The notes beneath the pieces are model-generated. The model searched no databases. It worked only from the letters and a program-made list of their open reading frames with translations, and had not been told where the DNA came from. From NCBI RefSeq assembly GCF_036429475.1, contig NZ_CP144125.1:1178001-1242000 (forward strand): a stretch of 64,000 bases of DNA, in the 5' to 3' direction. This DNA is from Halalkalicoccus sp. CGA53. GTDB taxonomy: Archaea; Halobacteriota; Halobacteria; Halobacteriales; Halalkalicoccaceae. How positions within the stretch are numbered: the first letter of the stretch is position 1; each line of letters starts with the position of its first letter. Of the stretch, positions 1 through 64,000 are shown in pieces. The translations under genes and the position numbers were made by a program.

Positions 1-69
1 TACGTCTGTTTGAACGAACTGACAGCTCGGGACCCTCACACTGAAGCGCCCCTCGGACCAACCGCCGGC

Positions 70-276
70 ATGAAACCGCTCTGGGTCGCCGTCTGCGTCG
101 CGCTCGGGGGGATGGCCGTCCTCACCGTCGCGGTCAACGTCCTCGACCCGGACACGCCCCGAGCGCTGAACGCGCTCTACAACCTCTGGCTGCTCGCGAC
201 GATCGCCGTCTGCACGGTCGGCTTCTTCGGCGCCTGCTTTCGCTTCTTCGCGTTCATCACCGGCGAGCGGAAGTAG
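70..276 (+). CDS. Small two-helix membrane protein
   Basis: A protein of 68 residues from the ATG at 70. A TTG at 10 would add 20 residues with no membrane character, so the internal ATG is preferred. Two hydrophobic segments are visible, roughly residues 3-24 and 37-60, joined by a short polar loop, and it ends in a charged tail (GERK). It lies about 65 bp upstream of the sodium symporter on the same strand and may share its transcript. I do not recognise a family. An accessory role for the neighbouring transporter is only a guess from position. Confidence 0.5.
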   Translation: MKPLWVAVCVALGGMAVLTVAVNVLDPDTPRALNALYNLWLLATIAVCTVGFFGACFRFFAFITGERK

Positions 277-340
277 TATTGACTATCCTACAAAACAGCT
301 AAATGAGAGGGTGGTGGACTCTCCGGGGGAGTGTTCGCAT

Positions 341-1798
341 ATGGCAACCGAAGCGAAGACGGCCAGAGAGGAGTGGGGGACTCGCTTTGGCTTCTTGATG
401 GCGATGATCGGAGCGATGGTCGGGGTGGGGAACATCTGGCGGTTCCCGTTCGTCACCGGTGAGAACGGCGGTGGGGCGTTCATCCTCGCCTTCCTCGTCC
501 TGCTGTTCCTGCTCGCGGTGCCGGGGCTCATGGCGGAAGTCGCGCTGGGACGCTACACCGGAAAGGGCGTGATCGGCTCGATCCGCGAGTGCGTCGGCAC
601 CGGCGGACTGGTCGGTCTCGGGCTGGTCGTGGTGCTGGTGAACTTCGCGCTGATGACGTACTACGCGCCGGTCGTCGGCTGGACGCTCTACTACATGCTC
701 CACTCGTTCCTCTTTACCTTCACCGCGACCGGCTTCGACGCCGGCGGGTTCCTCGACGCGTTCTTCGCGAACCCGGCGGCGATGATCGCGATGCACACGG
801 TCGTCATGGGCATCGTCGCCGGGGTGTTGTTCCTCGGGATCAAAGACGGCGTCGAGCGGCTCGTCGTCGTCGCGGTGCCGGCGCTCGTCGTCGCGCTCGG
901 GGCGATCGCGATCCGCGCGGTCACCCTCCCCGGCGCGGGCGAGGGACTCGCGTTCACCTTCACCGTCCAGTGGGAGTACCTCACGTTCAGCGACACCTGG
1001 ATCGCCGCGCTCGGCCAGGCGCTCTTCTCTACCGGCCTCGGCTGGGGGATCGCGATCACCGTCGGGAGCTACCTGCGGGACTACGACGACGTCCCGCTCG
1101 GCGGCGGGGTGTTCACCGCGATCGGCGAAGCCTCGATCGGTATCCTCGCCGCCTTCGCCATCTTCCCGCTCGTCTTCGCCTACGGGCTCGACCCGGCGGG
1201 GGGCGCGGGGCTGGCGTTCGTCTCGCTCGTCCAGGTCTTCCCCGAGATGCCCGGTGGCGGGCTCTGGGCGATCCTCTTCTTCACGGGCTTCTTCCTCGCG
1301 GCGATCACCTCCGCGATCGTCATCACGGAGGTGCTGGTCACCACGATCAACGAAGAGACCCGGCTCTCGCGCGGCCAGACCGTGCTCGCGGTCTGTGGGG
1401 TGATCTGGCTGTTCGGCCTTCCGAGCGCCTACTCCGTCGAGTTCCTCGACTTCGTCGACCTCGTCTTCGCGAACTGGGGGCTGCCGCTCGCGACGCTCTG
1501 TATCATCATCGCGATCGGCTGGTTCTTCGGCCCCGAGCGCCTGCGCCTGCTCTCGGTGAACCAGAACGCCGGCGTCCACGTCGGGAGCTGGTGGAACCCG
1601 ATCGTGAAGTACGTCATCCCGATCGTGATGGTGTTCATCATGGCCTTCTTCGCGTGGGAGAACCGCGGTGAGGACATCATGATCGCCGGGATGGTCGTGC
1701 TCGTGACGTTCCCGATCGTCGGCTACCTCGTGATGCGGTACGTGGAGGGGCGCGAACGCCCACCCGAACCCGCCGGCGCTGCCGGAGGTGACGACTGA
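341..1798 (+). CDS. Sodium-dependent symporter, NSS/SNF family
   Basis: A secondary transporter that would use the sodium gradient to import an amino acid or related small amine. The N-terminal NSS signature is present: a GTRFGFLMAMIGAMVG helix followed by GNIWRFPF, the unwound TM1 that forms the Na+ and substrate site. About 12 hydrophobic helices follow over 485 residues, the length usual for prokaryotic members. The ATG at 341 is preferred over the GTG at 311 because family conservation begins just after it. The stop overlaps the start of a small membrane protein (TGATG), implying translational coupling. Substrate cannot be read from sequence. Family members carry leucine, tyrosine, tryptophan, glycine or betaine-like compounds, and the sarcosine-oxidase-like gene nearby makes an N-methylated glycine a reasonable guess. 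Confidence 0.9.
   Translation: MATEAKTAREEWGTRFGFLMAMIGAMVGVGNIWRFPFVTGENGGGAFILAFLVLLFLLAVPGLMAEVALGRYTGKGVIGSIRECVGTGGLVGLGLVVVLVNFALMTYYAPVVGWTLYYMLHSFLFTFTATGFDAGGFLDAFFANPAAMIAMHTVVMGIVAGVLFLGIKDGVERLVVVAVPALVVALGAIAIRAVTLPGAGEGLAFTFTVQWEYLTFSDTWIAALGQALFSTGLGWGIAITVGSYLRDYDDVPLGGGVFTAIGEASIGILAAFAIFPLVFAYGLDPAGGAGLAFVSLVQVFPEMPGGGLWAILFFTGFFLAAITSAIVITEVLVTTINEETRLSRGQTVLAVCGVIWLFGLPSAYSVEFLDFVDLVFANWGLPLATLCIIIAIGWFFGPERLRLLSVNQNAGVHVGSWWNPIVKYVIPIVMVFIMAFFAWENRGEDIMIAGMVVLVTFPIVGYLVMRYVEGRERPPEPAGAAGGDD
1784..1791 (+). promoter_or_regulatory. Strong Shine-Dalgarno site
   Basis: GGAGGTGA lies 6 bases before the ATG at 1798 and inside the last codons of the upstream symporter gene. It decides the start of the small partner protein. 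Many genes here look leaderless, so a near-perfect ribosome site inside an upstream gene marks an internal, coupled gene. Confidence 0.7.
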
Positions 1799-2121
1799 TG
1801 GTCGAGGCGATCACCGCAGAGACCTGGATCGGCATCGGCGTCGCGATCGTCGCGTTCTGGGGGATCGCGAGCTGGGCGATGATCCGGACGCTCAGACAGG
1901 AAGAACGCAAGACGGCGATCCTCGACGAGCAGCGGCGCATGGACACCTACTCGCCGAAGGCGCTCTCGGAGCTCCGCGAGTGGATCGAGGCGAACCCCGA
2001 GGACCCGTACGTCGAGGACGCGAAGCACAAGCACAACGAGTGTGTGAGGAACCTCCGGGAGACCGATCGACAGTTCTACGACTGGTCAGAGGTGGAGATC
2101 GAGCGGCTCGAACCGCTCTAG
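1798..2121 (+). CDS. Small membrane-anchored partner of the NSS symporter
   Basis: 107 residues: one N-terminal transmembrane segment (about residues 9-30), then a charged, mostly helical cytoplasmic part rich in Arg and Glu. Its ATG overlaps the symporter stop codon, and a strong Shine-Dalgarno sequence (GGAGGTGA at 1784-1791) sits 6 bp upstream, which fixes the start and marks coupled translation. No catalytic motif is visible. The arrangement suggests a dedicated accessory or regulatory subunit of the transporter, comparable in position to small subunits known beside some bacterial sodium symporters. That role is inference from the operon only. Confidence 0.6.
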   Translation: MVEAITAETWIGIGVAIVAFWGIASWAMIRTLRQEERKTAILDEQRRMDTYSPKALSELREWIEANPEDPYVEDAKHKHNECVRNLRETDRQFYDWSEVEIERLEPL

Positions 2122-2897
2122 AACGACCCGACGGCGCCGGAGAGCGCGTCGCTCTCGACCACCGACTGCGGTACCCGAAACGGGCTGACGCTCACCTCGC
2201 CCTCCGCGATCGCCCGGCGGTCGCTGCCGATCGGGTAGAGCTCGGCACAGGCGGCGAGATCCGGCAGCGAGCCGTTCGTCTCGGCCCGCGCCCAGAACGT
2301 GTCCTGGAGCGAGAGCTCCTCGCCCGAGGGGTCGACCGCGGTGTCGTAGTCGCCGACCGGTTCGGTGACACGCATCGGTCCGCGCCCCTCGATAGGCGCG
2401 TTCACGTTGAGGTAGTCGACGCCCTCGAACTCGCCGTTGAGCGCGCGCTCGGCGAGGAACGCGGTCGCCTCGCCCGGGAACTCGTACGGGCTCCCTTCGG
2501 GCGGGAAGAACTCGGCGTGGTGGTAGCCCGAGACGGCGATCGCCGGCACGCCGAGAAAGGCCGCCTCGACGGCCGCGCCGACGGTCCCCGACCGCCCGAG
2601 CAGGTACGATCCGACGTTCGGTCCGAGGTTGCAGCCCGAGACCACCAGATCGAACTCGGTCTCCAGCCCACGGAGGGCGTAGGCGACGCAGTCGGCGGGG
2701 GTCCCGTCGATCGCGGTGCCCCGGTCGTGTTCCTCGGCGGAAACCGTCTTCGAGCGCTCGCGGCCGACGCCGCTCTGGTTCGTCGCTGGGGCGACGGTCG
2801 TCACCTCGGCGAGCGGGGCGAGCGCGTCGGCCAGCGCGTGGAGACCGGGGCTGTCGATGCCGTCGTCGTTCGTCAGGAGGACCCGTAGCTGACTCAT
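2118..2897 (-). CDS. surE: 5'/3'-nucleotidase SurE
   Basis: A metal-dependent nucleoside monophosphate phosphatase of the SurE family, 259 residues. The N-terminus carries the metal-binding motif LLTNDDGIDSPG (residues 6-17). A second motif, NQSGVG, and the VVSGCNLGPN motif supply the remaining metal and phosphate contacts. The family consensus has Ile where Cys is found in the last motif. The ATG at 2897 puts the first strand directly at the start, although the frame stays open far upstream; that extension is antisense to neighbouring genes. The gene is convergent with the transporter operon and overlaps its stop region by 4 bp. Likely roles are nucleotide turnover and stress survival. Confidence 0.92.
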   Translation of the reverse strand: MSQLRVLLTNDDGIDSPGLHALADALAPLAEVTTVAPATNQSGVGRERSKTVSAEEHDRGTAIDGTPADCVAYALRGLETEFDLVVSGCNLGPNVGSYLLGRSGTVGAAVEAAFLGVPAIAVSGYHHAEFFPPEGSPYEFPGEATAFLAERALNGEFEGVDYLNVNAPIEGRGPMRVTEPVGDYDTAVDPSGEELSLQDTFWARAETNGSLPDLAACAELYPIGSDRRAIAEGEVSVSPFRVPQSVVESDALSGAVGSF

Positions 2898-3013
2898 TGC
2901 ACGCTCAAACGGGAGCGACGACAAATCCTCTCCGGTTCGCGACGACCGTCTCGGCCGCTCCCCGGCGGCCCCGATCCGCAGGGTCAGTTCCGGTCGAGAG
3001 TCCTTCCCGTGAG

Positions 3014-3889
3014 CTACAGTCGCTCCACGCCACCGGCCGGTATCGGCCCTGACGAGGAGAAGTTCGTGGGTCCGTGGCGGAGAAGAACGTAGAGGACCAC
3101 GCCGGCGAGCAGCGCGATGAACGCCTGCCCCCCGACGTCGGACTCGATCGCGGGGAACGCCCACAGCGACCAGTTGAACGACGCGTGGAGCAGGATCACG
3201 GGGGCGAGGCTCCCCCCGGTGTTCGCGTACACCCAGGTCATGACGACCGACAGCAGCGTGATCGTGACCAGGAAGCCGACGAGCGGCCGCTGGTAGTAGA
3301 GCGTCATGGAGGGCATGTAGAACCACGGGAGGTGCCAGATCCCCCAGACCAGCCCCAGTCCGAGGCTCGCCGAGAGCGCGCCGAACCGTTCGACCAACGG
3401 GTCGAGCGCGTACCCCCGCCACCCGAACTCCTCCTGGAGCGGACCGCCGAGCAGGAGGACGAAGACGAACGCGATCGGGAGCACGTACGCCTCGTCCACC
3501 CACGGGACGGTCGGTTCGACACCGGAGACGACGGCGACACCGAGCGCCGTCAGGGCGAGGATCGGGAACAGGACGAGTGCCGGGACGAACCAGAGACGTG
3601 AGAACGAGCGGTCGAGCGCCCGTCCGAGGAGGCGAACGACGCCGGAGCGTCCGCTGTACGCGTAGACGAGGACGAGCGCCGCCACGGTGGGTCCGAACGC
3701 GCCGACTTCCGGCAGCGTCGCCGCCCACGCGATCGCCGGAGCGAGGAAACCTGAGGCCGAGAACCCGGTAGCGACGGCGACCTTCGGGAGCCACAACGAC
3801 CACGAGAAGAGAAACGTCAGCCCGAAGAAGGCGATCAGCGCCCGGTGTTCCGTCCCTTGCCCGCGGCGCGATTCGTCCTCCCCGTTCAT
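3014..3889 (-). CDS. CPBP family intramembrane metalloprotease-like protein
   Basis: A polytopic membrane protein of 291 residues from the ATG at 3889. An upstream start at 3961 would add a soluble 24-residue stretch unlike the family. The CPBP (type II CAAX protease/bacteriocin-processing) motifs are intact: EEFGWRGYAL supplies the EExxxR motif, WGIWHLPWF supplies the first conserved His, and HASFN near the C-terminus supplies the second. This is the catalytic set of Rce1-like glutamate intramembrane proteases. Substrate is unknown. In archaea these proteins are numerous and may process prenylated or signal peptides. It stands alone between surE and the sarcosine oxidase homologue. Confidence 0.85.
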   Translation of the reverse strand: MNGEDESRRGQGTEHRALIAFFGLTFLFSWSLWLPKVAVATGFSASGFLAPAIAWAATLPEVGAFGPTVAALVLVYAYSGRSGVVRLLGRALDRSFSRLWFVPALVLFPILALTALGVAVVSGVEPTVPWVDEAYVLPIAFVFVLLLGGPLQEEFGWRGYALDPLVERFGALSASLGLGLVWGIWHLPWFYMPSMTLYYQRPLVGFLVTITLLSVVMTWVYANTGGSLAPVILLHASFNWSLWAFPAIESDVGGQAFIALLAGVVLYVLLRHGPTNFSSSGPIPAGGVERL

Positions 3890-4000
3890 CCCGGATAGAA
3901 CGACACATGCGGGGATAAACCGATCGACGCCGGACGTCTCCTGGCCTCGTAACCCCGTCACTCGCGACAGTGAGCCGATCCCTCCGCTCGATCGGAGCCC

Positions 4001-5134
4001 TTACTCGAACCTGCTCACGCGAAACGGTTCGATCGGGTGCTCGCTCTCGCCCTCGGTCGCGAGGTCCGAGAGCACCTCGCCGAGCACGCTCGCGAACTTG
4101 TAGCCGTGTCCGGAGAATCCCGCGCCGATCACGACGTTCTCGTGTTCCGGGTGCGTGTCGACGAGGAAGTGCTCGTCGGGGGTGTTCGTGAACAGGCAGG
4201 TCGAGAGGCGCATCGTCGGCCCCGCCGCGTCGGGGACGTACTCCTCCGTATACTCGCGCAGGAGTCGTTCGTCCTCCCGATCGGGTTCCCGACGAAGCTC
4301 TCCGGGGGTGCCCGTCTCCCCCCGGTGGTGGTACCGGCCGAGTTTGAACCCCGGTACGGAGACGACCGGGAAGCCGTAGAAGTGGCCCTCCTCGGCCTCG
4401 TGGACGAACACCGGGAACGCCTCTGGAGCGAACCGTTCCGGCTTCCTGGGTTGAAACCAGCCGAGGACCTGTCGCTCCGGGACGAGCAGGTCCGCGAGTT
4501 CGGGCAGTTGCGATGCGGCCCACGCCCCGGCGGTGACGACGAGGCGCTCTGCGGTGTACGCACCCCTGTCGGTCTCGACGCGGACGCCCGACTCGCTCGC
4601 CTCCCACGACTCGACCGTCTCCCTCGCTCTGATCGTCGCGCCCTCCCCGTGTGCGGCCTCGACGTGCGCGACGATGCCCTCCTCCGAGAGCAGGTAGCCG
4701 CCGTCGGCCTGGTGGATCGCGACGTGGTCGTCGGGGAGGCGATAGCCGGGAAAGCGTGCTTCGAGTTCTCGAGCCGACAGCTCCGTGTTCGGGATGCCGT
4801 GTTCGGCACAGGAGCGTCGTACGCCGCGGACCACCTCGCTACCCGGGGGACCGGCGCTGATCGATCCGGTCCGGTGGAGGAGCGTCGTGGAGTGCGTCGT
4901 CTCGAGCCGGTTCCAGAGGTCGTACGCCCGTCGGAGTAGCGGGACGTACGCTGGATCCTCGTAGTAGGCCAGTCGAATGATCCTGGTGACCCCGTGTGAG
5001 GAGCCCCTCGCGTGGGGAACGTCGTAGCGTTCGAGTCCGAGAACGGAGAGGCCGCGCCTCGCGAGTTCGTACGTCGTCGCGGCGCCCACCCCTCCGACGC
5101 CGAGGACGACGACGTCGTAGTCGGTTCGGCTCAT
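4001..5134 (-). CDS. FAD-dependent monomeric sarcosine oxidase / N-methyl amino acid oxidase
   Basis: 377 residues, matching the length of monomeric sarcosine oxidase (MSOX/MTOX). The N-terminal Rossmann motif is GVGGVGAAT (residues 12-20), followed by the typical RGSSHGVTRIIR FAD-binding stretch. The C-terminal signature TCLFTNTPDEHF contains Cys313, which aligns with the cysteine that binds FAD covalently in MSOX, and GAGFSGHGYKF closes the FAD site. The expected reaction is oxidative demethylation of sarcosine, or another secondary amine such as N-methyl-tryptophan or pipecolate, yielding formaldehyde and H2O2. It is monocistronic. It may act alongside the two folate-linked dehydrogenases at 47-62 kb, which handle related substrates without oxygen. 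Substrate is inferred. Confidence 0.85.
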   Translation of the reverse strand: MSRTDYDVVVLGVGGVGAATTYELARRGLSVLGLERYDVPHARGSSHGVTRIIRLAYYEDPAYVPLLRRAYDLWNRLETTHSTTLLHRTGSISAGPPGSEVVRGVRRSCAEHGIPNTELSARELEARFPGYRLPDDHVAIHQADGGYLLSEEGIVAHVEAAHGEGATIRARETVESWEASESGVRVETDRGAYTAERLVVTAGAWAASQLPELADLLVPERQVLGWFQPRKPERFAPEAFPVFVHEAEEGHFYGFPVVSVPGFKLGRYHHRGETGTPGELRREPDREDERLLREYTEEYVPDAAGPTMRLSTCLFTNTPDEHFLVDTHPEHENVVIGAGFSGHGYKFASVLGEVLSDLATEGESEHPIEPFRVSRFE

Positions 5135-5248
5135 GGCGGGGCGAGGATCGGTGTGGCTAAACCTCTACCGCGTCCGCGTCGGCACTCCGCCCCGCGCCGA
5201 TCGGCACCGAACCCGAAGCGTTACTACCGTGGTGGGGCAGCGGATAGT

Positions 5249-6703
5249 ATGAGCGAGACGGAGCAGGAACTCGGGATCACCGAGTCGAAGTCCCACAGCC
5301 CCGGCGAGTGGTACGCGGAGGTCGTCCGGAAGGCCCAGATCGCCGACTACGCCCCGATGGGCGGGTTCATCGTCACCCGCCCCCGGGGGTGGGCGCTCTG
5401 GGAGTCGATCCAGCGAACCCTCGACGGCTGGTTCAAGGAGACGGGCGTCACGAACGCCTACTTCCCGATCTTCATCCCCGAGAGCTATCTGGAGCGCGAA
5501 AAGGAGATCCTCGAGGGGTTCGACCCGGAGGTGGCGTGGGTGACCCACGGCGGCGAGACCGAACTCGAGGAGCGTCTCGCCGTTCGCCCGACGAGCGAGT
5601 CGATCATCGCCCCGTTCATGAGCCAGTGGGTCCGGAGCCACCGCGACCTCCCGATGCGACTCAACCAGTGGTGTTCGGTCGTTCGCTGGGAGGCGACGGA
5701 GACGAAGCCGTTCTTCCGGACGAAGGAGTTCTGCTGGCAGGAGGGCCACACCGCCCACCGGGACCGCGAGGGGGCATGGGAGGAGACGATGCTCCGGCTC
5801 GAGCAGTACGAGCGGGTCTTCGAGGAGCACCTCGCGATCCCGGTGCTGAAAGGTAGAAAGCCCGACCACGACAAGTTCCCCGGCGCGGACACGACGACGA
5901 CGATCGAGGCGCTGATGCCCGACGGGAAGTCGGTCCAGAGCGCGACGAGTCACTACCTCGGGACGACGTTCGCGGAGGCGTTCGACCTCACGTACGTCGA
6001 CGAGGCCGAGGAGGAGCAGGTCGCACACACCACCTCCTGGGGGCTCTCCTGGCGCGCACTCGGCGCGCTCATCATGACACACTCGGACGACCAAGGGCTC
6101 GTCCTCCCGCCCACCATCGCCCCCCAGCAGGTCGTGATCGTGCCGATCTGGCAGGAGGAGAACCGGGAGGAGGTACTCGACTACGGGGAAGGGGTCGCCG
6201 ACGAGCTCTCGGAGGCGGGTATCAGAGTCGAGTTCGACGACCGCGACGAGCGCAACCCCGGGTTCAAGTTCAACGAGTGGGAACTCTACGGCGTCCCGCT
6301 CAGGATCGAGATCGGCCCGAACGAGGTCAGGGATCGAGAGCTGACGCTCGTCCACCGACCCGACGGCGAGCGATGTGTCGAGGGCCGGACGGGGATCGCG
6401 GAGACGGTCTCCGAACACTTCGAGACGATCTACGCGAAGCTCTACGCCGCGGCCGAGGAGAACTTGGAGGAGAACGTCCGGGAGGCGTACTCGCGCGAGG
6501 AGATCCTCGGGACGCTCGGCCAGCACGGTGGCTACGTGAAGGCGCCGTGGTGCGGCGAGGAGGAGGCCGCCGCGGAGATCAAGGAGACGATCGGGGCGGA
6601 TATCGTGATGATCCCGTTGGAGGACGAGGAGCCGATCGCAGCGGAGTGTGCGCTCAGCGGGAAGCCCGCCGAGACGACGGCGTACTTCGCGAAGTCCTAC
6701 TGA
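5249..6703 (+). CDS. proS: Prolyl-tRNA synthetase, archaeal/eukaryotic type
   Basis: Class II aminoacyl-tRNA synthetase of 484 residues that charges tRNA-Pro. Motif 2 is seen as RLNQWCSVVRWE preceded by RPTSESIIAPF. The N-terminal GFIVTRPRGWALWESIQ is typical of the short archaeal/eukaryotic form, which lacks the bacterial editing insertion. An anticodon-binding domain (VVIVPIW onward) and the C-terminal domain ending in a tyrosine (AKSY) complete it. The ATG at 5249 is chosen because the upstream open frame lies antisense to the oxidase gene. It is divergent from that gene with a 114-bp spacer. Housekeeping; no operon partner. Confidence 0.96.
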   Translation: MSETEQELGITESKSHSPGEWYAEVVRKAQIADYAPMGGFIVTRPRGWALWESIQRTLDGWFKETGVTNAYFPIFIPESYLEREKEILEGFDPEVAWVTHGGETELEERLAVRPTSESIIAPFMSQWVRSHRDLPMRLNQWCSVVRWEATETKPFFRTKEFCWQEGHTAHRDREGAWEETMLRLEQYERVFEEHLAIPVLKGRKPDHDKFPGADTTTTIEALMPDGKSVQSATSHYLGTTFAEAFDLTYVDEAEEEQVAHTTSWGLSWRALGALIMTHSDDQGLVLPPTIAPQQVVIVPIWQEENREEVLDYGEGVADELSEAGIRVEFDDRDERNPGFKFNEWELYGVPLRIEIGPNEVRDRELTLVHRPDGERCVEGRTGIAETVSEHFETIYAKLYAAAEENLEENVREAYSREEILGTLGQHGGYVKAPWCGEEEAAAEIKETIGADIVMIPLEDEEPIAAECALSGKPAETTAYFAKSY

Positions 6704-6754
6704 TTCGACGCGCGAACCAACGCGGCTTTTTCCACACGCTCCTTTGCCTCGTCC

Positions 6755-7483
6755 ATGGACAGACGTGCGTACCTCGCGGCCGTCGTGGCGGCGGGTACGC
6801 TCCCGGTCGCCGGCTGTCTCGGCGACGACTCGCCGACGGTGCTCGCCCGACCCGAGAGCCAGAGCGTCGACAGCGAGGACTACCCGTTCCCCGCCCACGG
6901 CGAGGAACTCCCCGAGGTCACGCTGCCCTCTCCCCTGCACGACCGCGAGGTGCGCACGACCGAGTTCGTCGGCGAGCGCGAGACGCTCCTGACGTTCGTC
7001 TTCACCCGTTGTCCGGGGCCGTGTCCCGCGCTCACTACGACGCTCGCACAGGTGCAGGTCCGCGCCGCCGACGAGGGCTACGCGGAGGAAGTCGCACTGC
7101 TCCCGACCACGTTCGATCCGGAGTACGACGTCGCCGAGCGGCTTCGGGCGTTCAGCGAGGCGAACGGGGCGAGCGTTGAGGAGGAGAACTGGCAGTTCCT
7201 CCGGCCCGAATCGCCCGATCGTGCCGAAGCGGTGATCACGGACAGCTTCGGCGTGCCGTTCGAGGAGGTCCCGCTCGAGGAGACCGAGGGTGCTCACGGC
7301 GAGCACGACGACGCTGATCGGGACGACCACGCAGACGACGGAGAGGGGACCACGTTCGTCCACGCGAACCTTCTGGTGCTGGTTAACCGCGACGGCTACG
7401 TCGAACGGGCGTACGACGGGCCGCCGCCGACACCCACGGACGTCCTCGACGACCTCCACGAGGTCCGGGAGGGGATGCGGTGA
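6755..7483 (+). CDS. SCO1/SenC-family copper/redox lipoprotein with His-rich insert
   Basis: 242 residues, exported. A lipobox (VAGC, Cys21) follows an N-terminal hydrophobic stretch preceded by two arginines. The SCO copper site is present: Cys86-x3-Cys90 in RCPGPC, and His203 in TTFVHANL. SCO proteins deliver copper to the CuA centre of cytochrome oxidase or reduce its thiols. An Asp/Glu/His-rich insert (about residues 180-198) precedes the third ligand and could buffer metal. It is the first gene of a three-gene operon whose cistrons overlap by 4 bp, followed by a TlpA-like thioredoxin and CcdA, which fits cytochrome oxidase maturation outside the membrane. Confidence 0.88.
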   Translation: MDRRAYLAAVVAAGTLPVAGCLGDDSPTVLARPESQSVDSEDYPFPAHGEELPEVTLPSPLHDREVRTTEFVGERETLLTFVFTRCPGPCPALTTTLAQVQVRAADEGYAEEVALLPTTFDPEYDVAERLRAFSEANGASVEEENWQFLRPESPDRAEAVITDSFGVPFEEVPLEETEGAHGEHDDADRDDHADDGEGTTFVHANLLVLVNRDGYVERAYDGPPPTPTDVLDDLHEVREGMR

Positions 7484-7998
7484 GACGGCGTGACCTGCTC
7501 GCCGGCGCCGCCGGCCTCGGCGTTCTCGGCGCCGGGGGGACGGCCGCGTTCGGCGCGTTCGGTACCAGCGGGGAGGTCGTCGAACCGGCGACGGTCGAGA
7601 CGCTCGATGCGCCGGGCAGCCGGGCGGATGTGCTCGCGATCCCGACCCCCGGCGAGGTGACGGTCGTCGAGTTCTTCGCCACCTGGTGTGGCACCTGCGA
7701 GTCGATGATGCCCACGCTCGCCGAGGTCACCGAGCGAGCCGGGGAGGTGCGGTTCGTCTCGGTGACCAACGAGCCGATCGGGGCGAGCACGACGCGAGGG
7801 GACATCGTCGCGTGGTGGGTCGAGAACGACGGCCGCTGGCCGGTCGGCCTCGACACCGACCTCGAACTCACCCGGGCGTTCGGCGTGAGCGTCACGCCGA
7901 CGACCGTGATCCTCGACGCCGAGAACAGGATCTCGCGGCTCGAAACCGGGCGAAAGCGAGCCGACGAGATCCTCGCCTGGATCGACGACGCCCGATGA
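7480..7998 (+). CDS. TlpA-like membrane-anchored thioredoxin
   Basis: 172 residues starting at a GTG that overlaps the SCO stop codon (GTGA). The N-terminus MRRRDLL followed by a hydrophobic Ala/Gly stretch looks like a twin-arginine signal. The thioredoxin fold shows the active site WCGTC (Cys70, Cys73) and the cis-proline motif VTPT. TlpA/ResA-type proteins reduce disulfides in apocytochrome c or copper chaperones outside the membrane. Here it probably receives electrons from CcdA, encoded immediately downstream, and passes them to the SCO protein. Confidence 0.87.
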   Translation: MRRRDLLAGAAGLGVLGAGGTAAFGAFGTSGEVVEPATVETLDAPGSRADVLAIPTPGEVTVVEFFATWCGTCESMMPTLAEVTERAGEVRFVSVTNEPIGASTTRGDIVAWWVENDGRWPVGLDTDLELTRAFGVSVTPTTVILDAENRISRLETGRKRADEILAWIDDAR

Positions 7999-8651
7999 CC
8001 GAACTGTACGGTACGCTCGTTCTCGCCGTCGGCGCGGGCCTCGCCACCTTCTTCTCGCCGTGTGCGTACGCGCTCCTTCCCGGGTACGTCGGCTACTACG
8101 TCGCCACCACGGGCGGTCGTTCGCCGCCGCTCTCCGGTGTCCTCACGCGGGGTGTCTGCGCCGCCGCGGGCGTCCTCGCCGTCTTCGTCGCGCTCGGGCT
8201 CGTCGCCACGGTGATCGGGGCCGCGATCGTCCCGTACCTCGCCGTGCTCGAACTCGCTGTCGGCGCGGTGTTGGTCGTCTTCGGGCTCCTGGTCCTCCTC
8301 GACCTCGGCCCGCGACCCCGGGTCTCCCTCCCGCGACGCCGATCGTCGGTCGCGGGCTTCGGGCTCTTCGGGGCGCTCTACGCGCTCGCCGCCGCGGGCT
8401 GTGTCGCCCCGCTCTTCCTCGCGGTCGTCGTCCGATCGCTCGCCCTTCCGGTCGGGGAGACGGCCGCGGTCATGGGCGTCTACGCCGGCTCGTTCGCGCT
8501 CTGTATGCTCGCGGCGACGACGGTCGTCGCGACCGGCCACGGCCTGGGTGCCGAGCGGGTCGCCGGCTACGTCGACCGGGCGATCCGACTCTCGGGGGTC
8601 GTGCTCGTCTTCGCGGGGATCGGGCAGCTCTGGGTCGCGACCGGCCTCTAG
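7995..8651 (+). CDS. ccdA: Cytochrome c biogenesis transmembrane protein CcdA
   Basis: 218 residues with about six transmembrane helices. The two redox cysteines of CcdA are visible: Cys23 in FFSPCAYALLPG (TM1) and Cys136 in AAAGCVAPLF (TM4). The protein carries reducing equivalents from cytoplasmic thioredoxin across the membrane to an extracytoplasmic thioredoxin-like protein. The ATG at 7995 overlaps the stop of the TlpA-like gene (ATGA), so the pair is co-translated. The gene ends 4 bp into the convergent gene on the other strand, leaving no room for an intergenic terminator. Confidence 0.9.
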   Translation: MTELYGTLVLAVGAGLATFFSPCAYALLPGYVGYYVATTGGRSPPLSGVLTRGVCAAAGVLAVFVALGLVATVIGAAIVPYLAVLELAVGAVLVVFGLLVLLDLGPRPRVSLPRRRSSVAGFGLFGALYALAAAGCVAPLFLAVVVRSLALPVGETAAVMGVYAGSFALCMLAATTVVATGHGLGAERVAGYVDRAIRLSGVVLVFAGIGQLWVATGL

Positions 8652-9769
8652 ACCTCGAACTCGACGTCACCCATCTCGAGGAAGGCGGTCTCGTAGCCGT
8701 CGTGACGCGAGACCTGGGGCGGGGCGTCGACCGAGACGGTGACCGCGTCGTCCGGCTCAAGCTCCCCGACCTCGCGTCCGTAGTGGTGGCCGAACTCGGG
8801 ATCGATCGCCTCCGAGAGCGCCTCCTCGACGACCGTCTCGTCGTCGCGCTCGACGGCGACCGAGAGCGCCATCAGCGGGATCACGTAGCCGTTGTACGGC
8901 GTCCGGACCGAGACCGCGAGGTACTCGCCGTCGAGGACGGCGTCGAAGCGGGCGTCGCCGCTCTCCGTCTCGCCGAGGTGTTTGCCCGGCATCCCCTCCA
9001 CGTCGGGGAGAAACGACAGCGGGAGGTCGCCGTGGCCGTGATCCCCGTGGTCCCCAGGTTCGCGGTGATCGTCGTGTCCGTGGTCCCCGTGATCACCGTG
9101 ACCGTCGCCTGGCCCGCCCATCGGATCCAGCTCGCCGTGTTCGCCCCGACGCGCCTCCTCGATCAGTTCGAAGTCGAGGCCGTAGACGTCGTCGGCGTCG
9201 AAGGTGAAGGGGATCTCGAGGCTCTCGCCCCCCTCGAAGCGCCCCTCGAACGCCCCGCGGCGCTCGACGGCGAGCGAGCCGAGCCTAATTCGGGCGGTGT
9301 ACTCGCCGTCGTCCGGGAGGGAGGCGTTGTCGCCGTAGTGAAAGCCCATTCGCTGGGAGAGCATCGGCCAGAGGAACCACTCCCCCACTCGCTGCCCTCC
9401 GGCGTCCTCGACGACGAGTTCGGCCTCCGTGGGCAGCACCGTCTCGGTCTCCCGGTCCCAGACGCTCACCATCAGGTGGAGCATGTCCTCCTCCCCGATG
9501 TCGACCATCTCGGCGTCCCTCCCCGTCACGGTCCAGAACCGGTGCGGGAAGGTGTAGCTGAGGGCGACGACGACCTCCTCGCCCTCGGCGACGCCGTAGA
9601 CGCCCATCTCCTCGATCGAGGCGGGGATGTAGACCGCGTCGGGTCGACCCTCGACGATCGGCGGCTCCTGCCAGGCGGACCGTCGCTCGAAGCCGAGCGT
9701 CTCCAGGCAGCCGGCCAGCCCGAGAGCGAACCCGCCCGCACCGGCGGTGAGGAGGTCGCGGCGGCGCAT
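8648..9769 (-). CDS. Tp34/P19-like iron-transport protein with His-rich linker
   Basis: 373 residues, exported. The N-terminus MRRRDLLTAGAGGFALGLAG followed by Cys21 has both a twin-arginine signal and a lipobox. The first half resembles Tp34/P19 periplasmic metal proteins, which bind Fe2+ and Cu2+ through Met and His: note LWPMLSQRMGFHYGDN followed by a DGEY-type strand. A strongly His/Asp/Gly-rich segment (about residues 219-246, nine or so histidines) links it to a second beta-rich domain. It converges on the SCO-TlpA-CcdA operon with a 4-bp overlap. I infer a role in metal capture at the cell surface. The family assignment rests on motif resemblance. Confidence 0.6.
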   Translation of the reverse strand: MRRRDLLTAGAGGFALGLAGCLETLGFERRSAWQEPPIVEGRPDAVYIPASIEEMGVYGVAEGEEVVVALSYTFPHRFWTVTGRDAEMVDIGEEDMLHLMVSVWDRETETVLPTEAELVVEDAGGQRVGEWFLWPMLSQRMGFHYGDNASLPDDGEYTARIRLGSLAVERRGAFEGRFEGGESLEIPFTFDADDVYGLDFELIEEARRGEHGELDPMGGPGDGHGDHGDHGHDDHREPGDHGDHGHGDLPLSFLPDVEGMPGKHLGETESGDARFDAVLDGEYLAVSVRTPYNGYVIPLMALSVAVERDDETVVEEALSEAIDPEFGHHYGREVGELEPDDAVTVSVDAPPQVSRHDGYETAFLEMGDVEFEV

Positions 9770-9900
9770 GCGTGGGGTTGGTGCGGCGCGAGTTTACCGG
9801 TTCTGGTTCGATCCCCGGTTACGATCCGACGAGGTGGGTGTGATGATCCAGGTCCTCGAACGGCGTTCCCGTCCGGCTGCTCACCACTAGTGAACCAGCG

Positions 9901-10146
9901 ATGTACCTCGAGTTCCGTGACGCAAGCGGCGTCTGGGGGACCGTACGACAGGACCGCTCGATCGAGTACGACGGGATTGCGGACGACGAAGTGTACCACC
10001 TCGTCGCGACGGCGTGTGAGACGCGCGTCGATACCCCGTACCCGCCGCCGGAGGTCGACTTCGAGCGGCTGATGCTCGACCTCTACGGGCTGTCGACGAT
10101 CGTCTCCGTCGAGAAGGTAGACCGCGGCCCGAATCCACTGCCGTAA
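9901..10146 (+). CDS. Hypothetical 81-residue protein
   Basis: A short, acidic, soluble reading frame (net negative, no membrane segment) beginning MYLEFRDASGVWG and ending in a Pro-rich tail. Composition agrees with haloarchaeal cytosolic proteins, and codon positions show the GC3 bias of its neighbours, so it is probably real. It is divergent from the metal-protein gene and convergent with the membrane protein that follows. I do not recognise a family and assign no function. Confidence 0.45.
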   Translation: MYLEFRDASGVWGTVRQDRSIEYDGIADDEVYHLVATACETRVDTPYPPPEVDFERLMLDLYGLSTIVSVEKVDRGPNPLP

Positions 10147-10219
10147 GCTCGGTGTCCGGCTTCGGCGTTCTCCGTCCCGGGTGAAGCCGGCGACCGAGGG
10201 GCCGACCGGTCGCGACCCG

Positions 10220-11617
10220 TCACCCGACGAAGGCGGGCTCGACCGACGGCAACGAGAGCAGCCAGAGGGAGACCGTCGTGTACAGGATCATCACGAGCAC
10301 GAACGGGAACTGACTGCGGATCGCCTGGAGCCGGCCCGGGAAGACGGCAAAGGAGGCGGCGTGGGCGGCCCAGACCGCCAGCACGTGGCCCGCGAGGACG
10401 AACGCGACGTCGAGACCGCCCATCCAGCCGGGCAGGCCGAGCTGGATCGGGGGGAGCGGCGGCGAGAGCGGCGTCGCGAGCACCGCTGCGAGCGACGGCG
10501 AGAGCGAGAGGAAGAACGTGAAGTAGTGCGCGAGGTGGTAGCCGGCGGCGATGGCGAGCAGCGGCGGGGCGAACCGGACCGAGAGGTAGCGCGCGGAAAG
10601 GTAGCTGTCGGCGGTCCGTCGTGCCCACTCGGTCGCGAGCCAGTATGCTCCGACGAAGGCGCCGAAGCCACCGAGCAACAGCAGGAGGTAGACGGCTCCG
10701 GGAGGGATGCCGAGGCCAGCGAACCACGAAACGGTCGCGACCCCCGGCGGGGTGGTGACGAACCCGCTGTAGGTGAGCTCCCAGACGAGCGCGAGGACGA
10801 ACGCGACGCCGCCGGTCCCGGTGACGACGTCGGTGTCCCGCAGGCGTGCACCGGGGAGGACGAACCTGAACCCACGATCCGCCCGCTGGATCGGCGCGAC
10901 GGCGCCGAACAGCCGGAAGAGCACCGCGAGCGGGTCGGCGTAGTGAAACCAGTCGTCGGGGCCGAAGACGAGGCCACCGGCGACGGTGTAGAGCGTGTAA
11001 CAGACGACGACGGCCGCGAGCGTCGACGGCTCCTCGATCACGGGGAAGACGATCTCGACCCAGATGAGCGCGAGCAACCCCCCGACCGCGGGCCAGGCCC
11101 CGAGACGCTCCGGATAGGGGACGAAGCCGTTCGGGAGCACGCGGGCGATCCGTCGGAACGGGTCGAGCGCGTCGTAGGGGTTCACGAGGAGGTACGAGAG
11201 CATCACCAGCCCCGCTCGCCCGCCGACGAAGACGACGAGCACGCCGAAGTTCGCGTTGCCGAGCTGTGGCCCGGTGATGGCGAGGGCGACGACGCCGACG
11301 AGCAGCGCGACCCCGAGGGTGCCGGCGGCGAGGTCGAGGGGTCGGGGGACCCGAAGCGGGAGCGACCGGTGCCAGTCGTGGAGCGTGTCGACGAACGCGC
11401 GGTCGGTGACGAGCGTCGCGAGGAGCCCGGAGGCACCGATCACCGCACCGCCGGTCGCGAGGAAGAGCCACGTCGGCACGTCGAGGTCGCCGCCGTCGTC
11501 CTGGAGGCCGGTCGCGACGTTGCTCGCCGCCGCCTGATCGGCCGCGAGGACGACCAGCACGAGGGTCGAGAGGAGCCCGACGGTCACCCCGACCGGGAGG
11601 CGACGCTCCGCCCGCAT
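10220..11617 (-). CDS. Polytopic membrane protein, unknown function
   Basis: 465 residues with roughly 11-12 hydrophobic segments distributed along the chain. Short charged loops include FGPDDWFHYADPLAVLFRLF and a His-containing HYFTFF helix. There is no recognisable transporter signature and no ATP-binding motif. Its ATG follows directly after the stop of the winged-helix regulator gene upstream (TGA/ATG adjacent, no gap), so the two form an operon and the regulator probably controls or senses through this protein. I do not recognise the family. Similar regulator/membrane-protein pairs are common in haloarchaea. Confidence 0.6.
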   Translation of the reverse strand: MRAERRLPVGVTVGLLSTLVLVVLAADQAAASNVATGLQDDGGDLDVPTWLFLATGGAVIGASGLLATLVTDRAFVDTLHDWHRSLPLRVPRPLDLAAGTLGVALLVGVVALAITGPQLGNANFGVLVVFVGGRAGLVMLSYLLVNPYDALDPFRRIARVLPNGFVPYPERLGAWPAVGGLLALIWVEIVFPVIEEPSTLAAVVVCYTLYTVAGGLVFGPDDWFHYADPLAVLFRLFGAVAPIQRADRGFRFVLPGARLRDTDVVTGTGGVAFVLALVWELTYSGFVTTPPGVATVSWFAGLGIPPGAVYLLLLLGGFGAFVGAYWLATEWARRTADSYLSARYLSVRFAPPLLAIAAGYHLAHYFTFFLSLSPSLAAVLATPLSPPLPPIQLGLPGWMGGLDVAFVLAGHVLAVWAAHAASFAVFPGRLQAIRSQFPFVLVMILYTTVSLWLLSLPSVEPAFVG

Positions 11618-12148
11618 TCAGTCCCGAGCGCCTCCGCTCTCCTCGAGCAGTGCGTCGACCAGCCGTATGAAGCGGTCGACCAGCCTGTCGGGGAAGCTCG
11701 GCGAGGTCCGTCTGAGCAGGCGTGCGGTCCGCTCGGGGTGGGTGAGGCGGAGTAGCACTTGGCCTCGTTCGTCGGTTCGTTTCTCGACGAGGTCCTGCTC
11801 GGCGAGGTGGTCGAGGTGCCACTCGAGCGTGCTCCGCGCGACGCCGAGGGCGTCCGCGACGCGCTCGGGGCGAGCTGACTCACGTTCGAGCAGGACGAAC
11901 ATCGCCTCGCGGGCGGTCTCGCGCCGGAAGAGCGCGAGCGCGCCGCGCTCCCAAGCGTCGTACTCCGGCGAGTAGTAGTGGCTCCGGCCGTAGAGCCGCT
12001 CGACGGTCACCTCGTCCTCTCGGAGCAGCCGACGGAGGTGGTACTGGAGCTGCCCCGGGGCGAAGCCCGTCTCGCGGACGAGCGCGTTGAAGTGGATCCC
12101 CGGTCGCTCCCCGACGTGCGCGCGGATCCGCTCTCGTGTGTCGGTCAT
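11618..12148 (-). CDS. Winged-helix transcriptional regulator (tandem HTH)
   Basis: 176 residues from the ATG at 12148, which begins MTDTRERIRAHVGERPGIHF. An earlier ATG at 12250 would add a Trp/Arg-rich stretch lying over the promoter. Two winged-helix units are visible: the first over residues 1-55 (LQYHLRRLLREDEVTVERL wing) and the second over about 80-140 (STLEWHLDHLAEQDLVEK). This tandem-wHTH architecture is typical of haloarchaeal regulators. It is co-transcribed with the membrane protein downstream and divergent from a small membrane protein gene, a setting that suits local autoregulation. Confidence 0.8.
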   Translation of the reverse strand: MTDTRERIRAHVGERPGIHFNALVRETGFAPGQLQYHLRRLLREDEVTVERLYGRSHYYSPEYDAWERGALALFRRETAREAMFVLLERESARPERVADALGVARSTLEWHLDHLAEQDLVEKRTDERGQVLLRLTHPERTARLLRRTSPSFPDRLVDRFIRLVDALLEESGGARD

Positions 12149-12248
12149 GGGCGGTCGCGTTGGCCGACGTACGCGGTCTGTGGTACAAGAGGAACCCGAC
12201 TTCGTCCCGATGAGAAAGAGATAGGCATCGACCCAACGAACCCCGTCC

Positions 12249-12578
12249 ATGACCGCGGCGCTCGTCTCCGGTCCGCCGGCGACGCTCCACTCGCCGGCCC
12301 TGCTCTCGGTGCTCGGGCTGGCGGCGCTCGGGACGACCGCGGTTTTCGTCCTCGGCCTCGTCGCGTACCGGCGCCGCCCGACCCGACCCTACCTGCTCGT
12401 CACCCTCGCCCTGGGCATGCTCGTCGCCCGGACGGTCGTCGGTCTCGCGACCGTCTTCGGCTACGTCTCGATGCCCGCCCACCACGTCGTCGAACACGGC
12501 CTCGACTTCCTGATCGCCGTCTCCGTCCTGTGCGCGGTCTACACCGCCGGGAGCGCGGAGACGTCGCCGTCCGAGTGA
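12249..12578 (+). CDS. Small membrane protein, DUF7521-like
   Basis: 109 residues with three hydrophobic segments (about 18-40, 50-72 and 84-102). A basic turn, YRRRPTRPY, sits between the first two. This layout resembles the small haloarchaeal membrane proteins often found beside winged-helix regulators; my memory is of a family labelled DUF7521, which I cannot confirm here. It is divergent from the tandem-wHTH gene, with a 100-bp shared promoter region. The stop codon forms the left edge of a family 1 repeat element. Function unknown; membrane-stress sensing is a guess from the pairing. Confidence 0.55.
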   Translation: MTAALVSGPPATLHSPALLSVLGLAALGTTAVFVLGLVAYRRRPTRPYLLVTLALGMLVARTVVGLATVFGYVSMPAHHVVEHGLDFLIAVSVLCAVYTAGSAETSPSE

Positions 12579-12657
12579 TACCGTCGGCTGTATCTCTGCG
12601 AAGGGTCTCGGTACCACGGGAGTTCGATACCCGTGAACGACGTACCGCCGGCAGTAT
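12578..12657. repeat. Family 1 stop-codon-abutting repeat, copy A
   Basis: An 80-bp element whose first base is the A of the preceding gene's TGA stop. Its ends are inverted repeats: ATACCGTCGGCTGTATC at 12578-12594 against the complement of 12641-12657, 12 of 17 matching by eye. An inner hairpin pairs CACGGG with CCCGTG around a 9-base loop. Copies B and C share length, ends and position relative to a stop codon. Confidence 0.6.
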
Positions 12658-12732
12658 GGAACCCCCGACCGCCCCTATCCTTTACGATCGTTCGTCAGTG
12701 ACACTAGGAACATAATATGACATAAACACACC

Positions 12733-12739
12733 CTTATAC
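12733..12739 (+). promoter_or_regulatory. TATA-like box of gltB
   Basis: CTTATAC, within a CCCTTATACC context, lies about 46 bp before the gltB ATG. Transcription would start near 12760 and leave a leader of about 20 nt. AT-rich sequence at 12712-12730 lies just upstream and could hold regulatory sites. Confidence 0.45.
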
Positions 12740-12781
12740 CTTGAGGGGCAGCCTGAAATAGACGCCCGTCCAGTTACCGTC

Positions 12782-15700
12782 ATGGCTAGGCATTCTCTAG
12801 GGAGACCCACCGCTCGCCGGGCGGGGCTGGCAGACCCCGACGACGAGCGGTCGAACTGCGGCGTCGGCGTGGTGATGGATCTCGACGGCGAGACCACCCA
12901 CGAGACCGTCGCCGACGGGCTCGAACTCCTCGTGAACCTCGAACACCGCGGGACGACCGGTGCCGAGGAGAACACCGGCGACGGCGCGGGCATCTCGCTC
13001 CAGCGCCCGGACCGCTTCTTCGAGGCGGTCCTCGACTCCGCTCTCCCCGAAACGTACGCCGTCGGATCGCTCTTTTTCCCCCGCGACGAGGACACGCACG
13101 ACCCGCTCGAAGAGCTGATCGAGGAGACGCTCTCCGAACACGGACTCTCGGTCGTCGCATGGCGCGACGTCCCCACCGACAACTCGACGATCGGCGAGAC
13201 GGCGCTCGCCTCCGAACCGTACCCGGTCCAGTGTTTCGTCGAACCCGATACGGAGAGCGAAGGGGTCGATACGTTCGACCGCGCGCTCTACGTCGGGCGC
13301 AGGGCGGTCGAGGAGCGGGTCTCAGAGGCGGTCGGGGCGGGACGCGAGGACTGGGAGCGCTTTTACGTCTGTTCGCTCGACCGGCAGATCGTCGTCTACA
13401 AGGGCCTGCTCAAGGGCGAACAGCTCCCCGTCTACTACCCCGACCTGACCGACGAACGCGTCGAGTCGACGTTCGTGATGGTCCACGAGCGCTTCTCGAC
13501 GAACACGCTCGGCGCGTGGCACCTCGCACACCCCTACAGGAAGATCGTCCACAACGGCGAGATCAACACGATCCAGGGCAACGTCAACTGGATGCGCGCC
13601 CGGGAGAACGACCTGGACCACCCGGAGCTGGACGCCGGAGCGATCACGCCGGTGATCGGCGACCCGACCCAGAGCGACACCGCCTGCGTGGACAACGCGC
13701 TCGAACTCCTGTTGCAGGGCGGACGCGACCTCCCGCACGCGCTGCGGATGCTCATTCCGGAGGCGTGGCGCGACCCGGAGAACGGCGTGAGCCCCGAGCG
13801 CCAGTCCTGGTACGACTTCCACGCCTCGCTCGTCGAGCCGTGGGACGGCCCCGCGCTCGTCTGTGCGACCGACGGGGAGCGCGTCGGCGCGGTGCTCGAC
13901 AGGAACGGCTTCCGTCCCTGCCGGTACGACGTCACCACCGACAACACGCTGATCATGGCGAGCGAGGTCGGCGCGCTCGAACGTCACCCCGCCGAAATCA
14001 GAGAGCGCGGTCGGCTCCAGCCCGGACAGCTCTTCCTCGCCGATCCCGGCGAAGGACGGGTCGTCCCCGACGACGAGGTGTTCGCCGAGCTCACCGACGA
14101 TCGGTACGCCGAGTGGGTCGACGCCGAGCAGGTACGGCTCGCGAACGCCGCGGAGGCCGACCTCACGCTCGCCCCGCTCTCGGAGGACCTGCGCTCGTTA
14201 CAGGCGGCGTTCGGCTACACGCACGACGAGCTCGACAACCTCGTCGAACCGATGGCGAGGAAGGGGAAGGATCCGATCGGCTCGATGGGCGACGACACGC
14301 CGCTGTCGGTGCTTTCGGACTACAACCGCCCGCTGTTCTCCTACTTCAAACAGCTGTTCGCGCAGGTGACGAACCCGCCGCTCGACTACATCCGGGAGAA
14401 GCTAGTCACGAGCCTGGAGACCCGCCTCGGCAACCAGCGCAACCTGCTCGCCGAGTCGCCCGAACACGCCCGCCAGCTCGTCTGTCCCTCGCCGATCCTC
14501 TCGGACGCCCAGACCGCGGCGATCAAGGGCCTCGATCGAGAGGGGCTCTCGGCCCGGGTCCTGGACACGACCTACGGCGACGACGAGGACCTGCAGACCG
14601 CCGTCGAACGGCTGCGAGCGGAGGCGAGCGAGGCGATCGAGTCCGGGACCGAGATCGTCGTCCTCTCGGATCGGGAGACGAGCGCCGACCGCGTGGCGAT
14701 TCCGAGCCTGCTCGCGACGGGGGCGGTGCACCACCACCTCGTCCGTTCGGGGCTCAGGAACCGCGCCGGCCTCGTCGTCGAGTCCGGGGATCCCCGGACC
14801 GTCCACCAGGTCGCGACGCTGATCGGCTACGGCGCGGGCGCGGTCAACCCGTATCTCGCCTACCGGTCGATCGCTGATCTGGTCGCAGGCCCCGACGGCG
14901 CGAACGAGGCAGAGACCATCGAGTCATACGTCGGCGCGCTGGAGGACGGTCTGCTGAAGGTGATGTCGAAGATGGGCATCTCCACGGTCGCGAGCTACCA
15001 GGGCGCACAGATCTTCGAGGCAGTCGGACTCGATTCGAAGTTCGTCGCCGAGTACTTCGAGGGGACCGAGGCGCGAACGGAGGGGATCGGGATCGCGGAG
15101 ATCGAGGAGGACCTGCTGACCCGGCACGCCGTCGGCTTCGGCGAGGACCCCGAGATGGACCGCTACGGCGAGTTCGAGTTCCGTTCGGGGGGGATCCACC
15201 ACCAGTGGAACCCGAAGACGGTCGGCGCGCTCCAGCAGGCCGCCCGCTCCGGGGACTACGACCGGTACAAGGAGTTCGCCGAGCTGGTGAACGACCAGAG
15301 CGAGACGCTCCAGACGCTGCGCGGGCTGCTCGAGTTCGACTCCGAGGGCAGGGAGTCGATCCCGATCGAGGCGGTCGAGCCGGCCGAGGAGATCGCGACA
15401 CGCTTCTCGACGGCGGCGATGAGCCTCGGATCGCTGAGCCCGGAGGCCCACGAGAACAACTCGATCGCGATGAACCGGATCGGGGGGAAGTCGAACTCCG
15501 GCGAGGGTGGCGAGCCACCCGAGCGCTTCGGCACCGAGCGCGAGTGCAACGTGAAGCAGGTCGCCTCGGGTCGCTTCGGTGTGACGAGTCACTACCTCGC
15601 GTCGGCCGACGAGCTCCAGATCAAGATGGCCCAGGGCTCGAAACCCGGTGAGGGCGGCCAGCTCCCCGGCCACAAGGTGAACGAGATGATCGCTTCTGTC

Positions 15701-17323
15701 AGGTATTCGACCCCCGGCGTCGAACTCATCTCGCCGCCGCCGCTGCACGATATCTACTCGATCGAGGACCTCAAAGAACTGATCCACGACCTGAAGGCCG
15801 CGAACCCCGAGGCGGCGATCAACGTCAAACTCGTGAGCGAGGCCGGCATCGGCACGATCGCCGCGGGGGTCGCGAAGGCGAACGCCGACACGGTCCACAT
15901 CTCCGGCGACTCGGGGGGAACCGGCGCGAGCCCACGGACCTCGATCAAGCACGCGGGCCTCCCGTGGGAGCTCGGCCTCGCCGAGGCGAACCAGATGCTC
16001 CATCGGACGGGCCTGCGCTCGCGGATCCGAGTGAGCACCGACGGCGGGCTCAAGACCGGCCGCGACGTCGCGGTCGCCGCGCTCCTCGGCGCCGAGGAGT
16101 ACATCTTCGGGACGGCCTCGCTGGTCACCTCCGGCTGCGTGATGGCACGGCAGTGTCACAACAACACCTGTCCGGTCGGCGTCGCGACCCAGCGCGAGGA
16201 GCTGCGCGAACGTTTTCCCGGCGAGCCCGACCACGTCATCAACTACATGCTGTTCATCGCCGAGGAGCTGCGCGAGATCATGGCAGAGCTCGGGTTCAGC
16301 AGTGTCGAAGAGATGGTCGGCCACGTCGAGTGTCTCCGCCAGCGCGAGGACGTCACCCACCCGAAGGCGCGCAAGGTCGACCTCTCGACGGTGCTCTACG
16401 ATCCGCGGAACGGAGACGACTCGACGAAGACGCGCGAACAGACCCACGAGATCGACCGACAGCTGGACTGGGAGCTGCTCGACGTCGTGAGAGAGACGAT
16501 CGACGGGGGCGAGCCGGTCTCGGTCGAGACGGAGATCAGCAACACGGACCGCGCGGTCGGCGCGCTCCTCTCGAACCGCGTCTCGCGCGCTCACGAGAGC
16601 GACGGGCTCCCCGAGGACTCGATCGACGTCTCGCTGTCTGGCACCGCCGGCCAGAGCTTCGGGGCGTTTCTCGCCCCCGGCGTCTCGATGCACCTCACCG
16701 GCGTCGCGAACGACTACGTCGGCAAGGGGCTCTCGGGGGGGAAGATCGTCGTCGAGACGCCCGAAGACGCCGCCTACGAGGCCGCCGAGAACGTCCTCGT
16801 GGGGAACGTCGCGCTCTACGGCGCGACCGGGGGCGAACTCTACGTCAACGGTCAGGCCGGCGAGCGCTTCGGCGTCCGGAACTCGGGGGTGAAGGCGGTC
16901 GTCGAGGGCGTCGGCGACCACGGCTGTGAGTACATGACCGGCGGCGTCGTCGCCGTCCTCGGCGGAACCGGGAAGAACTTCGCCGCGGGCATGAGCGGGG
17001 GCGTCGCCTACGTCCACGACCCCGACGGCGACCTGCGAGAGCGGATCAACGACGGGATGGTGAGCCTCACCGACCTCGGCGAGCGCGACGAGCGGATGCT
17101 CCGACGGCTGGTCGAGAACCACGCGAGCTACACCGGGAGCGAACGGGCGGCCGAGTGCCTGGCGAACTGGGAGGAGCACGTCGAGGAGTTCGTCACCGTG
17201 ATGCCCGACCCATACGACCGGGCGCTCGCCGACGGCGCGGCGGACGTCCGGGACACCCCGCCCGCAGCCGCGGCCGCGACCGGCGAGACCGACGCGAACG
17301 CCGTCGTGTCGAGCGACGACTGA
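12782..17323 (+). CDS. gltB: Glutamate synthase, large subunit
   Basis: 1513 residues, the usual length for the large subunit, which makes two glutamates from glutamine and 2-oxoglutarate. Cys26 in SNCGVGVV is the nucleophile of the class II glutaminase domain; maturation would remove the preceding 25 residues. Domains in order are glutaminase (about 26-400), central domain (about 430-720), FMN-binding synthase domain (about 810-1190) and the C-terminal GXGXG beta-helix (about 1240-1450). The 3Fe-4S cluster cysteines appear in CVMARQCHNNTCPVGVA (C-x5-C-x4-C). No small subunit gene is adjacent, so the enzyme may be ferredoxin-dependent or use a distant partner. Monocistronic, with its own TATA box. 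Confidence 0.96.
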   Translation: MARHSLGRPTARRAGLADPDDERSNCGVGVVMDLDGETTHETVADGLELLVNLEHRGTTGAEENTGDGAGISLQRPDRFFEAVLDSALPETYAVGSLFFPRDEDTHDPLEELIEETLSEHGLSVVAWRDVPTDNSTIGETALASEPYPVQCFVEPDTESEGVDTFDRALYVGRRAVEERVSEAVGAGREDWERFYVCSLDRQIVVYKGLLKGEQLPVYYPDLTDERVESTFVMVHERFSTNTLGAWHLAHPYRKIVHNGEINTIQGNVNWMRARENDLDHPELDAGAITPVIGDPTQSDTACVDNALELLLQGGRDLPHALRMLIPEAWRDPENGVSPERQSWYDFHASLVEPWDGPALVCATDGERVGAVLDRNGFRPCRYDVTTDNTLIMASEVGALERHPAEIRERGRLQPGQLFLADPGEGRVVPDDEVFAELTDDRYAEWVDAEQVRLANAAEADLTLAPLSEDLRSLQAAFGYTHDELDNLVEPMARKGKDPIGSMGDDTPLSVLSDYNRPLFSYFKQLFAQVTNPPLDYIREKLVTSLETRLGNQRNLLAESPEHARQLVCPSPILSDAQTAAIKGLDREGLSARVLDTTYGDDEDLQTAVERLRAEASEAIESGTEIVVLSDRETSADRVAIPSLLATGAVHHHLVRSGLRNRAGLVVESGDPRTVHQVATLIGYGAGAVNPYLAYRSIADLVAGPDGANEAETIESYVGALEDGLLKVMSKMGISTVASYQGAQIFEAVGLDSKFVAEYFEGTEARTEGIGIAEIEEDLLTRHAVGFGEDPEMDRYGEFEFRSGGIHHQWNPKTVGALQQAARSGDYDRYKEFAELVNDQSETLQTLRGLLEFDSEGRESIPIEAVEPAEEIATRFSTAAMSLGSLSPEAHENNSIAMNRIGGKSNSGEGGEPPERFGTERECNVKQVASGRFGVTSHYLASADELQIKMAQGSKPGEGGQLPGHKVNEMIASVRYSTPGVELISPPPLHDIYSIEDLKELIHDLKAANPEAAINVKLVSEAGIGTIAAGVAKANADTVHISGDSGGTGASPRTSIKHAGLPWELGLAEANQMLHRTGLRSRIRVSTDGGLKTGRDVAVAALLGAEEYIFGTASLVTSGCVMARQCHNNTCPVGVATQREELRERFPGEPDHVINYMLFIAEELREIMAELGFSSVEEMVGHVECLRQREDVTHPKARKVDLSTVLYDPRNGDDSTKTREQTHEIDRQLDWELLDVVRETIDGGEPVSVETEISNTDRAVGALLSNRVSRAHESDGLPEDSIDVSLSGTAGQSFGAFLAPGVSMHLTGVANDYVGKGLSGGKIVVETPEDAAYEAAENVLVGNVALYGATGGELYVNGQAGERFGVRNSGVKAVVEGVGDHGCEYMTGGVVAVLGGTGKNFAAGMSGGVAYVHDPDGDLRERINDGMVSLTDLGERDERMLRRLVENHASYTGSERAAECLANWEEHVEEFVTVMPDPYDRALADGAADVRDTPPAAAAATGETDANAVVSSDD

Positions 17324-17404
17324 TACGGGCTACTGTACCTGCGTACCGCCCAGATCGGTACCCAACTCCCGGTCCGAGCGGTACGGACGGACGGCAGTTC
17401 GTAT
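17323..17404. repeat. Family 1 stop-codon-abutting repeat, copy B
   Basis: 82 bp starting at the last base of the gltB TGA. The left arm (17323-17348) and the complement of the right arm (17379-17404) match at 18 of 26 positions by eye, including ATACG at the tips and CGTACCG at the inner end. It shares ends, size and placement with copies A and C. Confidence 0.6.
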
Positions 17405-17539
17405 GAGGACGATCGGCGTTCCCCCTCGTACACCTCCGTCGAGCGTCGAACCGGCGAACGGAGGCTCCGAGATTCGTTCCGTACCCCTCGGGAATCCGCC
17501 ACGGAGAGCTATGGTCGAGTGGGACGTACCGTCCCTGCT

Positions 17540-18340
17540 ATGCCGTACGTCAGGTGCAACGGGGCCGACCTCTACTACGAGGAGCGGGGATCGGGACGGC
17601 CGATCGTCTTCCTCCACGGGGTGATGGCGGGACTCAGGCTCTTCGATCGACAGGTGTCCGACTTCTCGGTGGAGTACCGCGTGGTGGCGCTCGACTTCCG
17701 GGGTCACGGCCGATCGGAGAAGACGGAACTCGGTCACACGATCGCGCAGTACGCCCGCGACCTCGCCGCGTTCCTCGATCGTCTTGACCTCGACGACGCC
17801 GTCGTCGTCGGCTGGTCGATGGGGGCGCTCGTCTCCTGGGAGTACGTCGATCGGTTCGGGACGGACCGGATCCGGGCGCTGGTCGACGTGGACATGGAGG
17901 CCTCTCGGTTCCAGTGGGCGGACTACGATCACGGGATTACCGATCTGGACGGGATCAGGGAGACGCTCGCGCTCGCCCAGCGAGACCGGTGGAGCCTCGC
18001 CGAGCGCGTCACGGAGCAGGTGTTCGAGGAACCGCCCGGCGCCGAGGTGGAACGCTCGGTGTTCGACGAGATCTCGCGGACACCGGCACCGGTGAAGAGT
18101 GCGATCCTCTTCGACGCGCTCACGGTCGACTACCGGGACGTCCTCCCCGGGATAGACGTCCCGATGCTCGTCTGTGCCGGCGCGGACGAGAAACGGGGGA
18201 CCGTCGCGGCCGCGAGACACGTCGCGGACCTCGTCCCGGACGCGACGTTCGAACTGTTCGAGGAGAGCGGCCACTGTCCGTTCCTCGAAGAGCCGGAGCG
18301 GTTCGACCGGGTCCTGCGTCGGTTCGTCGACGCGCTGTGA
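17540..18340 (+). CDS. Alpha/beta hydrolase
   Basis: 266 residues from the ATG at 17540, which directly precedes the first strand (MPYVRCNGADLYYEERG). The oxyanion motif is FLHGVMAG. The nucleophile elbow is VVGWSMGAL with Ser93. His245 in ESGHCPFLEEP is the catalytic base, and the acid is probably the Asp in VCAGADEKRG. This is the common esterase, lactonase or C-C hydrolase fold, and the substrate cannot be told. It lies 136 bp beyond the family 1 repeat that follows gltB and appears to be transcribed alone. Confidence 0.85.
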   Translation: MPYVRCNGADLYYEERGSGRPIVFLHGVMAGLRLFDRQVSDFSVEYRVVALDFRGHGRSEKTELGHTIAQYARDLAAFLDRLDLDDAVVVGWSMGALVSWEYVDRFGTDRIRALVDVDMEASRFQWADYDHGITDLDGIRETLALAQRDRWSLAERVTEQVFEEPPGAEVERSVFDEISRTPAPVKSAILFDALTVDYRDVLPGIDVPMLVCAGADEKRGTVAAARHVADLVPDATFELFEESGHCPFLEEPERFDRVLRRFVDAL

Positions 18341-18524
18341 TCGGGTGGGCGGCTCCGATCCGGCTCCGATCATCGGGACTGTCGGTTCGCCACGGTCCGG
18401 TTCGCGGGTCCGAACGGGGAGCTCCGACCGTCGATCTCCGTCGTTACCGTCGGCCTCGACGCGACGAGGTGCTCGTCGGTCCGAGTGTGACGGGCTTATC
18501 TCCCTCTCGGCCCTCCCTTCGGCG

Positions 18525-19286
18525 ATGACCGTCGTCCTCTGTGGGATCGGCGCCGACTCGACGAACGTCGGCGAGCTCCCCCCGATCCGTTCGGACGGGA
18601 CGTTCGAGTACGTCCCGATCCCGGAGAAGTCCGAGACGACCGAGGAGCAGACCTTCGGGACGTGGCCGCTCTCGACGGGCGAGACGGCCGCGGACCTCAC
18701 CCCGTCGATCAGACCGCGACCGATCTCCGAACCGGAGTTCCGGACCGATCCCGAGACCTGGCCGCTGCACCACGACCCGAACTTCGGGGCGCTCACCTAC
18801 GGCGAGCACCGGCCCGCGTACGTCGACCGGCTCTCGCGGCTCGACCCCGGCGACCTCGTCGGCTTCTACGCCGGACTGCGCGACGAGGGCGCCAGAGCGC
18901 ATCGCTACCTGATCGGCTGGTTCTCGGTCGAGAACGTCCACCTGATCGACCCGGGCGACCGCGAGGCGGCGCGGCGAGCGTTCGCCGCCTGTCCGGAGAA
19001 CGCCCACGCCAAGCGTGCTCGCGAGGACGGCGAACCGTACGTCGACGACAGGCGACTCGCCATCGTCGAGGGTCGAGAGCCGGGCGGACTGGTCGAGCGA
19101 GATCCGCTCCGGCTGAGCGAGTACGCGGTCGCGCCCGGAAACTCCGTCGCGCAGTACTACCTCCGCGAATCGGTCCGCGAGGGGCTCTCGGTGGTCGAAG
19201 GTCGCGAGAACATGCAGTTCAAACCCGCCTACCGCTGTGACTGCTCGGCCGAGGAGTTCGCGGACCGGATCGAAGCCCTCCGGTAG
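18525..19286 (+). CDS. Nmad3-like protein (nucleotide modification associated domain 3)
   Basis: 253 residues from the ATG at 18525; a TATA-like GGCTTATCTCC about 25-35 bp upstream predicts a leaderless transcript. The pattern fits what I know of Nmad3: an N-terminal strand, then LPPIRSDGTFEYVPIP, then HHDPNFGALTYGE, then a GDLVGFYAGLR strand and a YLIGWFSVE strand. Nmad3 proteins are predicted nucleic-acid-associated proteins found near DNA or RNA base-modification genes. No modification enzyme lies beside this copy. The assignment is by pattern memory and could be wrong; without it the protein is a conserved cytosolic unknown. Confidence 0.5.
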   Translation: MTVVLCGIGADSTNVGELPPIRSDGTFEYVPIPEKSETTEEQTFGTWPLSTGETAADLTPSIRPRPISEPEFRTDPETWPLHHDPNFGALTYGEHRPAYVDRLSRLDPGDLVGFYAGLRDEGARAHRYLIGWFSVENVHLIDPGDREAARRAFAACPENAHAKRAREDGEPYVDDRRLAIVEGREPGGLVERDPLRLSEYAVAPGNSVAQYYLRESVREGLSVVEGRENMQFKPAYRCDCSAEEFADRIEALR

Positions 19287-19450
19287 CCTCGTGTCCTCGC
19301 GACTGTCGACGGTTCGATTCTAGACGGCGCGGGGCTCCGAAGGTCCGCATCACTCTAGCACGGGGACCCTCACGATCGTTCGTCGGAAGTGCGCCGCACG
19401 CGCCAGACGGGCGTCTTCTTAAATGGACCCAGCCGCTCCGATCGGGTACG

Positions 19451-19927
19451 ATGTCACTCGAAGGCGAGAACGCGCCCGATTTCACGCTCGAGAGCACCGC
19501 CGGCGACACGGTCACCCTCTCGGAGACGCTCGAAGACGGTCCGACGGTCGTGGTCGTCAACCGGGGCCACTGGTGTAGCTTCTGTGCCGAACAGCTGGGG
19601 ACGTTCAGCGAGGTAGCTTACGATCTCTGGTTCAACGATAGCGTGGATATCCTCCCCGTCGTGACCAGCCCGCTCGGAAAGGTCACCGAGATGCGCGACC
19701 GCTACGACCTCGGGATCCAACTGTTGGCAGACCCCGACGGTGAGGTCGCAGACCGGTACAGCGGAACCGAGGAGACGAGCCACGGCGTCACGGGAATCTC
19801 CGGGGTTTACGTGATCGATCCGGAGGGGCGGGTCCGCTACGAGCAAATCGCCGACGACGTCACCGACCGGACCTACGGGAACTGGGTCCGCTACTTCGTG
19901 CGCAACGACTTCCAGGACCCGTTCTGA
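19451..19927 (+). CDS. Peroxiredoxin-like AhpC/TSA family thiol protein
   Basis: 158 residues with a thioredoxin-like fold. The N-terminus NAPDFTLESTAGDTVTL is the classic start of AhpC/TSA proteins. The active site GHWCSFC carries Cys42 and Cys45, a CxxC pair of BCP/PrxQ or thioredoxin-like type. GVYVIDPEGRVRY is the family's later beta hairpin. Probable job: reduction of peroxides or protein disulfides. The AT-rich CTTCTTAAATGG about 30 bp upstream is a plausible TATA region. The stop codon is the left edge of family 1 repeat copy C. Confidence 0.8.
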   Translation: MSLEGENAPDFTLESTAGDTVTLSETLEDGPTVVVVNRGHWCSFCAEQLGTFSEVAYDLWFNDSVDILPVVTSPLGKVTEMRDRYDLGIQLLADPDGEVADRYSGTEETSHGVTGISGVYVIDPEGRVRYEQIADDVTDRTYGNWVRYFVRNDFQDPF

Positions 19928-20006
19928 TACGGACGGTTGTCGTCTCGTACCGGCGATCGCCAGTACGGGTCGGCGATCACCGGTACCCAGTTCCAACCGT
20001 CCGTAT
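19927..20006. repeat. Family 1 stop-codon-abutting repeat, copy C
   Basis: The best preserved copy, exactly 80 bp. The outer arms ATACGGACGGTTG (19927-19939) and CAACCGTCCGTAT (19994-20006) are a perfect 13-bp inverted repeat. A second stem pairs TACCGGCGATCGCC with GGCGATCACCGGTA, with one mismatch in 14. It begins at the last base of the peroxiredoxin TGA and ends about 40 bp before the epimerase gene. Confidence 0.75.
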
Positions 20007-20047
20007 GAAACCGCCGGGACTATGCGACCGCTGGACGACCCTTTCAC

Positions 20048-21031
20048 ATGGACACGGCACTCGTCGTCGGCGGGACGCGCTTCATCGGCCGGCACACGGT
20101 GAGGGAGCTACTGGACCACGGCTACCAGGTGACGATATTCAACAGGGGGAACCACGAGAACCCGTTCGAGGACGACGACCGCGTCACGCACGTCGAGGGC
20201 GACCGACGAGACCGGGAGGCACTCGCGAGGGCGGCCGAGCGGGACCCGGACCTCGTGATCGACTGTGTGGCGTACTCTCCAGGAGAGGTCCAGGTCGCGA
20301 CGGAGCTGTTTTCGGACGCCCGCTACGTCTTCGTCTCCTCGGGTGCCGCGTACGGCGAGGAAACGATCCCGAAACGCGAGGGGGAGACGCCGCTCGAACC
20401 CTGTAGCGACGAACAGGCGCGAGTCGACTCCGGCGAGAGCTATGGGAACCGAAAGGCCGAGGGCGACCGGATCGTGGCCGCGGCCGCCCGCGAGGGTATC
20501 GAGGCGATGAGCGTCCGGCCGTGTATCGTCTACGGCCCGCACGACTACACCGAACGGCTGGACTACTGGATCGACCGGGTGCTCGAGCACGACCGGGTGA
20601 TCGTCCCCGGCGACGGGGACTCCCTCTGGCACCGGGCGTACGTCGAGGACGTCGCGAGCGCGCTCCGAATCGTCGGCGAATCGGGTACCTCGGGCGAGGC
20701 GTACAACGTCGGAGACCGACGGCTCTGTACCCTCTTGGAGACGGTCGAACTGATCGCCGAGGTCGCTGAGCGAGATGTCGGGGTGGTCCCCGCCGGGGAG
20801 CGCGAACTCGCCGCCGGCGGGCTCTCGCCGGAGGCGTTCACCCTCTACCGCGGGTACCCGCACGTGATGTCGACCGCGAAGCTCGCGGCGCTCGGCTGGA
20901 CGTCGACGCCGGTCGAGGAGGCGATGGCCCGGACCGTCTCCGAACATCGCGAGAGCGAGCGTGACGGGAACGGACACGACCCGGGCCGCGAGGCCGAGGA
21001 GCGCGTGCTCGGCGTGCTCGATACGCTCTGA
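20048..21031 (+). CDS. NAD-dependent epimerase/dehydratase family protein
   Basis: 327 residues, atypical short-chain dehydrogenase fold. The N-terminal GGTRFIGRH (about residues 8-16) is the NAD-binding glycine motif of the CsaB/RNA-binding-protein-like branch. SYGNRKAEGDR gives the YxxxK catalytic pair, and FVSSGAAYG gives the serine region. The C-terminal tail is Glu/Arg-rich. Members act as nucleotide-sugar epimerases or as non-catalytic NAD-binding proteins; the GGTRFIG subtype often lacks proven enzyme activity. No sugar-nucleotide gene is adjacent. Confidence 0.8.
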   Translation: MDTALVVGGTRFIGRHTVRELLDHGYQVTIFNRGNHENPFEDDDRVTHVEGDRRDREALARAAERDPDLVIDCVAYSPGEVQVATELFSDARYVFVSSGAAYGEETIPKREGETPLEPCSDEQARVDSGESYGNRKAEGDRIVAAAAREGIEAMSVRPCIVYGPHDYTERLDYWIDRVLEHDRVIVPGDGDSLWHRAYVEDVASALRIVGESGTSGEAYNVGDRRLCTLLETVELIAEVAERDVGVVPAGERELAAGGLSPEAFTLYRGYPHVMSTAKLAALGWTSTPVEEAMARTVSEHRESERDGNGHDPGREAEERVLGVLDTL

Positions 21032-21368
21032 ACTCCCAGAAATAGACCACAGATGTTTATTATATTATACAACGAGTAGAGGAGCTGACTCTTTCGGGAG
21101 TCGTGATTGCAGTGAGGGCGTACGGTAGGTCTCGGGTGATGGTGCAGAGAGCGGGAACGATGGACGAGGTCGGGATTCGCAGGGCGGGACTGGCGCCGAT
21201 CCCGGCGTAATCGCTCGGCTCACGTCCGAGAGGACTCACGACGGGCGGTGACGATCGACCACCGCTTCGTGCGAGATTTTTAAGGCGACCGACACGTCGG
21301 CGGATAGAGGACATATTTGCATGCCGGCACAACAGTTATCAATGTTCCGTGTGACTACCTAGCGTAGG
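21032..21368. other. AT-box containing intergenic region with possible short RNA
   Basis: No convincing coding frame. A sharp AT-rich block at 21055-21072 (TTTATTATATTATAC) could serve as a promoter in either direction. About 25 bp downstream the sequence GACTCTTTCGGGAGTC can form a small hairpin, followed by GC-rich sequence to about 21260. A second TATA-like box, GATTTTTAAGG near 21274, probably serves the gene at 21369. A small RNA starting near 21085 is possible but unproven. Confidence 0.3.
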
Positions 21369-22283
21369 ATGATCGCTGTATCTCCCGGGACTACCTATCT
21401 CTCCCGTCAACAACCGGCCCTCGGCGGGGAGGAGTTGTGCTCGTCGCTGGCCTGTGCGGGGCCCGACCCGCTCGCCGAGCTCCTGCTGGTGCTCTCGGTG
21501 GTCGCGGGGATCGCCGTCATCGCGGCGCTCTCGTACATCCCGGTGGCTCGCGAGACGTGCGCCGAAGAGCGACGGCGGACCCGGACCGAACGCGACGCCT
21601 TCGCGGGCTTCGCCGGCCGGATCGCCGCCATCGAGGAGGTCAGCCCCACGCCCGGCCAGGCCGGCGGCGGGACGCTGCTCGCACAGAGCGCGCCCGACGA
21701 TAGCTCCTTGCGCGAGGTGCGCCGCGCGTACCAGGAAACGGTGATGGGCGTCGACCACTTCGCCGAGGAGTACGACGAATCGCTCTCCGAACACATGGCC
21801 GCTGAGTTCGACGAGAGCCTCGCGGTCGCGGTCTGTGGCGGGGCGTCGTTCTCGCCACAGATGCGCCGCGCGCTCGTCCAGCAGGGCAACGAGGCGAGAG
21901 ACCGCCGATCGCTACTTCTCCGGGCGCTCGACCGCGAACTCGACTCGCTCTCGGCGGCGGACGAGACGCTCACGGAGGTCGAGGAATCCCTCTCCGAGAT
22001 CGAGTCACGGCCGGAGATAACCCGTTCGTTCGAGTGGCTCACGGCCTCCTGGGACCGTCTGCGCGAGCTCAGATCCGAGTGTGACCGCCTCGTCGAACGG
22101 CGTCAGGAGGAGATCCACGAGGAGGCGATCGCCCGCGGGCCACGCGGTCGGTCCTCGTTGCACGACTACCTCTACCAGTCGCTCCCGGTGAGCCACCCGG
22201 TGCTCGCCGACGCCGCAGCGACCCTCGACCGACTCGATCGGATCGAGCGGGGCGTCGTCGACGGACTGACGCGGCGGGTCTGA
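21369..22283 (+). CDS. Membrane-anchored coiled-coil protein, DUF7260-like
   Basis: 304 residues. One hydrophobic segment (about residues 37-56) follows a Cys-containing N-terminal stretch (GEELCSSLACAG) and precedes a long, highly charged helical region predicted as coiled coil (ELDSLSAADETLTEVEESLS and neighbours). No enzymatic motif. The layout matches a haloarchaeal family of single-pass proteins with helical cytoplasmic domains that I associate with DUF7260, from memory. It precedes egsA by 44 bp on the same strand but has its own TATA-like box. Function unknown. Confidence 0.55.
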   Translation: MIAVSPGTTYLSRQQPALGGEELCSSLACAGPDPLAELLLVLSVVAGIAVIAALSYIPVARETCAEERRRTRTERDAFAGFAGRIAAIEEVSPTPGQAGGGTLLAQSAPDDSSLREVRRAYQETVMGVDHFAEEYDESLSEHMAAEFDESLAVAVCGGASFSPQMRRALVQQGNEARDRRSLLLRALDRELDSLSAADETLTEVEESLSEIESRPEITRSFEWLTASWDRLRELRSECDRLVERRQEEIHEEAIARGPRGRSSLHDYLYQSLPVSHPVLADAAATLDRLDRIERGVVDGLTRRV

Positions 22284-22327
22284 CGGCCCGTCGAAACCGG
22301 TTTGGGGCCCCGCCGCGACTGACCGCT

Positions 22328-23386
22328 ATGTTCGAGAAATCTACCTGGATCCGTCTCCCCAGAAACGTCCTCGTCGGCCACGGCGTCATCGAGGAGACCG
22401 TCGAGGCGGTCTCCGATCTGCACCTCTCGGGCGACCCGCTCGTCGTGACGAGTCCGACCCCCCGAAAGATCGCGGGCGACTCGATCGTCGCGGCGTTCGA
22501 GGAGGCGGGGAGAGCGCCGTCGGTGGCGGAGGTAGAGACGGCGAGTTTCGCCGCCGTCGAGTCGGTGATCGAGACGGCTCGCGCGGAGGAAGCCGACTTT
22601 CTCGTCGCAGTGGGCGGTGGCAAACCGATCGACATCGCGAAGATGGCGAGCGACGAGCTATCGATCGGTTTCGTCTCCGTTCCGACGGTCGCGAGCCACG
22701 ACGGCATCGTCTCGGGACGGTCGTCGATCCCGGAGGGCGACACCCGTCACTCGGTCGCCGCCGATCCACCGGTCGCGGTCGTCGCGGACACCGAGATCCT
22801 CGCCGAGGCCCCCTGGCGGCTCACGACCGCCGGCTGCGCGGACATCATCTCGAACTACACCGCCGTCAAGGACTGGCGGCTCGCGAAACGGCTCCAGAAC
22901 GAGCCCTACTCGGAGTACGCGGGCGCGCTCTCGGAGATGACCGCGGAGATGCTCGTGGACAACGCCGACTCGATCCGTCCGAACCTGGAGGAGGCCGCCT
23001 GGATCGTCGTGAAGGCGCTCGTTTCCTCGGGCGTGGCGATGAGCATCGCCGGCTCGTCGCGACCCGCCAGCGGTGCCGAACACCTCTTTTCGCACCAGCT
23101 CGACCGGATCGCACCGGGGCGTGCGCTCCACGGCCACCAGGTCGGCGTCGGCTCGATCGTGGTCGAGTACCTCCACAGCGGCGAGCGTGGCGGCTGGCGC
23201 GACATCCGCGACGCGCTCGCGAGCATCGACGCCCCGACGACGGGGAGCGAACTCGGACTGCGCGAAGACGAGATCATCGAGGCGCTCACAACCGCCCACG
23301 AGATCAGGGATCGCTTTACGATCCTCGGCAACGGCATCTCCGAGCGGGCGGCGAGGGAGGCGACCGAGGTGACCGGCGTCCTCTAA
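22328..23386 (+). CDS. egsA: sn-Glycerol-1-phosphate dehydrogenase
   Basis: 352 residues. It reduces dihydroxyacetone phosphate to sn-glycerol-1-phosphate, the step that sets the archaeal stereochemistry of membrane lipids. The NAD(P)-binding motif is VAVGGGKPIDIAK. Zinc ligands are visible in GCADIISNY (Asp), GAEHLFSHQL (His) and LHGHQVGVG (His). PTVASHDGIVSGRSS is a strongly conserved family stretch. The gene ends 4 bp into the convergent BrkB-type membrane protein gene. It marks the host as an archaeon. Confidence 0.96.
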   Translation: MFEKSTWIRLPRNVLVGHGVIEETVEAVSDLHLSGDPLVVTSPTPRKIAGDSIVAAFEEAGRAPSVAEVETASFAAVESVIETARAEEADFLVAVGGGKPIDIAKMASDELSIGFVSVPTVASHDGIVSGRSSIPEGDTRHSVAADPPVAVVADTEILAEAPWRLTTAGCADIISNYTAVKDWRLAKRLQNEPYSEYAGALSEMTAEMLVDNADSIRPNLEEAAWIVVKALVSSGVAMSIAGSSRPASGAEHLFSHQLDRIAPGRALHGHQVGVGSIVVEYLHSGERGGWRDIRDALASIDAPTTGSELGLREDEIIEALTTAHEIRDRFTILGNGISERAAREATEVTGVL

Positions 23387-24198
23387 CCATCGGTGGGGAG
23401 CCACCCCTCGTCGGCGTCGACCTCGCCGGCGAGGGTCGCGTTTAGCACTACGCCGAACAGCAGTATCAGCCCGCCGAGGTAGAGCCAGGTGAGCACGAGG
23501 AGGACTGCTCCGGCGACGCCGTAGAGTTCGACTCCCTCCGAGGTCGCCGCGTAGAGCCGAAAGACGAGCGCCGAGAGCGTCCAGGCGAGCGCCGAGAACG
23601 CCGCTCCCGGGAGTGCCTCCCGAACGTTCACCCGTTCGCCTGGAAACCGGTAGTACATCGGCAGGAAGGCGAGCAGAAAAGTACAGAACAGGAGCGGGAC
23701 GCTGAGGACGGCGACGACGACGTTCTCGACGACGAGTACGAGCGCGACGCCGACGGCGCCGAGGACGGCGACCGCGAGCGCCACGGTGACGAAGATCAAC
23801 AGCGTGTCGGTCGCCTTCCTGAGGACCGTGCGCGTCCTCCGGGTGCCGTAGACCGCGCTGAACGTCATATTCACCGCCTGGAACATCGTCGCCGTGCTGT
23901 AGAGGAAGATCCCGGCGGCGATCAACCCCGCCCGTGTGCGTCCCGAACCCTCGCCGCCGACCTCCTCGATCACGGCCTCGGTCTCGGCGGCGTGGAGTCC
24001 CGTCACGGATTCGAGCGCGTTCGCCGACGTCTCGGGGCCGTAGGCGATCGATATCGCGATCGTGAGGAGCAAGAGGAGGGGGATCAGCGAGTTGAAGGCG
24101 TAGAAGGCGAGCCCCGCGGCCGTGACGGTGATCTGATGTTTCCGTCCGACGGCGGCGGCCGTCTTCAGCGCCGAGAGCCAGCCGCGGATCCCTTCCAT
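23383..24198 (-). CDS. YihY/BrkB-family integral membrane protein
   Basis: 271 residues with six hydrophobic helices. The N-terminal amphipathic stretch and AAGLAFYAFNSLIPLLLL are characteristic of the YihY/virulence factor BrkB (UPF0761) family. YRFPGERVNVREALPGAAF and the C-terminal YGVAGAVLLVLTWLYLGGLI match the family's conserved ends. The molecular function of the family is not settled; it was once miscalled RNase BN. It is convergent with egsA. Confidence 0.87.
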   Translation of the reverse strand: MEGIRGWLSALKTAAAVGRKHQITVTAAGLAFYAFNSLIPLLLLLTIAISIAYGPETSANALESVTGLHAAETEAVIEEVGGEGSGRTRAGLIAAGIFLYSTATMFQAVNMTFSAVYGTRRTRTVLRKATDTLLIFVTVALAVAVLGAVGVALVLVVENVVVAVLSVPLLFCTFLLAFLPMYYRFPGERVNVREALPGAAFSALAWTLSALVFRLYAATSEGVELYGVAGAVLLVLTWLYLGGLILLFGVVLNATLAGEVDADEGWLPTDG

Positions 24199-24273
24199 CG
24201 GTCGACACTCGACGTGGAGAGGGGTAGGCGCTTCGACCTGCCGCTGGCCGGTCGCGCGTCCGCCTCCCCCGGT

Positions 24274-24816
24274 CTACTCCGAGTCCTCGTCCCGTCGACC
24301 GATCGGGTATCGCTCGATCTCCGGATAGCGGAGCTCGTCGGGGTGGCGATCCCACCACCGGACGGCGTGGATCTCACCCGGCTCCGGCCGTGGCGTTCCC
24401 GAGCGGTATCGCGCGTCGAAGACCGCGACCAGCCGGCTGATCGGCGGTTCGTCGCCGTGGCGGTGGATCGTCACGGTCGCGCTCACCATCCCCCGGAGGT
24501 CGACCTCGACGCCGGTCTCCTCGCGGGTCTCGCGGAGCGCGGTCCCCTCCAGTGACTCCCATGCTTCGTGTTTGCCGCCGGGTTCGGACCACGGTCCCCC
24601 CGGCCCGTGCTGGACGAGCAGCGCCTCGCCCGTCCCGTTTCGCACCCACGCGCCCGCACCCCCGAGCGTGGCGCCCTCGTGACGCGCTTCGATCCAGCCG
24701 TAGGCGTCCGCGTCGCGCTCGATCTCCTTCTCCCTCACCGTGAACGAGCCGTACTCCCCCTCCAGCCGGTCGAGTTCGGCCCGGACCCGTCGACGGGACG
24801 CATCGGCGATCCCCAT
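24274..24816 (-). CDS. Nudix hydrolase
   Basis: 180 residues from the ATG at 24816. The Nudix box is complete: GGKHEAWESLEGTALRETRE then ETGV, that is G-x5-E-x7-REtxEExGv. It is preceded by a substrate strand, GTGEALLVQHGPGGPWSEPG. Such enzymes hydrolyse nucleoside diphosphate derivatives. The N-terminal 60 residues form a helical, charged extension (RRRVRAELDRLEGEYGSFTV) seen in haloarchaeal paralogues. Substrate unknown. The open frame upstream of 24816 is antisense to the VOC and CBS genes and is not part of the protein. Confidence 0.86.
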   Translation of the reverse strand: MGIADASRRRVRAELDRLEGEYGSFTVREKEIERDADAYGWIEARHEGATLGGAGAWVRNGTGEALLVQHGPGGPWSEPGGKHEAWESLEGTALRETREETGVEVDLRGMVSATVTIHRHGDEPPISRLVAVFDARYRSGTPRPEPGEIHAVRWWDRHPDELRYPEIERYPIGRRDEDSE

Positions 24817-24891
24817 GCCGGTCGATCGGAGGACGCCGGCAAAAACCCGCCGTTCGCACACGGTTTTGATTCGGGGGTCCCTCCCGGGCGC

Positions 24892-25272
24892 ATGAACCCT
24901 CAGGGGATCGATCACCTCGTGCTGACGGTCGCGGATCCCGAGCGGACGTGTGCGTTCTACGAGCGGGCAGTCGGCGCCGAACGGGTCGAGTTCGACGGGC
25001 GAGTCGCGCTCCGCATCGGCGAGCAGAAGGTGAATCTCCACGTCGCGGGCGACGAGTACGACCCGCACGCCGACGAGCCGGTGCCGGGATCGGGGGACTT
25101 TTGCGTGCTCGTCTCCACGCCGATCGAGGAGGTCCGGGTCCACCTCGACGAGGTAGGGATCGAGGTGATCCACGGTCCGGCGGAGAAGGTCGGCACGCAC
25201 GGGCCGCTCCGCTCGGTCTACGTCCGCGACCCGGACGGAAACCTCGTCGAACTCGCGGAGCCGCAGTACTGA
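24892..25272 (+). CDS. VOC-superfamily (glyoxalase/dioxygenase fold) protein
   Basis: 126 residues made of two beta-alpha-beta-beta-beta units. The start MNPQGIDHLVLTVADPERTC gives the first metal-ligand His. NLHV in the middle and VYVRDPDGNLVELAEP at the end give the later His/Glu ligand positions of the fold. These small proteins include glyoxalase I, fosfomycin-resistance enzymes and extradiol dioxygenase-like proteins, and specificity is not decidable here. It is divergent from the Nudix gene (75-bp spacer). Its TGA marks the left edge of a shortened family 1 repeat. Confidence 0.85.
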   Translation: MNPQGIDHLVLTVADPERTCAFYERAVGAERVEFDGRVALRIGEQKVNLHVAGDEYDPHADEPVPGSGDFCVLVSTPIEEVRVHLDEVGIEVIHGPAEKVGTHGPLRSVYVRDPDGNLVELAEPQY

Positions 25273-25330
25273 TATGGACGGGCGTGACCGCGAGCGCACA
25301 CGGGCGATCGCCGGTCCGGGACGACCGTCC
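25272..25330. repeat. Family 1 repeat, shortened relative D
   Basis: About 59 bp directly at the last base of the VOC gene's TGA. It opens ATATGGACGGGCG, close to copy C's ATACGGACGGTTG, and contains the same GGCGATCGCC block. GGACGGGCG (25276-25284) can pair with CGACCGTCC (25322-25330), with a mismatch. It lacks the CCGTAT right tip found in copies A-C, so it looks truncated or diverged. Confidence 0.4.
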
Positions 25331-25380
25331 TCTCTCCGAGGCGTCGAAACGACCAATACCGTGGGATTCGTCCCACGGGC

Positions 25381-25761
25381 ATGGGCAGAAACGACGGAAC
25401 ACGCGTCGAGGAGGTGATGTCGTCCCCGCTGGAGACGATCTCGCGGACGGCGACGGTGCGGGAGGCGGTCCAGCGGATGCGCGACCGGGAGATCAACGCG
25501 CTGGTCGTCCGGACCGACCCCCCCTCGATCGTCACCAGTACGGACGTCCTCGACGCGGTCGCAGCGGGCAAGGACCCCGCCGACCTTCAGGTGTCGGACG
25601 TCATGACGGAGTCGGTCGAGACGGTGCCCGAGAGCCTCTTCCTGGAGGAGGTCGCCGCGATGATGACGAGTTTCGGCATCAGACACCTGCCGGTCACCGA
25701 CTTCGACGACGACCTCGTCGGGATGGTCTCCTCGACCGATCTGGCGAACTACCTCTCCTGA
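25381..25761 (+). CDS. Two-CBS-domain protein
   Basis: 126 residues consisting almost entirely of a CBS pair (Bateman module). The first repeat includes VEEVMSSPLETISRTATVRE and the second VSDVMTESVETVPESLFLEE. CBS pairs bind adenosyl ligands such as AMP, ATP or SAM and report energy or redox state to a partner. Nothing else is fused, so the target must be another protein. Probably transcribed alone. Confidence 0.9.
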   Translation: MGRNDGTRVEEVMSSPLETISRTATVREAVQRMRDREINALVVRTDPPSIVTSTDVLDAVAAGKDPADLQVSDVMTESVETVPESLFLEEVAAMMTSFGIRHLPVTDFDDDLVGMVSSTDLANYLS

Positions 25762-25901
25762 CGAGGGCGACCGAACCCGTACACCGGTAATCGTCTCCCT
25801 GGCGGGGTCCGTCTGCGGGGCGTCGGTTCGAACCGGCCCCACGCGACGCGAGTCGGGCACCGGAAGTGTTTAGATACTTACGTCAGCTTCCGTATGTGAG
25901 T

Positions 25902-26489
25902 ATGATCCTCGAGGTCGTCGTCGGGTTCGTGGTGGTGGTCCTGCTGGTGCTGCTCGTCGCGTACGTCGTCAGCGTCTACAACCAGCTGATCGAACTGATC
26001 CGCCGGGTCGATCAGTCGAAACGAAACATCGACGTCCTGCTCAGACAGCGCCAGTCCGAACTCTCGAAGCTCATCGACGCGGCCTCGAAGGTGATGGTAC
26101 ACGAGCGGGACGTGCTCGTCACGCTGACGGAGGCGCGCGAACGGGCCGAACGGGCGTCGACGCCCGGCGAGGAGGCCGCCGCCGATCAGGCGATCCGGAA
26201 CGCGCTGGCGCTGTTCCGCGCGCGCGTCGAGGCGTACCCCGAACTCCGCTCGCAGACGAACATGCTCCAGTTCCAGCACCGGATCTCCGATCTCGAGTCC
26301 CAGATCGCCGGCCGTCGGGAGTTCTACAACGAGGCGGTCACCCGGTACAACACCCGCATCCAGCAGTTCCCTTACCTCGTCCTCGCACGGCTGTTCGAGT
26401 TCGCACCCCGCGAGCTCTTCGCCGCGAGCGAGGCGGAGCTTCGGGACGTCGACGTCGGCGCGCGGTTCGAGGCCCGAATCTCCGAGTGA
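25902..26489 (+). CDS. LemA family protein
   Basis: 195 residues from the ATG at 25902. An upstream GTG at 25866 lies over the TATA-like GTTTAGATACTT and is rejected. One N-terminal transmembrane segment (VVVGFVVVVLLVLLVAYVV) is followed by a long helical domain with the LemA motifs YNQLIELIRRVDQSKRNIDV and YNEAVTRYNTRIQQFP. LemA proteins form an extracytoplasmic-facing or membrane-apposed four-helix bundle of unknown function, often in stress-linked operons. The GIDE-type gene begins 57 bp downstream on the same strand; the pair recurs in prokaryotes and suggests a shared membrane role. Confidence 0.88.
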   Translation: MILEVVVGFVVVVLLVLLVAYVVSVYNQLIELIRRVDQSKRNIDVLLRQRQSELSKLIDAASKVMVHERDVLVTLTEARERAERASTPGEEAAADQAIRNALALFRARVEAYPELRSQTNMLQFQHRISDLESQIAGRREFYNEAVTRYNTRIQQFPYLVLARLFEFAPRELFAASEAELRDVDVGARFEARISE

Positions 26490-26546
26490 TGGCGACCCCT
26501 CGTGGCCCTCGTCTGACCGCCGCGGCTCGACGGAGCGTGACCTGAC

Positions 26547-27335
26547 GTGTGGCCGTCGTTCGGCCCGATCGTCGCGGTCGTGATCGAGGACGTCGTGGTG
26601 TCGGCGGCCCTCTTCGCGCTGGGTCTGTTCCTGATCCACCGCGGGTTCGACGCCTACCGGGCCGGACGGCTGATCCGGGACACGCCGACCGCCACGGTCC
26701 ACTCGATGGCGCTCGGCCGGGTCGAACTCCACGGCACCGCTCGCGAGGCGGCGACGGCCTTCGACCGACCGTTCACCGACGGTCGGTGTCTCTATGCGAG
26801 GTACCGGATCGAAGAGTACCGACGGAACGGGAAGGGCGAGCGGGAGTGGCGGAGGATCGACGACGGGACGAAGGTGGCGCCGTTCTACCTGGAGGACGAC
26901 ACCGGACGGGTGCTCATCGCGGCCGACCACTGGACGACGGTCGAGATCTCCGCCGAGAACCGGTCCAGGGTGACCGTCCGGAGCTACGAGAGCGAGCCCG
27001 AAGCTGTCCTCCGGTTCCTCCGTCACGACTCTCCCGTCGAGCCGGCCGGCGGTGGACTACTCGGGTCGATATCGAACGCCCCACGCAGGTACACTCAGTG
27101 GGTGTTGCCGGTCGACAGCGAGGTCTACGTCTTCGGCGGCGTCGAGGAGTGCGAGGACGGCGAGGGTGCCTTTCGCGACCGCCTCGTCGTCACGACCGAC
27201 GAATCGACCGGTCGGTTCGTCGTCTCCGATTCGGACCCCGCGTCGCTGGCGGAGACGTACGGTCGACGGGCGCCGCTGCTGGTCGTCGCCGGGCTGCTCG
27301 TGAGCGCCCTCTCGCTCTCCGAACTCCTCGGCTGA
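26547..27335 (+). CDS. GIDE (MULAN-like BAM) domain membrane protein
   Basis: 262 residues starting at GTG 26547. One transmembrane helix lies near the N-terminus (about 10-30) and one at the very C-terminus (about 243-260). Between them is the beta-rich domain of the eukaryotic GIDE/MULAN E3 ligases, also called BAM (beside a membrane). Markers are TPTATVHSMALGRVELHGTA, CLYARYRIEEY and the VLPVDSEVYVFGG segment near the end. There is no RING finger, so the name ubiquitin ligase often transferred to prokaryotic members is misleading. It follows lemA in an apparent operon. The biochemical role is unknown. Confidence 0.75.
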   Translation: MWPSFGPIVAVVIEDVVVSAALFALGLFLIHRGFDAYRAGRLIRDTPTATVHSMALGRVELHGTAREAATAFDRPFTDGRCLYARYRIEEYRRNGKGEREWRRIDDGTKVAPFYLEDDTGRVLIAADHWTTVEISAENRSRVTVRSYESEPEAVLRFLRHDSPVEPAGGGLLGSISNAPRRYTQWVLPVDSEVYVFGGVEECEDGEGAFRDRLVVTTDESTGRFVVSDSDPASLAETYGRRAPLLVVAGLLVSALSLSELLG

Positions 27336-27375
27336 TCGGGGCCGATCCCGGGGGCGCCCGTCCGGTACGTCCGTC

Positions 27376-29166
27376 TCAGACGTGCTCGTCGAGGAACTCG
27401 GCGATCGCCGAGTACGCCTCGATCCGGTTCTCTAGCTTGGTGAAGCCGTGGCCCTCGTCCTCGAAGATCAATTTCCGGACCGGGACGTGTTTCGCCGCCT
27501 CCTCGGCGATCTGTTCGGCCTCGCCGACCGGGACCCTCGGATCGTTCGCGCCGTGGAGGACGAACAGCGGCGCGGCGATCGATTCGATTCGATTGATCGG
27601 GCTGATCTCCTCCAGAAACTCCCGGTCGTCTTCGAGCGAGCCGTACTCTGCCTCTCGTAGCTCCCTGCGCCAGTCGCCGGTGTTCTCGAGGAACGTGACG
27701 AAGTTCGCGATGCCGACGATGTCGACGCCCGCGGCCCAGAGGTCGGGGTACTCGGTCATCGACGCGAGTACCATGAACCCGCCGTAGGACCCGCCCATGA
27801 CGGCGATCCGGTCGGGATCGACCGCGGCGTGATCGTGGAGCCACTCGACACCTGCTCGAATATCGGCGACCGAGTCCATCCGCTTCTCGACGTCGTCGAG
27901 GTGGGTGTACTCCCGGCCATACCCTGAGGAACCGCGGACGTTCGGCTCGAAGTAGGCGTACCCCCGGTGCAGGAAGTACTGTTTGACGCTCGAAAAGGAG
28001 GGGCGGCGCTGGCTCTCCGGCCCGCCGTGGATGTCGACGATCACGGGTGTCTCGCCCTCGGTCGCGCTCTCCGGGAGCGAGAAGAAGGCCGGCACCGAGA
28101 GCCCGTCGAAGCTCTCGAAGCGGACGAGGTCGGCGTCGACGAAGCTCCCGTCGGGGATACCCGCGGTCGGCGCGCGGGTCCAGCGCTCTGCGCTGCCGGA
28201 CTCCGCGTCGACGACGAAGACGTTCGGGTTCGTGCTCGTGCCCGTCACCGTGATCGAGAACCGCTCGCCGCCGTCGTCGAAGCTCACACCGCCCGCGATT
28301 CCCTTCCCGACCTCCGGCGCCGGGAACTCCTCGATCTCGGTCTCCCCGACGAGTTTCCCCACCGTGAGGTCGGTGTAGCCGTCGACGTTCCGCGAGTAGG
28401 CGACGGTCCCCGACTCCTCGTCGAGTGCGACGCCACCGACGTTCCACTCGCCGCCCGATTCGACCACGGTGAGTTCGCCGTCGAGACCGAGGCGTGCGAG
28501 GTAGAGCGTGTCCTCGCCCTCGTCGGTGACGAGGTAGATCGCCTCGCCGTCGGGGCCCCACTCCGGGCCGGAGTAGCGGATGGCGCCCTCGTGCGGGGTG
28601 AGGTGGGCCATCTCTCCGGTACCGAGATCGAGGACGTGGAGGTCGTGGTCGAAGCTCGCGTGTGCCTCGTGGACGAGCAGACGGGTTCCGTCGGGGCTCC
28701 AGCCCACGAGCGAGAGCCAGCCGTCGCCCTCGGCGACCAGCTCCGCCTCGTCGCCGCGTTCCTCCCGTCCCTGGACGTAGACGTCGAAGACCGATTCGTC
28801 CCGGCGGTTCGAGGCGAACGCGATCCGCTCGCCGTCGGGACTCCAGCCGCCCCAGCGGTGTTTCGCTTCCGGCACCCCGGTGAGCGGGTGGATCTCGCCC
28901 GTCTCTGTGTCGAGCCGGAAGAGCTGTGCGCGCTCGTTACCGCCGTCGTCCATCCCGAAGGCGAGTTCGGGTCTCTCCGGTGACCAGGTGACGAACGTGA
29001 CCCGTTCGTCGGAGAACGTGCGCTGTTCGGGCCACCTGCCGGGGGAATCGAGCGTCCAGACCTGTGGGACGCCCGTGGTGTCCATCAGGAAGGCGAGGCC
29101 GTGCGCGGAGAGCGAGGCGCCGTAGGCGCTTCTGACGTTGAGATACCGGTCGATGCCGAAGGACAT
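27376..29166 (-). CDS. S9 family prolyl oligopeptidase-like serine peptidase
   Basis: 596 residues: an N-terminal beta-propeller (about 1-350) with repeated WSPDG-type blades such as GWSPDGERIAFASNR, then an alpha/beta hydrolase domain. The catalytic triad is visible: Ser460 in GGSYGGF, Asp542 in GANDPRV and His573 in DEGHGF. The enzyme would cleave short peptides in the cytosol, as acylaminoacyl peptidases and dipeptidyl peptidases do. No signal peptide. It is convergent with the GIDE gene and divergent from the glycosyltransferase. Confidence 0.92.
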   Translation of the reverse strand: MSFGIDRYLNVRSAYGASLSAHGLAFLMDTTGVPQVWTLDSPGRWPEQRTFSDERVTFVTWSPERPELAFGMDDGGNERAQLFRLDTETGEIHPLTGVPEAKHRWGGWSPDGERIAFASNRRDESVFDVYVQGREERGDEAELVAEGDGWLSLVGWSPDGTRLLVHEAHASFDHDLHVLDLGTGEMAHLTPHEGAIRYSGPEWGPDGEAIYLVTDEGEDTLYLARLGLDGELTVVESGGEWNVGGVALDEESGTVAYSRNVDGYTDLTVGKLVGETEIEEFPAPEVGKGIAGGVSFDDGGERFSITVTGTSTNPNVFVVDAESGSAERWTRAPTAGIPDGSFVDADLVRFESFDGLSVPAFFSLPESATEGETPVIVDIHGGPESQRRPSFSSVKQYFLHRGYAYFEPNVRGSSGYGREYTHLDDVEKRMDSVADIRAGVEWLHDHAAVDPDRIAVMGGSYGGFMVLASMTEYPDLWAAGVDIVGIANFVTFLENTGDWRRELREAEYGSLEDDREFLEEISPINRIESIAAPLFVLHGANDPRVPVGEAEQIAEEAAKHVPVRKLIFEDEGHGFTKLENRIEAYSAIAEFLDEHV

Positions 29167-29223
29167 GACTCAGGGTTCGCGTCCGTCGGCTAAACGCTTC
29201 GGCTCGCGGAAGACTGCAAAAAA

Positions 29224-29231
29224 GCATTTAC
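29224..29231 (+). promoter_or_regulatory. TATA-like box of the glycosyltransferase gene
   Basis: GCATTTAC is centred about 26 bp before the ATG at 29254, the spacing expected for a leaderless haloarchaeal transcript. An A-run (AAAAAAGC) precedes it at about 29218-29225. Confidence 0.45.
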
Positions 29232-29253
29232 CGGCCCACGGTCTCGCCCGCGT

Positions 29254-30303
29254 ATGCGCGTCGCGTTCGTCACGGTCGAGAGCCCCCGAGAGCTTCGATC
29301 GGAGGGGGCGCGTCGTCTCGACCGCTTCGCACGCGCGCTCGCCGCACGCGACCACGACGTGACCGTCTGCTGCTCGCGGTTCTGGGGATCGGGAGGGGAG
29401 GACCCACCTCCGGCGCACGAGAGCGACGGCGTTACCTACCGCTCCGTCGCGGGGGAGCCGTCTTCGGAGCGGGTGCTCGCTTCGCTTCCGTCCCTCATCC
29501 GGCGCGTCGATCCGGAGGTGATCCACGCCGGGATCGCGCCCGGCTGGCACCCGCTCGCGATAGCGCTCGCCGCCTCGCTCTCGCGCACGCCGGTCGTCCT
29601 CGACTGGTCCGGGCAGCCAGGCGAGGGGCGTCTCTCCCCCAGAACCTTCCCGTCGGCGCCGATCCTCGTCCCGTCGAGCTACGTTCACACCCGCGCGCGC
29701 GAACGGGGGAGCGCCGTCGACCGACTGCGGATCCTCCCCGGATTCGTCGAACGCGATCGGATCGACGAGGTCGATTCAGTCGGTGCGTTCGACGTCGTAA
29801 CGACTGCCTATCTCGACGGGAACGCCGACGTCGAGTCGCTGTTGCTCGCGCTCCGCGAACGGGACGACGCGTGCTCCGCGGCTGTGCTCGGCGACGGCCC
29901 CCATCGAGAGCGTCTCGAACGCCAGGTGAGGGACCTCGGACTCTCCGACCGCGTCTCGTTTCTCGGCGACGTTCCGACCACCGAACGGATCGCACGCTAC
30001 CGCGGAGCGCGGGTGTTCGTCGAGGCCGAGGAAACCTCCTCGTTCGCCCACGAACTCCTGTGTGCGCTCGTCTGCGGCTGTGCAGGGATCGCCGAGTACC
30101 GGGCAGACTCCGCCGCCCACGAACTCGTCGAGCGCCGCGAGCGAGGCTTCCCGATCACCGATCCGTCCGAACTGGTGGGGGCACTCGACGAGGCGCTCGC
30201 GCTGCCGTACGCTACCAGCTCGGAGGGGTTCGAGGCGTTCGACGCCGATCGGGTCCTCGGCCGGCTTCTGGTCACGTATCGGGAAACGATCGAAGGTTCC
30301 TAG
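29254..30303 (+). CDS. GT4-type glycosyltransferase
   Basis: 349 residues with a GT-B two-Rossmann layout. The N-terminus MRVAFVTVESPRELRSEGAR and DHDVTVCCSRFWG fit a family 4 glycosyltransferase. The C-terminal half has SAAVLGDGPHRERLERQVR and LSDRVSFLGDVPTTERIARY, the nucleotide-sugar binding core with the acidic EAEETSSFAHELL region. It would transfer a sugar from a nucleotide or dolichol donor to a lipid, protein or polysaccharide. Acceptor unknown. It is not in a glycan cluster. It ends 4 bp into the convergent rhodanese gene. Confidence 0.85.
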   Translation: MRVAFVTVESPRELRSEGARRLDRFARALAARDHDVTVCCSRFWGSGGEDPPPAHESDGVTYRSVAGEPSSERVLASLPSLIRRVDPEVIHAGIAPGWHPLAIALAASLSRTPVVLDWSGQPGEGRLSPRTFPSAPILVPSSYVHTRARERGSAVDRLRILPGFVERDRIDEVDSVGAFDVVTTAYLDGNADVESLLLALRERDDACSAAVLGDGPHRERLERQVRDLGLSDRVSFLGDVPTTERIARYRGARVFVEAEETSSFAHELLCALVCGCAGIAEYRADSAAHELVERRERGFPITDPSELVGALDEALALPYATSSEGFEAFDADRVLGRLLVTYRETIEGS

Positions 30304-31187
30304 CTCCCCTCACCCGTCTCGATCGGCGTGCGGATCATGCTCCCCCACTCGGTCCACGAGCCGTCGTAGTTGCGCACGTCCGGGAAGCCGAGCAGTTCGT
30401 GCAGCGCGAACCACTCGATCGACGAGCGCTCGCCGACGCGGCAGTAGGCGATCGTCGACTCCTCGCCGTCGACCCCCTTCTCGGCGTAGAGCTCGCGCAG
30501 TTCGTCCGGACCTTTGAACGTGCCGTCGTCGTTCAGGATCGTCGGGACGGGCACGTTCTGCGCACCGGGGATGTGACCCGCGCGCTGGGCGGTCTCCTGT
30601 AGTCCTTCCGGCGCGAGCAGTTCGCCGGTGAACTCCTCGGGCGAGCGGACGTCGACCAGTGGAAGACCGCTGTCGATCGCCGTCTCGACGTCGTCCCTGT
30701 AGGCGCGGATCGACTCGAACGGTCCCCTCGCGTGGTACTCCTGTGCGTCGAACTCCGGGACCTCCTCGGTCAGCGGGTAGTCGTTTGCGACCCAGTACTC
30801 CTTTCCGCCGTCGAGCACGCGGGCGTCGGCGTGCCCGTAGTACTTGAACTGCCAGTAAGCGAACACCGCGAACCAGTTCGGGATGCGCCCGCCGCCGTAG
30901 AAGACGACGGTCGAATCCTCGGTGATCCCCGCCTCGCCGACGACCTCCTCGAACGCCTCCTTCGAGAGGATGTCGCGGGTCGTCCGGTCGGTGAGGTCCT
31001 CCTCCCAGTCGAGAAACACCGCGCCGGGGACGTGTCCCGCCTCGTAGGGGGTGTACTCCGAGTCGGCGGTCACCGTCGGGTTGTTCACCTCCAGTAACCT
31101 GTATTCGGGGTCCTCCGACTGGAACTCCTCCAGGTGGTCTTCGACCCAGTCCGCGTCCACGAGCACGTCGTCGTCGTAGTCGGTCAT
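30300..31187 (-). CDS. Thiosulfate sulfurtransferase (two-domain rhodanese)
   Basis: 295 residues from the ATG at 31187, which begins MTDYDDDVLVDADWVEDHL; an ATG at 31352 lies in promoter-like sequence and is rejected. Two rhodanese domains are present. The N-terminal one is inactive (no Cys at the loop), and the C-terminal one carries Cys249 in AYCRVGERSS, the persulfide site. FTGELLAPEG and RAGHIPGAQNVP are typical of haloarchaeal members. It moves sulfane sulfur from thiosulfate to acceptors such as cyanide or thiols. Confidence 0.93.
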   Translation of the reverse strand: MTDYDDDVLVDADWVEDHLEEFQSEDPEYRLLEVNNPTVTADSEYTPYEAGHVPGAVFLDWEEDLTDRTTRDILSKEAFEEVVGEAGITEDSTVVFYGGGRIPNWFAVFAYWQFKYYGHADARVLDGGKEYWVANDYPLTEEVPEFDAQEYHARGPFESIRAYRDDVETAIDSGLPLVDVRSPEEFTGELLAPEGLQETAQRAGHIPGAQNVPVPTILNDDGTFKGPDELRELYAEKGVDGEESTIAYCRVGERSSIEWFALHELLGFPDVRNYDGSWTEWGSMIRTPIETGEGS

Positions 31188-31633
31188 GCGCGTTCCCGTT
31201 GGCTCGCCAGCATATCGTGCGTTTCGACGGGAGCGGTATGCGCCGGGACTGCCGCTTCTCGGCAGTTTCTGCCACGACCGTTTACGTTCCCGCGAGAACG
31301 GAGCGTTTCTAACGGTCGAATACGGACGAGCGAGCGCCCCAGGCATTCGCACTCGCCTTCGTGACCGAGCGAATCCCCCCGGTCGATCGCTCCACGTGGG
31401 AACATTGAAGTAAGTCCACTTCGATACCCACCCTTAAAGAGTGCCTACAGTGTTTGGCTACTGACCTGTCTGACTCTTCTATACCCGGAGGCGTACACCG
31501 CCGGTCGACGGGAGGCTCCCCCGGACGCGGTGCCCCTCTTCGATAGATCGTCTGGGTCGGTTGCGAGCAGGCAAGAGTCGTGGTACCACGGAGCGATACG
31601 TTCTTGTACCGTCTGCCCGAGTTACGAAGGACT
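31188..31633. other. Divergent promoter region with two palindromes
   Basis: 446 bp between the rhodanese gene (leftward) and the aldo/keto reductase gene (rightward). No convincing coding frame. A perfect hairpin ACTGCCG-cttct-CGGCAGT at 31248-31266 lies about 60 bp upstream of the rhodanese start. A 12-bp palindrome sits near the reductase start. AT-leaning sequence around 31425-31440 may hold a promoter. Confidence 0.4.
31579..31590. promoter_or_regulatory. Perfect 12-bp palindrome, possible operator
   Basis: CGTGGTACCACG is self-complementary and ends about 43 bp before the reductase ATG at 31634, a position suited to a dimeric repressor or activator near the promoter. No binding protein can be named. 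Confidence 0.3.
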
Positions 31634-32452
31634 ATGAGGACCAACCCATCCGTGCCAGCTCTCGGCCTCGGGACGTACCGGAACACCGAGTACGAACGAT
31701 GCAAGGGGAGCGTTCTCACGGCGCTCGATGTCGGCTACCGGCACATCGACACCGCGGAAGCGTATCGCAACGAGGAAGCAGTCGGGGACGCACTCGCGAC
31801 GTCTGACGTTCCTCGAGAGGAGGTCTTCCTCGCGACGAAGGTCCTCCACCCGAAGTTCGCCGATGGCTATGACGCCGCGAGTATAGTCGACGCTGCCCAC
31901 TCGTGTCTGGAACGGTTAGGTGTCGAGTACGTCGATCTCTTCTACGGCGTTCACTGGCCGGGCGACGGCTACGACGCCGAGGAGACGTTCGCGGCGTGTA
32001 CCAGCCTCTACGAGGAGGGAACGGTCCGACAGCTCGGCGTCTGCAACATGACCCCGGTCCTGCTGGAGGAAGCGAGATCCGTTTCCGACGTGCCGATATC
32101 CGCACTCCAAGTAGAACTCCACCCCCTCTTGCCACAGGCGGAGCTCCGGAGCTACTGTGACACCCACGATATCTCGGTGGTCGCGTACGCTCCCCTCGGA
32201 AACGGTCGTATGTTCGAGGTCCCGGAGCTCCTGGAGATAGCGGAAGAGCGCGACGTGGGCGTGGCACAGGTGAGCCTCGCGTGGCTCCGACGGAAGGGGG
32301 TCGCCGCGATACCGAAAGCGACCGGAACGGATCACATCCGGGAGAACTGGGGGTCGTTGGAGGTGGAACTCACCGACGACGAGCTACGGAAAATCGACGA
32401 CATCCTCCACGAGGAGCGGCAGTACGACCCGGAGTACGCACCGAAGTGGTAG
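31634..32452 (+). CDS. Aldo/keto reductase
   Basis: 272 residues from the ATG at 31634; the GTG at 31580 lies inside a palindrome and is less likely. This is an NADPH-dependent (beta/alpha)8 barrel enzyme. The catalytic tetrad is complete: Asp39 and Tyr44 in HIDTAEAYRNEE, Lys69 in LATKVLHP and His107 in YGVHWPGD. The phosphate-binding IPKATGTDHIRENW near the C-terminus binds NADPH. It reduces aldehydes or ketones, or oxidises sugars in reverse. It is convergent with the sugar-type ABC operon, so a role in carbohydrate metabolism is plausible but not shown. Confidence 0.9.
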   Translation: MRTNPSVPALGLGTYRNTEYERCKGSVLTALDVGYRHIDTAEAYRNEEAVGDALATSDVPREEVFLATKVLHPKFADGYDAASIVDAAHSCLERLGVEYVDLFYGVHWPGDGYDAEETFAACTSLYEEGTVRQLGVCNMTPVLLEEARSVSDVPISALQVELHPLLPQAELRSYCDTHDISVVAYAPLGNGRMFEVPELLEIAEERDVGVAQVSLAWLRRKGVAAIPKATGTDHIRENWGSLEVELTDDELRKIDDILHEERQYDPEYAPKW

Positions 32453-32508
32453 CGCGGTCGTTTCGCCACCCACCGAACCGGTGACGCGACGAGCCGCTCC
32501 GGACGGGG

Positions 32509-33618
32509 TTACTTCGCTTTCGCCAGGAGCTCCTCGGTCTCCGTGTCGTAGAGGTAGAGCCCGCTCTCTTCGACGTGGATCTGTACCACCTCGTCCTCTT
32601 CCAGCGGTTGATCGGACGGGACGTGTGCCCTGAGCTCACCCTCGGGACCCTCTACGGTCGCCAACGCACGCTCGTCGACGGGCTCTAAGAGGATGAGTTC
32701 GCCCTCGAAGTGACCGTCGTCCTCTCCCCGGGACAGCGAGACGCTAATCGGGCGAAACCCGACGTACACGTCTGGGCTCGACGGATCGTCCCGGAAGACG
32801 TCGACGTCGAATCGGAACTCTCGTCCGTGGACCTCGACGATACCGCTGTTCTCGTTCAGCGTCTTCACCGTCCCACGCAGGAAGTTGATACTCGGATTCC
32901 CGATGAAGCTCGCGACGAACATGTTGTCCGGATAGTTGTAGAGGTCGTTTCGGGTCCCGATCTGCTCGATGCCGCCGTCGTTCATCACGGCGATACGGTC
33001 GCTCATCGTCATCGCTTCCTCTTGGTCGTGCGTGACGTAGACCGTCGACTTCCCGAGGCGTCTGTGGACGCGCTGGATCTCCTTTCGGATCTCCACTTTG
33101 AGCTTGGCGTCGAGGTCACTGAGCGGCTCGTCCATCAAGAACGCGATCGGATCCTGTACCAGCGTCCGGGCGAGCGCTGCTCGCTGTCGCTGTCCACCGC
33201 TCAGCTCTCCCGGGTACTTGTCCAGTAGCTCCGGAATCTGCATTATCTCGGCGGCCTCTCGCGCCTCCTCGTATCGCTCCTCCTTGGGGACGTTTCGCAC
33301 CTTGAGCGGATACGAGATGTTGTCGATGATGGTCATGTGCGGGTAGAGCGCGATGTTCTGGAACATCATCGCGAGGTTTCGCTTGTTCGCGGGGACGTCC
33401 GTCAGATCCGTGCCGTTCGTTCGGATGGTCCCGCTCGTCGGCGTCTCTAGCCCGGCGATACACCGCAGCGTCGTCGTCTTTCCGCACCCGGACGGGCCGA
33501 CGAGCGTGAGGAACTCCCCCTTCTCGATATCTATCGAGATGCCGTCGACCGCGACCTCGACACCGCTGGGGACACTGAACTCCTTCGTGAGAGATTCGAC
33601 CTGGATTTCTGGTTCCAT
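32509..33618 (-). CDS. CUT1-type ABC transporter ATP-binding protein (MalK-like)
   Basis: 369 residues from the ATG at 33618. It energises the importer encoded upstream. All ATPase motifs are seen: Walker A GPSGCGKTTT, Q-loop MMFQNIALYPHMT, signature LSGGQRQRAALARTL, Walker B FLMDEPLSDLDAKL and H-loop VYVTHDQEEAM. The C-terminal 130 residues form the TOBE/regulatory extension typical of MalK/UgpC-type subunits serving sugar importers. A 102-bp gap separates it from the permease gene. It is the last gene of the operon: binding protein, two permeases, ATPase. Confidence 0.93.
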   Translation of the reverse strand: MEPEIQVESLTKEFSVPSGVEVAVDGISIDIEKGEFLTLVGPSGCGKTTTLRCIAGLETPTSGTIRTNGTDLTDVPANKRNLAMMFQNIALYPHMTIIDNISYPLKVRNVPKEERYEEAREAAEIMQIPELLDKYPGELSGGQRQRAALARTLVQDPIAFLMDEPLSDLDAKLKVEIRKEIQRVHRRLGKSTVYVTHDQEEAMTMSDRIAVMNDGGIEQIGTRNDLYNYPDNMFVASFIGNPSINFLRGTVKTLNENSGIVEVHGREFRFDVDVFRDDPSSPDVYVGFRPISVSLSRGEDDGHFEGELILLEPVDERALATVEGPEGELRAHVPSDQPLEEDEVVQIHVEESGLYLYDTETEELLAKAK

Positions 33619-33720
33619 GTTATCACGTACTCCGGTATCGTTCCATATCGTTTTCGCTGTTCGCACCCCGGCGAGCGCGCTCGCCGACCGGCGACCGTTC
33701 GGATCCGACGTCGACCGACA

Positions 33721-34629
33721 TCATCCACCCACCCTGAACCCTCGCATGAGGTACTTCTGCAGCGCGAAGACGAAGACGAACGCCGGGATCACCGTGATGA
33801 AACTCGCCGTCATCAGCGGGCCGTACAGCGTGTCGTCCTGGACGAGGAAGTCCTCAAGGCCGATGGTGAGGACACGCATGCTCTGTTCGGTCATGATCAC
33901 TTTCGGAATCGTATACTGGTTCCAGGAGATAGCGAAGGCGAAGATTCCGACGGCGATGATCCCGGGCTTCGCGATCGGGAGCGCGATGTCGACCATCGAC
34001 CGGAACCTGCTCGCTCCCGCCATCTGTGCGGACTCCTCCAGCGAGTACGGGACGGTCTGGAAGAACTTCCACATCAACCAGAGGGAGAACGGCAACGAGA
34101 GCGCAGTGTGAGCCAGTATTAGCCCGATGTACGTGTTGAGGATGCCGAGTTCCCGCCAGAAGATGAACATCGGTATCGCGAGGAGGATGGCGGGGAACAT
34201 GTAGCCGAACAGCACGCCCCTGGCGAACGTCTTCTTGAACCGCATCTGGATCCGGGCCAGTCCATAGCCCCCCAGCGTCGCGGCGACCGTGGTCAGGACG
34301 ACGACACCCGCCGTGACTATCAGGCTGTTCAACATGTACCGCGGGAACGACGAGTAGAAGAGGACGAAGTGGAGGTTCCCGAGTCCGTAATCCGCAGGGT
34401 TGAGCGAGATAATCGTCGGGTACGCGGTCTGTAGCGTGCGCTGAACCCGGATCGTCGAGTTGAACATCCAGATGATCGGGAGGAGGATGACGACGACCCA
34501 GAGCGCGACGAACGCGTTCGCGGTCGTGTTCTTGATCCATCCCTGCTGGGCGTACGTGAGGCTACCCCACAGGGGGAGTCTGTCCCATCGTGTCTCGTAG
34601 ATCGGGTTCTGATCGTCTCTCTCACTCAT
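33721..34629 (-). CDS. CUT1-type ABC transporter permease (MalG-like)
   Basis: 302 residues with six transmembrane helices. The EAA loop that docks on the ATPase is EESAQMAGASRFRSMVDIAL followed by PIAKPG. Its ATG overlaps the stop of the preceding permease gene (ATGA), and a Shine-Dalgarno sequence GGAGGTG lies about 9 bp upstream inside that gene, fixing the start. The C-terminus MRGFRVGG is typical of MalG-type subunits. Confidence 0.92.
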   Translation of the reverse strand: MSERDDQNPIYETRWDRLPLWGSLTYAQQGWIKNTTANAFVALWVVVILLPIIWMFNSTIRVQRTLQTAYPTIISLNPADYGLGNLHFVLFYSSFPRYMLNSLIVTAGVVVLTTVAATLGGYGLARIQMRFKKTFARGVLFGYMFPAILLAIPMFIFWRELGILNTYIGLILAHTALSLPFSLWLMWKFFQTVPYSLEESAQMAGASRFRSMVDIALPIAKPGIIAVGIFAFAISWNQYTIPKVIMTEQSMRVLTIGLEDFLVQDDTLYGPLMTASFITVIPAFVFVFALQKYLMRGFRVGG

Positions 34630-35579
34630 TCGACTCGCACCTCCTGTTCCGGTTCGAGAACCAGGAAGTAGATGATTGCACTCACGAAGAGGATGCCGAA
34701 CAACACCGTCGCTATCGCCGCTGCCTCACCCAGCTGGTGGCCGAGGAAAGCACGTTCGTACGCGTAGACCGGCGACAGCATCGTCGAGTCGCCGGGACCG
34801 CCGCGGGTCAGGATCCACACGCTGTCGAAGTGGAGGAACATCCAGACCCCGCGCAGGAGCAACACGATGAAGATGACGCCCTTGAGGTTCGGAAGCGTGA
34901 TGTCCCAGAACTTCCTCCAGGCGCCGGCCCCGCTGACCGTCGCAGCCTCGTAGTGGCTGTTCGGGATGCTCTGCAGCCGAGCGAGACACATGATCGCGAC
35001 GAACGCGGTGTACTTCCAGCTGTTGACCCCGATCACCGCGAGCATCGCGAACGTGGGTTCGCCGAACCACGCGATGCTACTCTCGATCACGCCGAGGTAG
35101 ATCAGGATCCAGTTGAACACCCCGTACGTCGAGTTCATGATCCAGTGGAACATGAACGCGACGATCGCCGTCGGGATGAGGTAGGGCAGCATAACGACGG
35201 CCGTCGCGAACTTGTTGAACCGAAACGTCCGCGAGATCAGCACCGCGATCAGTATCCCCACCGTCAGCTGGAAGGTGACGGTGCCGACCGCGAACGTGGT
35301 CGAACGGAGCAACGAGACGTGAAACGTATCGTCCACCAGGAGGTTTCGGTAGTTTCCGAGCCCGATCCAGTTCCACTCGGGGCTGAAGATGTTGATACTG
35401 AAAAACCCCGCGTAGATCGACCAGAGGATCGGGAAGACGTTTATCAAACTGAAGAGGAGCAGCGCCGGGAAGACCGTGAGAATCGCCAGGATACGACGAC
35501 GCGAGAGGACGTCGTAGATGTCGTCTCTGGTCTCTCTCAGATCGGATCGATACTTCTTCGGTATTGGTACGTAACTCAT
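34626..35579 (-). CDS. CUT1-type ABC transporter permease (MalF-like)
   Basis: 317 residues with six transmembrane helices (first at about 30-55). The EAA loop reads YEAATVSGAGAWRKFWDITL followed by PNLKG. It forms the heterodimeric channel with the downstream permease and is translationally coupled to it. The binding-protein gene lies 36 bp upstream on the same strand, so the whole set is one operon. Confidence 0.92.
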   Translation of the reverse strand: MSYVPIPKKYRSDLRETRDDIYDVLSRRRILAILTVFPALLLFSLINVFPILWSIYAGFFSINIFSPEWNWIGLGNYRNLLVDDTFHVSLLRSTTFAVGTVTFQLTVGILIAVLISRTFRFNKFATAVVMLPYLIPTAIVAFMFHWIMNSTYGVFNWILIYLGVIESSIAWFGEPTFAMLAVIGVNSWKYTAFVAIMCLARLQSIPNSHYEAATVSGAGAWRKFWDITLPNLKGVIFIVLLLRGVWMFLHFDSVWILTRGGPGDSTMLSPVYAYERAFLGHQLGEAAAIATVLFGILFVSAIIYFLVLEPEQEVRVE

Positions 35580-35615
35580 TGTGGCGTTGAAGTCATAACG
35601 GTAGAGAGCGGGCAG

Positions 35616-37103
35616 TCAGGCCGACTCTATGATCTGACGGATGTTCTCCGCTCTGTTCTGGCAGGCTTCCTCGGGATCCTCCTCCCTGACGCAGACGTCG
35701 CGGAGCAGTTCGGTCATCTCCAGACTGTCGTAGATCAGTCCGACGTGTTCGTTCGGAGGTTCGGTCTCCGCCGGAAGCTCCGTGCCGTACTCGATCCAGT
35801 CGAAGTTCAGGTCCTCCGGAACGTTCCAGTAGTCGGGCAGTTGGTCCAACTGTTCCTGGTAGAGTTCGTGGTCTCTGATCTCCTCGATGACCGGTGCGTT
35901 GTGGATCGGATCGGCGAAGTAGAACCCGGCATGCGGGCCGCCGATGAGGTTCTCTGGCTCGGCCCAGAACTTGAGGAACTCCATCGCTGCCTCGGTATCC
36001 GACTCTTCGAACGCCGTGTATCCCTGGTTGTGACCCCAGGGTGTGAGGTTCCCCTCCTCACGTGTTGGGAACGGGCACGGGCGGATGTCACCGCCGAACT
36101 CTTGGTCCTCACCGTAGAACTTCGGCCGGGAACCGACCCACGCGTTCGCGTAGGCCCGCTCGTTCCCGACCAGCTGGATGTAGTCCCCGCCACTCAGGTC
36201 GAGGAGGTCGTCGGAGTACTGGTAGAGCTCCCTGTAGTACTCGAGCGTCTCGACCGTCTCGTCGAGGTAGTCGTCGTGGAAGACGGGGATCACCTCGCCG
36301 TCTCCGCCCTCCCGATCGAAGAACTGGACGCCGTTCGACCAGCCGGCGCTGTAGATCCCGATCTGTGGCGTGTTCTCCTCGGGGGACATCATCAGGGCGG
36401 TGCCTCTGATGCCGCCCTCTCCCTCGTCGTTCTCCTCGGCCATCGCCAGGTGTTTCTCCCACGTGTCGGGCACCTCGTCGAAGACATCGTCCCGGTACCA
36501 GAGCGTGTGGACGTTGGTGAGGATCGGGAGGAACTGGTCAACGCCGTCCTGGAGGTACCGCGAACCCTCCGGGATCTCCCCCCACCTGTCCTCCCAGTAC
36601 TCGACTGCTTCGGTGTGATCGGCCAGCAGACCGAGGTGACCGTAGGTGGCGACTCCAGGGTGTCCGAGGTGTGATAGCTCGGGCGGGTCACCGCCCTGGA
36701 TCAACTGTGCGATCCGCTCCTGGAGTCCCACGCCGAACCCGGTGTACTCCATCCGGACGTACGCGCCCGTCGCCTGGTTGAACCGTGCGGCGAGCCACTG
36801 CCAGTACTCCTGATACGGTTCGCTCGACTCCTGTGTGAGGATGTGGACCTCCTGTCCTTCGAGGTCGGGCCACTCGTCGGGATCGATGTCGTCGGTGTCG
36901 ACGTCCTCGTCGTCCCCGACCACCTCCTCCTGCGTACCGTCGTCGCCGTCGTCGCCGTTGGCGTCGTCGCCGTTATCCACGAGGTCGTCGTCCTCTCCGA
37001 AACAACCTGCCATCGCGAGGACACCTGATGTCGCTCCAACACTCTTCAGGAACCGACGACGCTGTACGGGGCTCAACCTAATCTGGCTGGTATTGTCTCC
37101 CAT
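35616..37103 (-). CDS. Extracellular solute-binding lipoprotein of the ABC importer
   Basis: 495 residues from the ATG at 37103. An ATG at 37118 is possible, but the TATA-like box at 37131-37138 predicts transcription starting near 37110, which favours the later start. RRRFLKSVGATSGV plus the lipobox AMAGC give a twin-arginine lipoprotein signal. A very acidic Asp/Gly linker follows, then a type 1 binding-protein fold (VHILTQESSEPYQEYWQWLA, then YTAFEESDTEAAMEFLKFWA). It captures the solute, probably a sugar or oligosaccharide judging by the CUT1 partners. It is the first gene of the operon. Confidence 0.9.
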   Translation of the reverse strand: MGDNTSQIRLSPVQRRRFLKSVGATSGVLAMAGCFGEDDDLVDNGDDANGDDGDDGTQEEVVGDDEDVDTDDIDPDEWPDLEGQEVHILTQESSEPYQEYWQWLAARFNQATGAYVRMEYTGFGVGLQERIAQLIQGGDPPELSHLGHPGVATYGHLGLLADHTEAVEYWEDRWGEIPEGSRYLQDGVDQFLPILTNVHTLWYRDDVFDEVPDTWEKHLAMAEENDEGEGGIRGTALMMSPEENTPQIGIYSAGWSNGVQFFDREGGDGEVIPVFHDDYLDETVETLEYYRELYQYSDDLLDLSGGDYIQLVGNERAYANAWVGSRPKFYGEDQEFGGDIRPCPFPTREEGNLTPWGHNQGYTAFEESDTEAAMEFLKFWAEPENLIGGPHAGFYFADPIHNAPVIEEIRDHELYQEQLDQLPDYWNVPEDLNFDWIEYGTELPAETEPPNEHVGLIYDSLEMTELLRDVCVREEDPEEACQNRAENIRQIIESA

Positions 37104-37130
37104 GCCAGTGGAATGCATACGGAGGGTAGT

Positions 37131-37138
37131 GATAAATG
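37131..37138 (-). promoter_or_regulatory. TATA-like box of the ABC importer operon
   Basis: On the minus strand the sequence ATTTATC precedes the binding-protein ATG (37103) by about 30 bp, so the transcript would have a leader of only a few bases. Confidence 0.45.
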
Positions 37139-37169
37139 TACCTCATTCCTTCGCGGGAATTCTCGCTGA

Positions 37170-37179
37170 CCGTATACGG
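37170..37179. promoter_or_regulatory. CCGTATACGG palindrome, possible IclR operator
   Basis: A perfect 10-bp palindrome about 35 bp upstream of the operon's TATA-like box. A near copy, CCGTATACTCGG, sits at 38046-38057 beside the promoter of the adjacent iclR-type gene. Shared motifs at a regulator's own promoter and its neighbour's promoter suggest a binding site. The assignment is inferred. Confidence 0.4.
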
Positions 37180-37239
37180 TATAGCGAATCCATCGTACCG
37201 ATCGTTCGTCCGACGACTGTGGCACGTACGTCGTCACCC

Positions 37240-38010
37240 TCAGGCCACCGAGTACTTGATCTGAAGTTCGATCTCGTTCGTCGCGGCGAGAACGAGATCC
37301 GGTAGCTGCTCTTCGAACGGTTCGTCCTTCAATCGGGTCGCGGGGCCGGAGACGCTCAACGCGCCGATCACCGTCCCGTCCGGTCGATGTATCGCCGCAC
37401 CCATCGCGTTGACGCCGGCCGTCGACTCCTCGAGATTGAACGCGTACCCGCGAGCGCGGATCTCCCGCAACTCCTCCCGGAGTCGGTCGCGGTCCGTGAT
37501 CGTGTTCGGACCGGTCCTCTCGAGCGGCAACGAGTCGACGAGCCGCCTCCGTCGGTACGGCGGAAGGGTAGCGAGTATCGCCTTTCCCGCCGCACTCGAG
37601 TGAATCGGGGCGCGACCCCCCGTAGCGGCACCGGTGTAGACCGAATTCTCCCCGGTCGAGGTGTATACGTACACCCGTTCGCCGTTCTCCTCGACGATGA
37701 ACTGTGCCCGCTCGTCGGTCTGCTCAGCGAGGTGGTCCACCTTCCGCTTGATGCTGGAGTACGCCGGCAGCTGCCGCCTGAGCTGTCCCCCGATCGTCAG
37801 GAACTGGAATCCCACTCGGTACACGTCTCCATCCCTCGCGACGTAGCCGTACTCGCGTAACGTGCTGAGGTGGCGGTGGATCGTGCTCGACGTGAGGTCG
37901 AGTCGCTCGGCGAGTTCGTCGATACGCGCACCGTCGCTGCGTAGCAGTGCGTTCACGATCTCGAACGACGTCTCGGTCGTTTTCACCCGAGATATGGTAT
38001 CGCTTGCCAT
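37240..38010 (-). CDS. IclR-family transcriptional regulator
   Basis: 256 residues. The N-terminal winged helix (about 8-75) contains IDELAERLDLTSSTIHRHLS. The C-terminal effector domain contains GKAILATLPPYRRRRL and the ESTAGVNAMGAAIHRPDG segment, which binds small organic ligands in the family. In haloarchaea IclR-type proteins such as XacR control sugar-catabolic genes. Placement just upstream of the ABC operon on the same strand, with shared palindromes, makes local control likely. A TATA-like ATATTTATG at 38036-38044 lies about 30 bp before the ATG, predicting a leaderless transcript. Confidence 0.9.
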   Translation of the reverse strand: MASDTISRVKTTETSFEIVNALLRSDGARIDELAERLDLTSSTIHRHLSTLREYGYVARDGDVYRVGFQFLTIGGQLRRQLPAYSSIKRKVDHLAEQTDERAQFIVEENGERVYVYTSTGENSVYTGAATGGRAPIHSSAAGKAILATLPPYRRRRLVDSLPLERTGPNTITDRDRLREELREIRARGYAFNLEESTAGVNAMGAAIHRPDGTVIGALSVSGPATRLKDEPFEEQLPDLVLAATNEIELQIKYSVA

Positions 38011-38035
38011 TGCTCGGCAGATTTCCCTGCGTGAA

Positions 38036-38057
38036 CATAAATATCCCGTATACTCGG
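38036..38057 (-). promoter_or_regulatory. Promoter and putative operator of the IclR-type gene
   Basis: The TATA-like box ATATTTATG (38036-38044 on the minus strand) is preceded by CCGAGTATACGGG, which contains both the GTATAC core shared with the ABC operon promoter and the ATCCCG/CGGGAT core repeated through the following 460 bp. A protein bound here would cover the transcription-factor B recognition site, so autorepression is plausible. Confidence 0.4.
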
Positions 38058-38508
38058 TTTCCAGTTCCCTTTCGAGCGAACTCGATAGTTCATTGCGATC
38101 TCTCCTTTGTTATTACACCACTCCCTGACCAGATCAATTTAACCATCCCGTGATTTGGGATCGAAGTAGCCCCACACCACTCCGATCGAAGCCAAAAACC
38201 GTAACGATGGACCGTGTAGTTCCACCGCCACGTCGGGCATCCCGTAAATCGGGATTCCCTCCCGGTCAGCTGCAATCGCCTTACATCGATATGCCTGTAA
38301 TGGATCGGGCTCACTGTCCGTTTTCCGGAGCGAGTGGGGCTATACCACACAGCACGTTCTCCCGCGAGGCGCCTCTCCCCTACGGCGGGGCCGTAGATCC
38401 CTCTCGAACCGTGCCGTCATCCCGAAATACGGTTCTCGGCGCTGTGTCTGAATGGGTCTCCACCCGTCTCCACGAGTCGTCCCGGCCGATCCAAACGTAT
38501 AAATCCCG
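38043..38508. promoter_or_regulatory. Cluster of ATCCCG half-sites and hairpins between divergent genes
   Basis: The 517-bp spacer 38011-38527 has no convincing gene. ATCCCG occurs at 38043, 38145, 38239, 38419 and 38503. The copy at 38239-38255 is a perfect inverted repeat (ATCCCG-taaat-CGGGAT), and the copy at 38145-38161 pairs ATCCC with GGGAT around seven bases. The first and last copies touch the TATA-like boxes of the two divergent genes. This spacing looks like an operator array. Confidence 0.4.
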
Positions 38509-38527
38509 TTCCCGGAACCGAGAGAGC

Positions 38528-39418
38528 ATGGTCTCTCTCGTCGGCGTCGTCCTGGCGGTCGTCGCAGCGATCTGTCTGGCCGGCCAGGCCCTCACGATCC
38601 GCCTCGCGACCCGGCGGGGGCGGTCGAACGACGTCCTCCTCGTCGTGATGCTCGTGAACGTCGTCGTGTTCGTCCCGCTAGCCGTGGTTCAGCCCTCGAA
38701 CCCGAACGTGACACCGGTGGCGGTGGTCGCCTTCGTCGCGGCGGGGATCGTCGGAACGATACTGGGCCGCGCGCTCTTCTACGCCGGGATCAAGAGCATC
38801 GGGGCGAGCCGAGCGGAGCCGATCAAGGCGTCGATGCCGCTGCACGCGACCGTCCTCGCGGTGCTCTTCCTCGGCGAGGTCGTCACCGGGCTCCAGCTCG
38901 CGGGGGTCGCCCTGATCGTGGTCGGTATCGCCCTCGTCTCGTGGGAGGGCTCGAACGCCGACCGGATCGCCGGCGACGGCGTCCCGTGGACGGGACTCGC
39001 CCTGCCGCTGGCGGCGGCGTTCTTCTTCGGGCTCGAACCGATCTTCGCGACCGTCGGGCTGGCGGAGGGTACGCCCGTCATCGTCGGCCTCACGATCAAG
39101 ACCGTCTCCGCGCTCGCGGTGTTTGTCCTCTACCTGGGGTGGCGCGGGTCGCTCCCCACCCGATCGGGGCTCCCGACCGGTGACGTCCGCTGGTACGTCG
39201 CGGCCGGACTGGCGAGCACGGGGTTCCTGCTGGCCTACTACGCGGCCCTCGAGGTCTCGCGGGTCAGCGTCGTCGTCCCGATCATGCAGACGAGCCCGCT
39301 GATCGTCGTGCTCGTGTCGGCGGCGTTGCTTCACGGCGTCGAGCGAGTCACCCCGAAGCTCGTCGCCGCCGCCGGGATAATCGTCGTCGGCGGCATCCTC
39401 GTCACCCTCTTCGGGTGA
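38528..39418 (+). CDS. DMT-superfamily (EamA) transporter
   Basis: 296 residues from the ATG at 38528; the TATA-like CGTATAAATC at 38496-38505 predicts a leaderless transcript from there. Two EamA repeats of about five transmembrane helices each are visible. The first ends near ALVSWEGSNADR and the second ends at the C-terminus (VGGILVTLFG). The family exports or imports metabolites such as amino acids, sugars or nucleotides. It is divergent from the IclR-type regulator and upstream of the FAH genes, so an acid or sugar intermediate is a possible substrate. Confidence 0.86.
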   Translation: MVSLVGVVLAVVAAICLAGQALTIRLATRRGRSNDVLLVVMLVNVVVFVPLAVVQPSNPNVTPVAVVAFVAAGIVGTILGRALFYAGIKSIGASRAEPIKASMPLHATVLAVLFLGEVVTGLQLAGVALIVVGIALVSWEGSNADRIAGDGVPWTGLALPLAAAFFFGLEPIFATVGLAEGTPVIVGLTIKTVSALAVFVLYLGWRGSLPTRSGLPTGDVRWYVAAGLASTGFLLAYYAALEVSRVSVVVPIMQTSPLIVVLVSAALLHGVERVTPKLVAAAGIIVVGGILVTLFG

Positions 39419-39490
39419 CCCGTCGACCGGGCGACCGGCTCCGCGCAGCAAACTATATACCACCCCTGCGTGTGCTAGCCACCGAATCAC

Positions 39491-40336
39491 ATGAAACTGG
39501 GTAGGTTCAGCGTCGACGGTGAGGTACGCTTCGGGGTCGTCGAGGACGGGTCGGTGGTAACGGCATCACGGGAGGACGGTTCCTTCGGCGAGATGCTCGA
39601 GGCGGTGACGGTGGGAGAGGACGTCGATCTGGGTGGTGAGACGTACTCGCTCGGCGATGTCGAGTACCTCCCGCCGACCACGGAGTCGAACACGGTCTTC
39701 GCGGCCGCACTGAACTACCGATCGCACGTCGAGGAGACATCGATGGCGATCCCCGAGAGACCGCTTCTGTTCCTCAAGCCGTATCGGTCGCTCATCGGCG
39801 ATGGGACACCCATTCCACTGTACACGTCGATCACGACCGAACTGGACTACGAGGCCGAACTGGCGGTCGTGATCGGTACACCGTGTTGGAACGTCTCCGA
39901 GTCGGAGGCGCTCGATTACGTCGCGGGGTACACCGTCCTGAACGACATCACGTCCCGCAACGTACAGCGGATGAGCGTCGGCGACGTCGATAGACTGGAC
40001 TGGTTCTCCAGCAAGGCCCTCCAGGGGAGCACACCGGTCGGGCCGTTCGTAACTACCGCAGACGAGGTGTCCGATCCGATGGATCTGCGGATCAGGTCGT
40101 GGGTCAACGGCGAGACGATGCAGGACGAGAGCACTGGGCTGATGATTCGAGACGTTCCCGAACTCGTCTCGTTCGCCGCCTCGCGCGTGGAGCTCCAGCC
40201 GGGTGACCTTATCGCGACCGGGACGCCGGAGGGCGTCGGCCACTGGCAGGACCTCGACCTCGAGGACGGGGATACGATCGAGATCGAGATCGACGAGGTG
40301 GGCAGCCTGACGAACACCGTCCGAGCGGTCGAGTAA
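39491..40336 (+). CDS. Fumarylacetoacetate hydrolase family protein (first copy)
   Basis: 281 residues. An FAH-type fold with metal-binding motif LDYEAELAVVIG (Glu/Glu/Asp ligands) and catalytic-region sequences LLFLKPYRSLIG, LNDITSRNVQ and IATGTPEGVG. Members hydrolyse or dehydrate acyl-pyruvate and 2-keto-3-deoxy acids. In Haloferax the pentose enzyme XacX (2-keto-3-deoxypentonate dehydratase) belongs to this family and is near an IclR regulator and CUT1 transporter, the same neighbours as here. I therefore favour a sugar-acid dehydratase or an acylpyruvase. A TATA-like box (ACTATATACC) lies about 35 bp upstream. Confidence 0.82.
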   Translation: MKLGRFSVDGEVRFGVVEDGSVVTASREDGSFGEMLEAVTVGEDVDLGGETYSLGDVEYLPPTTESNTVFAAALNYRSHVEETSMAIPERPLLFLKPYRSLIGDGTPIPLYTSITTELDYEAELAVVIGTPCWNVSESEALDYVAGYTVLNDITSRNVQRMSVGDVDRLDWFSSKALQGSTPVGPFVTTADEVSDPMDLRIRSWVNGETMQDESTGLMIRDVPELVSFAASRVELQPGDLIATGTPEGVGHWQDLDLEDGDTIEIEIDEVGSLTNTVRAVE

Positions 40337-40419
40337 CTCGGTGTGCGACGTCGACCACGAGTGTGCCAACGTTGACCTCTATCACAAACGCTATTGACCC
40401 GGGGTGAGCACGGTACGCC

Positions 40420-41148
40420 GTGAAACGAGTTCGTTTCAAAGACCGGGCAGGGAGCACGCGAATCGGCACCGTCACCGATGGGGAGATAGCGGCGGCAGGC
40501 GCGACCTACGACCTCGAGAGCGTCGACGTTCTCCCGCCGTGCGAGCCGTCGAAGATCGTCTGTATCGGACGGAACTACGTCAAACACGCAGAAGAGATGG
40601 ACAACGAAGTCCCGGACCGCCCGCTCCTGTTCCTGAAGGGGCCGAACACGCTCGCGGGTCACGGTGACACGGTAACGTTGCCTGCGGGCAAGGAGCGGGT
40701 CGATCACGAGGCAGAAGTCGGGGTCGTGATCGGCGAACAGTGCCGTCACGTCTCCGAGGCGGACGCGATGGACGTCGTCGCCGGCTACACGTGCGTGAAC
40801 GACGTCTCGAACCGAGACGATCAGCGTCGGGAGAAGAACTGGGTCCGTGGGAAGGCGTTCGATGGATCCGCACCCATGGGACCGGTGATGGCGACGCCCG
40901 ACGAGGTACCGGACGACGCCGTGGTTCGCACGTACGTCAACGGCGAGGTGAGACAGGACGGATCGTTGGATCAACTCGTCTTCTCCATCCCCGAACTCAT
41001 CGAAGAGATCACGACGTACCTCACGCTCGAACCCGGCGACGTGATCGCCACGGGTACGCCGGACGGCGTCGGTCCTCTGGAGGACGGTGACGAGGTCGAG
41101 ATCGAGGTCGGAGGAGTCGGGACGCTTCGACACTCGGTCGTCCAGTAA
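40420..41148 (+). CDS. Fumarylacetoacetate hydrolase family protein (second copy)
   Basis: 242 residues starting at GTG 40420 (MKRVRFKDRAG). Conserved stretches are CIGRNYVKHAEEMD, LLFLKGPNTL, VDHEAEVGVVIG (metal site), VNDVSNRDDQ and IATGTPDGVG. It is closer to the acylpyruvate hydrolase/2-hydroxyhepta-2,4-diene-1,7-dioate isomerase type than the first copy. It sits 83 bp downstream of that copy, on the same strand, so the two may work on successive intermediates of one acid. CTATCACAAACG about 40 bp upstream may hold a weak promoter. Exact reaction not decidable. Confidence 0.82.
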   Translation: MKRVRFKDRAGSTRIGTVTDGEIAAAGATYDLESVDVLPPCEPSKIVCIGRNYVKHAEEMDNEVPDRPLLFLKGPNTLAGHGDTVTLPAGKERVDHEAEVGVVIGEQCRHVSEADAMDVVAGYTCVNDVSNRDDQRREKNWVRGKAFDGSAPMGPVMATPDEVPDDAVVRTYVNGEVRQDGSLDQLVFSIPELIEEITTYLTLEPGDVIATGTPDGVGPLEDGDEVEIEVGGVGTLRHSVVQ

Positions 41149-41702
41149 GGACGTCACAGCTACGTCTCTCGCCTCCGATCGTCGGTACTACTCGATGCCT
41201 TTCCTGTCCCGTCGTACGAGGGACACACGAATCCGAGCAATCGATCCCGAGTGACTGGCAGTCGTGCCTCGTCTCCGAGACGTCCGGACTGTACACCGGC
41301 TCAGTCCACGTGGCTCAGTTTCGCATCGTTACGGGAACCCTTGACCGCACCTTCGGTTCTCGAGCAGATCGACGGGACGTTCCAAATTATTTTAACTACT
41401 ATTATTCGTACTTTCGGATCTCTAGTGCACCGATCCGTCGAATCGAACCTTGAGCGGAGTTCGCTAGCAAAAGATTGATCGTAGTCGAACTGTTTCGGAG
41501 CTCCTTGTGGGAACGAATATAACTAATAACGTTTTGATCCCACGAATCAGTCGGAAGCCGGGGCATCGCCCCGGGATCGGCTAGGGGAACGAGTAGCAGT
41601 AGCGCGAGTCGAGTACGTTCTACCGCAGCTCTTCGAGTATCAGCTGTTCGAACCCCTGCGATACAGAGGTAGCCCGAAACCGATCGCACTCGCTGCTCGC
41701 GG
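41149..41702. other. Long gene-free region, AT-rich in the middle
   Basis: 554 bp between the second FAH gene and the end of folCP. The stretch 41375-41410 (AAATTATTTTAACTACTATT) and 41515-41540 are far richer in A+T than the surroundings. A small inverted repeat, GTGGGA/TCCCAC, spans about 41507-41546, and GGGGCATCGCCCC near 41562 is a tight hairpin close to the folCP end. A 75-codon frame at 41251-41478 has unlikely composition and is not called. It may be decayed mobile DNA, but I see no transposase remnant. Confidence 0.35.
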
Positions 41703-44129
41703 TCAGCGATCGCCGTCCTCCATAGCCTCGGTGACACCGATCGCGGCGACGTTCTCCGCCACGTCGTGCACGCGGACGATGTCAGCGCCCCGTTCCGCCG
41801 CCAGCGCGGTCGCCACCACCGTCGGGGCGAGTCGTTCCTCCGCCTCGTCCGCGACGGTGTCGAACATCGACTTTCGGGAGTGGCCGACCATGACCGGACA
41901 GCCAAGCGCCCGGAACTCCGCGAGCCGCGAGAGCAACTCGAAACTCTCCCCGGCGGCCTTTCCGAAGCCGAGGCCCGGATCGACGATCACGTCCGAGCGG
42001 TCGACCCCCGCCTTCTCCGCGAGCAACACCCGCTCGTCGAGCTCCCGAAGTACGTCCTCGACGACGTCGTCGTACTCGGTCTCCTTCCCGCTCACGACGG
42101 GTGCGTCGATGCTGTGCATCACCACGAGGGGGACCCGGAACTCCGCGGCGAGAAACCGCATCTCGGGATCGGAGAGCCCGCTCACGTCGTTGAGCACGTC
42201 GGCGCCCGCCTCCAGCGCCGCCCGCCCGACGGCGGCCTTCCGCGTGTCGACCGAGACGGTCACGTCGAGGTCCGAGAGTCGTTCGATCACCGGCACCACG
42301 CGTTCGATCTCCTCCTCGACGGACACCGGCTCCGCTCCGGGGCGGGTGCTCTCGCCGCCGACGTCGACGATTCCCGCGCCCGCCGCGACCATCGTCTCCG
42401 CCCGCGCGACCGCGTCCTCGACCGCCTCGTAGCGGCCGCCGTCGTAGAAGCTGTCGGGCGTGACGTTGAGGATACCCATCACCGTCGTCCCCGCTTCCCA
42501 GGGGTAGTCGGACACCGCCCGAGGCCGATTGCCGTCGAGGCCGACGCCCGCACGGATCCGGTCGACGACGGTTCGCGGCACCCCGGGATCCTCGTTCGCC
42601 CGCTTGAGCAGCAGGTCGAACTCCGCGAGCGTCCCCGAGAGCACGAGTTCGGGGTCGATCCCCTCGCGGTCGCCGTACGCCGACCGGGCGGCGCTCCCGC
42701 CGGCGGTGGCCACGAGCTCCGAGAGCCGCTGCGCCACGGCCCGTCCGGCTCTGACCTTCACCGTCCGCTGAACGCCTGACCGTGCCGTCCGGTCGTCGAT
42801 CGGGGCGTGAGCGTCCGTCGCCGTCGCACGCATCTCACCGACACTGTCCACCCGTTTCGGGACCCCGCGACGTGACCAGGTGGCCCGCGCTTCGCCGACG
42901 ACGTACAGCGATCCCGCGACCAACACGCAGTCGTCCTCGCTCGCGGCGTCGAACGCGCGGGAGATCGCCTCCGCGACCGACGGTGCCGTCTCGACGTCGC
43001 CGGTGACCTCCCCGAAGACGCTCGCGAGCACCGCCGGATCCTCCCCCCGGTCGACGTCGGGCGCGCAGGTGATCACGTGGTCGGCCGTCGGCATCGCCTC
43101 GGCCATTCCGCGGTGGTCCTTCTCGTGCATCACGCCGACGACGAGGTGGAGCTCGTCGAACTCGAACTCCGAGAGCAGTCCCGAGAGCGTCTCACAGGCA
43201 CCCGGGTTGTGTGCCCCGTCGAGGACGGCTAGTGGCTCCCTGCCCACCACCTCGAACCGACCCGGCCAGTGTGCCGAGCGGAGCCCCCTGGCCAGTTCCT
43301 CTTCGCCGACCTCCGCGACCTGCGTCGCGAGCGCGGCGGCGACGCCCGCGTTCTCCGCCTGGTAGGCACCCAGTAGCGGCACCCGCGTCTCGCACTCGAA
43401 GCCCGGTCCCGAGAGCGATATCTCGGACTCCGTGTGGTTCACCTTCCCGCCGTAGGTCGCGACGACATCCGTTCCCGACTCCCCGACCGTGAGTACGTCG
43501 CCCGCCTGCTCTCCGACCGCCGAGAGCGCCTCCCCCGTCGCCGCGGTCACGAGCGGGCGCTTCTCGGGTGCGACGTGAGCCTTGTCGCGAGCGATCTCCT
43601 CGACGGTGTCGCCGATGATCCCCGCGTGTTCGAGCGTGACGTTCGTCACCGCGCTCGCGACGGGATCGACAACGCTCGTCGCGTCGAGTCGTCCCCCGAT
43701 CCCGACCTCGAGGACCGCGACGTCGACCCCCTGGCGGCCGAACTCCCAGAGCCCCATCGCCGTCACCACCTCGAAGAACGTGGGCGCCTCCCCCTCGGCG
43801 GCGCGTTCGATCACCCGCGGGCGGATCGCCTCCGCGAACTCGCAGACCGCGCGTTCGGTGATCCGCCGGCCGTCGACCGTGATCCGCTCGCCGAGGTCCT
43901 CGAAGTGCGGCGACGTGTAGAGCCCGGTCCTGAGCCCCGCCTCCCGGAGGATCGACTCGGTCATCCGGGCCGTGCTCCCCTTCCCGTTCGAGCCCGCCAC
44001 CTGGACGAACGTGAGCCCCTCCTGGGGGTCGCCGAGCGAGGAGAGCAGGTCGGCGGTCGACTCCGTCCCCGGCTTCGGCCTGAACCGACGCAGGTCGTAG
44101 AGGAAGGCCACGGCCTCGTGGTACTCCAT
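41703..44129 (-). CDS. folCP: FolC-FolP fusion: folylpolyglutamate/dihydrofolate synthase and dihydropteroate synthase
   Basis: 808 residues. The N-terminal FolC part (about 1-420) has the P-loop GSNGKGSTARM and the MurE-like ligase core, for glutamylation of folate. A linker of about 120 residues follows. The C-terminal FolP part (about 545-800) has VMGILNVTPDSFYDGG and VDVGGESTRPGA, the pterin site that condenses pteridine with p-aminobenzoate. This fusion is known in haloarchaea, which use tetrahydrofolate rather than only methanopterin. It opens the folate-linked region that extends to the window end. A TATA-like CCTAAGAACG lies about 23 bp before the ATG. Confidence 0.94.
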   Translation of the reverse strand: MEYHEAVAFLYDLRRFRPKPGTESTADLLSSLGDPQEGLTFVQVAGSNGKGSTARMTESILREAGLRTGLYTSPHFEDLGERITVDGRRITERAVCEFAEAIRPRVIERAAEGEAPTFFEVVTAMGLWEFGRQGVDVAVLEVGIGGRLDATSVVDPVASAVTNVTLEHAGIIGDTVEEIARDKAHVAPEKRPLVTAATGEALSAVGEQAGDVLTVGESGTDVVATYGGKVNHTESEISLSGPGFECETRVPLLGAYQAENAGVAAALATQVAEVGEEELARGLRSAHWPGRFEVVGREPLAVLDGAHNPGACETLSGLLSEFEFDELHLVVGVMHEKDHRGMAEAMPTADHVITCAPDVDRGEDPAVLASVFGEVTGDVETAPSVAEAISRAFDAASEDDCVLVAGSLYVVGEARATWSRRGVPKRVDSVGEMRATATDAHAPIDDRTARSGVQRTVKVRAGRAVAQRLSELVATAGGSAARSAYGDREGIDPELVLSGTLAEFDLLLKRANEDPGVPRTVVDRIRAGVGLDGNRPRAVSDYPWEAGTTVMGILNVTPDSFYDGGRYEAVEDAVARAETMVAAGAGIVDVGGESTRPGAEPVSVEEEIERVVPVIERLSDLDVTVSVDTRKAAVGRAALEAGADVLNDVSGLSDPEMRFLAAEFRVPLVVMHSIDAPVVSGKETEYDDVVEDVLRELDERVLLAEKAGVDRSDVIVDPGLGFGKAAGESFELLSRLAEFRALGCPVMVGHSRKSMFDTVADEAEERLAPTVVATALAAERGADIVRVHDVAENVAAIGVTEAMEDGDR

Positions 44130-44171
44130 ACGGACCCGACTTCGGGGGCGTTCTTAGGGGTGTTGGTCGGG

Positions 44172-45149
44172 CTACAGGGTCGCCGGTAGCGCCCGTTCGA
44201 TCACCGACCGGTGTTCGAGCTCCTCGGGGAGCTGGTCGAACCACCGCACCTCGTGGATCGTCTCGTCTCCTATACCTGGCTCGACCGCGAGCGACTCGCT
44301 TCTCGCCTCCGCGGCGAAGACGACGAACCAGCCCTCCACCTCGCGCTCGCCGTCCGTGAACGTCTGCTCGACGAGCGCGACCGGCTCTGGCTCCCCCACC
44401 GAGACGCCGGTCTCCTCGCGGACCTCGCGATCGACCGCCTCCCGGAGCGACTCGCCCGTCTCGACCTTCCCGCCGGGGATCACCCAGCCGTCGCTCCAGC
44501 CGTTTCGCACCAGGAGGGTCGCCCCGTCGGAGGACCGGACGAGCCCCCCGACCCACCGGTCGACGCCCGACTCGACCGCCTGGTCGACGTCCGCGAACTC
44601 AGCCGGATCGAGGTCGATCCGCTCCCGGTGGGACAGGACCCCCGGGTCGCCGCGAAGGCGGTCGATCTCGTCCACCCCCCGGTGCATACACGTCGCGCTC
44701 TCGGGACAGAGCGACGCGAACTGGCGCGTCTCCCCGATCCCCTTCGGGACCGACTCGCGGTCGACCCGCTCGAAGCCGAGTCGCTCGAAGAAGCCCGCAG
44801 CGTCGGTCGTCAGCAGGAAGAGCTCCTCCGCACCGCCGCGGGCTGCCTCGCCGAACAGCGCCCGGCAGATCGCCGTCCCGTTGCCCTCGCCCCTCGCCTC
44901 GGGGGCGACCGCGACCGATCGAACGAGCACGCCCGTACCGCGGCGTTCGAGGCCGCCACAGCCGACGACCTCCCCGTCGCGCTCGGCGACGAACGTCTCG
45001 ACGCCCCCGTCGAGGTCCTCGGTGGGAAGGCCCGCCTCCGAGAGCAGGCGCTCTACCGTCCTCCGATCGCCCCGGGACCGAGAGAGCGAGATCACGTTTC
45101 CGGCTACCGCCGCGACCGGCTTCGTGCTTTCGGTGGACGACTCCGACAC
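44172..45149 (-). CDS. ArsN2-like acetyltransferase fused to a Nudix hydrolase
   Basis: 325 residues with two domains. Residues about 20-155 form a GNAT fold close to ArsN2 acetyltransferases found in arsenic operons: SEAGLPTEDL, RSVAVAPEARGEGNGTAICR (acetyl-CoA loop) and ETRQFASLCPESATCM are hallmarks. Residues about 185-320 form a Nudix domain with GGKVETGESLREAVDREVRE then ETGV. The substrate strand TLLVRNGWSDGWVIPGG precedes it. Neither domain is truncated. No other arsenic gene is near. It follows the HTH gene with 9 bp spacing on the same strand. The combined function is unknown; acetylation and phosphohydrolysis of a common toxic analogue is one idea. Confidence 0.8.
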   Translation of the reverse strand: MSESSTESTKPVAAVAGNVISLSRSRGDRRTVERLLSEAGLPTEDLDGGVETFVAERDGEVVGCGGLERRGTGVLVRSVAVAPEARGEGNGTAICRALFGEAARGGAEELFLLTTDAAGFFERLGFERVDRESVPKGIGETRQFASLCPESATCMHRGVDEIDRLRGDPGVLSHRERIDLDPAEFADVDQAVESGVDRWVGGLVRSSDGATLLVRNGWSDGWVIPGGKVETGESLREAVDREVREETGVSVGEPEPVALVEQTFTDGEREVEGWFVVFAAEARSESLAVEPGIGDETIHEVRWFDQLPEELEHRSVIERALPATL

Positions 45150-45158
45150 CGAAAGTAG

Positions 45159-45581
45159 TTACTCCCGTCCGAGCTCGTTCAGCAGCCGACGACAGCTCGA
45201 TTCGGAGTACTCGACGCCGAAACACGACTCGACGTGTGCCCCCACCAGGGCCGGGGTCCACCGCCCCTCCTCGTAGCCGGCGTCCGTGGGCGGGCGTCGG
45301 AGGTCCGCCCGGAGCGTCGAGCGTTCCCCCTCTCCGAGCTTCGGCGGCCGACCCGGTCGTTTCTCGTCGACCACCGCTCGCTCGATCGTCCGTTCCTCGA
45401 TCCGGGTGAGCCAGTTGTAGATCGTCTTCCGCTCGACGCCGTACCACTCGGCGAGTTCGGTCTGCGTGACGCCGTGTTTGTACGCGATCGCCGCGAGCAG
45501 CCGCATCGCGGGCTTCTTCCCCTCGACGGCGCCGAGCGCCGTCCTGAGTTCCTCGGCGCTCACCCCCTCGAGCCGTCCCAT
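45159..45581 (-). CDS. Stand-alone transposase-type helix-turn-helix protein
   Basis: 140 residues from the ATG at 45581. It carries a HTH with AIAYKHGVTQTELAEWYGVE and TIYNWLTRIEE, then a second winged helix (DAGYEEGRWTPALVGAHVE and SESSCRRLLNELGRE). This matches the DNA-binding N-terminal half of IS630-type transposases. The DDE catalytic half is absent, and the frame ends in an orderly stop next to the GNAT-Nudix gene, so it is either a relic or a domesticated regulator. Haloarchaeal genomes hold many such solo proteins. A TATA-like GTAAATAGTTC about 20 bp upstream suggests it is expressed. Confidence 0.7.
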   Translation of the reverse strand: MGRLEGVSAEELRTALGAVEGKKPAMRLLAAIAYKHGVTQTELAEWYGVERKTIYNWLTRIEERTIERAVVDEKRPGRPPKLGEGERSTLRADLRRPPTDAGYEEGRWTPALVGAHVESCFGVEYSESSCRRLLNELGRE

Positions 45582-45679
45582 ACCTGCGGTCCGAAGTCCG
45601 GGTAAATAGTTCTTCCGAATAGGCTCCCGATCGACGACGATCGGCGACGAGCCCGGGCCCTCGACGCCGAGAGATCCCG

Positions 45680-46651
45680 TCAGCCGCCCCTCTCTGCCCG
45701 GAGCTCCTCGACGATCGCCGGGACGACTTCGTGGAGGTCGGCGAGAACGGCCCAGTCGGCCTTCCGGACGATCGCCGCCTCGGGGTCGGTGTTGATCGCG
45801 AGCACGTGGTCCGCGCCCTTGCAGCCGACCCAGTGCTGGACTGCCCCGCTGATGCCTGCCGCGACGTAGAGCTCCGGCGAGATCTTCGCGCCGGTCTGGC
45901 CGATTTGGTCGTCGTGGGGCCGCCAGCCCTCGTTGACGGCTGCCCGCGAGGCGCCGACGGTCCCGCCGAGCAGCTCCGCGAGCTCCTCGAGCTGATCGAA
46001 CCCCTCGGCGCCACCGACGCCGCGGCCACCGCCGACGACGACCCGAGCCTCCGGCAGCGGGACGCCCTCCGCGTCCGACTCCTTCCGTCGGACGACGCGC
46101 ACCTCGACGTCCCCCTCGTCGAGCTCGGGGGTGAACCGCTCGACGGTCGTCTCCTCGACCGGAGCCGGCTCGGCAGCCACCTCGTGGGGAGCGACGGACA
46201 GCAGTGCCGTCGGCGCGTCGAGGGTGGCGTGTTCGATCAGGCTGCCGCCCCAGCGCTGTCGCCTGACCTCGTAGACGTCGCCGACCTCGACGGCGGTACA
46301 GCTCGCCGCCATCGGGAGCCCGAGACGCGCTGCGAGCCGCACGAGCACCTCCATGCCCCGGTCGGTTCCCGGGGCGAGCACCGCGGCGGGCGACCGGTCG
46401 TCGATCAGTTCCCGGAGGCTCTCGGCCCACGCGTCCGGAGCGTACGAGTCGAGGAGGTCGTGGTCGACGACGTGGAGCGCGGAAACCCCGAACCCGCCGA
46501 GCTCGTCGACGAGCTCCGACGCCCCGTCTGCGAAGGCGACCGCCTCGAGCGGCTCTCCCTCCGCCTCCGCCACGCTCCGGGCGAGCGTGAGCGTCTCGAG
46601 CGAGACCTCCTCGACCGCACCCTCTCCGACTTCGACGAGCGCGAGCACCAT
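45680..46651 (-). CDS. etfA: Electron transfer flavoprotein, alpha subunit
   Basis: 323 residues. The C-terminal FAD domain has the family motifs GRGVGGAEGFDQLEELAELL, SRAAVNEGW, QIGQTGAKISPELYVAAGIS and LAINTDPEAAI. With EtfB it accepts electrons from dehydrogenases and passes them to the membrane quinone pool. Its ATG is one base after the etfB stop, with a GGAGGTGATC ribosome site (46656-46665) inside the end of etfB. It sits next to an FAD dehydrogenase of the dimethylglycine dehydrogenase family, a known kind of ETF donor. Confidence 0.95.
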   Translation of the reverse strand: MVLALVEVGEGAVEEVSLETLTLARSVAEAEGEPLEAVAFADGASELVDELGGFGVSALHVVDHDLLDSYAPDAWAESLRELIDDRSPAAVLAPGTDRGMEVLVRLAARLGLPMAASCTAVEVGDVYEVRRQRWGGSLIEHATLDAPTALLSVAPHEVAAEPAPVEETTVERFTPELDEGDVEVRVVRRKESDAEGVPLPEARVVVGGGRGVGGAEGFDQLEELAELLGGTVGASRAAVNEGWRPHDDQIGQTGAKISPELYVAAGISGAVQHWVGCKGADHVLAINTDPEAAIVRKADWAVLADLHEVVPAIVEELRAERGG

Positions 46652-46652
46652 C

Positions 46653-47408
46653 TCAGATCACCTCCAGCTCCCGGAACACCCTGACCACGTCGCTCGCGGC
46701 CGAAGCATCCTCGCCGAGCACCTCGGCGGGGCTCTCCTCCCGCTCGGGCACCTCGAGTTCGACCGTCTCGACGTCGGGCTCCTCACCCGCCTCGGGCTCG
46801 CTCCGGTCGATCTCCGTCCGTCGGGCCTGCATCCGGCTCCGCATGGAGGGGTACCGTGGCGTGTTCAGCCCCTCCTTCACGCTCAGGACGGCGGGGAGAT
46901 CGACCTCGAAGACCTCCTCTCCGCCCGGGGCATCGCGCGTCGCGACCAGCCGCTCGCCCTCGACGTCGAGGCCCTTGACGCCCGTGACCGCGGGCAGGTC
47001 CAGCACCGCCGCGACGCGGATCGGCACCTGGTGGTGCCCTGCGTCCGCCGACTCGTTCCCGAACAGCAACAGGTCGGGGGGGTCGCCTCGCTCGCGGACC
47101 GCCGCCGCGATCGCCCCTGCCGTCGCGATCGGTCCCCACTCCCCGTGGGTCTCGAGCAGCGTCGCCCGGTCGACGCCCATCGCGACCGCCGTCCTGAGCT
47201 GTTCTTCCGCCTCGGGCGCGCCGAGCGTCAGCGCCGTCGAGGTGCCGCCGTGGTCGTCGGCCAGGGCGATCGCCGCCTCGACGGCACACTCCTCGTGCGG
47301 GCTGATCGTGTAGCCGATGCCCGTGGCGTCGACCGCGCTCCTGTCGTCGGTCAGTACGATCCTCGCGCCGGTATCCGGTACGCGCTTGATACAGACTAGG
47401 GTTTCCAT
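46653..47408 (-). CDS. etfB: Electron transfer flavoprotein, beta subunit
   Basis: 251 residues beginning METLVCIKRVPDTGARIVLT, the classic EtfB start. Other family segments are SPHEECAVEAAIALAD, TALTLGAPEAEEQLRTAVAM, LLLFGNESADAGHHQVP (the AMP-binding area) and LNTPRYPSMRSRMQARRTEI. The tail is long and acidic. It is co-transcribed with etfA and starts 51 bp after the stop of the large FAD oxidoreductase gene on the same strand, so all three are probably one operon. Confidence 0.95.
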   Translation of the reverse strand: METLVCIKRVPDTGARIVLTDDRSAVDATGIGYTISPHEECAVEAAIALADDHGGTSTALTLGAPEAEEQLRTAVAMGVDRATLLETHGEWGPIATAGAIAAAVRERGDPPDLLLFGNESADAGHHQVPIRVAAVLDLPAVTGVKGLDVEGERLVATRDAPGGEEVFEVDLPAVLSVKEGLNTPRYPSMRSRMQARRTEIDRSEPEAGEEPDVETVELEVPEREESPAEVLGEDASAASDVVRVFRELEVI

Positions 47409-47459
47409 GGTTTCGTTCGTGTTCGTGTGGATCGCCGGGAGCCGAGGCCCCGGGTCGCG

Positions 47460-49988
47460 TTACTGGAAGATCCGTTCGTTTCCCGGATCGAACAACGGCT
47501 CGTTCCCGACCCGCTCGACCGTGATCGGGTACCGATCGCCCATGTACTCCACCTGGAGCGATCTCCCCTCCTCGGCCTCCTCGCGGGGGAGGTAGGCCAT
47601 CAGCAGGTGTTTCCCGAGCGAGGGGGCGCTCCCCGCGCTCGTGACGTACGAGCGCCTGCCCTCGCTGTCCACGAGCACCTCCCCCTCCGTCGAGAGGATC
47701 GGCTCGCCGCCGAGCATGAACCGGGGTTCGCCGTCGGCCGAGGTGTGATCGTCGGCCGAGAGCGTACAGAGCGTCGCGACGTTCTCCGACTCGATCGCCT
47801 CGGCGTAGGCGTCCTTGCCGACGAAGTCGGCCTCCTTCACGCCGTGGAAGGTGAGACCGGCCTCGGCCGGGTCGTACTCGAGTTCGAGTTCGTGACCGTA
47901 GAGCCGGTAGCCCTTCTCCATTCGGCCGGTCGTCCCGTAGACGCCCATGCCGACCGGCCGAACGTCGTGGTCCTGGTCCGCCTCCCAGAGCAGGTCCCAG
48001 AGCCGGCCGGCCTTCTCCATCGGCGCGTAGAGCTCCCAGCCGAGTTCGCCGACGTAGGAGATCCGGAGCGCCCAGACGTCGACCTCGCCGACGGTGAGCT
48101 CCCGTGCCGTGTACGCGGGGAATGCCTCGTTCGAGACGTCCTCCTCTGCGAGCGGGGCGAGCACGTCCCTCGCTTTCGGTCCCCACAGCCCGAGCGTCGC
48201 GAGCGCCGAGGTCCTCTCGATCAGCCGCACGTCCTCGTCCGCGCCGACGTTGCTCTCGAACCACTGTCTGTCCGCACCACCCATCCCGCCGCCGGTGATC
48301 ACCCGGTAGCGCTCCTCGCCGAGCCGGGCCATCGTCAGGTCCGACCGAAAGCCCCCGTTGTGGTCGAGGATCGGCGTGTAGATCGACTTCCCGACCGGGA
48401 CGTCGACCCGCGCGACCGCCAGCCGTTCGAGGTAGTCGACGGCGTCACTTCCCTCGACGTCGAAGATCGTGAAGCCCATGTCCCCGACCAGCCCGACGTA
48501 CTCGCGGAGGTGGCAGTGCTCGCCGAGGACGATAGGCGACCACCAGCGCGCGTCCCACTCGTTCGGCCGCCCGAGCGGCTCGATTTCCTGTTCGTAGACC
48601 TCGAGCAGGTCCTCGTTCGACTCGAACCACTGCGGGCGCTCCCAGCCGGCGCTCTCGAAGAAGCGCGCGCCGAGGTCGGCCTGCCGGTCGGCGAAGCCGC
48701 TCTGTCGGAGCGGCCGCGAGGACTGCCACTGTTCGGCCGGGTGGACGATGCCGTAGATCTTCTGGAACCCCTCGTGGGCACGCTCCTTCACGAACCGGCG
48801 GGAGGTGCCGTACTCGTCGAACCGGTTGACGTTCGAGGCGTGGAGGTCGACGTCGGGATAGCCCCGGGTCATCCACTGCGCGACGTTCTCCGCGAACGCC
48901 GGCGCCTCCTTGATCCAGATCGCCGCGACCGACCAGAGCCCCTCGACCTCCCGGAGCGGCCCGACCAGCGGCATGCCGTCGGGCGTGACCGAGAGCAGCC
49001 CGTCGATCGCGTGCCGGATGCCGACGCCGGGATCGTCGAGCACCTCCGGCATGATCTCCAGGGCGTGTTCCATCGACGGGTCGAACGCCTCCTGGGTCAG
49101 CGGCGGCTGCGTCGGGGAGAGCGGCGCCTCGTCGATCCCGAGGACCTCCTCGACGTCCCAGAGGATCGGACGGTGCTCGTAGGAGCCGATCTCCATCTCG
49201 CTGCCGCTCTGGCGCTCGTACATCTGGGTGTCCGAGTCGCGGACGATCGGGTAGTCGATCTCGCCCTCGCTCCCCTCGAACAGCGGGATCGGCCCGACGC
49301 TGATCAGCTGGTGGACCGCGGGCGTGAGCGGGATTTCGGTCCCGGCCATCGTCGCCAGCTTCGGGCTCCAGAGCCCCGCCGCGATCACGAGTTCGTCCGT
49401 CTCGATCCGCCCGCGGTCGGTGACGACGGCGCTCACCGCGCCTCGCTCGACCTCGACGTCGAGCACCTCCGTGTTCGGGACCGTCGTGAGCGCGCCCATC
49501 TCGGTCGCCTGCTCGCGCTTGATCGCACCGAAACGGAGCGGGTCACAGACCCCCGCCCCCGGCTCCCAGAGCCCGCCTCTCACGAGCTCTTCGTTGATGT
49601 ACGGGACGCGCTCTGTGACCTCCTCGGTCGGGATCACCTCCGACTCGATCCCCCAGGCCGTCCCGGACTGGGCGCGCCGGTGGAACTCGTCGATCCGTTC
49701 GGTGGTCCGGGCGACCTCGATGCCGCCGCTCTCGGTGAACGTCCCCGCCTCGACGTACTGCTCGCGCGAGTGCTTCGTGAGCAGCGCCATCTCCTTCGAG
49801 TGCTCGCCGGGGAAGATGAAGTTCGATGCGTGGCCGGTCGAGCCGCCCGGATCCGGCAACGGCCCCTTGTCGATCAGCACGATCCCCTCCCTCCCCTGTG
49901 CCGCGAGGTGGTAGGCGAGGCTGTTGCCGACGATCCCTGCCCCGACGATCACAGTCTCCGCCCGCGTCGGGAGCTCCCGACCGCTCAT
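47460..49988 (-). CDS. GcvT-fused FAD oxidoreductase, dimethylglycine/sarcosine dehydrogenase family (copy 1)
   Basis: 842 residues. The N-terminal FAD domain has VIVGAGIVGNSLAYHLAAQG and then GGSTGHASNF, where His53 aligns with the histidine that binds FAD covalently in dimethylglycine dehydrogenases. A FAO_M-type middle part leads to a C-terminal GcvT-like folate-binding domain (about 450-830) with ISYVGELGWELYAPMEKAG. Such enzymes oxidise N-methyl glycines and transfer the methyl carbon to tetrahydrofolate. Adjacent etfB/etfA supply the electron acceptor. Substrate (dimethylglycine versus sarcosine) cannot be fixed from sequence. It is divergent from folD, with a 240-bp promoter region. 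Confidence 0.88.
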   Translation of the reverse strand: MSGRELPTRAETVIVGAGIVGNSLAYHLAAQGREGIVLIDKGPLPDPGGSTGHASNFIFPGEHSKEMALLTKHSREQYVEAGTFTESGGIEVARTTERIDEFHRRAQSGTAWGIESEVIPTEEVTERVPYINEELVRGGLWEPGAGVCDPLRFGAIKREQATEMGALTTVPNTEVLDVEVERGAVSAVVTDRGRIETDELVIAAGLWSPKLATMAGTEIPLTPAVHQLISVGPIPLFEGSEGEIDYPIVRDSDTQMYERQSGSEMEIGSYEHRPILWDVEEVLGIDEAPLSPTQPPLTQEAFDPSMEHALEIMPEVLDDPGVGIRHAIDGLLSVTPDGMPLVGPLREVEGLWSVAAIWIKEAPAFAENVAQWMTRGYPDVDLHASNVNRFDEYGTSRRFVKERAHEGFQKIYGIVHPAEQWQSSRPLRQSGFADRQADLGARFFESAGWERPQWFESNEDLLEVYEQEIEPLGRPNEWDARWWSPIVLGEHCHLREYVGLVGDMGFTIFDVEGSDAVDYLERLAVARVDVPVGKSIYTPILDHNGGFRSDLTMARLGEERYRVITGGGMGGADRQWFESNVGADEDVRLIERTSALATLGLWGPKARDVLAPLAEEDVSNEAFPAYTARELTVGEVDVWALRISYVGELGWELYAPMEKAGRLWDLLWEADQDHDVRPVGMGVYGTTGRMEKGYRLYGHELELEYDPAEAGLTFHGVKEADFVGKDAYAEAIESENVATLCTLSADDHTSADGEPRFMLGGEPILSTEGEVLVDSEGRRSYVTSAGSAPSLGKHLLMAYLPREEAEEGRSLQVEYMGDRYPITVERVGNEPLFDPGNERIFQ

Positions 49989-50228
49989 CTGCCGGCACTC
50001 CCCCCGCTCTCCCGGGTGTCGATCGGTGTCATGACTCTGCGATCGTGTGAACGATCACCACCCCTCCAGAAAAAGGTAGCCCCGGTTCTCACCGGCTGGG
50101 AACGCGGAGCCCCGTCCGTACACGACCGCGTCGGGTCGCGGACGCCGAACTCCGGACCCACGGCACCCACATTGAAATACGTCCGCGACGCAGGTTCGGC
50201 CACCGAACCACGGAGACTCACGAGAGCC

Positions 50229-51122
50229 ATGACAGAGACAATCGACGGCAACGAGGTGGCGGAGACGATTCGAGGAGAGCTACAGGGAAGCATCGACACG
50301 CTCGTCTCGGAGGGGGTCACCCCGGGACTGGCCACCGTGCTGATGAGCGACGACCCGGCGAGCGAGACGTACGTGAACATGAAACAGCGCGCCTGCGAGG
50401 AACTCGGCATCGAGGGCTCGCACTACGAGATCGACGCCGACGCCCCGGCGGAGGAGCTGTACGGGAAGATCGACGAGCTGAACGAGGACCCGTCAGTCCA
50501 CGGCATCCTCGTCCAGATGCCGGTCCCCGACCAGGTCAGTACCGGGGAGGTGCTCTCGCGGGTCGACCCCCGGAAGGACGTCGACGCCTTTCACCCGGAG
50601 AACGTCGGTCGGCTGGTCGCCGGGAACGCTCGGTTCAAGCCGTGTACGCCCCACGGGGTCCAGAAGTTGCTGGAGGCGATCGACTTCGACACCGAGGGGA
50701 AAGACGCGGTGGTCGTCGGCCGATCCGACATCGTCGGCAAGCCGATGGCGAACCTGCTGATCCAGAAGAGCCCCGGTGGAAACGCGACGGTGACGGTCTG
50801 TCACTCCCGCACCGCCGACCTCGCGGCGAAGACCCGTGAGGCCGACCTCGTGATCGCCGCCGTCGGCGTTCCCGGCATGATCGACGGGTCGATGCTCTCC
50901 CCGGGGACCGTCGTGATCGACGTCGGGGTCAACCGCGTGGAGGCGGACACCGAGAAGGGCTACGAGCTCGTCGGCGACGTCGAGTTCGAGAGCGCGAGCG
51001 AGAAGGCGAGCGCGATCACGCCCGTCCCCGGCGGCGTCGGGCCGATGACGATCACGATGCTGCTCTACAACACGGTGAAGGCCGCGGGCCTGCAGGAGGG
51101 GATCGAGGTCGACCTGCCCTGA
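50229..51122 (+). CDS. folD: Bifunctional methylene-THF dehydrogenase/methenyl-THF cyclohydrolase
   Basis: 297 residues from the ATG at 50229; the long open frame upstream is antisense to other genes. The active site has Tyr48 and Lys52 in ETYVNMKQRACEELG, and HGILVQMPVPDQV and TPVPGGVGPMT are FolD signatures. GRSDIVGKPMANLL is the NADP-binding motif. It converts methylene-THF to formyl-THF, the step between the demethylating oxidoreductases and formate-THF ligase. It is convergent with the BCCT gene, 13 bp apart. Confidence 0.96.
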   Translation: MTETIDGNEVAETIRGELQGSIDTLVSEGVTPGLATVLMSDDPASETYVNMKQRACEELGIEGSHYEIDADAPAEELYGKIDELNEDPSVHGILVQMPVPDQVSTGEVLSRVDPRKDVDAFHPENVGRLVAGNARFKPCTPHGVQKLLEAIDFDTEGKDAVVVGRSDIVGKPMANLLIQKSPGGNATVTVCHSRTADLAAKTREADLVIAAVGVPGMIDGSMLSPGTVVIDVGVNRVEADTEKGYELVGDVEFESASEKASAITPVPGGVGPMTITMLLYNTVKAAGLQEGIEVDLP

Positions 51123-51135
51123 CCCCCTCCCCGAC

Positions 51136-52968
51136 TCACTCCTCCGTCCGCTCGCGGACGGCCGAACGGAGTTTTCCGACCAGCGACTGGTGACCTCCCT
51201 CGTGTCGCCGGAACGAGCCGATCACCCCGATCAGTGCGAGCAGCGCCACCAGCGCGAACGGGCCGCCCGTCAGCACCGCGGCCGCCTGGAGCGCCTCGGC
51301 GCTTCCGGTCAGCACCACCGAGAGCGCGACCGCACCCTGGAACGCCCCCCAGAAGACGATGGCGCCGGTCGTCGGCGCGCGTTCGCGCCGCGTCGCGAGC
51401 ACCGAGACGACGAGCGTCGAGGTGTCCGCCGAACTCACCATGAAGACCAGGACGAGCGCGAGGAAGAGGAAGGTGAGGAGGTCCCCGAGCGCGAGCGCCT
51501 CGAACACCGGGAAGCCGGCGACTGCCTCCGAGCCGTCCGCCGCCTCGATCGCGCCCAGTACGTCCGCACGTCCGGTGTGCTGGACCTCGAGGGCGGTCGC
51601 GCCCATCAGGAGGACCCAGGCCATCGTCGCGGCGGCGGTGGCCACGAAGCCGGTGAACACGACCGTCCGGATCCGTCGCCCGCGCGAGAGCGCGGCGAGG
51701 AAGAGCCCCGCGAACGGCGCCCACGAGAACCACCACGCCCAGTTCCAGACGGTCCACTCGGCGGTCCAGGCCCCGCCCAGTGCGAGGCTCATCGGGACGA
51801 AGCCGACGGCGTAGCCCCCGAGGGCGTCCACGCTCCGCTCGGTGACGAACGAACGGGGGCCGACCGCGACGAGCAGCGCCACGAACAGCCCGAAGAGGAC
51901 GATATTGAGGTCGGCGATCCGCCGGATACCGCGGTGGACGCCGCTCTGTGCCGAGACGACGACGATGGCGATCAGCCCGGCGACGAAAAGCAGCGAGCCG
52001 AGCGTGTCGACGCCCACCGCCCACTGGTGGTCGATCCCGGAGAGGAACTGCCCGGAGACGAGCGCGACGGAGGTGGCGATTCCGCCGATCGTCGCGAGCA
52101 CCGCGAGCAGGTCGACGAGCCGGCACCAGCCGGAGTCGAGGTTCTCGACGCCGAGAAACGGCGTCAGGATCGAGGAGACACGAAGCGGCGCGCCCCGTTC
52201 GTAGACGTAGTAGGCGATCGGAACCCCGACGACGACGTAGGCGCTCCAGGCGGAGAAGCCCCAGTGAAAGAGCGCGTAGACGAGCGCCGCGGCGATCGCC
52301 CCCTCCGATCGCGGCTCGACGCCGGCCAGCGGCGGAGGCTGGTCGTAGTGAAAGAGCGCCTCGGCGGGCCCCCAGACGACGATGCCCGCGGCGATGCCGG
52401 CGGTGAAGACCATCGTGAAGTAGACCGGGTAGGTGTACGTCGGCTCGGTGTCCGGCCCGCCGAGTCTGATCCCACCCCACGGCCCGACCAGCAGCCAGAG
52501 ACAGAAACAGACCGAGACGAGCGCCGTGGCGACGAACAGGGGACCCAGGTCGAAGAGGACGACCCAGCGGAGGGTCTCGACGGCGCCGAGAGCGGTCTCG
52601 GGGACGAGGAGCTGTGAGAGGAAGAAGAGCCCGAACACCGCGATCGGAACGCCGAACACCACGGGATCCTGGCGGGAGAGGAACGTTCGAGCCGGCTCGC
52701 CGAGGCCGATCCGACGCACCAGGAGCAACGCGCCCGGGTCGAACCGATCGGGCGCTTCGTCCACGGCGGTCGGCAAGACGGCGAGATACGTCAGGCCGGA
52801 GCCGAAAAAGAGCAGCGAGACGACGAGCCAGCCCACCCCCGTGACGACCGATCCCACGAGTTCGGGGAAGAAGAAGCCCGCGACGACGACCGACCCGGAG
52901 AGCACGAAGACGGGGATCAGTAACCTCTGGAGCAGTCGTTCGGCGCGGCTCGTGCCGTAGAGCCCCAT
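51136..52968 (-). CDS. BCCT-family transporter, divergent haloarchaeal type
   Basis: 610 residues, about 70-100 longer than most BCCT proteins because of an N-terminal membrane extension of about 90 residues. The 12-helix BCCT core is clear: FTAGIAAGIVVWGPAEALFH in the substrate and sodium region, ALFHWGFSAWSAYV, and the Trp-rich TM8 signature EWTVWNWAWWFSWAPFAG. These Na+-coupled carriers import betaine, choline, carnitine or other quaternary or methylated amines. It sits next to folD and the demethylases, which would consume such substrates. It follows the K+ channel gene on the same strand. Confidence 0.87.
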   Translation of the reverse strand: MGLYGTSRAERLLQRLLIPVFVLSGSVVVAGFFFPELVGSVVTGVGWLVVSLLFFGSGLTYLAVLPTAVDEAPDRFDPGALLLVRRIGLGEPARTFLSRQDPVVFGVPIAVFGLFFLSQLLVPETALGAVETLRWVVLFDLGPLFVATALVSVCFCLWLLVGPWGGIRLGGPDTEPTYTYPVYFTMVFTAGIAAGIVVWGPAEALFHYDQPPPLAGVEPRSEGAIAAALVYALFHWGFSAWSAYVVVGVPIAYYVYERGAPLRVSSILTPFLGVENLDSGWCRLVDLLAVLATIGGIATSVALVSGQFLSGIDHQWAVGVDTLGSLLFVAGLIAIVVVSAQSGVHRGIRRIADLNIVLFGLFVALLVAVGPRSFVTERSVDALGGYAVGFVPMSLALGGAWTAEWTVWNWAWWFSWAPFAGLFLAALSRGRRIRTVVFTGFVATAAATMAWVLLMGATALEVQHTGRADVLGAIEAADGSEAVAGFPVFEALALGDLLTFLFLALVLVFMVSSADTSTLVVSVLATRRERAPTTGAIVFWGAFQGAVALSVVLTGSAEALQAAAVLTGGPFALVALLALIGVIGSFRRHEGGHQSLVGKLRSAVRERTEE

Positions 52969-53009
52969 GGTAACTCCTCACAGCGGGGACACATAGCAGT
53001 ACCGACGGC

Positions 53010-54227
53010 TCAGGGGTCGTCGTCGGCGTCGAACACCGAGGCTGCCGGCGTCCCGGACAGCACCGACCGTCCGATGACGCGCCCGCCGACGCCCATCAGG
53101 CTGATCACGTCGTCGGCGCCCACCCGTTCGAGTTTGTCGACGTGACTGGTGCCGACGGCCGCGGCCACGATCCGTACCTCCGGGCTCGCCGTCCGGGCGG
53201 CGAGCACCGCGAGGACGTCCTGTGCGTCGTCGAGCGTCGCGACGACGACGCCGCGTGCGTCGTCGATCCGGGCGTCCTCGAGCGCCTCCTCGGTCGTCGG
53301 GTCCGCGGTCAAGACGTTGACGCCGCGGCCGTCGAGCGCCGACGCGACGTCCGCATCCGGCGTCACGACCACGATGTCGGTCTCCTCGCCGAGTTCTTCG
53401 AGCAACGGTTCCGTGATTTCGCTGTAGCCGAGGACGAGCACGTGGTCCTCGAGCAGTGTGAGCTCCGATGGTGTCATTTGTCCGACAGCGGCGGCCATTC
53501 GAGATTCGATCGCCGGGATGACGAGCGCGCCGATCGCCGCCGTGAACGCGCCCGTTCCGAGGAGGATGATGGAGAGCGAGAACCAGCGCGCCTCGGCGGA
53601 CAGCGGTGCGATGTCGCCGTAGCCGACGGTCGCGATGGAGACGATCACGTAGTAGACGGCGTCGGTCCAGGTCTCGAGGCCCTCGAACTGCTCTCGCAGC
53701 GCGTAGGAGCCCACGGTGCCGTAGGCGACCACGCCGACGATCGACGAGAGCGAGGCGATCTGGAGCGAGGAGAGTTCGACCCGCCGATCGAAGGCCCCCC
53801 GGTTGATCAGGAGCAACACGACGGTCACGGCGAGCACGACCAGGAGCGGGATCTCGGTCGTCTGGCCCGTCGAGAGCGGGACGAGCGCCTGAAGGGGCAC
53901 GAGGGCGACCGCGACCCACCACGCGACCCGCTTTCGACGTCCGAGTCCGGCGAGGACGGGAACGAGCACGAACGCGAAGAGGACGTTCGCGAACCGGACG
54001 TAGCTCTCGGCGTCGGCGACGTCCGCCAGCGGCCCGGCGAGCGTCAGCGACGGCTCGCTCAGGTTCGAGAGCCCCGTGACGAACGAGAGTACCGCGAGGA
54101 CGCCGACCGACGCCACGGTCGCCTTCGCCCCCGTGACCTCCTCCCAGTAGACGAACGGGACCCGCTCGGTGTGGTAGAACACCCGTTCGAGCGCGGTGTC
54201 GGACCGCTCGCTCGTGTCGTTCGTCAC
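53010..54227 (-). CDS. Ion channel with RCK/TrkA-N domain (K+ channel)
   Basis: 405 residues. Several N-terminal helices (about 35-60, 80-100, 105-145) precede a pore unit whose selectivity filter is TVGYGD at residues 200-205, followed by the pore-lining helix (SLSIILLGTGAFTAAIGALV). After a short linker comes a Rossmann RCK domain starting HVLVLGYSEIT at about residue 264; the usual GxGxxG is replaced by GYSEIT, so nucleotide binding may be altered. It would move K+ down its gradient and help set ionic balance, fitting osmolyte transport next door. Confidence 0.88.
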   Translation of the reverse strand: MTNDTSERSDTALERVFYHTERVPFVYWEEVTGAKATVASVGVLAVLSFVTGLSNLSEPSLTLAGPLADVADAESYVRFANVLFAFVLVPVLAGLGRRKRVAWWVAVALVPLQALVPLSTGQTTEIPLLVVLAVTVVLLLINRGAFDRRVELSSLQIASLSSIVGVVAYGTVGSYALREQFEGLETWTDAVYYVIVSIATVGYGDIAPLSAEARWFSLSIILLGTGAFTAAIGALVIPAIESRMAAAVGQMTPSELTLLEDHVLVLGYSEITEPLLEELGEETDIVVVTPDADVASALDGRGVNVLTADPTTEEALEDARIDDARGVVVATLDDAQDVLAVLAARTASPEVRIVAAAVGTSHVDKLERVGADDVISLMGVGGRVIGRSVLSGTPAASVFDADDDP

Positions 54228-54323
54228 CGTGAGACACCTACGGCGCTGTCGGATATAAATGGTGACGGCGACCGATCCCCTCTCCCGTACTCGACTCTCA
54301 CCGAACCCCGTCTCCCCCGTCGG

Positions 54324-54770
54324 TCACTCCCGTCTGACCTCGCCCATCCGGAGGGCGGTGACCGGGACGTTCGACGACCGGACGACCTTCTCGGTGACCG
54401 ACCCGACCAGTCCGCCGAACCGGCCGCGGTAGCCGGCGACCATCACGATCAGGTCGATCCCCTTGTCGTCGGCGTAGGTGACGATCTCCTCGTGGACGGT
54501 GCCGGACACGATCGCGGTGTCGCAGGTGACTCCGGCGGCCTCGGCCTTCTCACGCACCGCGCCGGTGACCTTCTCCCCGTACGCACGGTACTCCCGTTTC
54601 ATCTCCTCCTCGTCGCCGTGGATGTACGGGGTCCGCGGCGCGCCCGGGAGATCCATCACGTAGAGCGCGTGGATCGACGCGTCGAGTGCCTTCGCCAGCT
54701 CGATGCCGTGGTCGGCCGCCTTCTCCGATTTCCGCCCCCCGTCGGTGGGTATCAGGATTCGTTTGTACAT
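54324..54770 (-). CDS. Universal stress protein (UspA family)
   Basis: 148 residues from the ATG at 54770 (MYKRILIPTDGGRKSEKAA); an ATG three codons earlier at 54779 is equally possible. The ATP-binding signature VAGYRGRFGGLVGSVTEKVV shows a G-x2-G-x9-G type loop with the expected terminal S/T replaced in part by SVT. USPs bind ATP or dimerise and are induced by stress. The TATA-like AATTTATTAAAC at 54808-54818 lies about 35 bp upstream. It is divergent from the second BCCT gene. Confidence 0.9.
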   Translation of the reverse strand: MYKRILIPTDGGRKSEKAADHGIELAKALDASIHALYVMDLPGAPRTPYIHGDEEEMKREYRAYGEKVTGAVREKAEAAGVTCDTAIVSGTVHEEIVTYADDKGIDLIVMVAGYRGRFGGLVGSVTEKVVRSSNVPVTALRMGEVRRE

Positions 54771-54779
54771 TGCTGACAC

Positions 54780-55168
54780 GCTCCCTGGCCGCCAGTTCTC
54801 CTCGGCGTTTAATAAATTTTCGCCAGAGACGTATCGGCTCGGCAGTCAGACCGGTTTCGGCCTCCGAAGCCGCCGTACAGCGTCGAGACCCGATGAAAGT
54901 GATGAGCAAACTTTATAACGATTTGGGGTGAACCCCGACCATGGCATGACTGAGGTGCGTGCTAACACCCAGTGTGGACTGGGGAGACCCCTCGTATCGT
55001 CGGGGGGTTCGCGGTACTCGGCGGGGGGAACCGGCCGCGGCGGCTCCCGGACGGCGGGCGACACCGCTGCGTCGAGGGGAGATCCGACACGACAGGAGGG
55101 AACGGACATGACACACCGATCGAACGAACGGAGTGGGACAGGAACGGAACCGAACGGGAGGGCGAGCT
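54780..55168 (+). promoter_or_regulatory. Divergent promoters and long structured leader of the second BCCT gene
   Basis: The left end serves the stress-protein gene. A TATA-like CTTTATAACG at 54911-54920 would start a rightward transcript near 54941, about 230 nt before the BCCT ATG, which is unusually long for a haloarchaeal leader. The leader is rich in G-runs (54975-55055) able to fold. A 76-codon frame from ATG 54946 reads through it and ends at 55176, overlapping the BCCT start. Its product would be Gly/Ser/Arg-rich and unlike haloarchaeal proteins, so it is not called as a gene. Confidence 0.4.
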
Positions 55169-56857
55169 ATGTCTGACGCCGACGCGGACGGCTTCCACCA
55201 GGACGTCTTCTACGCCGACACCGACAGGGAACCCGGCGAGGACAACGTCCAGTTCGCCGGCTTCGACGTCCAGCCGGTGGTCTTCGGCGTCGCCGTCGGG
55301 GTGATCCTGTTGTTCGTCGTTGTGACGCTGGGGGTCGGGGAGGAGACCGCGGGGGCGGCGTTCCAGTCGATCCAGGACACCATCGCGAACTACCTCGGCT
55401 GGTTCTACATCCTCTGTGCGAACGTCTTCATCGCGGTGGTGCTCTACTTCGGCCTCGGCAAGTACGGCTCGATCAGGATCGGCGGCCCGACACAGGAGAC
55501 GGAGTTCAGCGACTTCTCCTGGCTGGCGATGCTGTTCAGCGCCGGGATGGGGATCGGGCTGATGTTCTGGAGCGTCGGCGAGCCGATCTGGCACTACAGC
55601 GCGCCGCCGTACGGCGAGGCGGAGACGGCCGCGGCGGCCGAGACATCGATGGTCGCGACCTTCTTCCACTGGGGGATCCACCCGTGGGCGATCTACGGCA
55701 TCGTCGCGCTCGGACTCGCCTTCTACGCCTACAACCGGGGACTGCCGTTGACGTTCCGGTCGCTGTTCTGGCCGTTGCTGGGCGAGCGGATCTACGGCTG
55801 GCCGGGCCACCTCATCGACATCCTCGCGATCTTCGCGACGGCGTTCGGCCTCGCGACCTCGCTCGGCCTCGGCGCCCAGCAGGTAAACGCCGGGGTCAAC
55901 GCCGTCTCCGGCGAGTTCCTCGGCTCGGCGGTCCCCGTCAGCACCACGGTCCAGGTGATCCTGATCGCGATCATCACCGCGATGGCCACCGTCTCCGTCT
56001 GGGCCGGCCTCGACAAGGGGGTCAAGCGGCTGAGCCAGCTCAACGTCTACCTGATGCTCGCGCTGCTCGCGACGATCCTCGTGGTCGGCCCGACGGTGTT
56101 CATCTTCGAGACGTTCGTCCAGACGCTCGGGGCATACGTCGCGACGCTGCCCACGCTCGCGTTCTGGACCGCGAGCTACGAGGGCGGCAGCGAGGGCTGG
56201 CAGGCCGGCTGGACGATCTTCTACTGGGGCTGGTGGATCGCGTGGTCGCCGTTCGTCGGGATGTTCATCGCCCGTATCTCGAAGGGCCGGACGATCCGCG
56301 AGTTCGTCCTCGCGGTCCTGCTCCTGCCCGCGCTGTTCTCCTTCTTCTGGATGTCGGCGTTCGGCGGCACCGCGCTCCACTTCGAGCTGTTCACCGACCA
56401 GAGCATCATCGAGGCGGTCCAGGCCGACGCGGCGGTCGCGATGTTCGAACTGTTCGCGATGCTGCCGCTCGCGATCCTCCTCTCGCTGGTCGCCATCGTC
56501 CTGGTGGTCTCCTTCTTCGTCACCTCCTCGGACTCCGGCTCGCTCGTACTGGGGAGCATCAGCGAGGGCGGCAAGGACGACGCGACGCGCCCGACGCGGG
56601 TCTCCTGGGCCGTCTTCGAGGGCCTCATCGCCGCCGTGTTGCTCATCGGCGGCGGGCTCACCGCGCTCCAGACCGCGTCGATCGTCACCGGGCTCCCGTT
56701 CGCGGTCGTCCTGCTGTTGATCTGTTACACGCTCTGGGTGGGCCTCGCGAAGGAGCACCGGTTGCTCCAGCGCGACGACGTCCAGCGACAGCTCAGACAG
56801 TACCAGGACCAGGAGCGGCCCGAGCGCAGCCCGGGGGCCGCCCCGACCGACGACTGA
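55169..56857 (+). CDS. BCCT-family transporter, canonical type
   Basis: 562 residues from the ATG at 55169 (MSDADADGFHQDVFYADTDR, an acidic N-terminus before TM1). Twelve helices. The glycine stretch SAGMGIGLMFWSVGEPIWHY and the Trp-rich TM8 signature GWTIFYWGWWIAWSPFVG are textbook BCCT, followed by MFIARISKGRTIREF. Expected substrates are glycine betaine, choline, dimethylglycine or similar, imported with Na+ or H+. It sits between the stress protein and fhs. A long leader may control it. Its C-terminal tail is charged, which in BetP-like proteins senses osmotic state. Confidence 0.93.
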   Translation: MSDADADGFHQDVFYADTDREPGEDNVQFAGFDVQPVVFGVAVGVILLFVVVTLGVGEETAGAAFQSIQDTIANYLGWFYILCANVFIAVVLYFGLGKYGSIRIGGPTQETEFSDFSWLAMLFSAGMGIGLMFWSVGEPIWHYSAPPYGEAETAAAAETSMVATFFHWGIHPWAIYGIVALGLAFYAYNRGLPLTFRSLFWPLLGERIYGWPGHLIDILAIFATAFGLATSLGLGAQQVNAGVNAVSGEFLGSAVPVSTTVQVILIAIITAMATVSVWAGLDKGVKRLSQLNVYLMLALLATILVVGPTVFIFETFVQTLGAYVATLPTLAFWTASYEGGSEGWQAGWTIFYWGWWIAWSPFVGMFIARISKGRTIREFVLAVLLLPALFSFFWMSAFGGTALHFELFTDQSIIEAVQADAAVAMFELFAMLPLAILLSLVAIVLVVSFFVTSSDSGSLVLGSISEGGKDDATRPTRVSWAVFEGLIAAVLLIGGGLTALQTASIVTGLPFAVVLLLICYTLWVGLAKEHRLLQRDDVQRQLRQYQDQERPERSPGAAPTDD

Positions 56858-56862
56858 CTTCT

Positions 56863-57018
56863 CTACCCCTTCGTCTCGCGCACGTAAAGCGACAGACTCA
56901 GGAGCAGACAACAGAGCCCGGCGATCAGGAGCTCACCGCTCGCGAGCATCGCGAGCGCGGCCAGGAGCGCGAGGACCGCTCCCGCGGTCGCGACCGTCCG
57001 CACGGTGGTCCGTCTCAC
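56863..57018 (-). CDS. 51-residue membrane microprotein
   Basis: A short frame from GTG 57018 to the stop at 56865-56863: MRRTTVRTVATAGAVLALLA at the N-terminus, then a second hydrophobic stretch (ELLIAGLCCLLLSLSLYV) and the end RETKG. Two membrane helices with basic ends facing the cytoplasm (positive-inside) are what a real small membrane protein looks like. It converges on the second BCCT gene with a 5-bp gap and could modulate it. No family recognised. The start codon and expression are unproven. Confidence 0.5.
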   Translation of the reverse strand: MRRTTVRTVATAGAVLALLAALAMLASGELLIAGLCCLLLSLSLYVRETKG

Positions 57019-57084
57019 GGTTTCTCGAGAACGGTACGCCCCCCGAGGTGTTACCTCTTCGGGCGACCCGAACGCCGCCCGCTC

Positions 57085-57190
57085 ATAGGGATCATCCTCG
57101 GAGTTCGTCGTTCCTCGATCAGGGATCGGAGGACGTCGAAGGCGTGTGGACCTACGAGGTCCGGTTGGCGACGACGATCACTCTCAGAAC
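57085..57190. repeat. Family 2 structured repeat, copy 1
   Basis: About 105 bp, roughly three-quarters identical by eye to 63638-63744 in the same orientation. The ends are imperfect inverted repeats. The right end reads on the minus strand as TGAGAGTGATCGTCGTCG and begins with the fhs stop codon itself. Internal hairpins are CCTCGATC against GATCGGAGG (one bulge) and the perfect GGACCT-acg-AGGTCC. Copy 2 has hairpins at the same places with different bases. Confidence 0.6.
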
Positions 57191-58899
57191 AGCCCGGAGA
57201 TCGTCCCCTCGTCGTCGATGTCCATGTCCGCGGCGGCGGGCCGACCGGGCAGCCCCGGCAGCGTCAGCACGTCCGCGGTGAGCGCGACGAGGAATCCGGC
57301 GCCCGCCGAGGGGTAGATCTCGCGCACCGTGAGCGTCCAGTTCTCGGGGACGCCTTTCTTGCTCGAGTCGTCACTCAGCGAGTGGAACGTCTTCGAGACG
57401 ACGATCGGCATCTCGTCCATCCCCATCGCCTCCAGTCGGTCGATGTCCTTCCTCGCGCTTCCCTCGAACTCGACGCCGTCGGCGCCGTAGATCTCCCTCG
57501 CGATCGTCTCGATCTTCGACTCGATCGACTCGTCGAGGTCGTAGAGGAACTCGAACTCCTCGTCGTGGTCCTCCGTGGCTTCGACGACCGCCTCCGCGAG
57601 GTCGGTTCCGCCCTCGCCACCCTCGGCGAACACGGTCGACTCCGCCGCCCTGATCCCGCGGTCCGCACAGTGTTCGACGACCGTCTCGATCTCGCGGTCG
57701 GTGTCCTGGGGGAAGCGGTTGATCGCGACGACTACCGGTAAGCCGTAGGATTCGAGGTTGTCGGCGTGTTTGTCGAGGTTCTCGAGACCCTTCTCGACGG
57801 CTTCGACGTCCTCCTCTTCGAGCGCGTCCATGTCCGGCGGCCACATCTCCTGGCCGTGGTACTTGAGCGCCCGGATCGAGCAGACGAGGACGACGGCATC
57901 GGGTACCGTGTCACCGAACCGGCTCACCACGTCGAGGAACTTCTCCGCGCCGAGGTCGGAGCCGAAGCCGGCCTCGGTCACGAGCCAGTCGGCCATCCCG
58001 AAGGCGACCTCGTCGGCGATCAGCGAGTTCGTCCCGTGGGCGATGTTCGCGAACGGGCCGGCGTGGATCAGCGCGGGCGTCCCCTCGATCGTCTGGACGA
58101 CGTTCGGCTTGAGCGCGTCCCGGAGCAGGAGTGTCACCGCGCCGGTCGCCTCGACGTCGTCGGCGGTCACCGGCTCGCCCTCCTCGTCGTAGGCGACGAC
58201 GATCCGGCCGACGCGCTGTTTCAGGTCGGAGAGGTCGGAGGCGAGCGCGAGCACCGCCATCAGCTCCGAGGCGGCGGTGAGGACGAACCCTCCCTCCCTC
58301 GTCGTCCCACCGGCGCTCCCACCGAGACCGAGCACCGTCTCGCGCAGCGCCCGGTCGTTCATGTCGATCGACCGCGGCCAGACGATCTCGTTCGTGTCGA
58401 TCTCTAACTCGTTGCCCTTCGAGACGTGGGCGTCGACCATCGCCGCGATCAGGTTGTGCGCCGCCGTCAGCGCGTGGATGTCCCCCGTGAAGTGGAGGTT
58501 GATGTCCTCCATCGGGAGCACTTGCGAGTAGCCGCCGCCGGCGGCCCCGCCCTTGATCCCGAAGACCGGCCCCAGAGACGGCTCGCGGATCGCGATCATC
58601 GCCTCTCTCCCCACCCGATTGAACGCCTGTCCCAGTCCGACCGTCGTCACTGTCTTGCCCTCGCCCATCGGCGTGGGCGTCATCCCCGTCACGAGCACGA
58701 GCTTCCCGTCGCCCCGTCCACCCGCTTTCAGCCGCTCGACGGCGTCCATCGTGAGCTTCGCCTTGTGATCGCCGTAGAGTTCGAGGTCCGACCCCGAGAG
58801 GCCGAACGGCTCGACGACGTCCGTGATGTGCTCCAGCTCTACCGACTTCGCGATCTCGTAGTCCGACGGTACCGACGGCTCCGTGTCCTCGGATGGCAT
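57184..58899 (-). CDS. fhs: Formate-tetrahydrofolate ligase
   Basis: 571 residues from the ATG at 58899; an ATG at 58914 lies upstream, but a TATA-like CTTAACA at 58923-58930 predicts a transcript starting near 58901. The P-loop TPTPMGEGKTVTTVG, AIREPSLGPVFGIKGGAAGG and FTGDIHALTAAHNL are diagnostic. Forward it makes formyl-THF from formate and ATP; in catabolism it runs backward to yield formate and ATP. With folD and two GcvT-fused dehydrogenases nearby, the reverse direction fits. The stop codon lies in the right end of a family 2 repeat. Confidence 0.96.
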   Translation of the reverse strand: MPSEDTEPSVPSDYEIAKSVELEHITDVVEPFGLSGSDLELYGDHKAKLTMDAVERLKAGGRGDGKLVLVTGMTPTPMGEGKTVTTVGLGQAFNRVGREAMIAIREPSLGPVFGIKGGAAGGGYSQVLPMEDINLHFTGDIHALTAAHNLIAAMVDAHVSKGNELEIDTNEIVWPRSIDMNDRALRETVLGLGGSAGGTTREGGFVLTAASELMAVLALASDLSDLKQRVGRIVVAYDEEGEPVTADDVEATGAVTLLLRDALKPNVVQTIEGTPALIHAGPFANIAHGTNSLIADEVAFGMADWLVTEAGFGSDLGAEKFLDVVSRFGDTVPDAVVLVCSIRALKYHGQEMWPPDMDALEEEDVEAVEKGLENLDKHADNLESYGLPVVVAINRFPQDTDREIETVVEHCADRGIRAAESTVFAEGGEGGTDLAEAVVEATEDHDEEFEFLYDLDESIESKIETIAREIYGADGVEFEGSARKDIDRLEAMGMDEMPIVVSKTFHSLSDDSSKKGVPENWTLTVREIYPSAGAGFLVALTADVLTLPGLPGRPAAADMDIDDEGTISGLF

Positions 58900-58922
58900 A
58901 CGTCCACCATTCACCCGCCCGT

Positions 58923-58930
58923 GTTAAGAA
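58923..58930 (-). promoter_or_regulatory. TATA-like box of fhs
   Basis: TTCTTAAC on the minus strand is centred about 27 bp before the ATG at 58899, giving a leaderless or near-leaderless transcript and supporting that start. It lies in the 47-bp gap after the copy 2 dehydrogenase gene, so fhs has its own promoter although it may also be read from upstream. Confidence 0.45.
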
Positions 58931-58946
58931 AGTATTCGTTGGTCGA

Positions 58947-61586
58947 CTACGCGAGCACTCGCTCGCGCTCGGGGTCGTACAGTGGCTCTTCGCGCACCGT
59001 CGCGGCGTACCGCTCGCCCTCGTAGAGGATCTCTACCTGCGTACCCGGCTCCGCGTACTCCGGCGGGAGGTAGGCGTAAGCGACGCAGGCACCCACGGCG
59101 TAGCCGTACTCCGCGCTGTGGACGTAGCCGAGTACGTCCTCGCTATCGTGCGGCGGAGCCGCACTGTCCGCGGGATTCCGTCCCGCGCTATCCAGTACCG
59201 GCCGGTGGGCGAACACCACCGAATCCTCGTCGTCGAGCGTGAGACACGCGACCTCGTGGCGTCTGTCGTCGTCCTCTCTCGCCGCGGCGACGGCCTCCTT
59301 CCCGATGAACTCCGTGTCGAGATCGACCGCGAAGCCGAGGCCCGCCTCGTACGGGTCGTGCTCGGTGTGGAGGTCCTCGCCCCAGAGCCGGAAGCCCTTC
59401 TCGATGCGCAGCGCGTTCAGCGCGCCGTTGCCGAACGGCCGCAGGTCGTGGTCCTGACCCGCCTCCCAGAGGTGCCCCCAGAGCGTTTCTCCGTACTCGG
59501 TCGGGGTGTAGAGCTCCCAACCGAGCTCGCCGGGGTACGAGACGCGAAGCGCCCGCACGGGCACGTTCTTCACGAACAGCTCCTGGCTCGTGAAGTACCG
59601 AAAGCCCTCGTTCGAGAGGTCCGCGTCGGTGACCTCCGAGAGCACGTCCCGGGCGTTCGGCCCCGTGAGGACGAACGCGGCGAGGTTCGAGGTGACGTCC
59701 CGGACGAAGACGCCCTCGGGCGCCTGCTCCTTGATCCACGCGAGGTGGTTCCGGCCGACCTCCCGCCCCGTCGTCAGGATCAGGTACCGGTCGTCGTCCG
59801 TTCGCGTGACGGTGATGTCCGCGCGCACCCCGCCCGCCTCGTTGCACATGAGCGTGTAACGGACCTGACCGACGTCGATCTCCATGTCGTTCGTACAGAG
59901 GTGCTGGAGGAACTCCTCGGAACCGGCGCCCGCCACCTCCATCTTGTTGAACGAGGTCATGTCGTGGAGGCCGACCTCGTTCCTGACGTGGAGTGCCTCC
60001 GCCCCCTCGATCGGCGAGTAGTACCGCCCCTCCCAGCCCTCGCGATCGGGAATCCGCTCGCCGTATCGTTCGAGGAGGTCCTCGTTCGAGTCGAACCAGT
60101 GGGCCTCCTCCCAGCCCGCGTCGGCCCACAGCTCCGCGTCGAGCTCCTTCAGGGTGTGATAGACCGAGCTCCGGCGGATGTTCCGCTGGAAGTCCGTCCA
60201 GACCCACTTCGGGTGGACGACGTTGTAGACGATGCGGTACTGCTCGCCACCGACGTCGCGGGCGAACTCCCAGCTCCCCTCGTGGGGCTGGAACCTGTTG
60301 ACGTCGCAGTGAGCGAGGTCGATCGGGCCGTCGTCGAGCCGTGGGACGCCCTCTTCCATCCACTCCGCGATGGCCCGGCCTGCGCCGCCCGCGTGGGTGA
60401 TCCAGATCGCCGCGGCGGTCCAGAGCCCCGGGATCTCCTGGACCTCGCCCATCACGGGTAACCCGTTCGGTGACTCCGCGAACATCCCGTTGTAGGCGTG
60501 TTCGAGCTCCTTTCCCTTCGTGGCGGGCAGCAGTTCGTCGCTCGCCGCTCTCGGAGCCTTGTCCGGTCGGTCGGGATGGGTCGCCTCGTCGAGGTGGCGT
60601 TCGGTGAAGTCGTGTACGGAGGCCTGGTTACCGTCGGGGTCGTTCCCGCCGAGTTCCCTCGGGTCCGGGACGATCGGCTCGTGGTTGTACGAGCCGATGC
60701 CGTAGGAGTCGCCGTGGGTCCGGAAGTACATCGCGTGGTCCTGGTCGCGGAGGATCGGTCGATCCGGCGCGGTGAGCAGTCGATCCGCCTTCTCGCCGGA
60801 GACCTCGCGGTAGTTCGCGTAGACCGGATCCGAGGCGACGTCCTGGCCGTCGGCGAGTTCCTCGAGGGGTTCGGTCATCGTGTACTGGTGTTCGACCGGC
60901 GTCACCGGCAGGTGGACGCCCACCGCGTCGCCCAGCTGGCGCGCCCAGATGTTCGTCGCGATCAGTACCTCCTCGCAGGCGATGGTGCCGTTTTCGGTCA
61001 CGACGCCGGCCACGCCGTCGCTATCGGTCTCGATGTCTACGACGGGGGTGTGTGGGACGAACGTCGCCCCGCGGTCCATCGCCTCGCGGGCGAGCGCCGC
61101 ACACGCCCGCACGCCCGACGCCTGGCCGTCCGTCGGCGAGTAGTAGCCGCCCTGGATCACGTCGGGGTTCACGAGCGGGAGGTGTTCGGTGACCTCCTCC
61201 GGCGTCAGCAGCTGTGGGTCCGGTACCCCCCACGCGCTCGCGTGTTCGACCCGGCGCTGGAGGTACTCCATCCGCTCGTCCGTTCGGCCGACCTCGATGC
61301 CGCCGACCTCGTTGTAGATCTCTCCCCCCTCGGCGTCGCGCAGCCCGGAGTAGAGCTCTCGACTGTAGCAGGCGAACTTCGAGAGCACCTTCTCCTCGGC
61401 GGTTTGGAACATGATCCCCGGCGCGTGCGTCGAGGAGCCGCCGGTCGTCGGCAGCGGCCCCCGGTCGACGACGACGACGTCCTCGCGTCCCATCCCGGTC
61501 AGGTGGTACGCAGCGCTGCAGCCGACGATCCCCGCGCCGACGACGACGGTTCCCGCCTCGGCTGGCGGGCTAGTCTCGGATGACAT
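58947..61586 (-). CDS. GcvT-fused FAD oxidoreductase, dimethylglycine/sarcosine dehydrogenase family (copy 2)
   Basis: 879 residues. The N-terminus has VVVGAGIVGCSAAYHLTGMG and GGSSTHAPGIMFQ, where His54 aligns with the covalent-FAD histidine of Arthrobacter dimethylglycine oxidase, whose motif is nearly the same. The C-terminal GcvT-like domain (about 480-860) has VSYPGELGWELYTPTEYGET and binds tetrahydrofolate. It is closer to classical dimethylglycine oxidase/dehydrogenase than copy 1. The two paralogues could act in sequence, dimethylglycine then sarcosine. It lies 47 bp upstream of fhs on the same strand. A TATA-like CTATTTGCG about 30 bp upstream predicts a short leader. Confidence 0.88.
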   Translation of the reverse strand: MSSETSPPAEAGTVVVGAGIVGCSAAYHLTGMGREDVVVVDRGPLPTTGGSSTHAPGIMFQTAEEKVLSKFACYSRELYSGLRDAEGGEIYNEVGGIEVGRTDERMEYLQRRVEHASAWGVPDPQLLTPEEVTEHLPLVNPDVIQGGYYSPTDGQASGVRACAALAREAMDRGATFVPHTPVVDIETDSDGVAGVVTENGTIACEEVLIATNIWARQLGDAVGVHLPVTPVEHQYTMTEPLEELADGQDVASDPVYANYREVSGEKADRLLTAPDRPILRDQDHAMYFRTHGDSYGIGSYNHEPIVPDPRELGGNDPDGNQASVHDFTERHLDEATHPDRPDKAPRAASDELLPATKGKELEHAYNGMFAESPNGLPVMGEVQEIPGLWTAAAIWITHAGGAGRAIAEWMEEGVPRLDDGPIDLAHCDVNRFQPHEGSWEFARDVGGEQYRIVYNVVHPKWVWTDFQRNIRRSSVYHTLKELDAELWADAGWEEAHWFDSNEDLLERYGERIPDREGWEGRYYSPIEGAEALHVRNEVGLHDMTSFNKMEVAGAGSEEFLQHLCTNDMEIDVGQVRYTLMCNEAGGVRADITVTRTDDDRYLILTTGREVGRNHLAWIKEQAPEGVFVRDVTSNLAAFVLTGPNARDVLSEVTDADLSNEGFRYFTSQELFVKNVPVRALRVSYPGELGWELYTPTEYGETLWGHLWEAGQDHDLRPFGNGALNALRIEKGFRLWGEDLHTEHDPYEAGLGFAVDLDTEFIGKEAVAAAREDDDRRHEVACLTLDDEDSVVFAHRPVLDSAGRNPADSAAPPHDSEDVLGYVHSAEYGYAVGACVAYAYLPPEYAEPGTQVEILYEGERYAATVREEPLYDPERERVLA

Positions 61587-61938
61587 GACGTGCTACACCG
61601 TTCCGATCACATTCGCAAATAGCTTCCGCCATATCGACGGCCCGCCAGTCCCCGGTTTCGGGGCCAACGCGGCGCGGCCGGCCGCCGGAGATCCGCTCGC
61701 AGCGAGTAGATATCCCCGACAGAAAGCGAAAGGAGCGAACGACAGCTCCGTCGCGACGAACATATCGACCCCAGAATGGCGACCTCTCTCTACAGGGCAT
61801 TCGCTCGAATCGGCCACGTCCGCGACTAAATTCCAAACCAATGAACAGTTCGCCCACACGCTGCGATTCGGTCAGAGGCCGCACAAACTTCACCAAATGC
61901 CTACAATGGCTGGTTCGTCCTATTCGACTCTCGTTACG
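61587..61938. other. Divergent promoter region
   Basis: 352 bp between the copy 2 dehydrogenase (leftward) and the cupin gene (rightward). No gene seen; open frames here have poor composition. CTATTTGCG near 61616 is the likely leftward TATA box, and ACTAAATTCC near 61828 a rightward one. CCCCGGTTTCGGGGCC (about 61656-61671) is a tight hairpin. Confidence 0.4.
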
Positions 61939-62319
61939 ATGGCGAGAGAATCCGTGACGGCCGGCAACGCGATACGGGCAACGCCACTCGTCTCGATGGA
62001 CGAGACGTTCGAAAAGGCGACAGTCGAAGGAGCGGAGCTAGACGGCGTGACGTTCTACCGGATTACCGTCGATCCGGGATGGGTGTGGTCCGACCACTAC
62101 GGATCCGTGATCGGAGCAGAGAGCTGTCCGGAGCGACACCGTCTGTTCATGCTCTCCGGGGAGATGACGGTCGAGATGGACGACGGCACCCGGGAAACGC
62201 TTCGAGAGGGCGACGTCTCGGTGATAGCGCCGGGACACGACGCGTGGACGGAGGGAGACGAGCGAGCCGTGTTCCTCGATATCGACCCGGGACGAGGCGG
62301 ACACGATGAGCAGCGATAA
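61939..62319 (+). CDS. Single-domain cupin
   Basis: 126 residues from the ATG at 61939; in-frame ATGs at 61906 and 61897 could add 11-14 residues. It has a small beta-barrel cupin with motif 1 around DPGWVWSDHYGSVIGAESCP and ERHRLFMLSGEMTVEMDDGT, and motif 2 around REGDVSVIAPGHDAW. Histidines in GHDAW and ERH could bind metal, but the classic HxH pair of motif 1 is not obvious, so it may be a ligand binder. Its stop overlaps the next gene's start by 14 bp, so the two are co-translated. Function unknown. Confidence 0.78.
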   Translation: MARESVTAGNAIRATPLVSMDETFEKATVEGAELDGVTFYRITVDPGWVWSDHYGSVIGAESCPERHRLFMLSGEMTVEMDDGTRETLREGDVSVIAPGHDAWTEGDERAVFLDIDPGRGGHDEQR

Positions 62320-63640
62320 ACGGAGGACCGAGGACCGGAGCGGCTCCGTCGTTTCGCCGGACGGCACCGAGATAGTGTACTGGACCAGCGGCACGGGACC
62401 GCCGCTCGTCCTCGCCCACGGCAGCGGGGTGAGCGATCACCGACGATGGGAGATCGCCGGGGTTCGCCCCGCGCTGGCGGAACACGTGACAGTGTACGCC
62501 CTCGACCGCCGTGGTCGGGGCGAGAGCGGCGATAGCCCCGAGTACTCGCTGGAGAAGGAGGTAGCGGACGTAGTGGGCGTCGTCGAGGCGGTCGGCGAAC
62601 CGGTCGCGTTGCTCGGCCACTCCTACGGGGCGACTATCGCACTCGAGGCGTCCCTTCTGACCGACGGTATCGCCAGACTCGTGCTCTACGAACCGGGGAT
62701 CGCCGTCGGCGATCACGAGCTCGCCCCTCCGGAGGTCGTCGCCGAACTGAACGACCTCCTGGAGGAGGGGGAGAACGAGGAGGCGCTCCTGCTCTTCTGC
62801 CGGGTGATCGCGGGTCTCACGCCGGAGGAGATCGACGTCTTCCGATCGGACCCGAGCTGGCGGGACCGGGTCGATGGTGCGCACACCCTGCCCCGGGAGG
62901 AACAGGCGATAGCGGACCTCGAACTCCGGCCCGCCCGGTTCGCGGGGATGACCACACCGACCCTCCTGTTGTCCGGCGGGGAGAGCCCCCGGGCGTACCA
63001 GGATGCGACGGCCGTGGTGCACGGAGCGCTCGCGAACAGTCGGATCGTCACCTTCGAGGGCCATCACCACGTGGCGATGCAGACCGCCCCGGAGCGGTTC
63101 GTCGAGGAGGTACTCGCGTTCGTCCGCGAGACGAGCGGACACCACACGGAGGGGAAATCCACGACGACGGAGACGTACGACACCGAATCGGAGGCCGACC
63201 CGAAACGGGTCGTCGATCGCTGGTTCGCCGAGTTCTGGGGCGAGTTGAACCCCGATATCGTCGACGAACTCGCCGCGGAGGATATCCTGTTTCACTACAC
63301 GCTCGTCGGCGAGGTCCGTGGGCGCGAAGCGGTGAAAGCGCGCATCGTCGGGTTCGCGGAGCTCTTTCCGGACGGGGGCTTCGAACTGACTCACGAACCG
63401 ATCGCCGAGGGCGAGTGGGTCGTCGCCCGCTGGGAGGGTGGGGGCACGCACACCGGCCCCGCGTGGGAGCTGTCGGTCGGCACCCTCCCGGCGAACTCCG
63501 GCAGGACGGCTCACTACACCGGTACGACGGTCTACCGCGTCCGCGACGGTACCATCGCCGAGGAGCACGGACAGGCGGACTACATCGCGGCGATGCAACA
63601 GCTCGGTCTCGTCCCGGGAGGCGACGAGGCGACGGACTGA
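62306..63640 (+). CDS. Alpha/beta hydrolase fused to a SnoaL-like (NTF2-fold) domain
   Basis: 444 residues. Residues about 15-280 are an alpha/beta hydrolase with LAHGSGVSDHRRW (oxyanion hole), LLGHSYGATIALEAS (Ser106 nucleophile) and FEGHHHVAM (His). After a Thr/Glu-rich linker (about 285-305), residues 306-435 form a SnoaL/ester-cyclase-like cone (RVVDRWFAEFWGELNPDIVD, VGEVRGREAVKARIVGFAEL, YTGTTVYRVRDGTIAEEHGQ). The NTF2 fold binds hydrophobic small molecules. The pairing suggests hydrolysis followed by rearrangement of one substrate. It overlaps the cupin gene. Its TGA is the left tip of a family 2 repeat. Confidence 0.83.
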   Translation: MSSDKRRTEDRSGSVVSPDGTEIVYWTSGTGPPLVLAHGSGVSDHRRWEIAGVRPALAEHVTVYALDRRGRGESGDSPEYSLEKEVADVVGVVEAVGEPVALLGHSYGATIALEASLLTDGIARLVLYEPGIAVGDHELAPPEVVAELNDLLEEGENEEALLLFCRVIAGLTPEEIDVFRSDPSWRDRVDGAHTLPREEQAIADLELRPARFAGMTTPTLLLSGGESPRAYQDATAVVHGALANSRIVTFEGHHHVAMQTAPERFVEEVLAFVRETSGHHTEGKSTTTETYDTESEADPKRVVDRWFAEFWGELNPDIVDELAAEDILFHYTLVGEVRGREAVKARIVGFAELFPDGGFELTHEPIAEGEWVVARWEGGGTHTGPAWELSVGTLPANSGRTAHYTGTTVYRVRDGTIAEEHGQADYIAAMQQLGLVPGGDEATD

Positions 63641-63744
63641 GAGGGATCATCGTAGGAGTTCGTACTTCCTCGATTCGAATCGAACGACACCGATGAGACG
63701 TGTGCCCGAGAGGTCCGGGTGGCTACGACGATCCCTCTGAGAAC
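63638..63744. repeat. Family 2 structured repeat, copy 2
   Basis: About 105 bp starting at the TGA of the hydrolase gene. The tips are TGAGAGGGATCATCGTAG (63638-63655) and the complement of CTACGACGATCCCTCTGA, matching at 16 of 18 positions. Inside is the perfect palindrome TCGATTCGAATCGA (63670-63683) and a CCCG/CGGG hairpin near 63706-63720, at the same places as hairpins of different sequence in copy 1. Confidence 0.65.
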
Positions 63745-63876
63745 TACAACCGCTGGGTCGACCCACGGCGGTGAGTGCAGCGACGTCCCTCGCTCCCGTC
63801 GGTGGCCGCTCTGCGGGATCGGCCTGCCGGACCGTGGTTCGGTGGTCGCCGCCCGTAGACGACGCCGGACCTCGCC

Positions 63877-64000
63877 CTACAGCCGATCGTCGAGCGCGCG
63901 CTCGCGCCAGGATTCGGTGTCCGGCACCTGGTTGAAGGTGTAGATGTGGACGCCCCGGATGTCGTAGCTCGGATCGTTGACGTACGGGGCGAGCCCCTCG
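63877..64000 (-). CDS. metF: C-terminal end of a probable methylenetetrahydrofolate reductase (partial)
   Basis: Only the last 40 residues lie in the window; the gene continues beyond base 64000 on the minus strand and stops at TAG (63879-63877). The visible part contains APYVNDPSYDIRGVHIYTFN followed by QVPDTESWRERALDDRL. The GVHIYTFN strand near the C-terminus, followed by a Trp-containing helix, is how MetF-type flavin barrels end. Context supports it: folCP, folD and fhs are close. MetF reduces methylene-THF to methyl-THF or runs in reverse. The call needs the remainder of the gene. Confidence 0.55.
   Translation of the reverse strand, partial: EGLAPYVNDPSYDIRGVHIYTFNQVPDTESWRERALDDRL

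What the first reader, a model, noticed from the sequence alone, without database searches (positions are those of the whole stretch)
18525..19286. Isolated Nmad3-like protein
The pattern SDGTFEYVPIP...HHDPNFG...GDLVGFYAGLR...YLIGWFSVE fits what I recall of Nmad3, a domain linked to nucleic acid modification in phage and conflict systems. Here it stands alone in a housekeeping region, with its own predicted leaderless promoter.
Basis: inference. Interest (0 to 1): 0.5.

Follow-up and report, generated by a model that had tools for sequence, protein, structure and literature searches.

The report
Solitary haloarchaeal Nmad3, probable base reader
A salt-loving archaeon carries a conserved single-copy gene of the uncharacterised Nmad3 family, whose predicted shape and relatives suggest a protein that recognises chemically modified bases in DNA or RNA, probably an old antiviral sensor part that became a resident gene.

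Summary
The gene is real and the family call is right. Window 18525-19286 (+, 253 aa) matches Pfam Nmad3 (PF18754) end to end: 120 bits against a cut-off of 27, E 1.7e-34. It sits among housekeeping genes. A TATA-like box lies about 28 nt before the ATG and is positionally conserved in orthologues: 44 of 55 distinct upstream regions, controls 1 and 2 of 55.

It is not an oddity: 188 of 243 genomes of the order carry Nmad3, and 116 of 125 of the sister family, Natrialbaceae, carry this clade.

The new part is what it probably is. A confident AlphaFold model (pLDDT 95) resembles EVE, ASCH and YTH domains, the PUA-like readers of modified bases, but Z stays below 8 and no sequence profile confirms it. 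Accessory relatives lie in DISARM, BrxHII/methyltransferase and 7-deazaguanine-type loci, usually fused or adjacent to a second module (Nmad2, a new Nmad2-like family, or an unnamed C-terminal domain). The window copy has no such partner nearby. Best reading: a domesticated modified-base reader, not a base-modifying enzyme. Ligand and role are unknown. No phage relative was found in the collections scanned.

The parts
18525..19286 (+). Nmad3 (PF18754) protein, 253 aa, single domain, stop included
   Evidence: Pfam E 1.7e-34, residues 3-245 on profile 2-244 of 247; PHROG 34025 309 bits; AlphaFold pLDDT 95.1
18491..18502 (+). TATA-like promoter element (core CTTAT 18495-18499), about 28 nt before the ATG, so probably leaderless
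   Evidence: sequence; position conserved in 44 of 55 orthologue upstream regions, controls 1 and 2 of 55
18603..18626 (+). motif FEYVPIPE (residues 27-34)
   Evidence: F27, P31, I32 and P33 invariant in 51 aligned proteins
18768..18785 (+). motif HHDPNF (residues 82-87), candidate ligand-pocket residues (inference)
   Evidence: H82 and P85 invariant, D84 and F87 in at least 90% of 51
18849..18878 (+). motif GDLVGFYAGL (residues 109-118); resembles the GDxxxFY strand of EVE domains as recalled
   Evidence: F114 and Y115 invariant, G109, D110 and L118 in at least 90% of 51
18999..19016 (+). motif NAHAKR (residues 159-164), candidate pocket residues (inference)
   Evidence: N159, A160 and H161 in at least 90% of 51

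Best explanation
The gene encodes a stand-alone PUA-superfamily (EVE/YTH-like) module that binds one modified base, in DNA or RNA, in a pocket lined by the conserved F27, H82, D84, Y92, F114, Y115, N159 and H161. It reads the modification and does not make it. Mobile relatives serve as one half of a two-module specificity part in restriction-type antiviral systems. Shown here: family membership, purifying selection, conserved promoter position, near-universality in Natrialbaceae, and partner linkage of relatives. Predicted: the fold. Inferred: base binding, pocket residues, domestication, and the housekeeping role (marking self DNA, or reading a tRNA/rRNA modification).
For: Model pLDDT 95.1, pTM 0.92. 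Foldseek PDB: 11 of the top 12 rows are McrB N-domain, ASCH or MJECL36 chains, best E 7.3e-3. VIA-align: Z 7.4 (MJECL36), 7.0 (2eve), 6.9 (ZmASCH), 6.6 (THYN1 with 5mC DNA; VcaM4I); the 50 rows shown are chains titled or recalled as EVE, ASCH, YTH, McrB-N or similar, plus DrmA residues 13-120. PMC12458937 (passages) independently says class 1 DISARM helicases carry an N-terminal EVE-like domain. The partner Nmad2 also models as a YTH-like fold: best Z 7.7, all 50 rows YTH. Linkage of relatives: Nmad2 beside Nmad3 in L127, L129, L132, L134 and G350 and fused in L122, L146, L147. A new Nmad2-like family: 7 of 7 copies in 236 genomes lie 14-132 nt from an Nmad3 (hhalign prob 72%, E 3e-5 to Nmad2). 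Defence contexts: DrmA, B, C; MTase-BrxHII-Dcm backbone, in which Nmad3+C-domain and Nmad3-Nmad2 take the same slot in L133 and L147; DUF1156 MTase and SNF2 helicase; two TGT-family proteins; QueC. Conservation: 116 of 125 Natrialbaceae; dN/dS 0.19-0.26.
Against: No structural hit reaches Foldseek E 1e-3 or Z 8, below which the tool warns of merely common arrangements. No EVE, ASCH or YTH profile hits the protein at E up to 10. The family profile finds no PDB sequence relative. Nmad3 against Nmad2 gives hhalign prob 0.4% only, and against the Nmad2-like family 0.2%. The window copy has no partner beside it and no Nmad2 or Nmad2-like gene was found in its genome, so its function may differ from that of accessory relatives. 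Not all divergent relatives have a partner: L124, L054, L160 and L185 show none. No binding data exist.
Confidence: 0.55

Rival explanations
1. It is an enzyme on a PUA-like scaffold, such as an ASCH-type RNase or a nucleoside amidohydrolase (like YqfB on N4-acetylcytidine), or a hydrolase that clears modified nucleotides; H82, D84 and H161 would be catalytic.
For: ASCH enzymes are among the best structural matches and such activities are in print for ZmASCH and YqfB (titles and abstract starts). H82, D84, N159 and H161 are conserved polar residues.
Against: No enzyme family hit. The recalled YqfB Lys-Thr-Glu triad is not invariant here: no lysine is.
Confidence: 0.2
2. It makes or helps make a modified base, as the family name implies.
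For: Pfam name; Nmad3+C-domain relatives sit beside TGT-family and QueC genes.
Against: Those loci have their own modification enzymes. Nmad3 relatives also occur in loci where the recognisable modification enzymes are methyltransferases. No cofactor or catalytic family is detected.
Confidence: 0.12
3. It reads an RNA modification and serves translation or ribosome assembly, like the slow-evolving EVE class (a variant of the best explanation).
For: Bell 2020 (abstract passage) proposes two EVE classes, the slow one via 5mC in tRNA. In Natrialbaceae the gene often lies near adk, cmk and cbf5 (cbf5 within 10 kb in 22 of 67 haloarchaeal loci; names by position from L052).
Against: gyrA is a commoner neighbour (34 of 67). 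The gene has its own promoter, and the window neighbourhood differs (gltB).
Confidence: 0.1

Closest known systems
Pfam PF18754 Nmad3
   Same: full-length match well above cut-off, same invariant motifs
   Different: solitary haloarchaeal clade; no Nmad2 or other second module beside it, unlike most accessory relatives
EVE domain (PF01878; THYN1, VcaM4I, PSPTO5229)
   Same: predicted PUA-like barrel with EVE chains among the best matches, Z 6.6-7.4; same split into resident and defence-linked forms as described for EVE
   Different: no EVE profile match; 253 aa against about 145 in EVE; in the same 59 relatives Nmad3 is in 45 and EVE in 4
YTH and ASCH domains, McrB N-terminal readers
   Same: same superfamily among structural matches
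   Different: no sequence-profile match
Nmad2 (PF18753)
   Same: predicted PUA-like fold; fused or adjacent to Nmad3 in several genomes
   Different: different family (hhalign prob 0.4%); not found in this genome
PHROG 34025
   Same: 309 bits over the whole protein
   Different: unknown function; no viral relative in the collections scanned

Membership tests
Nmad3 (PF18754) | score above Pfam gathering cut-off over the full profile | tested here: met
   120 bits against 27, profile 2-244 of 247
Nmad3 (PF18754) | family invariant residues present | tested here: met
   D24, G25, F27, P31-P33, H82, P85, G93, F114, Y115 shared by all 51 aligned proteins
EVE (PF01878) | EVE profile match | tested here: not met
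   only Nmad3 listed at E up to 10
PUA-like superfamily (EVE, ASCH, YTH) | PUA-like barrel fold | tested here: inconclusive
   model pLDDT 95; best Z 7.4, below 8, but all 50 rows shown are of, or recalled as, this superfamily or DrmA's EVE-like region
PUA-like superfamily (EVE, ASCH, YTH) | binds a modified base | not testable with these tools
   needs a binding assay
PUA-like superfamily (EVE, ASCH, YTH) | conserved residues lie in the base pocket | not testable with these tools
Antiviral defence component | defence genes next to the window copy | tested here: not met
   eight flanking genes with Pfam hits are metabolic or general
Antiviral defence component | defence genes next to divergent Nmad3 relatives | tested here: met
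   DrmA, B, C beside L131; MTase, BrxHII and Dcm beside L133 and L147; DUF1156 MTase and SNF2 beside L146; TGT and DpdJ-like beside L150
Base-modifying enzyme | catalytic family or cofactor motif | tested here: not met
   no enzyme family in Pfam, NCBIfam or PADLOC; profile absence is not proof

The most novel reading that the evidence does not exclude
Nmad3 and Nmad2 are two halves of a previously unnamed PUA-like dual-reader specificity part used by several antiviral systems, and haloarchaea have domesticated the Nmad3 half as their main resident reader of a host base modification, giving Natrialbaceae and the window's genus an epigenetic or epitranscriptomic reader.
Probability: 0.3. Interest if true: 0.68.

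Novelty: new member of a known kind. Interest (0 to 1): 0.45.

Why it matters
Nmad3 and Nmad2 carry a name but no tested function, and no paper on them was found in the held library. If they are EVE/YTH-like readers, a family present in most haloarchaea gets a direct, cheap test: which modified base does it bind? It would also supply the missing recognition part of several DISARM-, BREX- and Dpd-like archaeal systems.

Tried and rejected
Phage origin: three viral or phage-collection queries with P0001 or A1 and one with a bacterial Nmad3 gave no relative; kept only as the PHROG hit.

Random or shadow frame: rejected by profile, orthologues and dN/dS.

Recent foreign gene: rejected, GC3 and orthologues are native.

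Sequence-level proof of a PUA relation: tried and failed. Foldseek against viral structures gave only weak ASCH and EVE rows, best E 1.5e-2.

Nmad2/Nmad3 co-occurrence in one bacterial phylum: each in 6 of 297 genomes, both in 2, one of them the centre that was chosen because it has both, so no statistical claim is made. In the order, Nmad2 is in 4 of 243 genomes: fused to Nmad3 in G218 and G128, on contig edges in G025, apart in G047.

The full careful tree did not finish; only a quick tree is used.

Full report
Observation. The reported frame is real. Window 18525-19286 (+) encodes 253 aa containing all quoted motifs. Pfam gives one family, Nmad3 (PF18754), E 1.7e-34, 120 bits against a cut-off of 27, over nearly the whole protein. 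PHROG 34025 (unknown function) scores 309 bits; NCBIfam and PADLOC give nothing. Base composition matches the four neighbours tested. The closest orthologues, L055 and L120, are in two Halococcaceae MAGs at 86-89% identity, and dN/dS of the window against each is 0.26 and 0.19.

Promoter. CTTAT lies at 18495-18499, about 28 nt before the ATG. Across 55 distinct upstream regions of the clade (rows up to L109 in which the start could be set at the MTVV-like motif, window included), a TATA-like word occurs in 44 at -45..-21 and in 1 and 2 in equal-sized control stretches. This supports a leaderless transcript, which was not measured.

Surroundings. Ten flanking frames were scanned with Pfam; eight gave families, all metabolic or general: HVO_0163-type HTH, glutamate synthase, alpha/beta hydrolase, AhpC/TSA, epimerase, DUF7260, Fe-ADH, BrkB-like. 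No defence gene is among them. The genome has one Nmad3 and no detected Nmad2 (in which no control genome rang; the same model did ring in 4 of 243 genomes and again not here).

Distribution. Nmad3 is in 45 of 59 relatives and 188 of 243 genomes of the order. With the window protein as query, 151 of 243 match at E 1e-5, and in the family of G016, 116 of 125 at E 1e-20. In the quick tree (the careful search did not finish) the window sits with the two Halococcaceae rows and next to Natrialbaceae. A second haloarchaeal clade and a bacterial/methanogen clade are separate. By comparison, EVE (PF01878) is in 4 of the same 59 relatives.

Fold. AlphaFold on a 51-row alignment of window and locus proteins gave pLDDT 95.1, pTM 0.92. 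Foldseek against PDB gave no E below 1e-3; of its top 12 rows 11 are McrB N-domain, ASCH or MJECL36 chains, and the other is an ATP sulfurylase. VIA-align rows run from Z 7.4 down, and the 50 shown are EVE, ASCH, YTH, McrB-N or similar chains (EVE identity of structural-genomics entries is recalled) plus DrmA residues 13-120. A 2025 preprint, PMC12458937 (passages seen), states that class 1 DISARM helicases carry an N-terminal EVE-like domain, which agrees with that unexpected row. Sequence methods do not confirm the relation, so fold membership is rated inconclusive.

Partners of relatives. Nmad2 (PF18753) lies directly upstream of Nmad3 in L127 and L129 (Pfam) and, by the same cluster, in L132 and L134, and in G350; L126 has a neighbour with a sub-threshold Nmad2 match. 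One frame holds both domains in L146, L147 and L122. A further family of about 297 aa (A5) has no Pfam match but aligns to Nmad2 by profile (prob 72%, E 3.3e-5). All 7 copies found in 236 genomes lie 14-132 nt from an Nmad3, six on the same strand. A third module, the C-domain of A6, is fused to Nmad3 in L053, L128, L133 and L150 and is a separate neighbour gene in L131 and L154. The Nmad2 model (pLDDT 82.6) matches YTH domains best (Z 7.7; 50 of 50 rows YTH); its Foldseek list mixes ASCH and EVE with ATP sulfurylase. Divergent Nmad3 genes without a visible partner also exist: L124, L054, L160, L185 and others.

Defence settings of relatives. L131: DrmA, DrmB, DrmC, then C-domain and Nmad3. 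L133 and L147: MmeI/Eco57I-type MTase, BrxHII-like helicase and 5mC MTase 48-60% identical between the two, with Nmad3+C-domain in one and Nmad3-Nmad2 in the other, in the same slot between MTase and helicase and the same orientation, two further frames lying in that slot in L133. L146: DUF1156 MTase and SNF2 helicase. Bell 2020 (PMC7641849, passages) reports stand-alone EVE proteins with a COG1743-DUF499-helicase system in archaea; whether the L146 MTase is COG1743 is recalled, not tested. L150: two TGT-family proteins, DUF6884, NucS-like protein and DpdJ-like helicase, reminiscent of the haloarchaeal BRIGADE systems of PMC12458937, not proven to be one. L053: QueC and a deoxyribosyltransferase/PfkB protein.

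Interpretation. Bell 2020 describes two EVE classes, slow-evolving and fast-evolving, with resident operons for the former and defence links elsewhere (abstract and body passages). Nmad3 in haloarchaea shows a similar split. The most economical reading is that Nmad3 is a PUA-like reader, that mobile forms work with a second reader-like module as a specificity part, and that the window clade is a resident, partnerless form. Base binding, the pocket and the cellular role are inferences.

Known or new. The gene is an ordinary member of a known, uncharacterised family. Searches for Nmad3, Nmad2, PF18754 and related words in the held library found no functional or structural study of either. The paper recalled as the source of the Nmad names is not held, so a PUA-like assignment may already be in print there. 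Other papers seen only as passages: PMC13092281 (an unspecified Nmad domain in predicted defence) and PMC11846954 (Nmad5 in phages).

Noticed in passing
alignments A4 and A6 (L129, L132, L174, L053, L128, L150, L154 and others): Nmad2 proteins and the Nmad3 C-domain proteins end in a conserved cysteine (SSC or GC): 8 of 11 Nmad2 rows (one of the other three runs off its contig) and 5 of 6 C-domain rows. The window protein does not.
   Followed up: partly
L155, L156, L157, L158, L116, L119 and G071, G169, G206: An unnamed family of about 297 aa, profile-similar to Nmad2, found beside Nmad3 in all 7 copies seen in 236 genomes.
   Followed up: yes
L150:2606-15302: Locus with two TGT-family proteins, DUF6884, HATPase, NucS-like and DpdJ-like helicase around an Nmad3+C-domain gene; possibly a BRIGADE-type 7-deazaguanine system.
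   Followed up: partly
G000 C1:159296-159688 (-): The same genome has one EVE-domain hit (29.8 bits) inside a 1286-codon open frame.
   Followed up: no
G586 C1:472478-473241: Natrialbaceae genome in which the Nmad3 gene is split in two frames, a likely pseudogene or sequencing error.
   Followed up: no
window:19415-19451: The downstream peroxiredoxin gene (19451-19927) also has a TATA-like CTTAAAT about 30 nt before its ATG.
   Followed up: no
L110, L111, L112: In some haloarchaeal MAGs the Nmad3 gene follows what look like lysine-biosynthesis genes (dapD-like by recall) on the same strand.
   Followed up: no
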